A stretch of DNA of 32,226 bases, from the IMG/VR virus record IMGVR_UViG_3300042544_000136, positions 1 to 32,226 of that record; one strand, 5' to 3'. The translations under genes were made by a program, and so were the position numbers. Every line of letters begins with the position of its first letter. Position 1 is the stretch's first letter. The notes under the pieces were generated by a model. That model saw nothing but the letters and a program-made list of their open reading frames with translations. It had not been told where the DNA came from and made no database searches. The DNA comes from a virus. Shown here piece after piece: positions 1 through 32,226 of this stretch.

Positions 1-191
1 ATGTCGGGCCGAAGTTCAGCCCTCTTCACTTTCCTGCCTGTGTGCAACTCGATGTCACGAGCCAGTTCGGGACTAGGCAGTCGTCGCCCCGTAACAATCA
101 ATGAAAACCACGTTTTGCTGATGCCCAGAGTGCGGGCCATAGCAATCATCGTCCCCCTCGGTTTGTCGGAAAAATATTCGGTTAAAGTCAT
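1..191 (-). CDS. Cro/YdaS-like HTH transcriptional regulator, 3' end cut by window
   Basis: Small DNA-binding repressor, read on the minus strand from an ATG at 191-189; the frame is still open at base 1, so the C-terminus is missing. About 63 residues are visible, starting MTLTEYFSDKPRGTMIAMAR. The core (GTMIAMARTLGISKTWFSLI, then LPSPELARDIELHTG) has the layout of Cro/CI-type and YdaS-type helix-turn-helix proteins: a helix, a turn at LGIS, a recognition helix, then the typical 'P-x-x-A-x-x-IE-x-x-T-G' stretch. AGGAA lies 4 bases upstream of the ATG. It is divergent from the plus-strand early operon, the usual place for a phage repressor or Cro that controls both promoters. The YdaS-type assignment is from motif reading only. 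It could be an early-gene repressor in either a temperate or a lytic phage. Confidence 0.8.
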   Translation of the reverse strand, partial: MTLTEYFSDKPRGTMIAMARTLGISKTWFSLIVTGRRLPSPELARDIELHTGRKVKRAELRPD

Positions 192-294
192 CGGGTTCCT
201 TTCTTGGTTAAGCGGATGTTACACTAAAAAAAATTGTTGTGCAACACCAGATTAAACATGATACACTACACCCAGTTTAACTTGAAAGCGAACC
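192..294. promoter_or_regulatory. Divergent control region between repressor and early operon
   Basis: Gene-free 103 bases with divergent start codons on both sides. On the minus strand TTGCAC (244-239) and TAACAT (221-216), 17 bases apart, make a plausible sigma70-type promoter for the regulator. On the plus strand TACACT (262-267) is a weak -10 candidate with TTGTGC (237-242), although the 19-base spacing is long. Operator-like elements are an inverted repeat TGTTGTGCAACA (235-246) lying across both -35 candidates, and a direct repeat TACACTA at 220-226 and 262-268, exactly 42 bases (about four helical turns) apart. The positions fit a small repressor shutting both promoters, but none of this is proven. 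Confidence 0.5.
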
Positions 295-468
295 ATGCAC
301 AATGAAAGTGAAATGCACCAGCTTATGCTGGAAAGAATGCAAATGCTTGAGGAGGCTCTGAGAAGGGGCATCGCAGGCGTTGCTACCGAGGACGATTGGG
401 TACTCATCTGCGCCGAGTGCGGGATGCCCAAGAGTTCATTTATGACTGAAGAAACTAGGAGCGAATGA
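295..468 (+). CDS. Small phage protein with one CxxC pair (57 aa)
   Basis: First gene of the plus-strand early operon, 57 residues beginning MHNESEMHQLMLERMQMLEE. The N-terminal half is Met/Glu-rich and probably helical. The C-terminal half contains a single C-A-E-C pair followed by G-M-P-K, which resembles half of a zinc knuckle. With only two cysteines, metal binding would need a dimer or other ligands. The stop overlaps the next gene (ATGATG at 465-470), so translation is probably coupled to the SSB-like protein. There is no strong Shine-Dalgarno sequence before its ATG; GAAAGCGAACC is the nearest purine-rich stretch. Function unknown. Confidence 0.6.
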   Translation: MHNESEMHQLMLERMQMLEEALRRGIAGVATEDDWVLICAECGMPKSSFMTEETRSE

Positions 469-1124
469 TGGCTTTAATAGCGAAAGAAAGCGGCGGCGGC
501 GGTGGTGAATTTACCCCTGTCCCCCAAGGAATGCACCTTGCACGGTGCTACCGAGTAATTGACTTGGGAACCCAAGAATCAACCTACCTTGGCACAGTGA
601 AAAAACTGCCCAAGGTCATGTTGCAATTTGAGGTGCATGGCGAAGATGACGCGGGCAAGCCCATCGTCACAGCCAAGAACGAGCCAATGTCAATCAGCAA
701 GAACTTCACGCTCTCGCTGGCGGAGATGGCTACCCTGCGCAAAGACCTGCAAACATGGCGTGGACGCGAGTTCACCGCTGAAGAGTTGCGTGGCTTTGAA
801 CTCAAGAACGTGCTGGGCGCGTGGGCGATGATTTCGGTCATCAAGGCTATGGGCAACAACGGCAAGGAGTACACCAACATTGCCGCCATCATGTCTGTGC
901 CACCCGCAATCAAGAAGGCAGGAATGCCAGAGGGCCACAACGACCTGAAGTTGTTCTCCATCGACGAGCCTGACATGACGCTGTTTGACAGCTTCAGCAA
1001 CGGCCTGAAGGAGAAAATCCAGAAGTCGCCAGAGTGGCAAAGCCGAGGAGGTTCAAGCGCTCCAGCGCCCGCTAAAGCGGCTTCCAGTGGCTTTGACGAC
1101 ATGGACGACGACATCCCCTTCTGA
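465..1124 (+). CDS. Phage single-stranded DNA-binding protein (SSB-like)
   Basis: Likely coats single-stranded DNA during phage replication and recombination. The 219-residue protein has a glycine run near residues 9-14, a central beta-rich region of the size of an OB fold (about 15-170), a Pro/Ala/Ser linker, and an acidic tail ending DDMDDDIPF. That tail is the hallmark by which bacterial and phage SSBs recruit replication and repair partners. The start is either 465 or the adjacent ATG at 468; AGGAGCG just upstream suits 468 slightly better. It follows the 57-aa gene with a 4-base overlap and precedes two PD-(D/E)XK-type proteins, which fits a DNA replication/recombination set. The fold is inferred from tail and context, since the body is not a close match to classical SSB that I can recall. 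Confidence 0.75.
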   Translation: MMALIAKESGGGGGEFTPVPQGMHLARCYRVIDLGTQESTYLGTVKKLPKVMLQFEVHGEDDAGKPIVTAKNEPMSISKNFTLSLAEMATLRKDLQTWRGREFTAEELRGFELKNVLGAWAMISVIKAMGNNGKEYTNIAAIMSVPPAIKKAGMPEGHNDLKLFSIDEPDMTLFDSFSNGLKEKIQKSPEWQSRGGSSAPAPAKAASSGFDDMDDDIPF

Positions 1125-1126
1125 CC

Positions 1127-1504
1127 ATGAGGCTTATGCGTAACCAAAACGCGGCGCACATTGATTTCTTTCAGTTCAAGGGACTGATTGAGACCAACCC
1201 AAAAGCGACGCCCTGCGACATTGACATGGTGTTTGAACGCAAGTGCAAATTCTTTGTTGGTGAATGGAAGCGGGAAGGTGAAAGCATCAGCCAAGGACAG
1301 GGGTTGCTACTGCGCAATCTGGCAAGGCAACCCCAGTTCACCGTCGTCATCATCCAAGGAAACACGGACGGTGAGACGGTGGTCGAGAAGTTCGAGCAAC
1401 TCTGCTCAGACGGTCGGTTCAGGGTGCGTGGCAAGTCTTTTGATGACCTCAAGAAGTTTGTCACGCGCTGGTACAACTGGGCAGACGCCCAAGAATTTCA
1501 ATAA
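1127..1504 (+). CDS. Putative PD-(D/E)XK nuclease-like small phage protein
   Basis: Possible small nuclease, perhaps a junction or end-processing enzyme. The 125-residue product shows D31-x-D33 followed by G-E46-W-K48 and a glutamine-rich helix S-Q-G-Q-G at about 55-59. This spacing resembles the D...ExK...Q core of PD-(D/E)XK nucleases such as Holliday-junction resolvases. It lies directly after the SSB gene (2-base gap). The first ATG (1127) has no obvious ribosome site; an ATG at 1136 is preceded by GAGG and would remove three residues (start MRNQNAAHIDFF). The sequence is not one I recognise by name, and the nuclease call rests on motif spacing and neighbourhood. It could instead be a catalytically dead relative or an unrelated protein. 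Confidence 0.5.
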   Translation: MRLMRNQNAAHIDFFQFKGLIETNPKATPCDIDMVFERKCKFFVGEWKREGESISQGQGLLLRNLARQPQFTVVIIQGNTDGETVVEKFEQLCSDGRFRVRGKSFDDLKKFVTRWYNWADAQEFQ

Positions 1505-1511
1505 GGAAAAT

Positions 1512-1661
1512 ATGGGCTACATCATTGGACTTGCCTGCTTTTTTGCTTGGCTCACTCACGTCTTCACTTGCTTTGCACAAGGCTTGTGGGGCTTCTTGGT
1601 TGCTGGCGCAATCATGTTCCCCATCGGCATCTTGCATGGCTTTTATCTCTGGTTCAAATAA
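1512..1661 (+). CDS. Small two-helix membrane protein (49 aa)
   Basis: Product of 49 residues, nearly all hydrophobic: two likely transmembrane helices at about 2-20 (GYIIGLACFFAWLTHVF) and 25-46 (LWGFLVAGAIMFPIGILHGF), ending WFK. AAGGAAAAT upstream of the ATG is a usable ribosome site. The same frame is open upstream to 1188, but that part overlaps the preceding gene and is not credible. It sits between the two nuclease-like genes in the early operon. Small early membrane peptides in phages can affect host physiology, superinfection or replication-complex anchoring; nothing in the sequence decides between these. Confidence 0.6.
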   Translation: MGYIIGLACFFAWLTHVFTCFAQGLWGFLVAGAIMFPIGILHGFYLWFK

Positions 1662-1670
1662 GGAAAAAAG

Positions 1671-2444
1671 ATGACTATCACGGCAACAGCACCACGCGCA
1701 AGCGAATCAAATCACTGGTACACCCGCGACGGCGTGCCACAGTACACAGTCCCATCTAAGAAGGATGGCTCACCACGCAACACCACGCTCAGAGATGCTC
1801 GAACCATGAACTTGGTTCCGAGTGTCACTACAATTCTGAGTGTCGCGGCAAAACCTGCACTGACCAATTGGCTTCAGCAACAGGTACTACTCGCCGCGCT
1901 TACCCTTCCCCGCCGCCCCGACGAACCTGAAAAGGAATACATAGACCGAATCATCAACGATTCCAAAGAACAGGGTCGCTCGGCGGCGGACGCGGGAACT
2001 GACATCCACGCATCTATTCAAGGCTTTTATGAAAACAATCCGACAGGCAAACACCATGAGAGTGTCCAAGCCTGCGACCTCGCAATCACCAAGCACTTCG
2101 GTCAACAACGATGGGTCTCTGAGCGCTCATTTGCACATGACCTCGGTTTTGGCGGTAAGTGCGATTTATTTACTGGGGATGGAGAAGGCATCGTCGCTGA
2201 CATCAAAACCAAAGAGTTCTCTGACCCCGCAAAGGTCGATGGCTACGACGAACACCTCATGCAACTCTCAGCTTATCGAGTTGGTCTAGGCATCCCCAAG
2301 GCCCGCTGTGCCAACGTCTTCGTGTCCCGTAGCGTCCCCGACCTCGTCGTGGTGCGTGAGTGGAGCCTTGAAGACCTTGACCGTGGTTGGGAGATGTTCG
2401 TCAACCTGCTTCAGTTCTGGCAATTGAAAAATTCACACAAGTAA
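1671..2444 (+). CDS. PD-(D/E)XK nuclease superfamily protein (RecB/Cas4-type exonuclease domain)
   Basis: Probable DNA exonuclease for replication, recombination or host DNA degradation. The 257-residue protein carries the complete RecB-family nuclease signature: G-T-D-I-H113 (motif I), E151 (VSERSF), D165 in GGKCDLF, D177-I-K179 (the D-x-K metal/catalytic site), and Q198-L-S-A-Y202 (Q-x-x-x-Y motif). It starts ATGACTATC after AAGGAAAAAAG and is followed 9 bases later by a small gene. Its location next to an SSB-like gene is typical of phage recombination modules, although no annealing protein (Bet/Erf/RecT) is visible here. The family call is firm. The substrate polarity cannot be read from sequence, and no iron-sulfur cysteine cluster of Cas4 type is seen. 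Confidence 0.85.
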   Translation: MTITATAPRASESNHWYTRDGVPQYTVPSKKDGSPRNTTLRDARTMNLVPSVTTILSVAAKPALTNWLQQQVLLAALTLPRRPDEPEKEYIDRIINDSKEQGRSAADAGTDIHASIQGFYENNPTGKHHESVQACDLAITKHFGQQRWVSERSFAHDLGFGGKCDLFTGDGEGIVADIKTKEFSDPAKVDGYDEHLMQLSAYRVGLGIPKARCANVFVSRSVPDLVVVREWSLEDLDRGWEMFVNLLQFWQLKNSHK

Positions 2445-2453
2445 GGAGTAAAA

Positions 2454-2675
2454 ATGCTGAGTGAAGAAACAATCAAACAGGTCTTTTTTTACTGCGACCA
2501 CCACGAGCCAAATGCGGTTGTGGCTGACGATGTAGACATCGTTCAGTTCGCCCACCGTATTGAACAAATGGTGGCGGTGGAGTACGCTCGGAAGGAACAC
2601 GCTCGGTGCGTGGAAATTGTGAGCCAACTCAACCGCGAGGTCGCAAAAGCCCTCGACACACAACGACCAAAATAA
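2454..2675 (+). CDS. Hypothetical phage protein (73 aa)
   Basis: Soluble, mostly helical small protein of 73 residues, beginning MLSEETIKQVFFYCDHHEPN. A strong ribosome site (AAGGAG, then TAAAA before the ATG) supports expression. It follows the nuclease gene by 9 bases in the same operon. The middle has an acidic patch (DDVDIVQF) and the C-terminal half looks like one long amphipathic helix rich in E, R and K. No family recognised. Confidence 0.6.
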   Translation: MLSEETIKQVFFYCDHHEPNAVVADDVDIVQFAHRIEQMVAVEYARKEHARCVEIVSQLNREVAKALDTQRPK

Positions 2676-2677
2676 TC

Positions 2678-2863
2678 ATGGACATCCACCTCATCAGACA
2701 CCTAGCAAAGCAATATGAAGAGGGTAGGCGCGACCCAGAAGCACTTCTGGCCCACGCTTGCCTTGAGGCATACGAGCAGGGGTTTGATGATGGGGTCAAT
2801 GAGGCCGAAGAGCGAATGGCCCAGACCCAGATGCTCTTGATGTTCACCGCTGGAAGCGCGTAA
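2678..2863 (+). CDS. Hypothetical phage protein (61 aa), last gene of the early operon
   Basis: Protein of 61 residues starting MDIHLIRHLAKQYEEGRRDP, charged and predicted helical. It includes EAYEQGFDDGVNEAEERM, a pattern resembling short helical proteins of the 'Y-x-x-G-x-x-D-G' kind common in phage early regions. The ATG lies 2 bases after the previous stop; the same frame is open upstream to 2606 but that portion overlaps the preceding gene. No clear Shine-Dalgarno is present, so it is probably translated by reinitiation. Function unknown. It is followed at once by the convergent terminator. Confidence 0.55.
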   Translation: MDIHLIRHLAKQYEEGRRDPEALLAHACLEAYEQGFDDGVNEAEERMAQTQMLLMFTAGSA

Positions 2864-2891
2864 AAAAAGCCCCCCCGATTAAAGGGGGGCT
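2862..2891. terminator. Intrinsic terminator between convergent operons
   Basis: Perfect 8-base stem AGCCCCCC (2868-2875) / GGGGGGCT (2884-2891) with an 8-base loop. The run of seven A at 2862-2868 becomes a U-tract for minus-strand transcripts, so this is a strong rho-independent terminator for the long late operon. In the plus direction the hairpin is followed by AAAAGG, without a U-tract, so it may only weakly stop the early operon. Confidence 0.85.
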
Positions 2892-2921
2892 AAAAGGAGA
2901 GTGGCAACTGCTCCTCGAAAT

Positions 2922-4709
2922 TTACTCTTCTGGCGGTCTTTCTTTCAGCAATCGCTTGCCAAGTTCGTAGGTTCCTAGACCCAGCCCACCAAGGACGCCA
3001 GCGCCCCTTGTACGGGTCATTGTCTTGCCCGCAGGGGGTAACAGAGCCGCACCTGCCGCGCCAGCCTCCAAAGCCTTTAAAACGCCCTCGCTGGTATCGC
3101 CAGCCTTGAATCGAGCCAAGGCTTCTTGGTAACTCATCACGCCAAGGTAGCCAGCGCCACCACCAACAACAGTTCGCGGCAACGCGCCCATCTTTGCAGT
3201 CTTCACGCCAGCGGCATCCAAAGGACGCACCAGCGCATTTGGCTGTTCTTGCGCACGAGCCAGCCTGCGACGAGCCACCTCGGCATCGGTCTCAGCTTTG
3301 GTCAGCGCACGCTGTAGAGGAGCCGCCGTGCGTTTCTGGCCCGTGACCACGTTGTGCTGTTGACCAGCCGCCGCACGCTCTCGACGCAGACGTTCCAACT
3401 CAGCCTCATAGGTGGCTTGTTGTTGCTGGAAAGCCCGCGCTTGGGCTTCTTGCTGAAGTCGAGCCTGTTCGGTTTTCTGAGCCAACTCGGCTTGACTTGC
3501 TTGGTTCTGTCGGTCTATATCAGCTTGACGCTCCGCCACAGTGGTGGGTGGCAATTGAAGTTGCACACCGCCCTCGGTTGTCACCAAACCATAGTCACCA
3601 GCACCAAGTTTCTTGATTTTTTCCAGATTTTTCAAGTCTTCTTCAATTAGGCGCTTACCGCCTGTTGGGCTGTCTTTGGTCTGGTCGGTAACGATGTCCA
3701 AAATGGCCTCTGGCATTTGATGCTTTTGGCCTGCGGACTTGATTGTCCAGTTCCTTACACCTGAGTCACCTTCGACTGGCGCACCACTTGCTGGGCCAGT
3801 GCGAATCACTTGCGGGAACGGCGACGATGGTGCAGGCGGCTCAACCACTGGCGGAGTTCTGGGTAGACCCCTCAAGCGCTCTTGAGCCAGACGCTGTTCG
3901 TTCTTGAGGCGCTCAAGTTCGCCCTGACTTTGTCGGAATGTTTCCTCAAGATTATCTGCGCCTTGAGGCACAGCGACCTCCAAGTTACGTCGAGCCAACT
4001 CCAGTTTGTCCGCAGTCTCCAGCGCACGCTCTTGAGCCTTACTGGTGTCAATCTTTGGAGGCAACTCTGGGTTCGTCATTGGCGGGAACAACAGGTTTGT
4101 CGCCGCACCAGCAATAGCGCCAACTTCAGGCGCATTGATTCCACCCTGCTTGTCATCAGGGTTTACAACCGCAGGAGGTTTATTCTTTTCAGCCTCTTCT
4201 TGCTCACGCTTAAATTTGCTTGACTCTGACTCGTAGCCTTCAAACGGGCTTTCACTTTTCTTCTCGCCATCATCAGCGCCACCGAAAAAGTTGGTCGTGA
4301 GTTTGTGAGCGCCACGAATGGCCTTCTCGTAACCCTCGTCCTCAGCGTAGGAGCCTTTAACGCCAGTGCGCAAGCCTTCGGCGTACTTGCTGATGTCGTC
4401 GCCAGTGTTGAGCGCCTTTGGGTAGAGGCGGCGCATCATGTTTGCATAGTAATCTCCAAAAGCCTCTGGGCTTTCAAAGTTCACATAGTTGTCTTTGGTC
4501 TTGCTCTTGTTGTCCACCGCTGAAGTGCCTGCGCCAGACATATCTTTGATGTTGCCAAGGTTGAAGTGACCCGGTACTTTACGACCGTAGTCAGTCTCCA
4601 TGCCCCACTGAGCCAACAACACCGTAGGAGACACACCAATCTGCTTGCCTACCTGCACAGCAATCGGACTGTACTCCTCGGTGAACATCTTTACATGGTC
4701 ATTTGCCAT
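2922..4709 (-). CDS. Virion-associated protein with N-terminal glucosaminidase/lysozyme-like domain
   Basis: Probably an ejected or internal virion protein that opens peptidoglycan during DNA entry. Residues about 1-140 form a FlgJ/glucosaminidase-type domain: Q35-W-G-M-E38-T-D-Y-G-R with the likely catalytic glutamate, then H-F-N-L-G-N-I-K, and a conserved Y-A-x-x-M region. After it come a charged linker, an Ala/Gln/Arg/Glu-rich coiled-coil (about 220-285), a Pro-rich stretch, a second small region (about 320-380), a long coiled-coil (about 385-490), and a Gly/Ala-rich hydrophobic C-terminus (about 510-585) that could insert in membranes. It is 595 residues long, far longer than a free lysin, and is the last gene before the terminator. 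The M15 endopeptidase in the lysis cassette is the more likely lysis enzyme. Confidence 0.75.
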   Translation of the reverse strand: MANDHVKMFTEEYSPIAVQVGKQIGVSPTVLLAQWGMETDYGRKVPGHFNLGNIKDMSGAGTSAVDNKSKTKDNYVNFESPEAFGDYYANMMRRLYPKALNTGDDISKYAEGLRTGVKGSYAEDEGYEKAIRGAHKLTTNFFGGADDGEKKSESPFEGYESESSKFKREQEEAEKNKPPAVVNPDDKQGGINAPEVGAIAGAATNLLFPPMTNPELPPKIDTSKAQERALETADKLELARRNLEVAVPQGADNLEETFRQSQGELERLKNEQRLAQERLRGLPRTPPVVEPPAPSSPFPQVIRTGPASGAPVEGDSGVRNWTIKSAGQKHQMPEAILDIVTDQTKDSPTGGKRLIEEDLKNLEKIKKLGAGDYGLVTTEGGVQLQLPPTTVAERQADIDRQNQASQAELAQKTEQARLQQEAQARAFQQQQATYEAELERLRRERAAAGQQHNVVTGQKRTAAPLQRALTKAETDAEVARRRLARAQEQPNALVRPLDAAGVKTAKMGALPRTVVGGGAGYLGVMSYQEALARFKAGDTSEGVLKALEAGAAGAALLPPAGKTMTRTRGAGVLGGLGLGTYELGKRLLKERPPEE

Positions 4710-4710
4710 A

Positions 4711-6555
4711 TCACTCCCCTTCGCGTTTCTTGCGAATCACGCCAGTTTTTTTGTCTCGTATGTAGCCGGGAGGCACAGACGGGTCGGTTGATGGCAACGG
4801 CGTTGCAGGAGTGTTTGCCTTTGGATTCCCGCCCCCATCCGTTGGTGTGGCAGGCTTTGCTGGGGTTGGGGATGTAGCCGCTGGCGTTTTGTCCTTCTTC
4901 TTTGGCGACAGCAAGTCCATGTTCTCTTCGCGCACGCGGTCAAGCGTTTTGCGATAGTCAGCCTTGAGCGCCTTGAAGTCGTCGTCAACAAGGAAGTCGT
5001 TGTAGGTGTAGCCAGCCTGCTTGCTCTTTTGGTTCCACAGCTTGAAGCGCTCTTCGTCAAACATACCCTGCATCTTGAGGGCGTCGGACTTCAGAATGAT
5101 GGCGCGTTGGCTGTCGGATGGCAACGCATAGATGCCGCCCAGCAGTTTGGTTTCGTAGTCGGAGGTGGAGCCTTCGCCCGGTGTCCTGTTCAACTGACGA
5201 CCACGCGACTGCAACTGTGCGCTCTTCTGCATGAACATCTGCAACGCGGTCAAGTCGTTGCCACTGAGTTCGTATTGCTTGATGGTCGCGGCAGGCAGGT
5301 TGATGTTGAAGTTGCCGACGTTCGCGCCCTCTTGCACAGCACGGGCCACCGCGTTCGCGAGGCCGGGGCGGTTCATAATGTCAAACACCAGCGGGTTATT
5401 CTTGGCGTAGCCAATCATGTCGTTCGCAATGTTGCTGTTCTCAAACGCCGCCTCAGCTTGCAGGCCAAGTCGTGACGCCATCTTTTCAGCGGCTTCAGCG
5501 CGACCCTTTGAAGTTGTCTCTGCGGCGGCTTCGTCAGCCTTTTGCTCTGATGCGGATTTGGCGCGAGGAATAGGTGGCGGTGCGCCCCCCTCTGTTGGCG
5601 CTGTGCCGTCTGCTGGCTTTGGCGCAATCTTGCGACCTTTAACCTGCTCGGACTCAAGCCAACCCTTGCTGTCATAGAAATTGAGCAACTTATTCTCGTC
5701 GCCATCAACATTCAAATATTGGTTAAGTGCGGCTTGGTATTGGGCATACTCTGCCACGTTCATCTCGCGCTCGGTGCGCAATCCACGAGGGATGACCTTG
5801 CGCTTGTCTTGGCCCAATCGCTCTCGGTTGATGGCGTTTTCCTCTTCCTTCTGTTGCACCGAACGAATCTCTTTCAGCACAGGAAGCATTTTTGGCGCAA
5901 CTCGGTTTGCCAACAACAACACCTCGTCGGTGATTTTGATTTGACCTTGACGAGCCGCATTCAAAACTTGGGTTGGGTTTGGAGCGCTTGCGACATCGAC
6001 AGGCGAAACTGCGCCGGGGACTCGCAACTGACCTGTAGGCGTAGTAACTGCACCGCCAGCAGGTGCAGGTGCTTCCGTCTTTGGCCCACCCAACAGCGCA
6101 CTGATTAACTGGTCGCCACCCAACTGCTGACGCAACTCTTGCTCCTTGGCAAGGAGTTCCATCTCCAGCTTCTGGTTCTCTCGCTGGTGGAGCATTTCGC
6201 GCTCTGCGGCTGTTCCAGCGTTCTCTGCGGCATACCCCAAGGATTCGCCAAACGAACCCGTCTTGGTTGGTTTTAAGAAGCCTGCGGCGGTCTGCATCAA
6301 GACAGGGTCAAACATCCTGTTCTTTCGCATATCCAAACTCTCACGCATACGCAACAGCGCGGCATTCATTGCCTCGCGCTGGTCGCCAAGGTCGTCAACG
6401 ATTGTCTCTTTCAAGCCAGTCGGTTTCGATTTGGTTATCTCTTCGATGTTCTCGGCCTGCACTGCGCTTGCGTCAAACTTGTTTCCAGCTTGAGCGGGAG
6501 GTTTTGCTTGAGCGGCGGAGGCTTGACCCAAACCACCCTGTGTTGGAATTGCCAT
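4711..6555 (-). CDS. Putative internal virion / ejection protein (614 aa)
   Basis: Unrecognised 614-residue late protein. The N-terminal 50 residues are Ala/Gln/Pro-rich. A strong coiled-coil follows at about 130-160 (REMLHQRENQKLEMELLAKE), then a Pro/Ala linker and a mainly helical middle (about 200-290, rich in Arg, Glu and Gln). A second globular region lies near 350-500, and the tail is a Pro/Thr-rich linker ending KKTGVIRKKREGE. No signal peptide or transmembrane helix is evident. It sits between a small-repeat virion protein and the glucosaminidase protein, with only 1-3 bases between genes, so it is very probably a structural protein of the DNA-ejection machinery. Role inferred from position and composition only. 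Confidence 0.55.
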   Translation of the reverse strand: MAIPTQGGLGQASAAQAKPPAQAGNKFDASAVQAENIEEITKSKPTGLKETIVDDLGDQREAMNAALLRMRESLDMRKNRMFDPVLMQTAAGFLKPTKTGSFGESLGYAAENAGTAAEREMLHQRENQKLEMELLAKEQELRQQLGGDQLISALLGGPKTEAPAPAGGAVTTPTGQLRVPGAVSPVDVASAPNPTQVLNAARQGQIKITDEVLLLANRVAPKMLPVLKEIRSVQQKEEENAINRERLGQDKRKVIPRGLRTEREMNVAEYAQYQAALNQYLNVDGDENKLLNFYDSKGWLESEQVKGRKIAPKPADGTAPTEGGAPPPIPRAKSASEQKADEAAAETTSKGRAEAAEKMASRLGLQAEAAFENSNIANDMIGYAKNNPLVFDIMNRPGLANAVARAVQEGANVGNFNINLPAATIKQYELSGNDLTALQMFMQKSAQLQSRGRQLNRTPGEGSTSDYETKLLGGIYALPSDSQRAIILKSDALKMQGMFDEERFKLWNQKSKQAGYTYNDFLVDDDFKALKADYRKTLDRVREENMDLLSPKKKDKTPAATSPTPAKPATPTDGGGNPKANTPATPLPSTDPSVPPGYIRDKKTGVIRKKREGE

Positions 6556-6558
6556 TCT

Positions 6559-7584
6559 TTACCCCACTAAGTAGCCATCGGCATCGTAAAAATTTCCGTT
6601 GCCATCGTGATATTCTGCGCCAGTTGGGGCCATCCCGCCATCAGCAAGACGTACACCGCCCCCTTTGGCTTTGCGCATGACTCCGCCCTTGGCGACCTTT
6701 GCCGCACGCAAGCGAGACTCTTCTGCCATCGCGTCGTAGTACGCCTTCTGCGCGTCGGTCGAACTGGAACTTGGAAACAGCGAAGCCACCAAGGAACCCA
6801 AGCCAGCAATCTGCGACAGCGGGCTGTTGGAGTAGCCTTCGGAGCCAGTTGACTGCGTAGTCGTACCCATAGGCATTTGATAGCCCTGCATCAGCTTGGC
6901 AAACTGCTGAGTCTGCGCCATTGGGTAATCGAGCAACTTCTGGCCTTGAGCCTGCTGTTGAGCGCCGTAGTCGGACATGGTCTTCAAACCAGCCAGACCC
7001 ATGCCTTGTTGGGCTTGGCCCAAGTTCTCAAAAGCCTGACCAGCATTCAAAGCGCGAGACAAGTCTGTCTGAGCCTGCGTGCCAGCGGTCGTGTAGCCTT
7101 GCTGGAGGGCTTGCATTTGCTTGCCCATCAAGTCAGCTTGGATGTCACGCAAAGCGTTGCCAGTGACCTGCTGTTGACGACGTGAGCCAAACTGCCCAGA
7201 GCCAACAGCCGCCGCGCCGAGGTTCGGCATGATGTTTTCTTGGACGTTGCGGTTGGTCAAGCGACCCATCTCATCCACCACCGCACTGGTGTATGGGTTC
7301 ATGTAGTCAGCAATGACGTCAGGAACGGTTGTAGCGCCCGCCTCGCCCAGCAATTGAGAAGCCGCACCCATAGACCCAGCGCCAGCAAACGCGACGTCTG
7401 GAGCCATCTGGAAGGCTTGCTGTTGCAAAGGACTGAAGCCAGCGATACCACCTTGCTGGACAGCGTTCTGGCCTAAGTTGGCAATGTCTTGCAGGTAATT
7501 CGTGTAAAACTCTGGAGCCGTCTGCTGGGCTTCCGTCGTCTTGGTAATCGCGGGTAGTGGGTCACCCTGAAATAAGCCAGCCAT
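6559..7584 (-). CDS. Putative internal virion protein, Ala/Gln-rich, with KGG-type C-terminus (341 aa)
   Basis: 341-residue protein, Ala/Gln/Gly-rich and mostly helical, starting MAGLFQGDPLPAITKTTEAQ. A central stretch contains NIMPNLGAAAVGSGQFGSRR followed by QQQ and a long helix with repeated Ala/Gln, a pattern I have seen in hypothetical structural proteins of aquatic phages. The C-terminus changes character: K-x-K-G-G repeats (VAKGGVMRKAKGGGVRLADG) and a small aromatic/Asp tail (DGNGNFYDADGYLVG). It overlaps the start of the next upstream gene by one base. No enzyme motifs are seen. An ejection or capsid-internal role is likely from position. The KGG segment is shared with other late proteins here. 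Confidence 0.55.
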   Translation of the reverse strand: MAGLFQGDPLPAITKTTEAQQTAPEFYTNYLQDIANLGQNAVQQGGIAGFSPLQQQAFQMAPDVAFAGAGSMGAASQLLGEAGATTVPDVIADYMNPYTSAVVDEMGRLTNRNVQENIMPNLGAAAVGSGQFGSRRQQQVTGNALRDIQADLMGKQMQALQQGYTTAGTQAQTDLSRALNAGQAFENLGQAQQGMGLAGLKTMSDYGAQQQAQGQKLLDYPMAQTQQFAKLMQGYQMPMGTTTQSTGSEGYSNSPLSQIAGLGSLVASLFPSSSSTDAQKAYYDAMAEESRLRAAKVAKGGVMRKAKGGGVRLADGGMAPTGAEYHDGNGNFYDADGYLVG

Positions 7585-10406
7585 TATTTCGCTCCTTTGA
7601 GGTATGAGGTCAGCGCCTTGGTCTTGGGCGGAATTTTATTGATTGGAGCCGAGCGCTTGTGGGCGCGGATGCCCTCGCGGAACTTGTCCAAAGCCTGAGC
7701 GCCCGCCTTCGTTGAGCCGTTGCCAATCTGGGCCACGGTCTCGGCGTCAATCACATACTCACCGTCTGCCAGCATAGCTGGGATGTCATCCGACTGTCCA
7801 TCGCCAGCGCCATGCACGGCGGAGCCTTTGCGGAAGTCCATGCGGCCCTGAGTCAGTGGCACGTTGGAAACGTGAGGCAAGCCGCCCTTGCGCATTGGGG
7901 GAGCCATGCCCTGCTGTTGAGGCATCATGCCTTGCTGTGGCATCCCTTGTGGCATTTGTTGCGCCATTTGAGGAGGCTGTTGCTGTGGCAGACCCTGCTG
8001 TTGTGCTTGCTGAGGGGGTTGCTGTTGACCAATCTGAGGCATCATCTCAGGAGGGTTCATTGGGGGTTGCTGACGCATTCCCAAGTTCGCCAAGATGTCC
8101 GCAGGCTGACCGAAGGTGTAGTACGAGGCCACAGGGGTAGCCATCGAAGACAGGCCACCAGAGGCCATTTTGGGAGCCTCTTCTTCAGCGGCAACTTCTT
8201 CGTAGCCGTAGTCGCCTTCGTTCACGGGGTTGTACCCCGGGGCATTCAGGTTCTTCAGCAACTCTGCGTTTGGCGTGTAGTCGCCATCGCTTGTGCCGTA
8301 GTCTTCGTAGCCCACAAAGCGAGTTGGGCCAATTCCAAAATCTGTGGTGCGTGGGTTGATGAGGCCAACCTGCGACATATCCAAACCTTGGTTTTGCGCA
8401 CCAGTACCACCGCTAAAGTCTTGACCAAGCAACGTGGCAACCAAAGCGCCAGCGCCAGCCGCACCTGCGGTTGTGCCAAGCGCACCAGTAATGCCAGACA
8501 GGGCGTCACTACCTAAGCGGGTCAATGTGTTAGCACCACCAGTCAAAACGTTGCCCAAGTTTTCATACCAAGGGCGCTCACCGCCACCAGAGGATGTGAT
8601 GTCTTCTGGAACTTCAGCCGCACGATAAAACTCACCGTTCCTGAAAATATTGCCCAGCGAATCGGTGTCGTAGTACGGCTCTTCCTCATCCGTTGAGTAA
8701 ACGGCATCAGGACTGACGTTGCTGATGTCTCCAGTGTCTGGGTCGGTGGAGTACAGGTACTCGTCCGTCATCATGTCATAGGTGAAGTTGCCAATGGTGT
8801 ATGTGCCATCGCCGTTATCGACGTATCCGCCGTCTTCAAATTTAGCGACTCCGCCTTTTTTCATCATAGTAATCAAGCCTCCACGTTTGCCGTATTCTTC
8901 ATCTTCGTATGGTATGTAATACGACGAGTCGTCATTGTTTACATCGTAGTCGCTGTCCCAATAAATATCTTCTGGGTAATCGGTATAGTCCGATGAGTCG
9001 TTGTAGACGCTGTAGTCTGTGGAGTCATCACTGAGAACGCTGTCATCAAGCGACGCCCAATAGCTGTCGTAATTGAAATCAGTGTCCCACGTCCCGTCTT
9101 CACCCATAGTCCAAACTGCACCAGTTGCATCATCAACCCAAGTGTTGTCAGCAACGGGGGTGTCTTCGTAGATGTCCTCGTCTACTTCTGCGGCACGGTA
9201 AAGGTCATACCCACCGTCAGCAGTTGAGATGTAAACATTACCCAATGAGTCTTCAAAATATTCAGGCTCAAAACCAGTTGAACTGTCGTCTGTACCCACT
9301 GTGTTTGGGGGGAAGGCGTCAATATCTTCATCGACCTCTGCGGCACGATACAACTCATACGTCCCATCAGGCATTGTCTTGTAGACATTGCCCAAAGAGT
9401 CGGTCATGTACTCGTCTTCAGAAACTTCTGCGGCGCGATACAAAACCTCAGTACCGTCTGGCATGACCTGATAAATATTGCCTTTGTCATCCGTTATAAA
9501 TTCATCATCAACTGGCTTTTCAGCTTTTTGAACTAGAACCTCAGAACCATCAGGCATGACTTTGTAAAGATTGCCATCTTTGTCAGTTATTAACTCATCT
9601 TCAACTGGAGGCGCTGGAGGGCCAATATAGTTGGGGTCTCTGGGGTCAGTGACAGGCGGCTTCACCACGCTTGTTGGGGGAGCCTTTGGTTTTACCGCTT
9701 CAGCTTTTGCTTTTGCGGCGGCATCCGCCTTTGCCTTTGCGGCGGCAGTTGCAGTAGCGGCGGCGGCTTTGTCTTTTGACGTGGCGCTGGCTAACGCTTT
9801 CTTTTCAGCGGCAATTTGCGCTGGTGTTTTTGAGACGTTTGGCTTGCCAGTAATTTTGTCAATCAACAGTTTTGTGCCAGCACCAATCGCCGCGCCCGTG
9901 AGTGCGTTCACCACCTTACTGGTGGTCGAGTTTGGATTGCTGACATTTGGCTTGACCGTAGGTTTTACCGCGCCTGTACCAGTTGTGGTCTTGGTGGTCG
10001 GTGTAGTCGTGGTCTTGTTTGTAATCGTCGGTTTTGTCGTCGGCGTGGTTTTAGACGTCAGCGTTGTCTTGGGGACAAGCGTCGTCTTAGGTGTAGATGA
10101 TGTCTTCGTGGTCAAAGATGTCTTTGGAGTCAAAGTAGTCTTTGGCGTCGAAGACGTGCTTGTTGTCAGCGTAGGCTTGGTTGCAGGGTTGACAAACGTC
10201 GAGGTGAACGGGCGGTTACCAACGCCAGATTTGATGTTGGTATTGGAGCCACCAGAGCCACCAGCAGAAGTCAAAGAAGACGCGCCCCTGTCAGAGATGA
10301 AGGGGGTATTGTCTACACCGCGAATGACGCTACCCAGCGGTGCGCGGTCAACTCCCCTTGCGTCAGGAAGTTGTCTGCTTGATGTGCGTTTTTTTAGAAT
10401 AGCCAT
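7584..10406 (-). CDS. Large low-complexity virion protein with tandem 30-aa repeats (940 aa)
   Basis: Modular 940-residue late protein. Order: basic N-terminus (1-50); Thr/Lys/Pro-rich stretch with K-T-T-L-x-P-K-T repeats (about 76-150); Ala/Lys helix (about 195-245); at least four repeats of about 30 residues with consensus D-E-[FY]-[IM]-T-D-x-x-G-N-[LIV]-Y-x-x-M-P-D-G and L-Y-R-A-A-E-V (about 269-412), plus a stray copy near 578-600; an Asp/Tyr-rich acidic region (about 412-505); a K-x-G-G segment (507-527); a hydrophobic Gly/Ala part (620-660); a Gln/Pro/Met-rich run (778-838); and a conserved-looking end with GDGQSDDIPAMLADGEYVID. The last motif recurs in many phage virion proteins. Function unknown; location among ejection-type proteins suggests an internal or tail-tip structural role. 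Confidence 0.6.
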   Translation of the reverse strand: MAILKKRTSSRQLPDARGVDRAPLGSVIRGVDNTPFISDRGASSLTSAGGSGGSNTNIKSGVGNRPFTSTFVNPATKPTLTTSTSSTPKTTLTPKTSLTTKTSSTPKTTLVPKTTLTSKTTPTTKPTITNKTTTTPTTKTTTGTGAVKPTVKPNVSNPNSTTSKVVNALTGAAIGAGTKLLIDKITGKPNVSKTPAQIAAEKKALASATSKDKAAAATATAAAKAKADAAAKAKAEAVKPKAPPTSVVKPPVTDPRDPNYIGPPAPPVEDELITDKDGNLYKVMPDGSEVLVQKAEKPVDDEFITDDKGNIYQVMPDGTEVLYRAAEVSEDEYMTDSLGNVYKTMPDGTYELYRAAEVDEDIDAFPPNTVGTDDSSTGFEPEYFEDSLGNVYISTADGGYDLYRAAEVDEDIYEDTPVADNTWVDDATGAVWTMGEDGTWDTDFNYDSYWASLDDSVLSDDSTDYSVYNDSSDYTDYPEDIYWDSDYDVNNDDSSYYIPYEDEEYGKRGGLITMMKKGGVAKFEDGGYVDNGDGTYTIGNFTYDMMTDEYLYSTDPDTGDISNVSPDAVYSTDEEEPYYDTDSLGNIFRNGEFYRAAEVPEDITSSGGGERPWYENLGNVLTGGANTLTRLGSDALSGITGALGTTAGAAGAGALVATLLGQDFSGGTGAQNQGLDMSQVGLINPRTTDFGIGPTRFVGYEDYGTSDGDYTPNAELLKNLNAPGYNPVNEGDYGYEEVAAEEEAPKMASGGLSSMATPVASYYTFGQPADILANLGMRQQPPMNPPEMMPQIGQQQPPQQAQQQGLPQQQPPQMAQQMPQGMPQQGMMPQQQGMAPPMRKGGLPHVSNVPLTQGRMDFRKGSAVHGAGDGQSDDIPAMLADGEYVIDAETVAQIGNGSTKAGAQALDKFREGIRAHKRSAPINKIPPKTKALTSYLKGAK
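9171..9602 (-). repeat. Tandem 30-residue protein repeats within the 940-aa protein
   Basis: Four imperfect copies, including units beginning DELITDKDGNLYKVMPDGS, DEFITDDKGNIYQVMPDGT and DEYMTDSLGNVYKTMPDGT. Most copies end in L-Y-R-A-A-E-V; the first ends in L-V-Q-K-A-E-K instead. The last full copy is separated from the others by a linker of about 25 residues (DAFPPN...), and a weaker copy (TWVDDATGAVWTMGEDGTW) follows. A further copy lies at about 8601-8675. The copies differ at DNA level, so the array is old rather than a recent duplication. Confidence 0.8.
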
Positions 10407-10409
10407 TTT

Positions 10410-12146
10410 TTATCCACCATTCTTTACAAGCGAAGTCAGACTTGCAATGTCGGTTATAGGAGTTAAGTTTGCTCCGCTTGCCAAAGTCTTTGCAGGCGCG
10501 GCACGAGCAACTTTTTTGACCTGTTGTGTTGGCGCGGCCTTCTGAATTGGAATCAGCTTTGCCACGTCCATGCGTTGTGGTGGAGGCGCTTTGCGTGCAA
10601 CAGGCTTGGCAGTTGCCATTTGCAAACCACCAGCAGGTCTTGGCGCAGGAGCGCGACGCACTGGTTGCTTTTTCTGCGTCAAGGTTTGCTTGAGCAAGTT
10701 GCCAACAGTAGCGACCATAGGCTTGGTGAAGTCTGTGGGTTTGATGCCCATAGAGGTTGCCATTTTTGCTTCAGGCGTTGCTTGTTCTGCTTGCGCAACG
10801 GCATTCAAACCACCAGCGGGTTGGTCAGAAGCCAAGCCAGCAGTCAACAGGTCTTGAGCAACAGGAGCCTCAGACACAACAGCAGGCTTGGATGTGTCCA
10901 AGTCAATTGCTGGTACGGAAGCGTCAGCCAGAGCATTCAAGCCACCCACAGGTTCTGTTGATGCAACAGCAGGAGCCTCGGATGGAAGACCCTCAGCAAT
11001 GTCAATCACGCTTTCAGGGACGTCTTCGGTTCCGACGGGGGCTTGAGCCAACAAGGTGTTGCTAGATGCTGGAGTCTCTTCGCCAAGCAATTCAGCAAAA
11101 TCAGTTTCGCCTTCAGCTTGAGGTGCATCCGCAAAAATTTCACCGCGTCGAACTTCAATCTCAGGAAGAGATTCAGAGTCAGGAAGAATTGCAATCTCAG
11201 ACGTCGGGGTCTCGCCAGTGTATGAAGATGTTGCGTTGTTGACGCCTGCTGTTTCATCAGCGTCAGCCAACACGCTTGCAACATCAAAAGTGCCTGCGTC
11301 GTTTTCTACGCCGTAACCAGACACAGTGACTTGACCAACAACTTCATCAGGGATACCAGCGCCAGTTGTTGCTACGCTGACTGGTTCGCCTTCTTTGTCT
11401 TTCTCGTTCCAATCAGTTGCGGCGGTGCGGAACTGCTTATCAATTGATTCGTTGACTTCGCGAACGCCATAGTCAACACCTGAGCCAACCGCGCTGTTTG
11501 CGAATGCAGTTTCAAAGTCGCCTCGACCAGTCACTTCAGCAGTGATGCCAGATGAGAATGCTCTTGTGCCTGCGTTGAAGACTGCGGTTGCGTCTTGCAA
11601 GTCCAATCCGCTTTCCATAGCCAACTCAATGACGTCAGGCTTGACGTAGCTTGCAACTTCGCTGACGCCGCCTGAGACCATACCGCCAGTGAATCCACCA
11701 GCAAAGCCGTCTTCAAAATCGCCGCCTTTAATTTCTGCAATCGTTCCGTTGACCAAGCCCTTGCTGATTGAAGAACTTGCAACTTGGGAGAAAGTTTCGT
11801 TGAATCCAGCTTCAATGAAAGTAGATGACACGGTAGAAGAAATTGCGTTGCCAACGCTGGGGGCAAAATAAGCCGTACCCATCGACAAAGCAATATCTTC
11901 AAGGTCACCACCGCGTGCGGCAGTGATTGCGCCCATCGTGACGGCAGGAGGTATGCCGACAAAACTGCCAGCAACAGAGAGTAGGACAGGGAGAGGGTCG
12001 TCAATTACCGCCTGAACAACGTCACCAACTTTTTCGACAACGTCTCCGACAACCTCAACAACGTCTTCAACGACGTCACCAACAGCCTCAAATACGTCAC
12101 CGACTGCGTCACCGACATCTTCAATGAAACTGACAACTGCGCTCAT
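10410..12146 (-). CDS. Putative membrane-active internal virion protein with Val-rich heptads (578 aa)
   Basis: 578-residue late protein. The N-terminus is an unusual 7-residue periodic helix built from V-G-D-V/V-E-D-V units (about residues 8-48), followed by a hydrophobic Pro/Val/Gly-rich segment (about 50-75) and a long Gly/Ala/Ser region with small-residue periodicity (about 75-240) that resembles colicin-like or membrane-inserting phage proteins. The middle is acidic and low in complexity (about 250-470). The C-terminus is strongly basic and Pro/Ala-rich (QKKQPVRRAPAPRPAGG, RKAPPPQ). Strong charge polarity between halves would suit a protein packed with DNA and extruded into the envelope. 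No family name is recognised. It lies between the acyl-enzyme cassette and the 940-aa protein. Confidence 0.55.
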   Translation of the reverse strand: MSAVVSFIEDVGDAVGDVFEAVGDVVEDVVEVVGDVVEKVGDVVQAVIDDPLPVLLSVAGSFVGIPPAVTMGAITAARGGDLEDIALSMGTAYFAPSVGNAISSTVSSTFIEAGFNETFSQVASSSISKGLVNGTIAEIKGGDFEDGFAGGFTGGMVSGGVSEVASYVKPDVIELAMESGLDLQDATAVFNAGTRAFSSGITAEVTGRGDFETAFANSAVGSGVDYGVREVNESIDKQFRTAATDWNEKDKEGEPVSVATTGAGIPDEVVGQVTVSGYGVENDAGTFDVASVLADADETAGVNNATSSYTGETPTSEIAILPDSESLPEIEVRRGEIFADAPQAEGETDFAELLGEETPASSNTLLAQAPVGTEDVPESVIDIAEGLPSEAPAVASTEPVGGLNALADASVPAIDLDTSKPAVVSEAPVAQDLLTAGLASDQPAGGLNAVAQAEQATPEAKMATSMGIKPTDFTKPMVATVGNLLKQTLTQKKQPVRRAPAPRPAGGLQMATAKPVARKAPPPQRMDVAKLIPIQKAAPTQQVKKVARAAPAKTLASGANLTPITDIASLTSLVKNGG

Positions 12147-12148
12147 GC

Positions 12149-12592
12149 TTATTCCCTTTCAGCCCGCTTTGGCCCTAATTTGACCGTCACGCGGAAACCT
12201 GTTTTGGTTCTCTCGGCTTTGTAGCCCATGCCCTCTTGCGGGGGGTTGCGTGAGATTGCTTTGAAAATGTTCATAATCGTTGGGTCTTCAAACTCGCTTA
12301 CAAGCGTGTCAAAACCCATCTTGTATGCACCTTGGATGAAGGCGTATGAACTCTCTAGGTAGTTGCGGGCGGTGTCTGCGTTTAAGGCGCGGAACACACC
12401 AACACGCCCCTCGGCGTTGTGAATAACGAAAAGGGTGTTGCCCTCGCGCACGATAGATGTGCCGGGCATATTCATCTCTTTGACCATTGCCGCGTAGACA
12501 GTGGAGGCAGGGTGTGGCGACTTGGTTTCTTGAGCCGCAATCATCAAGATTGCTTCTTGACCCAGTTGTTTCTTTTTGCTATCGACCAGCAT
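12149..12592 (-). CDS. Small late protein, possibly GNAT-fold acyltransferase (147 aa)
   Basis: Mixed alpha/beta protein of 147 residues. The C-terminal half reads as a strand (GNTLFVIHNAEGRVGVFRAL), a long helix (about 85-105, LESSYAFIQGAYKMG), a strand (FDTLVSEF), a helix (PTIMNIFKAISRN) and two final strands, the order seen in GNAT acyltransferases and in T7 gp13-like internal virion proteins. No clear acetyl-CoA loop (R/Q-x-x-G-x-G/A) is visible, so the call is weak. The start is ATG at 12592, overlapping the ketosynthase stop (TGATG) with AAGGGG five bases upstream; a GTG at 12595 is also possible but too near the ribosome site. Coupling to ACP and ketosynthase genes makes an acyl-ACP user an attractive idea. 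Confidence 0.4.
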   Translation of the reverse strand: MLVDSKKKQLGQEAILMIAAQETKSPHPASTVYAAMVKEMNMPGTSIVREGNTLFVIHNAEGRVGVFRALNADTARNYLESSYAFIQGAYKMGFDTLVSEFEDPTIMNIFKAISRNPPQEGMGYKAERTKTGFRVTVKLGPKRAERE

Positions 12593-13701
12593 CACATCCC
12601 CTTAAAAATTGCGGCGGAATAGATGTTGCCCATCCCAGCCGCCAGACTCATTATCAGACCATCAGGTGGTGTTGTCGATTCCGAAAGGAATACCGAATCG
12701 GTTTCAGTTCGGTTCTCAATCGCTGGAACAACTCCAGACCTAATATCGTTTAACAGTAAAAGTGTCTCAAGCAATCCACTGCTACCCATCGTATGACCAA
12801 TTTTTTGCTTATACGAGGTTGCAACGAATGCTTTTAGCGTTTGGTTCAAGGCGTTCTTTTCAGCCTTGTTGTTGGACGCAGTTCCAGTGCCGTGGGTTTT
12901 GACTATTTTAATCTCATCAGGGGATATATTGCTATAGTGCATAGCACCTTCCATAGCCTTGATGAAGCCCTCACCGTCCTCGCACTGCCCAATTGCATTT
13001 GTAGAGCGCTCTGAGGCGCTGTAAGCCCCCACCAGACGGGCGTGAGGCTTGATTTGTTGCCGTGCTACAGCGTCGCGGGACTCAAATACAGCCAAGGCCG
13101 CGCCCTGACCAATCCGAAACCCAAAGTTCGTCGAGTCGAAAGCGGATGGCTTTATGCCCTCCTGCTCTTGCTTTTCTGTCAACACAGCCTTGGAGTCGCC
13201 AAAGAACTCCAGCACAGCGTTGGAGACGCCATCCTCAACGGTCAGAACGATTACACGGTCGTAATCGTAGAAGTCAATGAGGTTGACCACATCCATCATC
13301 ACCTTGAGGCTTGAAGCGCAGGCGCTGGCATCGGTGGTGACCATGTCCATGTCTCCGAACGACTGAGCAATGCGACCCGCATAGACCTGCGTCAACGTGA
13401 ATGGCAGGAACTTGTAGGTGTAGGTCAGGCGAGAGTCATAGGCTCTCTGACCGATGCCAGCAAAGTGTGCGTTGCCACCAGCAAGAATGAATGCTGTCTT
13501 GCCCACAGGATTTTCCCGCAGGAAGGTAAGCAACTCAGGGTCAAGAACCTTCTCCGCCAGCTTGTGAGGGACGTAGACCAGACCTGATTTTGTTCGGCTG
13601 TAGGTGTCTGGGAACCAGTTCACCTTTTGGGGGTAGATGATGTCGTCGAAGAGTTCGACGTCTTGGGTTGATGCAGTGCGGTAGTGCGTGAGATAAATCA
13701 T
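12592..13701 (-). CDS. Beta-ketoacyl-ACP synthase (KAS I/II, FabB/FabF-like)
   Basis: Thiolase-fold enzyme that condenses acyl and malonyl chains on ACP. 369 residues. Motifs: V-T-T-D-A-S-A-C128-A-S-S (active-site cysteine), K-T-H270-G-T-G-T (first histidine), Y-K298-Q-K-I-G-H303-T-M-G-S-S-G (lysine and second histidine). Spacings Cys-His 142 and His-His 33 are close to E. coli FabF (140 and 37). The conserved C-terminal F-G-G-T-N loop is replaced by A-A-G-M-G-N, and the protein is about 40 residues shorter than FabF. The start at 13701 (MIYLTHYRTA) overlaps the ACP stop as ATGA with GAGGTG upstream; the longer open frame to 13797 lies inside the ACP gene and is rejected. Family assignment is firm; product and substrate are unknown. 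Confidence 0.9.
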   Translation of the reverse strand: MIYLTHYRTASTQDVELFDDIIYPQKVNWFPDTYSRTKSGLVYVPHKLAEKVLDPELLTFLRENPVGKTAFILAGGNAHFAGIGQRAYDSRLTYTYKFLPFTLTQVYAGRIAQSFGDMDMVTTDASACASSLKVMMDVVNLIDFYDYDRVIVLTVEDGVSNAVLEFFGDSKAVLTEKQEQEGIKPSAFDSTNFGFRIGQGAALAVFESRDAVARQQIKPHARLVGAYSASERSTNAIGQCEDGEGFIKAMEGAMHYSNISPDEIKIVKTHGTGTASNNKAEKNALNQTLKAFVATSYKQKIGHTMGSSGLLETLLLLNDIRSGVVPAIENRTETDSVFLSESTTPPDGLIMSLAAGMGNIYSAAIFKGM

Positions 13702-13979
13702 TTGCACACCTCGACGACTTCTTCCATCGACGCTGGCTCTTTGGTCTTGTTCGCCATCACAAGGTCGTGGAGTTCCTGCACCGACTTGGGTGACCACTCT
13801 TTGCTCACCTCGTCAGCGATACCGTAGAGTTCGTCGAAGTACATCAGCATGACCAGCCCGTCAAGGCTGTCCAAACCGATTTCTTGAAAGACGTCGTCCA
13901 TCGACTCTGCGATGGTGACTTTGGCGTGTGCTGGTCGCGCCACCTTTGCCACATAGTTAAAGATTTCAATGAAGGTCAT
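13698..13979 (-). CDS. Acyl carrier protein (ACP)
   Basis: Carries acyl chains on a 4'-phosphopantetheine arm for the coupled ketosynthase. 93 residues, acidic, four-helix pattern, with the attachment motif G-L-D37-S38-L-D-G (E. coli AcpP Ser36 in the same context D-S-L-D). Helix II/III features follow: M-L-M-Y-F-D-E-L-Y-G-I matches the usual V-x-x-x-E-E-x-F-G-I. It is longer than AcpP (78) by an N-terminal helix and a C-terminal tail EPASMEEVVEVCK. The end overlaps the ketosynthase start as ATGA, so the two are made together. Its own start overlaps the 86-aa gene. No phosphopantetheinyl transferase is in the window, so host AcpS would be needed to activate it. Confidence 0.9.
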   Translation of the reverse strand: MTFIEIFNYVAKVARPAHAKVTIAESMDDVFQEIGLDSLDGLVMLMYFDELYGIADEVSKEWSPKSVQELHDLVMANKTKEPASMEEVVEVCK

Positions 13980-14236
13980 GTTGCCGTTTCCTCAGTAGGT
14001 TGATTGACTGCTCCGACCAGTGCTGATGCCCAGTCCTGCCAGTTCTCATAGATGTAGGGGCCGGGGATACCTTCGTTCGTAAAAACGTCAATAGCCTTTA
14101 AACCTGCCGCCCATTGCTTCCACTCCTCTTCGGGAGTGTTTGACGATAGCTGTTGCGCCGCATACGCCTCGCACATAAGACTCGTCCAAGACTCCCATGT
14201 CTGGTATCGAGGGTCGTATACAACAGCAAGCGCCAT
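13976..14236 (-). CDS. Conserved small late phage protein (86 aa), Trp-rich
   Basis: Acidic 86-residue protein starting MALAVVYDPRYQTWESWTSL. It has five tryptophans (WESW, EEEWKQWAAG, ENWQDWAS), spaced like repeated W-x-x-W helices, and G-I-P-G-P-Y in between. The start at 14236 is one base past the previous stop (14238) and is preferred over an in-frame ATG at 14266 inside the upstream gene. Its stop overlaps the ACP start (ATGA). I have a weak memory of similar hypothetical proteins between tail stabilisation and ejection genes in aquatic phages. Function unknown; it is directly coupled to ACP and could be a structural adaptor or a partner of the acyl cassette. Confidence 0.55.
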   Translation of the reverse strand: MALAVVYDPRYQTWESWTSLMCEAYAAQQLSSNTPEEEWKQWAAGLKAIDVFTNEGIPGPYIYENWQDWASALVGAVNQPTEETAT

Positions 14237-14237
14237 A

Positions 14238-16310
14238 TTAGTTTCCGAAAGGTCTGACGTCGCCAAGCGTTACGCTCAACAACACCTTGCCCATTTGGTA
14301 ATCACCACCGCTCACGTTACTTCTAAAACGCAAACGAATCTCGCGCCGTTGCTGGCGCATATCAATCTTGCCTGTATCTGGGTCAAACGGATACTCCTGA
14401 GAGGGTACGTCTGATGACTGGGCATACGGACGACCTGTGACCTGCAAGGTCATCTCACCCTCTTGAACGAAGTCAGGCTCGACGCGCTCCAAGTTGACCC
14501 AGAAGTTTTCGCCCACGGGCGCGGTCTGGGCAGGCCCACCAGCCACAAAACCCAAGTCGCTGGTTTGGAAGTAGCTGTCAATCGCGTTGGAGGATTCAAA
14601 GATGACCTCGTCAGTGCCAATTTCGTGTTGCCAGAGGGTAACCCTGCCTGCGGTCGTATTGAACGTCACAGGGACGGTTGCCGAGGCTGTAGCAGGGTTG
14701 TCCAGCGTGACGGTGTAGTAGTTGGGCGTTGCGCTTGGCGCAATGGCAATCACGACCGAAATGTTAGTGATGCCTGCGCCAATGACTTGCTGACCCAACA
14801 GCACCAAGTTGGTGTTTGGGATTTCAATGTTGGCACTACCGTTTACCGTGGTAGCGGTGGTAGAAAAAACTTCAGTCAACTCGCTCAAGGTTGCGCCAGC
14901 GTTGATGGGGAAGCGGAACACCGTAGAGAAGAACCCAGCGGTACGGTACGCACCCAAAGCACCGCCAGCGTCATACCAACAGTCTTCACGGATGTTGTAG
15001 ATGATGCAGTCGTTGCACTCTTCACTGTCGCCCGAAGGGAAGAACCACCAAATTTCGCCAAAACGAGGAACCTTGTTGGCGTACACCTTTTGGCGCTGGT
15101 TGTAGTTCAGGTTGTCAAAAAAGTAGTTTTGATTGAACGTGTTCTTGATTTCCTTGACCACACCGTTGTAAAGCAGGAATCGGTCAACGCCAATCCAGTA
15201 GTAGATGCCGTCGTACTCAATGACGCACTGGCTGGAAAGAATGGAAGACTGGCTGGAAATGATGTCATAGCGCCAGTAAAAGGTTTGAGGAGAGCCTGCA
15301 ACTGTCACGGTGGTGGGGGTGTAGCTGACGCGAATCAGTGAGTCCAAAGACCAGAACAAACCCGAAGGAGCGTTCGAGCCGCCGCGTACTGGTAGACCTT
15401 TGACAATCTTGGTCGAAGACACGTTGGTCTCGTTGGCGTCCGCACCGTTCCAGTTAAATGGATTGCCTGCAACGCAGTTCTTGATGAGGCCATTGTCGCC
15501 ATAGACGAAGACATAGGGGTGAAGCACCACCACACCGCCAGAGACTTCAATCAGGTCGCCTGTTGGAGTAGAACCTGCGGTGTCAGCCAAGGGAGACATA
15601 TTGGTTCCGCTGATGTCACCTGCAAACACAATGGTGTTCACGATGGCGTCAGTCTGTGCAAGGTTTTGACCTGCGTGAGCCAACAACAATTGGTTGTTGC
15701 TTCCTTGCGAATCGAACATGGAGTCAAACTGCCACAGGTTCAAATCGCTTGGGATGAACGAGCCATTGACGGTCGCAATCGGCACGGAGAAGCCTGAGCC
15801 AGTTCCGCCAATGCTTGCCGCTGGTGCGCTCAATACGTCGCCCACGTTGTAGTAGTTGCCGCCGTTGGTTACAGTGACCGTGGTCACGGTGTTGCCAGCG
15901 ACCACGATGGTGGCTATTGCGCCAGAACCAGAACCGCCAGTCAACGCTACGCTTGTGTAGGTTCCGTTGGTGTAGGCAGTTCCGCCAGTTACCGTGCCTA
16001 GCGTCAAAATATTGGAGCCAAAGTTTATTTGGTTGACGCCAGAGCCAATGCCGTTGTTGTCTACGTTGAGGACTTCAAGACCGTTGTTGTAGCCGTTGAA
16101 GACTTGGTTGTTGCCGTCTACGGAGTTGACATATAAACCGCGAGAGTAGCCCTTAGCATCACTGGTGATGGCGCGGTAACCACCAATTTTGCGTGGACGC
16201 CCACGTTGAAAACGCACCCAAAGTGCGTCTGTGTAGAAGTTCATATCGAAAATCGTGCCGTCGCGTTGGACGCCCGGCAACGTGTCGATAGTAAAAACCT
16301 TCTTGACCAT
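14238..16310 (-). CDS. Tail stabilisation / hub protein, P22 gp10-like
   Basis: Likely part of the tail that closes the portal and supports fibres. 690 residues starting MVKKVFTIDTLPGVQRDGTI, with a Y-T-D-A-L-W-V-R-F-Q-R-G-R-P-R-K-I-G-G-Y opening typical of phage tail hub or packaged-DNA stabilisation proteins. A mid-region W-R-Y-D-I-I-S-S-Q-S-S, C-V-I-E-Y-D-G-I-Y-Y-W-I-G-V-D-R-F-L-L-Y and E-I-W-W-F-F-P resembles the repeated strands of the gp10 beta-propeller. A Gly/Thr/Asn-rich insert near 90-190 looks like a fibre-type beta domain. It lies between a fibre and the 86-aa gene. The gp10-like label comes from pattern and position; a propeller tail-fibre-associated protein is the alternative. 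Confidence 0.65.
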   Translation of the reverse strand: MVKKVFTIDTLPGVQRDGTIFDMNFYTDALWVRFQRGRPRKIGGYRAITSDAKGYSRGLYVNSVDGNNQVFNGYNNGLEVLNVDNNGIGSGVNQINFGSNILTLGTVTGGTAYTNGTYTSVALTGGSGSGAIATIVVAGNTVTTVTVTNGGNYYNVGDVLSAPAASIGGTGSGFSVPIATVNGSFIPSDLNLWQFDSMFDSQGSNNQLLLAHAGQNLAQTDAIVNTIVFAGDISGTNMSPLADTAGSTPTGDLIEVSGGVVVLHPYVFVYGDNGLIKNCVAGNPFNWNGADANETNVSSTKIVKGLPVRGGSNAPSGLFWSLDSLIRVSYTPTTVTVAGSPQTFYWRYDIISSQSSILSSQCVIEYDGIYYWIGVDRFLLYNGVVKEIKNTFNQNYFFDNLNYNQRQKVYANKVPRFGEIWWFFPSGDSEECNDCIIYNIREDCWYDAGGALGAYRTAGFFSTVFRFPINAGATLSELTEVFSTTATTVNGSANIEIPNTNLVLLGQQVIGAGITNISVVIAIAPSATPNYYTVTLDNPATASATVPVTFNTTAGRVTLWQHEIGTDEVIFESSNAIDSYFQTSDLGFVAGGPAQTAPVGENFWVNLERVEPDFVQEGEMTLQVTGRPYAQSSDVPSQEYPFDPDTGKIDMRQQRREIRLRFRSNVSGGDYQMGKVLLSVTLGDVRPFGN

Positions 16311-17551
16311 TAGAACGCTCCGCCAGAAATTCCACCCGTGAAGTTACCTGTTCCAACAATCGCCAAACCAGAAGCCGAAAGCGTAGAGCGCAACACGCCC
16401 AAGATGGAGGTGTTGAACTCACCCGATGAGGCGCGGTACACGCCAGTCGATGTCTCGCTGGCAAAGTTCAAAGCAGGGGAACCTACTGTGCCGTCAATCA
16501 GCGAGATGGCGGTAGAACCAGCCAGCACCGTGTTGGCGTTCACCAAGTTGACGGAGTCGCAAATCAGCGTGGACTGTTGGTTGGAGCCAATGGTCGCGGT
16601 TGAGCCACCAAGGCCCGTGGACAGCGTGATGGTGTAGTTCGACGCACCACCCACGGTGGCGTTCTGAACGTAGTACACCTGCACCGTTGGAGGCACGATG
16701 ATGGTCACGTTGCCTGTCAGGGTTCCCGTGTACTTCTGCACCACGTTTGACGCCTCTGCGGCGGTCAGGGTGTAGGTTCCAGTGGTAACGGCTTTTGTCA
16801 ATTGGGTGAAAGCGAACTGCGTGTTCTTGCCAAAGCCGACGGTGTAGAAAGTCGTGCCAGAGCAAACAATGATGGCTGAGTCAGTTGGCTGGAAAATGAT
16901 GGAGGCCGAGCCGTTGATAAGCTGTCCGCCAGTACCTGTGACGGTCAACGAGCCTGTGCCAGCGTTGCGCACCAGCATGAACCAAGAGTTGCCCAAGGTC
17001 GTCGCAGAACTCAGCGTCAGAGTGCCTGCGCCACCTGTCCACACATAAGCGTTGGAGAGGTCAGAGAACTGAGCGGTGTAGTCGGAAGAGAAGTTCGTGA
17101 CAGGCTGGGACTGGTTCAACGTCTGACCGATGGCAATCAGGCCGTAGCCAGCAAGGGTCGCGGCGTCAGCACCAGAGGAGCCAATACCAAAAGCGATGAT
17201 GCCCCAAGTGCCTGCGGTGGTTGTGTTCGTGACGATGTAGATGTACTGGGCTTCACCTGCGGCAATCGTGACGATGGTGTTTGCGCCTGTGTAGTCTTTG
17301 ACGGTTACAGGCACAGCGCCGACGTTGCGAATCAAGGCATCCTGACCGACCGATGCTTGGTTGGCGGGAGGCATCCACAATTCGTTTGCGCTAGAAGCGG
17401 TAGACACCTCCATGATGCGTGCGGCGGCGTCATCGGTCGTTGTGCCGTTGATGGGCCATTCCAACTGCAAGTCAGCCGTCAGGATGATGCGGCGATACGA
17501 GACGTCCGTCGGTTGAACGACGTTGCCTGTGAAGGGGGAGTTGTAACTCAT
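16310..17551 (-). CDS. Tail fibre / spike protein with C-terminal GGISGG-x-F motif (413 aa)
   Basis: Beta-rich, Thr/Gly/Ala-dominated 413-residue protein beginning MSYNSPFTGNVVQPTDVSYR. The N-terminal domain (about 1-160) has the strand pattern of phage fibre trunk domains, followed by repeated G-T-x-T-L beta-helix-like sequences. Near residues 355-395 comes PALNFASETSTGVYRASSGE, a segment I associate with phage fibre tips in aquatic phages. It ends TGGISGGAF, a tail nearly shared with the large fibre at 23602. It lies between the tail hub and the adaptor, away from the main fibre array, so it may be the attached trunk or a separate spike. Confidence 0.7.
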   Translation of the reverse strand: MSYNSPFTGNVVQPTDVSYRRIILTADLQLEWPINGTTTDDAAARIMEVSTASSANELWMPPANQASVGQDALIRNVGAVPVTVKDYTGANTIVTIAAGEAQYIYIVTNTTTAGTWGIIAFGIGSSGADAATLAGYGLIAIGQTLNQSQPVTNFSSDYTAQFSDLSNAYVWTGGAGTLTLSSATTLGNSWFMLVRNAGTGSLTVTGTGGQLINGSASIIFQPTDSAIIVCSGTTFYTVGFGKNTQFAFTQLTKAVTTGTYTLTAAEASNVVQKYTGTLTGNVTIIVPPTVQVYYVQNATVGGASNYTITLSTGLGGSTATIGSNQQSTLICDSVNLVNANTVLAGSTAISLIDGTVGSPALNFASETSTGVYRASSGEFNTSILGVLRSTLSASGLAIVGTGNFTGGISGGAF

Positions 17552-17553
17552 GG

Positions 17554-18189
17554 TCAGGTATCCAATACAGTTGCTTGACGGTCACCAATACGCTGTACAT
17601 CCTCAGACTTCAGGGTCTGGATGATGAGGTCGTAATTCTGTTGCCACATAGGCATACGCTCATCGTTCTTGATGTACGGCATGGCCTGCAACAAAGACCC
17701 ATACAGCAAAGCCTGTGGAGCGTAGATGGTGAACCAATTCGTTTGGTTGGAAGAATCAAGCGGCTGGAGCCGCTCGTAGTACAGAACCTCAAACTCATAC
17801 GCCAGCGCAGGAGATGGAGCGACTATCCAGTGGGTGTAGTCGTAATCGCCGTAATAAACGGGCGCACCAGTCACGGTTGGGTCTGGGGCATACTCGCGCA
17901 GGTACTCGTACTTGCGAAGCAATACAGGCTGTTTCTGACCGCCTACGGTCACGTTCATGGATACTGTCTTGTGCCAGCGGGCAGGCTTGTCGATGATGGG
18001 CTGACCAATCGTCATGGTCGAGGTCTGCACCGTCAGGTTGCCAAGGAACTTGATTTGGCTGGCAATGATTTGCTCTGCCAGCATAATGAACAAAGGAATC
18101 TTGGCGAGAGTATCGGCGTCAGTACGGTCTAAGTAAGACTGTATGTTTTCGACCAGTGAGTCGTAGGTCATTACCGATGCGGTCGTCAT
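17554..18189 (-). CDS. Head-tail adaptor protein, phage adaptor family (211 aa)
   Basis: Predicted to sit between portal and tail. 211 residues beginning MTTASVMTYDSLVENIQSYL. An N-terminal helix pair precedes L-F-I-M-L-A-E-Q-I-I-A, then a beta-rich middle (RWHKTVSMNV, VLLRKYEYLREYAPDP, P-V-Y-Y-G-D-Y-D), then W-F-T-I-Y-A-P-Q-A-L-L-Y-G-S-L-L and a final helix. This architecture matches the adaptor proteins of short-tailed phages (P22 gp4 / SU10 adaptor type). It is transcribed after the lysis genes and before the fibre at 16310. The window also has a second, larger adaptor-like protein at 26517. Confidence 0.7.
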   Translation of the reverse strand: MTTASVMTYDSLVENIQSYLDRTDADTLAKIPLFIMLAEQIIASQIKFLGNLTVQTSTMTIGQPIIDKPARWHKTVSMNVTVGGQKQPVLLRKYEYLREYAPDPTVTGAPVYYGDYDYTHWIVAPSPALAYEFEVLYYERLQPLDSSNQTNWFTIYAPQALLYGSLLQAMPYIKNDERMPMWQQNYDLIIQTLKSEDVQRIGDRQATVLDT

Positions 18190-18203
18190 TCTGAGGCTCC
18201 TTT

Positions 18204-18545
18204 TTATCCAACATTACGCTCAAAATGGGGACAATCCACCAAAGACTTGAAGTTGCCGCCCCAGCGATTTTTGGGGTTCAAAGTTTCCCAGTAAGCACCC
18301 AGTGGTGCAAGGATGTTCTTATCCCAGATTATCTGCCCATCCTTGAAGAAATTCAAGTCGATGGCACAGCGTTTGAGGTGTATGGAGTTCATGGTCTTAG
18401 AGCGCCCCGCTTTGACGTGCAAAGCCTGTTGTTCAGGTGTGCGGGCCAACTCCCCGCCAGTGACCATAAAACCTTGCTCAGAGGCGTATTGAATCAGTTT
18501 GCAGGCATCCAGCAGGAATGCCGCTTGTTCTTGGCTCAGGCTCAT
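18204..18545 (-). CDS. Endolysin: M15 family peptidase (L-alanyl-D-glutamate / VanY-like)
   Basis: Zinc peptidase cutting peptide cross-links of peptidoglycan at lysis. 113 residues, single domain. Zinc and catalytic residues are readable: S-I-H56-L-K-R-C-A-I-D63-L (the S-x-H-x(6)-D motif), and D-C-P-H107-F-E at the C-terminus. The N-terminus has G-G-E-L-A-R-T-P-E-Q-Q, which is usual in these phage enzymes. The size is slightly shorter than T5-type endolysins (about 137). The gene overlaps the holin stop by 4 bases (ATGA), as expected for a lysis cassette. No signal peptide, so release needs the holin. Confidence 0.88.
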   Translation of the reverse strand: MSLSQEQAAFLLDACKLIQYASEQGFMVTGGELARTPEQQALHVKAGRSKTMNSIHLKRCAIDLNFFKDGQIIWDKNILAPLGAYWETLNPKNRWGGNFKSLVDCPHFERNVG

Positions 18546-19060
18546 TCTTTGTCCTTCCTGCGCATTTCCATGACCTTCTCAACGGTGCGTCCGCCAAAGT
18601 AAGCGGTCATCACCAACATACCCCACTGGCCTAGCAAGTTGACGTAGGCTTCGTTGACGTCGATGCCTGCGGCGCTCAAACCCGCAAACAGCAGGTAGGC
18701 GGTCAGGATGTACACCAAGGTCAAGGGGCGGATGTTCTTAGACAGCACGGAGTCAGAGGCCATGTCTGCCTGCCAGCGCTTGCTGACGTTGTCTTCTTGA
18801 TTGGCTTGTGCGGCGAGGAGGGCTTTGAGTTCCTCCTGCTCAATGCGGGCCTTCTCAATGCCCAACTCAAGCAGGCGCTCTTCGTGGTCAAACTGAAGCT
18901 GGCGCAGTTTCTCAACTTCGGCAGGCGATGGGTTGTCAGAGATTTTCACGCCCAGCGTGGTCTCAACAACTTCCTTGCCCTTTGCTTGAATCGCAGATGA
19001 CAAAAGGCCCAGACCATTCTGGGCCAATGTACCGAGCAGTGATGCAACGATTGGAATCAT
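18542..19060 (-). CDS. Holin of the 3TM / GTA-type family
   Basis: Membrane-hole protein for release of the endolysin. 172 residues: a hydrophobic N-terminus (about 1-24, MIPIVASLLGTLAQNGLGLL), a charged coiled-coil (about 46-95, EKLRQLQFDHEERLLELGIE), and two C-terminal transmembrane helices at about 112-133 (LTLVYILTAYLLFAGL) and 140-158 (YVNLLGQWGMLVMTAYFGG) ending in R-T-V-E-K-V. The layout and the Y-F-G-G-R pattern fit the '3TM holin' of gene transfer agents and phages. Start and stop overlap neighbours (TAATG and ATGA), with GGGGGAG upstream. Confidence 0.8.
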   Translation of the reverse strand: MIPIVASLLGTLAQNGLGLLSSAIQAKGKEVVETTLGVKISDNPSPAEVEKLRQLQFDHEERLLELGIEKARIEQEELKALLAAQANQEDNVSKRWQADMASDSVLSKNIRPLTLVYILTAYLLFAGLSAAGIDVNEAYVNLLGQWGMLVMTAYFGGRTVEKVMEMRRKDKE

Positions 19061-19479
19061 TACTCCCCCTTGGCGGTTTGGATGGTGTCGTTACCCTTCT
19101 TGACAGTGACCTTGTCGCCTTCGACCGTCACAGACATAGGAGGCTCTTTCTCGGCAAGCCTGTCCAGCTTGTCGATGAGTTGCTTCATCACCTCAAACTC
19201 TGGCTTCTCTTGCTTTGGGGTTGCTCCAGCGATGCCATTCAGCATGGAAATCAGAGCCACAAGCGCAGAGCCTAAAAGCCCCATCACGGCGGCTATCTTG
19301 CTCTCTTCCAAAAAAAGGGATGCACCGACACCAATCACCACAATCAGCGTGATGTAAAACAGTCCTTGCTTGCCAATTGCTCTTCCAGCAACGTCTTTGG
19401 CGGGCGAAGATGCCTCCATCTTGCTGAGTTCTACGGCGGCTTGCGCCTTGATGATTGCTATGTCGTTGCTTTCGCTCAT
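19060..19479 (-). CDS. Small membrane protein, second holin-like candidate
   Basis: 139 residues with two probable transmembrane helices (about 36-58, GLFYITLIVVIGVGASLFL; about 62-85, AAVMGLLGSALVALISMLNG) between soluble ends. The C-terminal 50 residues are charged and end in a beta-hairpin-like MSVTVEGDKVTVKKGND. It sits immediately before the 3TM holin and after the XhlA-like gene, so it is likely an antiholin, second holin or lysis regulator. No family is recognised with certainty. Confidence 0.6.
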   Translation of the reverse strand: MSESNDIAIIKAQAAVELSKMEASSPAKDVAGRAIGKQGLFYITLIVVIGVGASLFLEESKIAAVMGLLGSALVALISMLNGIAGATPKQEKPEFEVMKQLIDKLDRLAEKEPPMSVTVEGDKVTVKKGNDTIQTAKGE

Positions 19480-19483
19480 TTAT

Positions 19484-19699
19484 TTACATCCCAAAAATTC
19501 GTTTTACAAAGTCGGCGGCAACGCCGGGGCCAAGCAACACAGCCAAGATGAGTACATACAAGAGATACTCAATCTTGGTCATGCGCTTGGAACCATCATC
19601 GAAGCGGGCCTGAATGCCCTCGTACCGTTGGGCGCAGATTGCTTCGTGAACACTCAGACGCTTGTCGGTCTCGGTGGCTAATTCGTGAACCGCTTCCAT
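19484..19699 (-). CDS. XhlA-like small lysis-associated membrane protein
   Basis: 71 residues: a charged helix with V-H-E-A-I-C-A-Q-R-Y-E-G-I at about 17-29, then one C-terminal transmembrane helix (about 45-63, LLYVLILAVLLGPGVAADF). This N-terminal coiled-coil plus single C-terminal membrane anchor is the XhlA/hemolysin-like layout. It starts just after the 50-aa gene; AAGGGC directly precedes the ATG, closer than ideal. Likely assists the holin. Confidence 0.6.
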   Translation of the reverse strand: MEAVHELATETDKRLSVHEAICAQRYEGIQARFDDGSKRMTKIEYLLYVLILAVLLGPGVAADFVKRIFGM

Positions 19700-19703
19700 G
19701 CCC

Positions 19704-19856
19704 TTACTCTGCCTTTGGTTGCTCAGTCATGCTGGCTTGCGCTTCTTTTTGCAAAGCCTCAATGAGTTGAAAGGTCTCTTGGTACGGGCGTGTGCCAAGG
19801 TAGCCAAGAATCTGGTTGACCAGTTGTGTTGAGAGAGTCAGTTTTTCCATTGCCAT
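19704..19856 (-). CDS. Conserved small phage protein with R-P-Y motif (50 aa)
   Basis: Protein of 50 residues starting MAMEKLTLSTQLVNQILGYL and continuing G-T-R-P-Y-Q-E-T-F-Q-L-I-E-A-L-Q. The pattern 'L-N-x-I-L-x-Y-L-x-x-R-P-Y-x-E-x-x-x-L-I' recurs in short phage proteins near lysis and tail genes. GAAGGAA is 2 bases before the first ATG and 8 before the second (19850), so the shorter form may be used. Function unknown. Confidence 0.65.
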   Translation of the reverse strand: MAMEKLTLSTQLVNQILGYLGTRPYQETFQLIEALQKEAQASMTEQPKAE

Positions 19857-19863
19857 TTCCTTC

Positions 19864-19891
19864 AAAAAATTCCGCTGTTATGGGTCAGCGG
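19864..19891 (-). terminator. Terminator-like hairpin between tail-fibre module and lysis cassette
   Basis: Reading in the minus direction, CCGCTG (19891-19886) and CAGCGG (19877-19872) pair around an 8-base loop and are followed by AATTTTTT (19871-19864). Six GC-rich pairs and a U-tract fit a rho-independent terminator. It lies inside the long late operon, and its T-tract directly abuts the ribosome site of the next gene, so it would attenuate rather than fully stop the lysis genes. Confidence 0.6.
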
Positions 19892-19902
19892 TTCACCCTT
19901 TT

Positions 19903-20064
19903 TTATTCGTCAGCAGGCAGGGGTGTGTTGCCCTCTGCAAGCCACTTTAGGTAGGCTTGGTAGTCTGTGTTGTCAGGGTCAAATGGTATGCAAGCGTTGT
20001 CCGAGAGACGCATAACTCTGATTACTTTTTCTTGGATAAAATCTGGTCGTGTTAGTTTATACAT
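19903..20064 (-). CDS. Tail-fibre assembly-like small protein (53 aa)
   Basis: 53 residues, [20 protein letters not shown] then [28 protein letters not shown]. The F-D-P-x-N-x-D-Y-Q-x-Y-L-x-W-L-A-E-G-N-x-P-x-P-A-D ending is found at the end of phage tail-fibre assembly or chaperone proteins. Starts directly after the 360-aa fibre stop (TAAATG). It probably helps fold or attach that fibre. Confidence 0.7.
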
Positions 20065-21147
20065 TTATAGCTCCGCAGAATAACTATATGTGCCGCCATT
20101 AAACCTAACATACCATGCACATCCTAATGTTGGAATTGCATTTGTACCAACTCCGAATTCTAGAGTCCCGTAATTGGTATCAACTGCACTAGCTACTTGT
20201 GTGCCACCAGATACGTTTGTCCACGTTGAAGCATCAGAATAGTATTGCCATGTTCCTGTTGTTGTACCTGTTGGTGTTGCTCGCATTGTGGTGGGGGACT
20301 TAATTGCAAGAATTGCCAAATTTCCGCCATCCCTTCGCGTTACAGCCGCACCAATTGGAACTACAGTTCCATTATAAAAATACCTCTGACACAAAGCCAA
20401 CTCAGTACCAATCGAACGGAAGTCAAACGATGTGGCTACAGTGCCTACTTCAAACTGCACACCAGTCACTTGCCATGTCGCATTCAGTGTCTGAATAATA
20501 AAAACAGAACCAGTTGGGGCGCGAACATCGGAAGCCGTCCAAGCATTTGCGGTTCCAGTGCTTGATGTTCCATGACTGAACCAAACTGTGACTCCAGTAG
20601 TGTTGTTGGTAGCCCAAGTTCCAGTAGTATCGCCGGGGATTGTTATGGTTTCATACTCCCAAGTATTTGCACTGGAAATTGTGTAAGAAAATGGAAAACA
20701 CCTGTTTCCAGCATCGTTTCTTAAAGAACCACCGAAAGAGCCAGTCAATGAAGATTTGACCCAAAAAGAAAGGGTTATGGACTTGGCGTTTGCAGTCCCC
20801 CACCCCAAATCTGCAATATTAAAACCTTCAATTGATTGGCGGCTAACAGCGTTAAGAGTTCCAGTTTGCACGGTGGTAGTCGTAACCTTGAGTGAATAAT
20901 TAAATCCTGCTGGAGCGTCAGTGACTTGTTGAGCCGTAAAAGCACCGTCACCAATCTCTGTGTTTGTCCATCTATCAGGATTCACCACATTGTCACCATT
21001 AACAGCGACAGAAGATGCGCCACTGCGCTGACTGATTGTCATGTTGCCATTGATGATTCGATTTTTGAACGACGACGCATTACCAGCGCCTAGCGAGTAG
21101 CCAGACTCTGTGGTCATCTTCTCTGCTTGGATTGTGCCGAAACTCAT
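20065..21147 (-). CDS. Tail fibre protein with carbohydrate-binding-type C-terminal domain (360 aa)
   Basis: Host-recognition protein of 360 residues beginning MSFGTIQAEKMTTESGYSLG. After a short leader comes S-S-F-K-N-R-I-I-N-G-N-M-T-I-S-Q-R-S-G, the start of a beta-sandwich domain common in phage tail fibres and thought to bind surface sugars. The domain continues with S-I-T-L-S-F-W-V-K-S, and V-Q-F-E-V-G-T-V-A-T-S-F-D-F-R-S, then T-E-L-A-L-C-Q-R-Y-F. A C-terminal part (about 265-360) is a further beta domain ending Y-S-A-E-L. It lies at the end of the fibre array, next to a chaperone-like gene and an XkdW-like gene. The sugar target cannot be read. Confidence 0.8.
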   Translation of the reverse strand: MSFGTIQAEKMTTESGYSLGAGNASSFKNRIINGNMTISQRSGASSVAVNGDNVVNPDRWTNTEIGDGAFTAQQVTDAPAGFNYSLKVTTTTVQTGTLNAVSRQSIEGFNIADLGWGTANAKSITLSFWVKSSLTGSFGGSLRNDAGNRCFPFSYTISSANTWEYETITIPGDTTGTWATNNTTGVTVWFSHGTSSTGTANAWTASDVRAPTGSVFIIQTLNATWQVTGVQFEVGTVATSFDFRSIGTELALCQRYFYNGTVVPIGAAVTRRDGGNLAILAIKSPTTMRATPTGTTTGTWQYYSDASTWTNVSGGTQVASAVDTNYGTLEFGVGTNAIPTLGCAWYVRFNGGTYSYSAEL

Positions 21148-21320
21148 GATTGTTCTCCTGCTAGTTGCTCGTCAGTTGGACGAGGCAGTGTTGGGTGTTC
21201 CCACTTGGCGATATAGTCACCACGTTCATCTAAATCGTTTTGTAGACGAATCACGGTCATAAAGTCACGGTCTGTGAGTTCCGAATAGATTGATTTGATT
21301 TTTTCGTAGAGTGTCATCAT
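21144..21320 (-). CDS. XkdW-like tail protein (58 aa)
   Basis: 58 residues starting MMTLYEKIKSIYSELTDRDF, then M-T-V-I-R-L-Q-N-D-L-D-E-R-G-D-Y-I-A-K-W-E-H-P and T-D-E-Q-L-A-G-E. The L-Y-x-K-I-K-x-I-Y-P/S-E-L-T-D-x-D-F pattern and the K-W-E-H-P-x-L-x-x-P-T ending match the XkdW family of phage tail-fibre accessory proteins. The start overlaps the previous stop; AAGGAGCGC precedes ATGATG, so either ATG (21320 or 21317) may serve. The longer open frame upstream to 21437 overlaps the C1q fibre and is not credible. Confidence 0.75.
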   Translation of the reverse strand: MMTLYEKIKSIYSELTDRDFMTVIRLQNDLDERGDYIAKWEHPTLPRPTDEQLAGEQS

Positions 21321-21877
21321 GCGCTCCTTATCATGGCCGCTTGAAAATATGAAATAACAATTCCTGAATTTGCAATTGCTGGGGAACCACTGGTCGACCA
21401 CACATAGATTTCTATGTAATCCGTTGTGCCATTGCAATAAATCAAAGCTGATGCAGATGTATACGTCTCTGAGTTTGATGCATTAGTGCCGTTCCCGCGC
21501 TTATTTTCGCTTCCATTTTTGTATATGGTTGCAAAAACTAAACCACTGTTGCTGTATACATCCAACTCTGTGTTTATTTGGTAGTAACCAGCAACTGTTG
21601 GCGTAAATCTGCTGGTCGCAGTGTCGTAACAACTGTTTGTATCAAACTCTTCCGTTTGAAACGTCACTTTCGTTTGTACCGCCGAAGAAAATGACTGACC
21701 GGCGTTTTTGTAGGCACTAAACGCAGGGCCGCTGTTTTGAGTGACGCTCGACGCCGAGGTCAGCACCGTCCCACTATTATCTGGCAGTGTCAGTGTGCGG
21801 TCGGTGTTGCTGTTTGGGCTGGCAATCGTGAAGATGCCTGTGCCGCTGGCGTTACCAGCTAGTGATACCTTACTCAT
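21317..21877 (-). CDS. Tail fibre protein with C1q/TNF-like globular domain (186 aa)
   Basis: 186 residues. The N-terminal 40 residues form a fibre leader (T-L-T-L-P-D-N-S-G-T-V-L-T). Residues about 50-186 look like a C1q-like jelly roll: F-S-A-Y-K-N-A-G-Q-S-F, K-V-T-F-Q-T-E-E-F-D, S-R-F-T-P-T-V-A-G-Y-Y-Q-I-N (the conserved 'F-x-x-P-x-x-G-x-Y' core), and G-I-V-I-S-Y-F-Q-A. C1q-like domains are used as phage receptor-binding heads. One of six candidate fibre genes. Ends overlapping the XkdW-like gene. Confidence 0.8.
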   Translation of the reverse strand: MSKVSLAGNASGTGIFTIASPNSNTDRTLTLPDNSGTVLTSASSVTQNSGPAFSAYKNAGQSFSSAVQTKVTFQTEEFDTNSCYDTATSRFTPTVAGYYQINTELDVYSNSGLVFATIYKNGSENKRGNGTNASNSETYTSASALIYCNGTTDYIEIYVWSTSGSPAIANSGIVISYFQAAMIRSA

Positions 21878-22140
21878 GCTTGCGCTCCCATGCGTTGTGC
21901 GGCTTCAGCCTGTGCTTGTTGATACGCCGCGATGACCTCTGGTGTCCAAGCCGCGTTGCAAATTGCAACCACGTTGGCTGGCTGACCAGTCAAGTCTTGC
22001 GCTGGTGTCAGAGACGTGCGGTGATATGTCTTTGCAATTTCATTGCCGTCTTCAACGACTCGCGTTGCTTCGCGATAAAGAACAATACCGTTTTCAGTCA
22101 CGGTGATTTGGTCTATGTTGGTTGTTTTGGTAAGTAACAT
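21874..22140 (-). CDS. Small tail-region protein (88 aa)
   Basis: 88 residues, MLLTKTTNIDQITVTENGIV then L-Y-R-E-A-T-R-V-V-E-D-G-N-E-I-A-K-T-Y-H-R, a 'x-E-D-G-x-x-I-x-x-x-Y/F-H-R' beta-hairpin pattern, followed by P-A-N-V-V-A-I-C-N-A-A-W-T-P-E-V-I-A-A-Y and an Ala/Gln helix. I have seen similar genes beside fibre genes. AAAGGA precedes the ATG. Function unknown; probably a fibre-associated structural or assembly protein. Confidence 0.6.
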   Translation of the reverse strand: MLLTKTTNIDQITVTENGIVLYREATRVVEDGNEIAKTYHRTSLTPAQDLTGQPANVVAICNAAWTPEVIAAYQQAQAEAAQRMGAQA

Positions 22141-22153
22141 TTGTTTTCCTTTG

Positions 22154-22735
22154 TTAAGTTGTGGCGTTGTAAGTCATTGTTCCTTGGATGCCGGTAAGAC
22201 CGTTCACCTGAGAAGCGCCATTAAACAAATATCCCGCAGTCTGCCCCGTGGTGTATCGAGGGTAAAGAGAATTGGAGAAAGCAAAAAATTGAAAGTTTGA
22301 CCCATTAGAATCTGTTGCCGTGGATGAGGTGCATTCAAGGCCACCGCCAAACTGATAAGTGGTTTCGGCAACAACAGCAAACGGCAAGCCCCCAACCTGC
22401 AATACCCCAGTAAAACCAGACAATGAACCCGTCCAGCCAAAGTTGACCGTAACTTGACGTCCAATCTTTACATACCTACCCCAACGATTTGTTACCGTAG
22501 TCGTTCCAGTTGTGCCGCCGTCAGATATGAAATTAGGAGTCCAATCTCCCTCCTCATAATCATCCAGCGTATTGGCGTTGGATGACGCCGATTGAGACGA
22601 AGGGAATGTGATGCCAGCGCCAGAAGCCGCAGGAGTTGCATTGCCAACACCGATGGTTGTTGCAAAAGTTGCTGTACCTGTGACATTTTCAGCAGGTGTA
22701 GTAATACCTGTTGTTCCGTTGATTACGACTGCCAT
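22154..22735 (-). CDS. Tail fibre protein (193 aa)
   Basis: 193 residues, MAVVINGTTGITTPAENVTG, then SSNANTLDDYEEGDWTPNFI. The N-L-D-D-Y-E-E-G-D-W-T-P tract followed by W-G-R-Y-V-K-I-G-R-Q-V-T-V-N-F-G-W and G-G-L-P-F is a recurrent C-terminal head of aquatic phage fibres, a small beta-sandwich. The short leader is typical of fibre attachment. AAGGAG lies 6 bases before the ATG. Confidence 0.75.
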   Translation of the reverse strand: MAVVINGTTGITTPAENVTGTATFATTIGVGNATPAASGAGITFPSSQSASSNANTLDDYEEGDWTPNFISDGGTTGTTTVTNRWGRYVKIGRQVTVNFGWTGSLSGFTGVLQVGGLPFAVVAETTYQFGGGLECTSSTATDSNGSNFQFFAFSNSLYPRYTTGQTAGYLFNGASQVNGLTGIQGTMTYNATT

Positions 22736-22745
22736 ATTCTTCTCC

Positions 22746-23600
22746 TTAAACCACTGTCCAGACAGAACCTGACGATACCGTCACAGTGATGCCTGAGTTG
22801 ACTGTTACTGGGCCAGCGGACATTGCGTTTGAACCTGCTGGGATTGTGTAGTCCGCAGACACGGTTGCTGAGTTCACAAACAAGCCGTTACCTGCCACCA
22901 ATTCGCTTGACTGAAACTCGCCAGTGCTGGGCTTGTACAGCAGTTTTGCGTTGCTGGTGTAAATCGTTGAGGCTGTGCCTGTCGTTGCGGCGGCAAACAG
23001 AGGATAGACGTTGCTTGAAGTCGCAGTGTCGTTGCTCAATGCCGCGCCACCCACAGAAGCCCAAGTCGTGCCGTTGTAGCCCTCAAACTCGGTCGTGGTG
23101 GTGTTGAAGCGCAACATACCACTCACTGCGGTAGGGCGCTGTCCAGTCGTACCCTTGCTGATTGTCAGCGCACCAGTCGAAAGGAAGGACGAGTCAGAAG
23201 CCGCAAGCAAAGCGCCATTTAAGTTAAGCACATTGGCGACAAAAGTCAGGTTTGCAGAGTTGTCAATGGCTGATGTACCAGCGCCAAACAAAATGCGCCC
23301 TGCGGTGATTGTGGTGAGTCCTGTACCGCCGTTTCCGACAACCAGAGTTCCCGCTACCGTTACCGCGCCCGAAGTCGCAGTCGCTGGAGTCAGACCAGTC
23401 GTACCAAACGAAATCGTGCTGACGTTGGTCGTCGCGGCGTTGCTTGCCAACAGCTTGACCGTGCCGCTGTCGTTGTAGTACAGCTTGCCGTCAACGATGT
23501 TGAGCGCCAGTTCGCCTGCCGCAAGGTTTGCCGCCAGAGGAACGGCAGAAGCCGTTGTACTTCTGTACAACTGAATTGGGGTGTAATTTGTTGCCGCCAT
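22746..23600 (-). CDS. Tail fibre protein (284 aa)
   Basis: 284 residues. N-terminal attachment-type domain: Y-T-P-I-Q-L-Y-R-S-T-T-A-S-A-V-P, N-L-A-A-G-E-L-A-L-N-I-V-D-G-K-L-Y-Y-N-D (typical of fibre proteins with an 'aaGELAlN' start). The middle has shared modules with the 845-aa fibre: G-T-T-G-L-T-P-A-T-A-T-S-G-A-V-T, G-N-G-G-T-G-L and a F-N-T-T-T-T-E-F-E-G-Y-N-G-T-T-W-A-S-V segment. The end is hydrophobic beta (GITVTVSSGSVWTVV). Confidence 0.75.
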   Translation of the reverse strand: MAATNYTPIQLYRSTTASAVPLAANLAAGELALNIVDGKLYYNDSGTVKLLASNAATTNVSTISFGTTGLTPATATSGAVTVAGTLVVGNGGTGLTTITAGRILFGAGTSAIDNSANLTFVANVLNLNGALLAASDSSFLSTGALTISKGTTGQRPTAVSGMLRFNTTTTEFEGYNGTTWASVGGAALSNDTATSSNVYPLFAAATTGTASTIYTSNAKLLYKPSTGEFQSSELVAGNGLFVNSATVSADYTIPAGSNAMSAGPVTVNSGITVTVSSGSVWTVV

Positions 23601-23601
23601 T

Positions 23602-26139
23602 TTAGAAAGTTCCTCCAGAAATCCCGCCTGTCAGCACGCCAGTTGAGGGATTGCAAGTTATTGATGAGTTTACCAATTGCCCCAGATTACCGCTAGTCGC
23701 ATTCACAAAAGTGAGGTAGTTGGTCGCGTTGGTTGCGTCCAACGTGATAGCGGTGTTAGTTGCGTTTGTTGCGTTTGTTGCGCTACCCACAGACAGGGTG
23801 GACTGAGCCACATACTGCGGAGCAGAACCTGTTGAGGTCAGAACCTGACCCACTGTGCCAATAGCCAGCGTAGCCAGCGTTGTAGAGCCAGAGGCATACA
23901 ACATATCGCCAGTGGTGTAGGACGCCAGCCCAGTACCGCCGTAGCCCACGCCTACAGTGTTGCCGTTCCATGTGCCTGCGGTCAGCACGCCCACGCCAGT
24001 GATGCCAGTGTAGGAGCCGCTGATGTAGGCAGAACCGACCGTGCCAGAGGTGATTTGGTTGCCGTTCAAGGCGATTGGCTGGTCAATCAGAGATGTGATT
24101 TGACCCTGCGCATTCACCGCCAAGGTCATGGAGCGTGCGTCTGTGCCGTAAGTTCCAGCAGTCACCGCTGTGTTGGTGATGCTGAAGGTCGTGTTGGTCA
24201 GCGTCAGGCCAGTGCCAGCAGAGTAAATCTGAGCGGACGAAATCTGAGCAAACGTGATTGCAGTTGTGCCAAAAACGATTGGGCCAACGGTGTTGCAGAT
24301 ATAGGTCTCGCCTGCGCCTGTATTACCAGCCTGCACAAAGAATGCATCGCCTTGGCCCAAAGAGTTGGGGCTGAAGGGCGCGTAGGTGTCTGCATCGGTT
24401 GCGCGAGTCAGCACCCAGTTTGTGGATGCAGTACCCACCACGGTCACGGTGTAGACGCCGTTCTCGAACTGGTTGGTCTGGTTGTAAATCAGCACGCGCA
24501 TACCAACGGTCGTCAGGACGCCGTCGATGGTCAAGGCCACCTGAGTGCCTGCGTTGGTCAGGGTAGCGCCTACGCCGTCGCCAGCCCCACCGGGTTGGTT
24601 GTACGTCGCATTCAGGTTGCCCACAGAGTTTGGTGACTCAAGGTAGACAGGGTCGTGGTAGTGGATGCCAGAAGCCGCAAGCGCGTCCACATACTGCTTG
24701 GTCGCCAACTGCAAGGCGGTTGTTGGGTCTTGCGTCACAGCGACCGAAGTCAGCCCGCCAAGCGTCAGGCTTGTCCCGCCCAGCGCAATGTTGGTTGTGC
24801 CGACAGTCACTGAAGAGTTGGTCAGTGATGCGTTTGCAATGTTGGTCAGCGTGTTCGACGCGCCGTCAATTGTTTTGTTGGTCAGCGTTTGCGTGCCAGT
24901 CAAGGTCACCACGCTGGAGTCGATGGCAATCGTCACCGCGCCAGAGCCGTTGTAGGACGTGCCTGACAGACCTGTACCAATGGTCAGGGCGTTTAGGTTT
25001 GAACCCAGAGCCACACCAGAGATGGTGCTGTTGACCAAAGCGTTGTTCGGGATGCTGGTGAAGGTGTTGGTTGCACCGCTCATCGACTTGTTGGTCAATG
25101 TCTGCGTGCCTGTAAGGGTGACGACAGTTGAGTCGATGGCGATGGTGACAGCGGTCGCGCCGTCGTAGGAGCCACCAGTCAAACCAGTACCGATTGTCAA
25201 AGGATTCGTAACCGAAACGGTTCCAGTGATGACCGAGAACGGGATGGTGGTCGAGGCGGTCATCGCGCTCGTGCCGTTACCGTAGACGTAACCAGTCAGC
25301 GTTCCAACGCCAGTGCCGCCATTTGCCACCTCAAGGATGCCACCAAGCGTAATTGCGCCGCTGGTGGGGGTAGATGGGGTCAAGCCTGTTGAGCCGCCGC
25401 TGAAGGTCGTTACGCCGCCAGACAGGGAAAATTGACGCCAAGAGCCTGCGGCATAGCCGTCAAAGGTCTCGGTAGTGCTGTTGAAGCGGAACTGACCATT
25501 GGAGCCAAGGGGCTGTTGAGCCGTATTGCCGATTGGCACGGTCATGGAGGCGGTTCCCGGCATCACGGCGTTGTCAGCCAAGCCAACAGTTGGGGAGCCG
25601 CTCACAGCGTTGCCATTGGTCAGCAAAATCTGATTTGCCGTACCCAAGATGCTTGTCGAGTTGATGATGCCGCTCGTGTTTACGGTCACCAAGCCATTGC
25701 CAAACAGGTTCGCCAAGGACAGCACCTGACCAGCCAGAGCCACGGTTGGGTTGCCTGCAATGCCGTCACCGTTGGTGATACCCAGCCCTGCGCCTGTGAC
25801 CGCGATGGAGCGGTTCACCAAGGTGGTTGAGTCGGTCTTGACCTGAATGCCTGCGGCGGAGTTCACCAAGGACAGCAAAGCGCCCGTGGTGCTGATGTTG
25901 AAGAGACCCTGCGCACCGCCGTCGGTCGAGGTCAAACCATTGGTCACGCCAATGTAGCGACTGTTGGGCAGTTGAGGTGTCTGGATGAGAGTCAGGTACT
26001 GGTATGTCTGCGAAGGCGAAGCCGCAATCGCGCCAGTCGTCGTTTGGACGGTGACCCCATTTTGAACAATAGGAACCGCTTCAGTGCCTGTAATAGCACC
26101 AGCGGCGGGGAGTTGGGTAATGGCGACTTGTGCTGACAT
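23602..26139 (-). CDS. Large tail fibre protein with repeats and C-terminal GGISGG-x-F (845 aa)
   Basis: Likely main tail fibre. 845 residues, Thr/Gly/Ser/Asn/Val-dominated beta structure. The N-terminus (MSAQVAITQLPAAGAITGTE) is a typical attachment domain. At about 305-480 there are internal repeats: G-T-G-L-[ST]-G-[GT]-S-Y-[DN]-G and V-T-L-T-G-T-Q-T-L-T-N-K-[ST]-[IM] occur twice. A Y-V-D-A-L-A-A-S-G-I-H-Y-H-D-P-V segment follows (about 490), then a second beta domain with N-G-V-Y-T-V and a T-T-F/G-G-T-G module. It ends N-P-S-T-G-V-L-T-G-G-I-S-G-G-T-F. Modules are shared with the 284-aa and 413-aa fibres. Confidence 0.8.
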   Translation of the reverse strand: MSAQVAITQLPAAGAITGTEAVPIVQNGVTVQTTTGAIAASPSQTYQYLTLIQTPQLPNSRYIGVTNGLTSTDGGAQGLFNISTTGALLSLVNSAAGIQVKTDSTTLVNRSIAVTGAGLGITNGDGIAGNPTVALAGQVLSLANLFGNGLVTVNTSGIINSTSILGTANQILLTNGNAVSGSPTVGLADNAVMPGTASMTVPIGNTAQQPLGSNGQFRFNSTTETFDGYAAGSWRQFSLSGGVTTFSGGSTGLTPSTPTSGAITLGGILEVANGGTGVGTLTGYVYGNGTSAMTASTTIPFSVITGTVSVTNPLTIGTGLTGGSYDGATAVTIAIDSTVVTLTGTQTLTNKSMSGATNTFTSIPNNALVNSTISGVALGSNLNALTIGTGLSGTSYNGSGAVTIAIDSSVVTLTGTQTLTNKTIDGASNTLTNIANASLTNSSVTVGTTNIALGGTSLTLGGLTSVAVTQDPTTALQLATKQYVDALAASGIHYHDPVYLESPNSVGNLNATYNQPGGAGDGVGATLTNAGTQVALTIDGVLTTVGMRVLIYNQTNQFENGVYTVTVVGTASTNWVLTRATDADTYAPFSPNSLGQGDAFFVQAGNTGAGETYICNTVGPIVFGTTAITFAQISSAQIYSAGTGLTLTNTTFSITNTAVTAGTYGTDARSMTLAVNAQGQITSLIDQPIALNGNQITSGTVGSAYISGSYTGITGVGVLTAGTWNGNTVGVGYGGTGLASYTTGDMLYASGSTTLATLAIGTVGQVLTSTGSAPQYVAQSTLSVGSATNATNATNTAITLDATNATNYLTFVNATSGNLGQLVNSSITCNPSTGVLTGGISGGTF

Positions 26140-26513
26140 TATGTACTCGTGTTATCTGGCGGGTTCGGTGCAATCGTGTCCTTATTTCCAGTGCCTGTTG
26201 GGGTCTGGGTATTCTGCTCAGTCGAAATCAAGAACTGGCTTGAGCCATCCATTGATTGACTGCCAGTCATAAGGTAATTGTCGTTTGCCGCTACGCTTAC
26301 ATCAGGGCGGGCAAAGCGAAGGTTGATGCGTTCGGTTTTGCGTGCCGCCAAGCGGTAAGGGTCAAGGGTGTCCCAACAGCCGTCACCGCACACGCGGAGG
26401 CCGGGCGAGTTGCCGTCAGGTCTCAAGTCCACATACGGCTTCTTCATCTTGCATCTATCGCATACAGCGATGGCAACCGAAGCGAGACCAGTTGTGTCCA
26501 AGAAAATTGGCAT
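26139..26513 (-). CDS. Zinc-ribbon phage protein (124 aa)
   Basis: 124 residues, MPIFLDTTGLASVAIAVCDR, with C18-D-R-C21 and V-C42-G-D-G-C46, a C-x2-C...C-x3-C set that could bind one zinc. Between them lies M-K-K-P-Y-V-D-L-R-P-D-G-N-S-P-G-L-R. Then D-P-Y-R-L-A-A-R-K-T-E-R-I-N-L-R-F-A-R-P-D-V, which I recall from phage proteins next to adaptor genes. The C-terminal 50 residues are Ser/Thr/Asn/Pro-rich and disordered. Likely a structural or assembly protein; role unknown. Confidence 0.65.
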   Translation of the reverse strand: MPIFLDTTGLASVAIAVCDRCKMKKPYVDLRPDGNSPGLRVCGDGCWDTLDPYRLAARKTERINLRFARPDVSVAANDNYLMTGSQSMDGSSQFLISTEQNTQTPTGTGNKDTIAPNPPDNTST

Positions 26514-26516
26514 CTA

Positions 26517-27587
26517 TTACCTCGTGTAGACGGAAATGTTGGGGGCGAAGTAAATCGGTGACTTGTCGCGCTCTTCTTGCTCTGCTTCGTACAGGTACTT
26601 CTCAGCCATCTTCTCCAGATAGCCAACCCTGTCCATTGGTACTTGCGGGAGTTCGAGGCTCATGCGGTGAGCCAGCATGAACACAATCGCCTCGTACCAG
26701 CGTTGAGGAATCTGCAATTCGTTGGTCAAAGCGCCCACGTCCATGATTTGGGTGGAGTACCACACAGTCATCTGCACGAAGGCATTGCTTGGTGTGGGCC
26801 ACAGGTAAATTGTGGGGTTCGGGATGGTGCGGTCAAACCAAAACTGGTAGGGCTGGTTTGCCGTGAAGTTCTTGTTGGGCAGGTTGGTGTAGTCGTCGCG
26901 GTTCAAGCGAGACATCATCACCTCGGTGCTGTTATTGCCGATGTACCACTCGCGCAGGGCCAGAGTAGTGCCACCAGAGGCCACGATGCGGTAGTAGGGG
27001 ACGTTTTGCCCCGGGTCAATGTCAGTCCACACCCATGTGTTGTCCGTCACCGCAACGGCTCCAAGGTCGTCCAGCGTGACCCAAGTAGAGCCATCAGACG
27101 AGTATTGGAGCGAAATATTCCATGTGGCTGACCCACCACCAGCGATGTAGGGCAAAAACCCGATAGAACCCGCATAGATGGGGTTGTTCGTGCCGTAGTT
27201 GATGGTGAAGTTGCCGTTTGCCGAAGTTTGCTGGGTGTAGGTGTCGATGTCGTTGTCGTACAGGTTCGCCACCACACCGCCAGCAGAGGAGGTGTAAGCG
27301 CCATCAGGGCGCGTCATGGTGCGATACAGCACGTTGAGCGTGTCTACAGCCCCGTCAGGCAGGGTGTAGCGGTATTTGTCAGGGGTGAGGCCAATGACCT
27401 CTTTGCTGATGCACCAGTATTGAATGCCACGGTTGATGAGGTTGGACAGCAAGAAGCCAAGCGATTGGCGTGCAGACAGAACCTGCTCGGAGGTCAGTTC
27501 TTCCGCCAGTTTCCCGCACCGACGAGCGCCGTGGTCAATCAAGGTCTGTACATTGACCGTTTGTCCGTAGGTGTCAGAGTACGCCAT
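26517..27587 (-). CDS. Head-tail adaptor-like protein with discoidin-type insertion (356 aa)
   Basis: Ends of the protein look like a P22 gp4-type adaptor: an N-terminal helical part (T-L-I-D-H-G-A-R-R-C-G, then L-S-A-R-Q-S-L-G-F-L-L-S-N-L-I-N-R-G) and a C-terminal part with T-I-Y-L-W-P-T-P, the W-Y-E-A-I-V-F-M-L-A-H-R-M-S-L-E-L motif and A-E-K-Y-L-Y-E-A-E-Q-E-E. Between about residues 95 and 225 a separate beta-sandwich is inserted, with Y-D-N-D-I-D-T-Y-T, W-N-I-S-L-Q-Y-S-S-D-G-S-T-W and Y-Y-R-I-V-A-S-G-G, the style of F5/8 type C (discoidin) sugar-binding domains. Start at 27587 with GGAAG seven bases upstream, one base after the previous gene; a TTG at 27608 is rejected. Confidence 0.7.
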   Translation of the reverse strand: MAYSDTYGQTVNVQTLIDHGARRCGKLAEELTSEQVLSARQSLGFLLSNLINRGIQYWCISKEVIGLTPDKYRYTLPDGAVDTLNVLYRTMTRPDGAYTSSAGGVVANLYDNDIDTYTQQTSANGNFTINYGTNNPIYAGSIGFLPYIAGGGSATWNISLQYSSDGSTWVTLDDLGAVAVTDNTWVWTDIDPGQNVPYYRIVASGGTTLALREWYIGNNSTEVMMSRLNRDDYTNLPNKNFTANQPYQFWFDRTIPNPTIYLWPTPSNAFVQMTVWYSTQIMDVGALTNELQIPQRWYEAIVFMLAHRMSLELPQVPMDRVGYLEKMAEKYLYEAEQEERDKSPIYFAPNISVYTR

Positions 27588-27588
27588 A

Positions 27589-27972
27589 TCAACACTTCCA
27601 TCGTGCAAGCGCCGCCGCTTTTCGCGTAGGCTTGCCTTGTTCGTCTTTCATCGGCCCAGCCATACCACTCATTCGAGCGCAGAAGGAGTCCTTGCGTGCG
27701 CCTCCTTGTGGCTGGGGTGCTTTTAGGTTTGAACCAGTCTCTCGATTGTACTTCTCGCGACCTTTTTGTGTAAGACCTGCGCCTTGTTTTGTTGGCAATT
27801 TTTCGCCACGTCCAACAGAAAGGTTTGGCCCACCTTCTTTAAATTTTTTACCCTCATCAGCCTTGGAAAATTCTTTACCAACTTTTTGAGGGATGCCAAC
27901 TTTTTTGGCAAAAGAAGGGTTGTGCGCAACCGCTTCCATCAATTTGTGCTGGGAAGATGATTTGCTTGGCAT
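27589..27972 (-). CDS. Basic phage protein, DUF6321-like (127 aa)
   Basis: 127 residues, strongly basic. N-terminal half: M-P-S-K-S-S-S-Q-H-K-L-M-E-A-V-A-H-N-P-S-F-A-K-K-V-G-I-P, then K-K-F-K-E-G-G. C-terminal half: L-T-Q-K-G-R-E-K-Y-N-R-E-T-G-S-N-L-K-A-P-Q-P, D-S-F-C-A-R-M-S-G-M-A-G-P-M-K and G-K-P-T-R-K-A-A-A-L-A-R-W-K-C. The second half resembles the phage family I know as DUF6321. The high positive charge suits packaging close to DNA. It sits with the 61-aa basic gene between head and adaptor genes. Confidence 0.65.
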   Translation of the reverse strand: MPSKSSSQHKLMEAVAHNPSFAKKVGIPQKVGKEFSKADEGKKFKEGGPNLSVGRGEKLPTKQGAGLTQKGREKYNRETGSNLKAPQPQGGARKDSFCARMSGMAGPMKDEQGKPTRKAAALARWKC

Positions 27973-27975
27973 GGC

Positions 27976-28161
27976 TTACCAACAAGTTTTCTTAGACGAG
28001 CCGCCATCTTTCATCTTGGCAGTCTTTGCTGACTCAACGAAATCTTGCTTTGTTGGCGCACCTTTGCTACCAACTTTGCGCATCTTTTCGCCAGAACCCT
28101 CGGCTATCCGTTTTTTCTTTGCGTTGATGTTGGCATACAAGCCATTTGGTTTGCTTGGCAT
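27976..28161 (-). CDS. Small basic phage head-region protein (61 aa)
   Basis: 61 residues, MPSKPNGLYANINAKKKRIA, then E-G-S-G-E-K-M-R-K-V-G-S-K-G-A-P-T-K-Q-D-F-V-E-S-A-K-T-A-K-M-K-D-G-G. The pattern is familiar from short hypothetical proteins beside capsid genes in aquatic phages. It is basic and shares the 'M-P-S-K' start with the next gene. It carries one K-x-x-G-G element. Probably a minor virion protein; function unknown. Confidence 0.65.
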   Translation of the reverse strand: MPSKPNGLYANINAKKKRIAEGSGEKMRKVGSKGAPTKQDFVESAKTAKMKDGGSSKKTCW

Positions 28162-28162
28162 A

Positions 28163-28942
28163 TCAAGGCCCAGTTTTAATCAAAATAATGTTGAAGAACG
28201 CACTCACGATGTTGTTGTTTGACGCACCGATTGCAGACGCGCCGATGCAATTCTTTTCAGGCACAACGTAAGGCGGGTCAAAGTCATACGCAACTGAGCC
28301 ATTGTTGATGGCAGACACTGCGCCAACACGCAAAATGTTGTCTGCGCCATGTTGCTTTAAAAACGAAGTCACAGCGGTAGAGCCTGTGGCTTGACCAGAA
28401 GTGATTACGCCCTTAATGACGTACCCAGTGAACCCAGCAGGCACGCAATAGTGCGCCGTGGTGCGCTGGTTAAAGCCAGTGGCAATCATGTCATACAGCA
28501 CCGCAGGAACGCCAGTAGTGACGGTTCCTGTGCCTGCGTTGATGTCCCCAGCGTTTGCGCCACCAGAGCCTACCGTTACGGTGTAAAACTCGTTGACGTA
28601 AAGATACAAATTAACTGTGTTGACTTCAGTCTGACCGTTCAAAATAACGGTCTCACTGACAGTGTTAAAACTGCCATCCACGCCAGAGATGAACACGGTT
28701 CGAGCGCCAGTTCCTGCGGCAGTGTCGCTTGCACTGGTCGAACTGATTTTTAAAACTGAGGCCGTTGTTGGATGGGGAACTGTTCCGCCATTGGGCCAAA
28801 TGGATTCCTCTGTGGTGTCAAGGTCTGGGTTGTAGCCAAAGACAATGACATCAGAGTGACCCTGAATTTGATTGCGTGCAACTTGAAGGCCAAAAGGCTC
28901 AAAAGTGCCTTGTCGCGTGATTGACGAAATAACTGTTGTCAT
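28163..28942 (-). CDS. Putative head fibre / decoration protein (259 aa)
   Basis: 259 residues, beta-rich, MTTVISSITRQGTFEPFGLQ. It has V-A-R-N-Q-I-Q-G-H-S-D-V-I-V-F-G-Y-N-P-D-L-D-T, W-P-N-G-G-T-V-P-H-P, and long valine/threonine/glycine strands to the end (IVSAFFNIILIKTGP). Unclear by family, but location two to six genes after the capsid gene and the beta composition suggest a capsid surface or head fibre protein. It follows directly on the 101-aa beta protein (TAATG overlap). Confidence 0.55.
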   Translation of the reverse strand: MTTVISSITRQGTFEPFGLQVARNQIQGHSDVIVFGYNPDLDTTEESIWPNGGTVPHPTTASVLKISSTSASDTAAGTGARTVFISGVDGSFNTVSETVILNGQTEVNTVNLYLYVNEFYTVTVGSGGANAGDINAGTGTVTTGVPAVLYDMIATGFNQRTTAHYCVPAGFTGYVIKGVITSGQATGSTAVTSFLKQHGADNILRVGAVSAINNGSVAYDFDPPYVVPEKNCIGASAIGASNNNIVSAFFNIILIKTGP

Positions 28943-29247
28943 TACGCAATACCAGCTTGAACAACATTCATTGTCACTGAGCCAGCACCAGAGTTAACCA
29001 GAACCTTCAAGCCAGTGATTGGAAAATTGATTGAACCATCTTCGTTGCCAGTTTTGCTGGTGATGGTTGCATCGTCAAACCAAGTTGTAAAACCAGCCGA
29101 CGGGTCATCGTAGCTGTACTGCACAGAGTAGTTGACAGTGCCAGTCACAACTACCGCAAAGCCAATATTTACAGGCGTCACGTTTGTGTTTATCACCACA
29201 GCATTTGTGGAGCCAGCGCCCGTTTTTGATACGGTTTGTACCTTCAT
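28942..29247 (-). CDS. Small beta-rich head-region protein (101 aa)
   Basis: 101 residues, MKVQTVSKTGAGSTNAVVIN followed by alternating strands (V-N-I-G-F-A-V-V-V-T-G-T-V-N-Y-S-V-Q-Y-S-Y-D-D-P). The composition and size resemble decoration or minor capsid proteins. The 'V-Q-Y-S-Y-D-D-P' element is recurrent in such small phage proteins. AGGACATG is the start context. Function inferred. Confidence 0.55.
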   Translation of the reverse strand: MKVQTVSKTGAGSTNAVVINTNVTPVNIGFAVVVTGTVNYSVQYSYDDPSAGFTTWFDDATITSKTGNEDGSINFPITGLKVLVNSGAGSVTMNVVQAGIA

Positions 29248-29266
29248 GTCCTATCCCCAATTAGAA

Positions 29267-29286
29267 GTAGGGGCCGAAGCCCCTAC
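29267..29286 (-). other. Intergenic C(UUCG)G hairpin downstream of the KGG-repeat gene
   Basis: On the minus-strand RNA, GUAGGGGC / GCCCCUAC is an uninterrupted 8-base-pair stem capped by UUCG, giving the very stable C(UUCG)G tetraloop. It lies in the 45-base gap after the 399-aa gene and is not followed by a U-tract, so it is a stabiliser or processing hairpin more likely than a terminator. Confidence 0.75.
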
Positions 29287-29292
29287 CAATTT

Positions 29293-30492
29293 TTAACAAG
29301 CCCTACCGCCGCTCCGCTTTTTTGCAGGAGGAGGAGAAACAGTCTTGCTGACCTCGCGCTCTGTAGTCGTTACCGCGCCTTGACCAGTAAGGCTGTTGAA
29401 AGCCTTCTTAGCTTGGCGTGGCAAGAACATCAGGGCATCTGTCACCATCTTGCGGTCTGCCTCGTTCTCTGCCTTTTCACGGGCATAGTGAGCGTCATAC
29501 GCGCCTTTCGACATATCCATCTCTTTGTCAGAGGTTGCACCACCACCAGCCATCTTCATCTTGCCGTACTTGCTGTAGACCTCATTGGACTGAGCCTTTG
29601 CCTGCTTCATCGCAGTCTTGTTCTCAGCCGCAAAGTTCTTCATCAAGCGACCTTCAGCGGGAGTTACCTTGCCACCTTTTTTGAAAGTGCCAGACAACTC
29701 GCTGATGGAGACAGGTGCAGACGGCTTTTTACGGCCTTGGGGCATCGCGACGGGACGACCTGTGTCAACAGTACCCCCCGCCGCGTAGGCTTTTTTTGAG
29801 GTTTTACCCCCAGCTTTAAAGCCTCCAGCGTTACCGAGCGCGACACCACCAGTCTTGTAGCCACCGCCGTTACCGTTCTTCACGTCGCCTGTTTTGCCAC
29901 TGGTTTTGCCAGTGTATTCAGCCGTGTGCATATCGGTATTGCGATACTTGCCACCTTGACCTTCGGTGTTGATGATGCCGTTACCAGCAACACCACCCTT
30001 GGCGTACTTCTTGACGTCTCCGCCCTTCTTGTAGCCACCTGCGTTGCCCAGAGCAACACCACCAGTCTTCAGACCTTTATGGCCCTTGCTGGCAGGCTTG
30101 GACTCGTGAGACTTCAGTTCTTTTTCAAGACCCTTCATCTTCGACATCTCAGCCTTGTGCATACCCTTGGACTCGCCGCCTTCAGCTTTGCCGCCATTTT
30201 TCATTGGGGGCATAGCCATAGGAGCGGCAGGCTTCTTAGCCATCATCGCCTTGCGACGTGAGGCCATCGAGGGTTTGCCGGGGGCGCGAACAGGCGCGTT
30301 GACTGCGGGACGACCAATCAGAGCAGGCGTACCAGCGAGAGCGTCCATAGCGCCTCCGCCCATAGCCATTTTCTTGTGACCGCTCTCAGCCTTGCCACCT
30401 TTTTTCATGTTGACATGACCGCCTTTTTTGAGTTTCAACTCAACGGTTGGCTCCGTGGTCATCATCTTGACCATTGGTTTAAATTGTCCCAT
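29293..30492 (-). CDS. Basic Lys-Gly-Gly-rich virion-region protein (399 aa)
   Basis: 399 residues with extreme composition: Lys, Gly, Met and Ala dominate. Short tags K-K-G-G-[HKD], K-x-G-G-[VK] occur more than ten times. One 18-residue unit, [LY]KTGGVALGNAGG[YF]K[KA]GG, appears twice (about 141-158 and 212-229). Helical coiled regions lie at about 110-135 and 285-350, and the C-terminus is basic (P-P-P-A-K-K-R-S-G-G-R-A-C). It has no visible catalytic motif. It sits between the decoration-like gene and small head proteins, with UUCG hairpins on both sides of the pair. It may bind packaged DNA or line the capsid. Similar proteins occur in marine and freshwater phages, function unproven. Confidence 0.6.
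   Translation of the reverse strand: MGQFKPMVKMMTTEPTVELKLKKGGHVNMKKGGKAESGHKKMAMGGGAMDALAGTPALIGRPAVNAPVRAPGKPSMASRRKAMMAKKPAAPMAMPPMKNGGKAEGGESKGMHKAEMSKMKGLEKELKSHESKPASKGHKGLKTGGVALGNAGGYKKGGDVKKYAKGGVAGNGIINTEGQGGKYRNTDMHTAEYTGKTSGKTGDVKNGNGGGYKTGGVALGNAGGFKAGGKTSKKAYAAGGTVDTGRPVAMPQGRKKPSAPVSISELSGTFKKGGKVTPAEGRLMKNFAAENKTAMKQAKAQSNEVYSKYGKMKMAGGGATSDKEMDMSKGAYDAHYAREKAENEADRKMVTDALMFLPRQAKKAFNSLTGQGAVTTTEREVSKTVSPPPAKKRSGGRAC
29806..30072 (-). repeat. Duplicated 18-residue unit in the KGG protein
   Basis: Two copies of K-T-G-G-V-A-L-G-N-A-G-G-[YF]-K-x-G-G, encoded at 30019-30072 and 29806-29859. The shared core K-T-G-G-V-A-L-G-N-A-G-G is identical in protein. Confidence 0.8.
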
Positions 30493-30504
30493 TGTCTTTC
30501 CCCT

Positions 30505-30894
30505 TTAAGCGAAAGTTTTGTAGACAATAGTCACACGAGCCGCACCAGCCGTAGCCGCTGTACCAGTCTGAGCAAAAGTGACAGTTGCGTCAATGTCGCT
30601 CGTACCTACAGTGGCCCAAGCGCTGTACACGCCTGTGGTTGCGACGCTCTCGCGTCCTGCTGTGCCTACGTCAGTTGCGGTGACGAAAGCGGCGGCAGAG
30701 CCAGTCTTACCCACCGTAACGGTGTTGGTAGTCCCAGCGTTGAATGCGGTAGTCGTGTCGATGTTGATGTCGATGATTTGCGCATTTGCAGGCAGAGTGC
30801 CGATGCTCACCGCAGACGTATTGCTGAAAGCAATAGTCGTGGTGATAGCCGACAACACACCAGCAATGTTCGTTACTGCGTTGTTTGTAGCCAT
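30505..30894 (-). CDS. Putative capsid decoration protein (129 aa)
   Basis: 129 residues, Ala/Thr/Val-rich beta structure, MATNNAVTNIAGVLSAITTT, with P-A-N-A-Q-I-I-D-I-N-I-D-T-T-T-A-F-N-A-G-T-T-N-T and R-V-T-I-V-Y at the end. Its position as the gene immediately after the major capsid gene, with AGGAG at the ribosome site, is the standard one for a head decoration protein. The family is not named with certainty. Confidence 0.6.
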   Translation of the reverse strand: MATNNAVTNIAGVLSAITTTIAFSNTSAVSIGTLPANAQIIDINIDTTTAFNAGTTNTVTVGKTGSAAAFVTATDVGTAGRESVATTGVYSAWATVGTSDIDATVTFAQTGTAATAGAARVTIVYKTFA

Positions 30895-30910
30895 AGATTT
30901 CTCCTGTAGC

Positions 30911-30932
30911 GAGGGGAGCCGAAGCCCCCCTC
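30911..30932 (-). other. Intergenic C(UUCG)G hairpin downstream of the major capsid gene
   Basis: On the minus-strand RNA, GAGGGGGGC / GCUCCCCUC pair over 9 positions (one G-U pair) around a UUCG tetraloop closed by C-G. Located 8 bases after the capsid stop and 17 bases before the decoration ATG; no U-tract follows. Same loop type as the hairpin at 29267. Confidence 0.75.
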
Positions 30933-30939
30933 AATTGGT

Positions 30940-31854
30940 TTAGACGCCGGGAGTACCGTACATGGCACGCCAGTCGGTAAAGCCAACTTGGTAACGCTCT
31001 GTCGCTTTGTAGCGCATAGAGTCAGTTTCAAAGTCGCCTTCCATTGTCTTTTCCAACTTACGACGCATCAACAACTTCATGCCTTCTGGAGCGTCAGTCT
31101 GCACCCACCATGCGGTAGATGAAGTCAAACGAGACAGAACAGCCGCGCCTTCGTCAAGCAAGCCAATAGACTTGATTGGGTTGACGTCGTTGTTGCCTGT
31201 GCCTGAACGGAGAACAGACTTCAACAGCACTTCAGCTTGGAACACGTTGCCCGGTGCAACCACCAGTTGACGTGGAACCAAACGAATCTTCTTGCCGTTG
31301 TTGTCCACTGCTTGGCGGATTTGAATCAGCATCTGTTCGAGAGATGTCTGGCTCAAGTTCGCGGCGGTAGTCAGCAAGTTAGAAGCTGTGCCGTTAACGA
31401 TTGGATGGCTTGCGGAGTTCAATTGAACGCCATCACCACCGGGGTACGCGCTGTTGAAAGCGCGGTTCAACACGTTTGCCGCCAAAGTCTCTTTGGTCTC
31501 AATCAAAGACTGAGCCAAGTGACGAGCGTAAACCTGACCGATACGGATGTGGTCACCGTCCTCGACCAACACTTTGGTCAACGCGAAGGCCAAGCCAAAC
31601 ACGTTGTACACATAGCGTTGCAAGAACAGAACACCACCTTGTTGGTACGACACAGGAGTGCCGTCAGGCAACTGTGGAGCCGCACCGAAACCGTATAGGA
31701 CGGGTTCTTCGTGGTAGTTACGAGGGATACCTTCTTGCTCACGGAAAACTCGTGACCATTCATCGGTACGTTGGTCATAGACACCGTCAAAACATTCGTT
31801 GAGGATAGGCTCAACGATGGAACGGAAGTCCGTACTGCGCATTGGAGCGGCCAT
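30940..31854 (-). CDS. Major capsid protein
   Basis: Main structural protein of the head, expected HK97 fold. 304 residues, starting MAAPMRSTDFRSIVEPILNE. Sequence runs from an N-terminal arm (F-D-G-V-Y-D-Q-R-T-D-E-W-S) through Q-Q-G-G-V-L-F-L-Q-R-Y-V-Y-N-V-F-G-L-A-F-A-L-T-K, a helix-rich spine (A-R-H-L-A-Q-S-L-I-E-T-K-E), a T-T-A-A-N-L-S-Q-T-S-L-E-Q segment, R-Q-L-V-V-A-P-G-N-V-F-Q-A, to the usual end E-R-Y-Q-V-G-F-T-D-W-R-A-M-Y-G. That last motif and the V-x-P-x-x-x-x-x-A pattern are typical of major capsid proteins. Gene order with decoration genes downstream agrees. Confidence 0.88.
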   Translation of the reverse strand: MAAPMRSTDFRSIVEPILNECFDGVYDQRTDEWSRVFREQEGIPRNYHEEPVLYGFGAAPQLPDGTPVSYQQGGVLFLQRYVYNVFGLAFALTKVLVEDGDHIRIGQVYARHLAQSLIETKETLAANVLNRAFNSAYPGGDGVQLNSASHPIVNGTASNLLTTAANLSQTSLEQMLIQIRQAVDNNGKKIRLVPRQLVVAPGNVFQAEVLLKSVLRSGTGNNDVNPIKSIGLLDEGAAVLSRLTSSTAWWVQTDAPEGMKLLMRRKLEKTMEGDFETDSMRYKATERYQVGFTDWRAMYGTPGV

Positions 31855-31867
31855 TTTCTAGTCTCCT

Positions 31868-32226
31868 TTAGATGGCGTTTACGGACGCATTGAACTGCGA
31901 CTCGTTAACTTGTACTTGCACAACTGTGTATGCATCTCCCCAAGCGTTGTCCACGCCGGGGGTCAAACCAATAATCTTCAACTGTGCAGAAGAACCAGCG
32001 GAAACAACCGAGGCGCTGATAGTGCATTGTGAAAGACCAGTGGTGGAGGAGCCTGCCGTAATATTGCTAAAGTCCGACTGAGCGCCCAGAGTCGTTTGTG
32101 CCAACGAGCCATCGGCTTGAATGTCATAAACGATTGCGGGGTCTTGGTAGTAGTAAGCAATGGCAGAGCCAGTTGTGTAAGCAGTATTCGCAGGGAAATA
32201 GTTGCTCACGCGACGACGACCAGTAG
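31868..32226 (-). CDS. C-terminal part of a head-region beta protein, 5' end outside the window
   Basis: The minus frame is open to the window edge, so only the C-terminal 118 or so residues are seen. A GTG at 32209 is an internal valine more likely than a start, since upstream codons read T-G-R-R-R. Visible sequence has S-N-Y-F-P-A-N-T-A-Y-T-T-G-S-A-I-A-Y-Y-Y-Q-D-P-A-I-V-Y-D-I-Q-A-D-G, then Thr/Ser/Gly strands and a final V-Q-V-N-E-S-Q. Similar segments occur in hypothetical proteins next to major capsid genes. It is probably a minor head or decoration protein. Confidence 0.55.
   Translation of the reverse strand, partial: TGRRRVSNYFPANTAYTTGSAIAYYYQDPAIVYDIQADGSLAQTTLGAQSDFSNITAGSSTTGLSQCTISASVVSAGSSAQLKIIGLTPGVDNAWGDAYTVVQVQVNESQFNASVNAI

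What the first reader, a model, noticed from the sequence alone, without database searches (positions are those of the whole stretch)
12592..13979. Phage-encoded acyl carrier protein plus ketosynthase pair inside the late operon
The sequence directly shows an ACP with G-L-D-S38-L-D and a KAS I/II enzyme with Cys128, His270, Lys298 and His303, joined by an ATGA overlap. All catalytic residues are intact and spacings are those of FabF, so this is not decay. Fatty-acid genes are known in bacteria; a coupled ACP and ketosynthase between a tail hub and ejection proteins of a phage is unusual. They may redirect host acyl chains (malonyl-ACP from the host) to a phage-specific acyl product that changes the envelope, blocks other phages, or modifies a virion protein. 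The ACP needs host AcpS.
Basis: partly seen in the sequence, partly recalled or inferred. Interest (0 to 1): 0.92.

Follow-up and report, generated by a model that had tools for sequence, protein, structure and literature searches.

The report
Phage acyl-carrier, ketosynthase, acyltransferase-fold cassette
A widespread group of aquatic bacterial viruses carries, in the middle of its particle-building genes, its own fatty-acyl carrier protein and chain-lengthening enzyme next to an acyltransferase-like protein, which suggests that the virus attaches a fatty chain to one of the proteins it injects into its host.

Summary
The window is a virus contig. An intact acyl carrier protein (ACP, 13698-13979) and a FabF-like ketosynthase (KAS, 12592-13701) overlap by ATGA in its late operon. 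The pair is no chance and no bacterial insertion. IMG/VR holds at least 349 relatives. In 135 distinct KAS loci the ACP was never missing where there was room to see it. The Ser-38 motif was invariant in 67 ACPs and Cys/His/Lys/His in 61 KASs.

The next ORF (12149-12595) has no sequence match, but a confident model with a GNAT acyltransferase fold. ACP-KAS-GNAT is present or absent as a block in close relatives. It comes with one type of the following putative ejection protein; relatives without the block have a different protein there. GNAT co-varies with that protein, and ACP with KAS.

Best explanation (inferred): ACP plus KAS, with host enzymes, load an acyl chain that the GNAT-fold protein transfers to the neighbouring ejection protein. 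This would resemble the acyl-ACP-dependent HlyC/RtxC activation of pore-forming toxins. No chemistry is shown. A scaffold role (T7 gp13 position) and envelope-lipid remodelling remain rivals. Each protein family is known. I found no description of the combination.

The parts
13698..13979 (-). Acyl carrier protein, 93 aa; phosphopantetheine site Ser38 in invariant D-S-L-D-G
12592..13701 (-). FabF-like beta-ketoacyl-ACP synthase, 369 aa; C128/H270/K298/H303; gate loop GMGN (356-359) instead of FabF GFGG
13698..13701 (-). ATGA stop/start overlap joining ACP and KAS; 67 of 70 relatives have the same 4-base overlap
12149..12595 (-). GNAT-fold protein, 148 aa, overlapping the KAS stop; no sequence-detectable relatives in Pfam/PDB; P-loop position R-A-L-N-A-D with N72, A73 and D74 invariant
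10410..12146 (-). Probable ejection protein (578 aa), 'type A' N-terminus MSAVV... with amphipathic stretch and hydrophobic stretch at about 52-70; proposed acyl acceptor
13976..14236 (-). Small protein (86 aa) before the ACP; present with or without the block, including Caulobacter phage GB2A, so a core structural gene and not part of the block
14238..16310 (-). Tail hub / P22 gp10-like 'stabilization' protein, 690 aa (context)

Best explanation
A phage-borne protein-acylation cassette. Shown: a conserved ACP-KAS-GNAT-fold block placed directly before one type of ejection protein. Inferred steps: (1) host AcpS puts phosphopantetheine on ACP Ser38; (2) the phage KAS, with host malonyl-ACP and host reductase/dehydratase enzymes, elongates or selects an acyl chain on the phage ACP; (3) the GNAT-fold protein, whose P-loop position looks unsuited to CoA, takes the acyl chain from ACP and transfers it to the adjacent ejection protein, possibly its N-terminal Ser/Gly/Ala amine since no lysine is conserved near the N-terminus; (4) the lipidated, amphipathic ejection protein inserts better into the membrane during genome delivery. 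It would work like HlyC/RtxC on pore-forming toxins, without being a member of that family.
For: Intact catalytic and carrier residues, invariant over 61 KAS and 67 ACP sequences; dN/dS about 0.086-0.095 for all three genes. GNAT fold of the third gene: AF2 pLDDT 90.7, listed PDB matches GNAT acyl/acetyltransferases, best 3.3e-4 with probability 1.00. KAS never found without ACP or GNAT where there was room; 100 of 101 distinct GNAT loci with room have ACP+KAS. Among hub-matched relatives 28 of 37 have all three genes and 8 have none, the small upstream protein then being followed directly by a different long protein where it could be read. Presence changes at least 7 times on the hub tree, 4 forced by starred branches. 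The block goes with type-A ejection proteins: median profile score 96.8 bits with GNAT against at most 5.6 without. Partial distance correlations: GNAT~ejection protein 0.61 (0 of 300 permutations as high), KAS~ACP 0.69, KAS~GNAT 0.09, KAS~ejection protein 0.09. Precedent: HlyC uses acyl-ACP, and the RtxC member ApxIC has a GNAT fold lacking CoA-binding elements (PMC8339906).
Against: No chemistry, virion proteomics or expression data. GNAT-fold proteins without an ACP are common in phages, and T7 gene 13 in the same gene position is filed by Pfam as a probable scaffold protein. The GNAT-fold protein has no canonical CoA P-loop, which could also mean loss of catalysis, and no obvious HlyC-like catalytic His/Ser pair. 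L134 has GNAT and a type-A protein but no ACP/KAS on its 18 kb contig. Small residues at position 2 are usual in several neighbouring late proteins, so the N-terminal site is only a guess. Coupling of adjacent genes can reflect physical linkage. KAS alone cannot complete a fatty acid.
Confidence: 0.45

Rival explanations
1. Metabolic (auxiliary) genes: ACP+KAS change the host fatty-acid pool or membrane late in infection (lysis, fluidity, receptor masking); the GNAT-fold protein is an unrelated assembly factor that happens to be next door.
For: FabF-type enzyme with invariant catalytic residues; fabG-acpP-fabF reported in Rhodobacteraceae prophages (PMC8224337); ACPs reported in other phages (PMC5463345).
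Against: The genes sit inside the structural operon and not with early or other metabolic genes; no fabG or other fatty-acid gene was seen among the ten other proteins of one 53 kb relative that were scanned; KAS and GNAT are gained and lost together; ejection-protein type goes with the block.
Confidence: 0.22
2. The GNAT-fold protein is a T7 gp13-like scaffold/chaperone for the ejection protein, and ACP and KAS serve as assembly partners or make a small acyl ligand packed with the ejection protein, with no covalent transfer.
For: Same gene position as T7 gene 13, Pfam 'probable scaffold protein'; non-canonical P-loop position; GNAT~ejection protein co-variation fits chaperone-client as well as enzyme-substrate; L134 keeps GNAT without ACP/KAS; ACPs act as structural subunits in mitochondrial complex I (PDB hits).
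Against: No detectable sequence similarity to T7 gp13; P-loop-position residues N72-A73-D74 are invariant; ACP Ser38 and the KAS catalytic set are invariant, which a purely structural role does not need.
Confidence: 0.22
3. The product is a diffusible or envelope acyl compound (for example an N-acylated amino compound made by ACP+KAS+GNAT) that blocks superinfection or signals.
For: General knowledge, not tested here: GNAT-related enzymes such as LuxI or N-acyl amino acid synthases take acyl-ACP, so ACP+KAS+GNAT could form such a short pathway.
Against: Late structural position; tight co-variation of GNAT with the ejection protein is not expected for a small-molecule enzyme.
Confidence: 0.08

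Closest known systems
HlyC/RtxC toxin-activating acyltransferases (with ApxIC)
   Same: GNAT fold with no detectable sequence link to GNATs, atypical for CoA binding; an acyl-ACP donor is at hand; the gene lies beside a large amphipathic client protein (PMC8339906 for RtxC; here)
   Different: No RtxC profile hit; no conserved HlyC-like N-terminal His/Ser pair identified; brings its own ACP and KAS; the client is a putative phage ejection protein, not a secreted toxin; no lysine conserved near the client N-terminus
FabF/FabB beta-ketoacyl-ACP synthases
   Same: Cys-His-Lys-His catalytic set, Pfam N and C domains, best solved relatives FabF (1.8e-24)
   Different: 23% identity to E. coli FabF, shorter and diverged N-terminus, gate loop GFGG replaced by invariant GMGN; none of 61 sampled genomes held a close homologue apart from the phage contig in the Balneolaceae assembly
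Bacterial type II acyl carrier proteins
   Same: DSL serine at the start of helix II, ACP topology
   Different: 93 aa with an extra C-terminal helix; weak sequence similarity
fabG-acpP-fabF in Rhodobacteraceae prophages (PMC8224337)
   Same: ACP and KAS together in a phage
   Different: Those include fabG; no GNAT gene beside them is mentioned in the passages read; not compared by sequence here
T7 gp13 / Phage_T7_Gp13 (PF11090)
   Same: Small protein encoded between tail and internal virion proteins
   Different: No sequence similarity in a profile comparison; T7 has no ACP or KAS gene in this stretch
Uncultured phage MW202545 (Manatee Spring)
   Same: Same block in the same place: KAS 61%, ACP 43%, GNAT 37% identity
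   Different: Only the KAS is annotated there; the ACP and GNAT genes are listed as hypothetical

Membership tests
Beta-ketoacyl-ACP synthase (FabF-like) | Pfam ketoacyl-synt N and C domains above cut-off | tested here: met
   37.5 and 58.3 bits against 20.8
Beta-ketoacyl-ACP synthase (FabF-like) | Cys, His, Lys, His catalytic residues | tested here: met
FabF proper | GFGG gating loop with gate Phe400 | tested here: not met
   GMGN; M357 invariant
FabF proper | Score above the curated cut-off of the FabF equivalog model TIGR03150 | tested here: not met
   113.9 against 493.75 bits; so FabF-like, not FabF
Beta-ketoacyl-ACP synthase (FabF-like) | Decarboxylative condensation activity | not testable with these tools
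   needs enzyme assay
Acyl carrier protein | ACP helical-bundle fold with DSL serine at helix II start | tested here: met
Acyl carrier protein | PP-binding profile (PF00550) match | tested here: inconclusive
   window protein 12.6 against cut-off 20.8 bits; 18 of 34 relatives match at E up to 0.1, best 8.7e-4
Acyl carrier protein | Phosphopantetheinylation | not testable with these tools
   needs mass spectrometry
GNAT acyltransferase superfamily | GNAT fold/topology | tested here: met
   (best E 3.3e-4, TM about 0.57, prob 1.00); predicted model only
GNAT acyltransferase superfamily | Q/R-x-x-G-x-G/A CoA P-loop | tested here: not met
   R-A-L-N-A-D with N72 and D74 invariant; position inferred from model topology; so GNAT fold, not shown to be a GNAT enzyme
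RtxC/HlyC acyltransferase | RtxC sequence family and catalytic His/Ser | tested here: not met
   no RtxC profile hit; S6 invariant but no conserved N-terminal His; H59 in 53 of 54
RtxC/HlyC acyltransferase | Transfers acyl from ACP to a client protein | not testable with these tools
   needs assay
T7 gp13 family (PF11090) | Sequence profile match | tested here: not met

The most novel reading that the evidence does not exclude
A phage-encoded lipidation pathway for a virion protein: dedicated ACP and ketosynthase make a particular acyl chain, and a GNAT-fold acyltransferase attaches it to a cognate ejection protein, so that the injected protein is a phage-made lipoprotein. By extension, other GNAT-fold proteins of podovirus ejection loci (T7 gp13 position) might be acyltransferases too.
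Probability: 0.35. Interest if true: 0.92.

Novelty: new variant of a known kind. Interest (0 to 1): 0.74.

Why it matters
How short-tailed phages get their internal proteins through bacterial membranes is still open. A conserved, exchangeable cassette that seems to make an acyl chain for an ejection protein would give a concrete chemical answer and a direct test (the mass of one protein). It would also suggest a function for GNAT-fold proteins in phage ejection loci that are now filed as scaffold or unknown, and show fatty-acid genes in phages used for building the virion and not for host metabolism. The group is widespread in metagenomes.

Tried and rejected
Bacterial insertion or prophage debris: rejected; the window is a virus record, the block is in hundreds of viral contigs, and the one hit in the GTDB genome contigs is a phage-like contig in a Balneolaceae MAG. 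Decay: rejected (invariant residues, dN/dS about 0.09). A tight unit that includes the small 86-aa protein: rejected, it is present without the block. Lysine acylation near the ejection-protein N-terminus: not supported, no lysine column above 46% and 33 of 96 have none in the first 100 residues. N-terminal Ser/Gly as a special mark: weakened, because several other late proteins also have small residues at position 2. T7 gp13 homology by sequence: none. PDB sequence hits for the GNAT-fold protein: none. tRNA and Rfam in window: none. Literature searches found no paper on an ACP-KAS-GNAT set in a phage late operon, but only open-licence papers were searchable. Host identity was not established.

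Full report
What was checked. On the minus strand an ACP of 93 aa (13698-13979) is followed, through an ATGA overlap, by a ketosynthase of 369 aa (12592-13701). The record is a 32,226-bp virus contig with no bacterial flanks. The window also carries an SU10-type adaptor, a hub, endolysin, holin, major capsid-type protein and probable ejection proteins; the ejection assignments rest on weak profile hits and gene order.

Identity of the pair. KAS matches both Pfam domains and FabF best among NCBIfam and PDB entries, at 23% identity to E. coli FabF. Cys, His, Lys and His align with C163/H303/K335/H340. Two features are unusual: the first ~90 residues are diverged, and the FabF gate GFGG is GMGN in every relative examined. 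The ACP is below the Pfam cut-off on its own, but its family profile finds carrier proteins in the PDB, half the relatives match PP-binding, and the AF2 model has Ser38 at the start of helix II and matches ACP structures (Foldseek E-values are weak, 0.025 and up, with probabilities near 1).

Distribution. A scan of IMG/VR found 349 relatives of the KAS; 80 were kept and a second scan added more distant ones. Among isolates and named phage records only MW202545 (57 kb, Manatee Spring) has it, in the same place, where the ACP is listed as hypothetical. One GTDB contig, in a Balneolaceae MAG, carries the same gene order and is phage-like. Cellular KASs in a sample of 61 genomes around that MAG score at most 82 bits against 553. 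The family is therefore old and viral, not a recent capture.

The third gene. The ORF after KAS (12149-12595) has no significant Pfam, NCBIfam or PDB sequence match. With 30 sequences aligned, AF2 gives pLDDT 90.7 and the order helix-helix-strand-strand-strand-helix-strand-helix-strand-strand, which is GNAT order. The listed PDB matches are GNAT acetyl/acyltransferases, and many phage proteins share the fold. At the place where GNATs have Q/R-x-x-G-x-G/A for CoA it has R-A-L-N-A-D, with N72, A73 and D74 invariant in 54 sequences. RtxC acyltransferases likewise have a GNAT fold, lack CoA-binding elements and take acyl-ACP (PMC8339906). An alternative reading is that the protein is not catalytic.

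Natural presence/absence. Using the hub as bait, 37 loci had enough sequence downstream: 28 carry ACP, KAS and GNAT; 8 carry none; one (L134) carries GNAT only. Whole-record searches found no KAS in seven of these nine records, and no GNAT in six of those seven, L134's record being the exception (these contigs may be fragments). In the 8, the small 86-aa protein is followed directly by a different long protein where it could be read. Caulobacter phage GB2A, with a related hub and the small protein, also lacks the block. On the hub tree the block changes state at least 7 times, 4 forced by well-supported branches; it is a quick tree with some long branches. In the other direction, no KAS locus with room lacks ACP or GNAT, and 100 of 101 GNAT loci have both. 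The three genes travel together.

The likely client. Every GNAT locus but two near-identical ones (L239, L240) is followed by a protein scoring as 'type A': M-[S/G/A]-..V.., an amphipathic region and then a hydrophobic stretch; relatives without GNAT score at most 5.6 bits against a median of 96.8. Distance matrices over 79 loci show two tightly coupled pairs: ACP with KAS (partial rank correlation 0.69) and GNAT with this protein (0.61; 0 of 300 permutations as high), while KAS with GNAT and KAS with the protein are near 0.09. Combinations such as L016 (window-like KAS, different GNAT and different client subtype) and L072/L074 (the reverse) illustrate it. Physical adjacency can create such coupling, but KAS and GNAT usually overlap by 4 bases and are not coupled, so adjacency alone is a poor explanation. 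The pattern fits an enzyme-substrate or chaperone-client pair fed by an ACP-KAS pair.

Mechanism and its limits. From established biochemistry: ACP needs AcpS; KAS condenses malonyl-ACP with acyl-ACP and needs the host's reductases and dehydratase to finish a chain; GNATs transfer acyl groups to amines. The proposal is that the phage makes or holds an acyl chain on its own ACP and that the GNAT-fold protein moves it to the ejection protein. The acceptor site is unknown. No lysine is conserved near the N-terminus; the second residue is Ser, Gly or Ala in all 96 sequences aligned, but small second residues are also common in neighbouring late proteins, so this is a weak hint. Covalent transfer, the chain and the effect on delivery are all inferred.

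Verdict. Observation confirmed; interpretation partly supported and extended. The protein families are known, and phage ACPs and prophage fab genes have been reported. I found no report of a structural-operon ACP-KAS-GNAT cassette with a matched ejection protein, within the limits of the open-licence library.

Noticed in passing
L134:5203-5652: The one locus with the GNAT-fold gene and a type-A ejection protein but no ACP/KAS on its 18 kb contig; suggests the GNAT can work with host acyl-ACP or has another role.
   Followed up: partly
L092:10566-11654: A relative's genome encodes a 363-aa protein with an ABC-type ATPase motif and a GNAT domain (Pfam), far from the late operon.
   Followed up: no
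L093:4541-4966; also MW202545 (L082:267-722): A GroES/Cpn10-like protein is encoded upstream of the major capsid gene in these phages.
   Followed up: no
L131, L142, L151, L154 after the small protein: Phages without the cassette start their next long protein with a Pro-rich acidic region; most of these share an IAETAAQYGVS-like motif: an alternative ejection-protein type.
   Followed up: partly
window 12625-12636 (KAS residues 356-359): FabF gate loop GFGG is replaced by invariant GMGN in all relatives, hinting at unusual substrate gating.
   Followed up: partly
L083 (JAGYJQ010000016.1): The only bacterial-genome hit is a phage-like contig binned in a Balneolaceae MAG; possible host hint, possible misbinning.
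   Followed up: partly
window 7584-10406: 940-aa protein with long Thr/Lys/Pro-rich and Gln/Pro/Met-rich low-complexity stretches; its C-terminal part matches GB2A gp065c.
   Followed up: no

Follow-up and report, generated by a model that had tools for sequence, protein, structure and literature searches.

The 147-residue protein P147, encoded within the 32,226-base stretch of viral DNA analyzed here (the window), is a protein of the GNAT fold by structure prediction, and the role that we tentatively favor for it, at somewhat less than even odds, is to help assemble or load a probable ejection protein within a virion-assembly and ejection module. In this role, P147 would bind the product of the next gene and deliver it during virion morphogenesis, the process that T7 gp13 has been suggested to serve, and it would probably do so without using coenzyme A (CoA). 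We infer the binding, the absence of catalysis, and the ejection role of the neighboring gene from the evidence set out below. The genes for an acyl carrier protein (ACP) and a beta-ketoacyl-ACP synthase (KAS), which usually lie directly before the pair formed by P147 and the ejection protein, would constitute a separate cassette that probably acts in the same late step and is not required for the basic function of P147. We favor the assembly or loading role because the position of the gene, its constant downstream neighbor, its retention in records without ACP and KAS, and its missing CoA loop all agree. Since P147 usually accompanies ACP and KAS yet also exists without them, the ejection protein may be its closest partner.

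The P147 reading frame is more than a chance one, as it recurs at 84–100% identity in 29 viral loci, and aligned relatives that reach down to 27% identity keep its motifs conserved. A GTG one codon further upstream offers an alternative start that would give 148 residues. The gene lies in a late module on the minus strand (Table 1) that runs from a head–tail adaptor through a protein with a weak tail-fiber match, a nozzle-like protein, the small protein C89, ACP, and KAS to P147; five proteins follow downstream, the last of them a glucosaminidase. The start codon of C89 is uncertain, the homolog of the nozzle-like protein in phage record MW202545.1 carries the annotation "phage stabilization protein," and the protein encoded directly after P147, IVP578, had no family match in Pfam or PHROGs searches. 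A 940-aa protein encoded in the window (7584–10406) contains repeat units of the form GNxYxxxPDGxxxLxRAAEV, recognized by eye, and its C-terminal stretch resembles some tape-measure proteins (phrog_6090, 7.7e-7).

Table 1. Features of the late module in the window
Feature	Coordinates	Strand	Description and family matches
P147	12592..12149	minus	147 aa, start ATG; GNAT-fold protein, predicted structure
KAS	12592..13701	minus	beta-ketoacyl-ACP synthase; PF02801 1e-15, PF00109 2.6e-9, phrog_35856 1.3e-37
ACP-like protein	13698..13979	minus	matched weakly by PF00550 (0.17) and by phrog_5934, acyl carrier protein (0.0053)
C89	13976..14266	minus	small protein between nozzle-like protein and ACP; kept upstream of ACP in related loci
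IVP578	10410..12146	minus	probable ejection (internal virion) protein, directly downstream of P147
Nozzle/stabilization-like protein	14238..16310	minus	phrog_3287 virion structural protein 7.5e-28
Head–tail adaptor	17554..18189	minus	PF24175 SU10_adaptor 5.3e-23; phrog_2941 1.6e-32
Peptidoglycan hydrolase, module end	2922..4709	minus	PF01832 Glucosaminidase 4.5e-10

An earlier, sequence-only reading of this DNA had described a 147-aa gene abutting KAS through the sequence TGATG, and the gene is real and lies where it was described, with ACP and KAS directly upstream. The coupling itself, in which the KAS stop codon TGA and the P147 ATG overlap by one base, is present as well, although it loses its value as evidence of a functional link. 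Because each of the 11 gene junctions in the module, counted from the adaptor through to the glucosaminidase, is tight, at −29 to +3 bp (the −29 depends on the uncertain C89 start), the overlap is ordinary in this module, and we rejected it as a sign of a special relationship between KAS and P147.

The AlphaFold2 model of P147, built with 40 diverse sequences, has a pLDDT of 93.6 and a pTM of 0.86. Its predicted secondary structure comprises helices at residues 12–22 and 29–40, strands at 45–50, 53–59, and 64–71, a helix at 75–91, a strand at 96–101, a helix at 104–115, and strands at 123–128 and 133–138. The strand-helix-strand-helix-strand order that had been read from the sequence of the C-terminal half is therein correct and forms part of a full GNAT topology. 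The best VIA-align match to the model is RimI (2cnm; Z 11.2, rmsd 3.2, 123 aligned residues), which is effectively tied with other GNATs within one Z unit; Z reaches at least 8 for 395 of the 999 aligned chains, and among the 50 entries listed, 49 are acetyl- or acyltransferases or known GNATs by title, the title of 1wwz stating no family. The leading rows of a Foldseek search of the PDB, 20 of them at E ≤ 0.001 (best 2.7e-4, ≈10% identity), are mostly named acetyl- or acyltransferases, with some uncharacterized proteins among them; RNase E chains appear at ranks 23 and 34, and the LuxI-type protein TofI stands at rank 39 (E 1.6e-3, TMq 0.41, rmsd 10.6). HlyC-type structures are absent from the 50 rows listed in the Foldseek and VIA-align comparisons, an absence that carries no weight against a likeness to HlyC. 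In the BFVD library, 19 matches fall at E ≤ 0.001, and the closest is an uncharacterized phage protein at 40% identity. The model of a relative from a locus without KAS, L109, also adopts the GNAT fold (pLDDT 91.5; best Z 9.7, rmsd 2.4, 110 aligned residues). Because the AlphaFold2 model, the structural matches in the PDB, and the fold of L109 agree, the guess of a GNAT fold in the sequence-only reading was right: the structure prediction that it had called for as a check yielded a fold related to GNAT, borne out by the quality of the model and by the GNATs that lead the PDB matches. On the strength of the model, then, P147 has a GNAT fold and belongs by fold to that superfamily.

The CoA pyrophosphate-binding motif of GNATs, R/Q-x-x-G-x-G/A, lies between strand 4 and helix 3. 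This motif was not found in P147, where residues 72–74 alone join the strand at 64–71 to the helix at 75–91; the earlier remark that no acetyl-CoA loop was evident thus holds in the model, where three residues make the connection. The place of the loop is occupied by an NxDT sequence, with N71 and D73 each present in 84 of 84 ungapped unique P147 sequences and, in a wider set of 30 rows, in 28 and 30, respectively. The position of the usual GNAT tyrosine appears, from a motif-based alignment, to correspond to F110 in P147 (Phe in 78 of 85). Because the motif is absent and the presumed tyrosine position holds phenylalanine, canonical use of CoA by P147 is unlikely, as judged from the model. P147 has no invariant histidine either, H58 being present in 79 of 85 sequences. 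The missing loop fits a noncatalytic binding protein and, less directly, an enzyme with another donor.

Sequence comparison placed P147 in no family of assigned function. The window protein gave only weak matches in Pfam, PHROGs, NCBIfam, and PDB sequences, and 40 diverse family members searched against Pfam likewise gave only weak ones (best 0.017). With the same 40 members and the 25 of 36 PHROGs listed, phrog_38125 matched six members (best 0.0074) and phrog_2202 a single member (5.2e-4), both annotated without function; a profile search of the PDB with the P147 family returned six weak rows (best 0.083). At E values up to 1, none of the 40 members matched PF02794 (HlyC), PF00765 (LuxI), or an acetyltransferase family of Pfam. 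Over three P147 queries, full-length matches among named phages came from a single record, MW202545.1 (Manatee Spring phage), which encodes ACP, KAS, and P147 at 43, 61, and 37% identity in the order and place seen in the window, and whose P147 homolog is annotated as a hypothetical protein. Beyond it, the only matches among named phages were weak, partial ones to Arthrobacter phage DrYang (E 0.9). A P147 query from a locus without KAS matched no named phage, and another query matched MW202545.1 alone. Caulobacter phage GB2A, a relative, has the nozzle protein, C89, and some later genes, and the 36.6 kb examined contain no match to ACP, KAS, or P147. ACP, KAS, and P147 are also found together in a phage module on a contig of a Balneolaceae metagenome-assembled genome (JAGYJQ010000016.1).

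The two genes before P147 retain the residues expected of their products. The KAS active-site residues Cys128, His270, Lys298, and His303 are kept in all ungapped unique sequences (94, 95, 95, and 95 of 96, respectively), and the phosphopantetheine-site serine of ACP (Ser38, motif DSL) is kept in 83 of 83 unique sequences. To count how often the three genes occur together, loci were collected from IMG/VR through scans led by P147 and by KAS, with the best 80 loci taken from one P147-led scan and from each of two KAS-led scans. Where more than 1.7 kb of upstream sequence is present, ACP and KAS stand in front of P147 at 144 of 153 distinct sites, although part of these P147 sites were found through the KAS-led scans, which favors co-occurrence. 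Conversely, of the 145 KAS genes whose downstream sequence extends for 500 bp or more, 143 are followed by P147, and the order is ACP-KAS-P147 in all 226 loci that hold the three genes (not deduplicated). A total of 528 environmental stretches encode a relative of a divergent KAS alignment; among the best 80 of these 528, which were checked in a KAS-led scan, 76 have P147, two end right after KAS, and two are without P147. This last result weakens the idea that ACP and KAS are mere passing neighbors of P147. The association (144/153 and 143/145) exceeds what passing neighbors would lead one to expect, and it counts against the role of P147 as an assembly partner. Passages of PMC8224337 report Rhodobacteraceae prophages that carry fabG, acpP, and fabF, and among the papers listed in literature searches, mostly from outside subscription journals, none was seen to describe ACP and KAS inside a virion module.

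P147 is nevertheless separable from this pair. Twelve records representing nine distinct sites carry P147 without KAS (a PF02801 search found 0 of 12, against 8 of 8 KAS-bearing control records), and the same 12 lack ACP (0 of 12; controls 6 of 6); although these virus records are fragmentary, each includes the sequence that precedes P147. An obligate system in which P147 occurs only with ACP and KAS is not what these records depict, and we rejected the idea that P147 requires the pair. In a tree of 42 P147 rows, six KAS-free records fall at four places, and well-supported branches force at least three changes, with the long rows L103/L109 and L108 placed unsurely. Long branches in KAS-free lineages might have pointed to faster evolution of P147, an idea we discarded since the rows are few and their placement is unreliable, above all for L103/L109. 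Across seven KAS-free and 23 KAS-bearing rows, D4, S5, L10, N52, and D73 are invariant, and T53, N71, T74, and N77 are nearly so. Most of the conserved core of P147 would thus seem, from the alignment, independent of the phage ACP and KAS. Two residues are kept mainly in the presence of KAS, F110 (22 of 23 vs three of seven KAS-free rows) and G51 (23 of 23 vs four of seven), and both count against the assembly-partner role.

The pair may also occur without P147. In two incomplete records, L274 (12,997 bases) and L279 (30,462 bases), ACP and KAS adjoin a helicase gene, and no P147 match was found in either (controls 4 of 4). In L279 (3699–5555), ACP, KAS, and a FabA/FabZ-type dehydratase (PF07977, 5.8e-30) are encoded consecutively beside a gene for an SNF2-type helicase, and in L274 (1907–4680), an ACP and KAS of the same family lie by the same type of helicase, with a gene after KAS that is not FabZ-like. 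The dehydratase is present in one of the 22 records tested. That both records have the pair without P147, and that one of them adds a dehydratase, suggests that ACP and KAS are able to work in a separate acyl-chain pathway. The proposal that P147 is the third member of an ACP/KAS set thus stands as far as its strong co-occurrence with the two genes is concerned, and it does not stand as a general rule, given the 12 records with P147 but neither partner gene and the two incomplete ones in which the pair had no P147 match. Wide occurrence in phages without ACP and KAS, which the sequence-only reading named as evidence that would speak against it, has its examples here but not on that scale, since only a minority of cases lack KAS.

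The gene downstream of P147 is a constant neighbor. It begins −14 to +4 bp after P147 in all 82 unique loci that could be counted (74 with KAS and eight without), four of 86 having too little sequence to place it. In a second set of 58 loci, not fully separate from the first since some KAS-free contigs are in both, it begins within −14 to +5 bp in 51 and lies 94–238 bp away in the other seven. In most loci, though not in all, its product begins with a V/D-rich stretch that is probably amphipathic; the V+D share of the first 60 residues ranges from 0.05 to 0.52 and has a median of 0.41 in loci with KAS vs 0.21 in those without, the latter from eight rows that are not independent. The N-terminus of IVP578 itself consists of V/D-rich repeats of the DVVGDVVE type. 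When IVP578 was compared by BLAST with 32 loci that carry P147, 25 gave a match, and since the V/D-rich start is also variable, the next proteins are only partly supported as one family. By its position and composition, the gene is the probable counterpart of that for the first ejection protein, as gene 14 follows gene 13 in T7 (for ejection-protein gene order, see passages of PMC8954989). As a partner of P147, a probable ejection protein fits the earlier suggestion that the acyl group might go to a virion protein encoded next door, although the fit demonstrates no reaction.

Co-variation ties P147 to both neighbors. Among 1341 locus pairs (70 loci) whose KAS proteins are at least 75% identical, P147 falls below 55% identity in 350, and in 346 of these 350 the first 180 residues of the next protein also fall below 35%, vs 13 of the 991 other pairs; with 111 loci, the corresponding counts are 355 of 385 pairs vs 14 of 1075. 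These pairs are not independent, and one or a few exchanges may account for the pattern. The locus L182 offers an example, being 93% identical to the window in the adaptor, 84% in C89, 60% in ACP, 79% in KAS, and 46% in P147, an abrupt shift within the module of the sort that recombination would produce. At KAS identities of 0.7–0.8 (856 pairs), P147 correlates with the next protein (rho 0.65) and not with KAS (rho 0.05), whereas at 0.5–0.7 its correlation with the next protein is just 0.03 and 0.19, which counts against the assembly-partner role. So does the overall Spearman correlation of P147, 0.886 with KAS vs 0.791 with the next protein; the corresponding partial correlations are 0.803 and 0.619, and the overall values across the 111 loci are 0.834 and 0.512.

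Several other roles for P147 draw on the same evidence. It is possible, if on the doubtful side, that P147 is an acyl-ACP-dependent acyltransferase whose acyl chain is built or lengthened by ACP and KAS. The ejection protein would receive the acyl group at its N-terminus or on a lysine, which would help it enter the host membrane, with phages that lack KAS using host acyl-ACP. The unvarying gene order and the conserved active-site residues of KAS and ACP speak for such an enzyme, as does the retention of F110 and G51 mainly alongside KAS. Absence of the CoA loop is a possible trait of an ACP user, as in HlyC-type enzymes, and P147 shows that absence. Of the 82 unique loci, 81 have a next protein that begins with Met followed by Ser, Gly, or Ala, although in the second set fewer proteins have one of these three at residue 2 (48 of 58). 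ACP is acidic (median net charge −11) and P147 mostly basic (median +4 of 135, range −7 to +15), yet the charge of P147 in records without KAS spans −14 to +13, and K6 and R68, the only basic residues whose conservation among the 23 KAS-bearing rows reaches 80%, are retained without KAS too (seven of seven and six of seven, respectively). The five residues invariant with and without KAS, the lack of an invariant histidine, and the phenylalanine at the presumed tyrosine position also weigh against acyl transfer. We consider it unlikely that the genes form a virion-lipidation set, in which ACP and KAS prepare the acyl chain and a GNAT without a CoA loop moves it to the N-terminal Ser or Gly of the ejection protein; were this so, acylation before packaging would allow the ejected protein to insert into the host membrane.

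More improbable is a docking or regulatory subunit of ACP and KAS, which would hold ACP, set chain length, or position the pair at the assembling virion. The near-universal presence of P147 after KAS, its overall co-variation with KAS, and the one-base overlap of the two genes would suit such a subunit, but the overlap is one of 11 tight junctions, the five invariant residues persist in KAS-free rows, and the pair occurs with no P147 match in the incomplete records of L274 and L279, the latter with its dehydratase. We give little credence to an active GNAT or small-molecule acyltransferase directed at a host target, whether in the manner of Rac, which acts on host proteins, or as a LuxI-like maker of signals, for which the GNAT fold and the presence of TofI among the Foldseek matches can be cited. 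Such an enzyme is at odds with the absence of the R/QxxGxG loop, with the lack of PF00765 and acetyltransferase Pfam matches among the 40 members, and with a gene position inside the late module, which differs from that of Rac as described in passages of PMC7552054. The assembly or loading role remains the one we prefer on present evidence.

The RimI-type N-alpha-acetyltransferases, which give P147 its best structural match, share only 6% identity with it and possess the CoA loop that P147 lacks. HlyC-type toxin acyltransferases and LuxI synthases have a GNAT fold and use ACP, and HlyC-type enzymes have a conserved catalytic histidine. P147 resembles both groups in having a gene for ACP nearby, but it has no invariant histidine, and its 40 members searched match neither the HlyC nor the LuxI family of Pfam at E values up to 1. 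The Rac gene of phiKMV-like phages, whose product has a predicted acetyl-CoA pocket, is placed by passages of PMC7552054 at the leading edge of the structural gene block, unlike P147 inside its module. Closer in placement are the cobaviruses, in which a GNAT (SIO1 pc40) has internal virion proteins on one side and tail tubular proteins on the other, according to passages of PMC6775973. By that description, pc40 has the same place in a podovirus-type module and the same fold class as P147, and the passages mention no ACP or KAS, unlike the P147 loci.

The closest parallel in layout is T7 gp13 (PF11090, "probable scaffold protein Gp13"), which at 138 aa is near P147 in size. T7 gene 13 lies between the nozzle gene 12 and the internal core gene 14, and P147 is placed alike, except that C89, ACP, and KAS intervene between the nozzle-like gene and P147 in the window and that the next gene has a putative core role; T7 gene 13 has no neighboring ACP or KAS. 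The likeness does not extend to sequence. Whereas T7 gp13 matches PF11090 at 1.1e-47, none of the 40 P147 members does so at E values up to 1, and an hhalign comparison of the P147 family with six gp13 sequences gave a probability of 0.2%, with no homology found; P147 was thus rejected as a member of PF11090, and at most it would work in the manner of gp13. In T7 gp13 itself, an R-L-S-G-K-A sequence after a conserved W-F-V-T fits the CoA motif by eye, which P147 is without and which five aligned gp13 relatives do not keep. Passages of PMC6775973 cite a suggested part for T7 gp13 in virion morphogenesis. Should GNAT-fold proteins prove to be paired with ejection proteins in general, this would offer a handle on the function of T7 gp13-like proteins, which in those passages is so far only suggested.

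Follow-up and report, generated by a model that had tools for sequence, protein, structure and literature searches.

A lysine- and glycine-rich phage protein with a shared short tag: a candidate head-internal protein of SU10/Pam1-like podoviruses

With moderate confidence, we regard the KGG protein encoded in IMG/VR virus record IMGVR_UViG_3300042544_000136 (analysed over a stretch of 32,226 nucleotides, here called the window) as a head-internal phage protein. More specifically, though at somewhat less than even probability, it may be an internal protein of the head of an SU10/Pam1-like short-tailed phage, disordered, polycationic and multivalent, that holds both DNA and tagged cargo and is ejected with the two. 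Such a protein would be made late, together with the capsid protein, and would enter the prohead, perhaps by way of its invariant N-terminal block. Its lysines would bind the packaged DNA, while its repeated tags would bind a common partner, be it the capsid interior, a scaffold or one another. These tags, about ten in the KGG protein, can be viewed as short linear motifs that recur in ones and twos on ejection, DUF6321, 61-aa and polyvalent proteins; tag-bearing cargo would thereby be gathered in the head and leave with the DNA.

The features discussed are collected in Table 1. The original prediction had emphasised extreme lysine, glycine and methionine content, richness in tags and a duplicated unit, and all three are evident in the protein. 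Its composition is 16.3% G, 15.3% K, 12.5% A and 6.8% M; Gly-Gly pairs number 21 as opposed to 10.5 in shuffles, and K.?GG has 13 overlapping matches against a shuffled mean of 2.9 and maximum of 10 (5000 shuffles). The predicted figure of more than ten tags was generous: it holds under a loose definition (K/R at most three residues from GG; 12 GG sites), whereas strictly there are eight K-x-G-G matches, including four KKGG, which together with KGG make nine separate GG sites with a lysine one or two residues before. The duplicated unit, KTGGVALGNAGG(Y/F)K(K/A)GG, occurs twice, from aa 142 and aa 213. Because the DNA of the two copies is identical at only 40 of 60 bases, the repeat has been maintained as protein sequence and did not arise by a fresh duplication; orthologues carry it too, often as two or three copies of a longer unit.

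Table 1. Features of the window (all coordinates in the window; aa, position or length in the protein).
Feature	Coordinates	Strand	Remarks
KGG protein gene	29293..30492	-	399 aa, net charge +44
Near-invariant N-terminal block MGQFKPMVKMMTTEPTVELKLKKGG	30418..30492	-	aa 1-25, possible docking peptide
Repeat copy 1, KTGGVALGNAGGYKKGG	30019..30069	-	aa 142-158
Repeat copy 2, KTGGVALGNAGGFKAGG	29806..29856	-	aa 213-229
Tag-rich central region	29752..30081	-	aa 138-247; pLDDT nearly all <50, predicted disordered
Predicted helix	29572..29661	-	aa 278-307, pLDDT ~90
Predicted helix	29386..29502	-	aa 331-369, pLDDT ~80-92, sequence poorly conserved
C-terminal GGRAC, terminal cysteine	29296..29310	-	aa 395-399; Cys usually the sole one
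Major capsid protein, 304 aa	30940..31854	-	PF25209 / Mu gpT-like; upstream of KGG gene in operon
129-aa protein, probable decoration/cement protein	30505..30894	-	position only; no tag
61-aa basic protein	27976..28161	-	tag AKMKDGG near end; family 18 tags vs 0.9 expected
DUF6321 protein, modular	27589..27972	-	tag KKFKEGG at module junction
SU10-adaptor-like head-tail joining protein	26517..27608	-	no tag
Tape-measure/ejection-like protein, 940 aa	7584..10406	-	tags MMKKGG, PMRKGG
DNA-ejection-like protein, 341 aa	6559..7584	-	phrog_4287, E 0.0017; C-terminal KGG tags

The KGG gene is real, conserved and under selection. A degenerate IMG/VR search returned 589 related stretches, 80 of which were kept; the gene was present in 12 of 12 long related contigs tested, and pairwise dN/dS with neighbours ranged from 0.08 to 0.25, mostly 0.14-0.25. 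The 194 distinct family members span 200-639 aa with a median net charge of +40, and 170 of them end in a cysteine; 146 of the 194 have no other cysteine outside the last residues. An alignment of 48 sequences contains 20 invariant columns, mainly in the N-terminal FKPM(V)KM..TEP...L.L..GG and in several tags. This fixed N-terminus, FKPMVKM...LKKGG in the window protein, is invariant in the 48 sequences at M1, F4, K5, P6, M7, K9, M10, T12, E14, P15, L19, L21, G24 and G25, and among the loci examined it was found in the KGG family only. Conserved tag spacing, suggested earlier as a check, is indeed a property of the family: tags sit at fixed, partly invariant aligned positions, and both tags and flanks are invariant across members down to ~45% identity. 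Likewise, conservation of GG glycines is 0.89 as opposed to 0.72 for single glycines (39 representatives). The family is common among freshwater phage contigs of IMG/VR, yet it matches no Pfam or PHROG model. A tblastn search for cultured relatives matched the environmental genome MW202545 only, and bins of bacterial genomes gave two matches, each of them betaproteobacterial, which is a hint as to the host. One 61862-bp contig, longer than the usual genome, carries two different KGG genes (L034 and L046) ~54 kb apart and is either a chimeric assembly or has a duplicated end.

Comparisons with known families returned no Pfam family at E 0.1, no match among PDB sequences and no real match among PHROGs (best E 0.071), which agrees with the earlier view that the protein is neither an enzyme nor a known capsid fold. 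The Pfam family called KGG (PF10685, stress-induced repeat) was rejected, as its profile does not match; common to both are the name and the K-G-G triplet only. An AlphaFold model built with 48 sequences is mostly disordered (mean pLDDT 55.8, 202 of 399 residues below 50, pTM 0.21, four helices), the tag region included.

Strong positive charge and disorder are features of protamine-like DNA-condensing proteins, and the KGG protein has both. It is therefore conceivable, if unlikely, that it neutralises packaged DNA and that the GG tags are mere flexible spacers between lysines. The lysine richness and the late operon are in keeping with this, as are the lysines of T4 internal proteins, which contact DNA phosphates (PMC3012670). 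However, the tags are fixed to the residue and have a hydrophobic or aromatic residue before the lysine, they also occur on large polyvalent and tape-measure-like proteins, and their number does not rise with protein length in the family (r = -0.17). Low copy number would also count against the DNA-holding head protein proposed above: by our estimate a 54-kb genome has ~108,000 phosphates, of which 100 copies at +44 would balance ~4%, so that bulk neutralisation would need many hundreds of copies. The original prediction had left the role open among DNA condensation, a matrix inside the capsid, a protein ejected into the host and phase separation; the evidence favours an internal, ejected matrix or cargo protein over pure DNA condensation.

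The position of the gene is highly constant. The window encodes, in order, the capsid protein, a 129-aa protein, the KGG protein, 101-aa, 259-aa and 61-aa proteins, the DUF6321 protein and an SU10-like adaptor, after which follow fibres, nozzle-like and ejection proteins. The capsid gene lies upstream on the same strand in 124 of 124 testable loci, and downstream come DUF6321 in 107 of 108 and an SU10-type adaptor in 108 of 108. A phage scaffolding protein, mostly helical and encoded between portal and capsid, was rejected on this basis, since the KGG gene follows the capsid gene in all 124 loci; a weakly coiled-coil-like candidate scaffold gene precedes the capsid gene. The location between capsid and adaptor, along with the tags shared with ejection and polyvalent proteins, makes the predicted presence in the virion likely. 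Relatives of the capsid protein occur in Caulobacter RW, Roseobacter CRP-901, Pelagibacter HTVC023P, DSL-LC04 and Planktothrix Pag-Yong1; a long KGG protein after the capsid gene is absent from these five, and DSL-LC04 and Pag-Yong1 encode short K/G-rich proteins immediately before the adaptor; an 83-aa protein of Pag-Yong1 bears such tags. The window itself has two SU10-adaptor-like proteins (17554-18189 and 26517-27608), the latter of which also matches an F5/8 type C domain weakly.

To characterise the tag, we considered the GG sites of the KGG family, whose commonest preceding context is M/Y/L/F followed by K and any one residue. We counted the strict tag, hydrophobic (M/Y/L/F)-K-x-G-G, over a set of 3050 mechanically called proteins from 233 loci and the window; that it recurs outside the KGG protein had not been suspected in the original prediction. 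Relative to shuffles that preserve composition but not low-complexity clustering, and with related sequences counted repeatedly, it was enriched in the KGG protein (1067 vs 59; 18x), the DUF6321 protein (121 vs 9.6; 12x), the 61-aa protein (18 vs 0.9; 21x) and the tape-measure-like ejection protein (10 vs 1.3; 8x), although some groups are small (7, 7 and 4 proteins, with n=7 each for the tape-measure-like and 341-aa proteins). Clustering of otherwise unlabelled proteins added a polyvalent cluster of 52 long proteins (55 vs 15.9; 3.5x) and a 22-member family of ~160 aa (14 vs 0.7). By contrast, the tag is depleted in the capsid protein (1 vs 8.5), the adaptor (0 vs 6.2) and the fibre (0 vs 6.1) and nearly absent from nozzle proteins; within the ejection module, the 614-aa and lytic proteins are untagged, a point against the head-cargo reading. 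The share of GG sites that conform to the tag is 0.42-0.44 in the KGG, DUF6321, 61-aa and 22-member families; it falls to 0.18 for the polyvalent cluster and 0.12 for the tape-measure-like protein, and controls reach 0.01. A 93-98-aa family was scored but not counted as tagged, its form being R-D-G-G rather than the K form.

Judged from sequence, the tagged set looks like the contents of a head (ejection, polyvalent and small basic proteins), and the proteins of the shell and tail machine lack the tag. The motif may thus be an undescribed packaging or sticking tag; our literature search found no description of hydrophobic-K-x-G-G in phages, no paper on virion proteomics of near relatives, and neither proteomics nor binding results on a member of the family. 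Of the polyvalent proteins, about a third are predicted to be virion-packaged, and part of the class to be both packaged and injected (PMC5512222). At the position of the polyvalent cluster, the long proteins carry ART-PolyVal, LPD23, ParB-N or PcfJ domains. Like the KGG protein, ART-PolyVal and LPD proteins are tagged in relatives of the window phage, but they are large enzymes, and the KGG protein lacks any enzymatic domain. Tagged ADP-ribosyltransferase/LPD polyvalent proteins are encoded upstream of the capsid gene at loci L183 (92-4822), L177 (15056-19105) and L092 (1299-3623).

An independent search points to the same genomic region. A DNA pattern for MKKGGKVKKM, whose choice made no use of context, matched at least 120 IMG/VR stretches. 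Most of the proteins they encode measure 77-318 aa; they are basic, often have a C-terminal cysteine, and in many cases start with the module MPSKS..Q...M.AVAHNP.FAKKVG, as does the DUF6321 protein of the window. In 18 of the 19 loci with enough flank, the same strand carries an SU10-type adaptor 0.5-2.1 kb further downstream, and Pfam scans of neighbouring genes agree; a tagged basic protein next to the adaptor is therefore a general trait of these phages. This proximity of small tagged proteins to the adaptor counts against head cargo and would suit a neck or head-completion factor that acts at the portal/adaptor during assembly, whether inside or outside the final virion, and is not bulk cargo. 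The KGG gene, upstream of the adaptor wherever this could be scored, fits that role as well. We nevertheless consider it distinctly unlikely, given that the adaptors themselves are devoid of tags while distant ejection and polyvalent genes have them.

Tags in DUF6321 proteins fall precisely at the start of the next module as seen in its standalone versions. This, too, speaks against a head-cargo function, as it also fits linkers or cleavage sites. The modules of these proteins (MPSKS...AVAHNP; GLYANI...; DUF6321) occur in varied combinations fused via a K-x-G-G tag (L282, L089, L119, L015), and two of them are separate genes within 27589-28161 of the window, whose DUF6321 protein is matched in 585 phage records. 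The MPSKS..Q module (27840-27972, the N-terminal part of the DUF6321 gene) also occurs by itself, as a tiny gene, in phiKZ-like jumbo phages, for instance PHIKZ165.1. A fold search with the DUF6321 protein, for which the model was weak (pTM 0.31), gave no match.

Gly-Gly cleavage is used by adenovirus-type proteases, and the junctions could mark maturation cleavage after Gly-Gly, with the KGG protein a precursor processed in the prohead and the tagged fusions polyproteins. Several observations render this quite improbable: the only protease among 25 of 34 Pfam families listed for the long related contig G001 is an M15 endolysin-type peptidase, Pfam reveals none in the three genes between GroES and the capsid protein, and the KGG protein is conserved as one chain over its whole length, both ends included. 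Adenain/PLpro-like cleavage in particular was rejected, as these enzymes follow a P4 rule that the tag, with a hydrophobic residue at P5 and lysine at P4, violates. Alternatively, the tags might be plain low-complexity K/G-rich linkers, flexible joints that evolved more than once and lack a specific partner, as their place at module junctions and the gene-wide abundance of K and G would allow. This is very improbable in view of tags and flanks that remain invariant in distant family members and of the near-absence of tags from capsid, fibre and adaptor proteins.

For a head-internal, ejected KGG protein, a parallel in logic is phage T4, whose internal proteins vary in content and are placed in the prohead by a common short peptide (PMC3012670). 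In IPI-III and Alt, as proposed here from genes alone, a short motif, the CTS, unites diverse head-internal, ejected proteins. The CTS occurs once, at the N-terminus, is 10-20 residues long and is cleaved (PMC5694885), whereas hydrophobic-K-x-G-G is internal and repeated and does not match it in sequence; a T4-type N-terminal targeting peptide was therefore set aside, the conserved N-terminal block being confined to the KGG family. No prohead protease is among the Pfam families listed for G001, which also holds unknown proteins. Ejection proteins of podoviruses (T7 gp14-16, P22 gp7/16/20, SU10 gp20-24) come from the same kind of phage, those of SU10 leave the head (PMC9509320), and the ejection module of the window has two tagged members. 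Yet they are bigger proteins whose genes belong to the tail/ejection module, whereas the KGG protein is disordered and adjoins the capsid gene, and PHROG and Pfam revealed no sequence relation to known podovirus ejection families.

A broader and more doubtful proposal is that hydrophobic-K-x-G-G serves aquatic SU10/Pam1-like podoviruses as a general code for head cargo, by which ejection proteins, injected polyvalent enzymes and small basic proteins would be brought together in the head and in which the KGG protein would be a multivalent hub or condensate former released with the genome. If the tag were a packaging signal, injected phage proteins would become predictable from sequence alone, something long missing for uncultured phages, and the tag could serve as a portable label for cargo. 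The KGG protein would then also be an example, from a prokaryotic virus, of a disordered multivalent hub that organises packaged genome and cargo.

Finally, the late operon of the window includes a beta-ketoacyl synthase gene (PF02801/PF00109; 12592-13979) adjoining that of an acyl-carrier-like protein, together a small fatty-acid or polyketide-like pair; a ketoacyl synthase is also encoded in the relatives MW202545 and G001.
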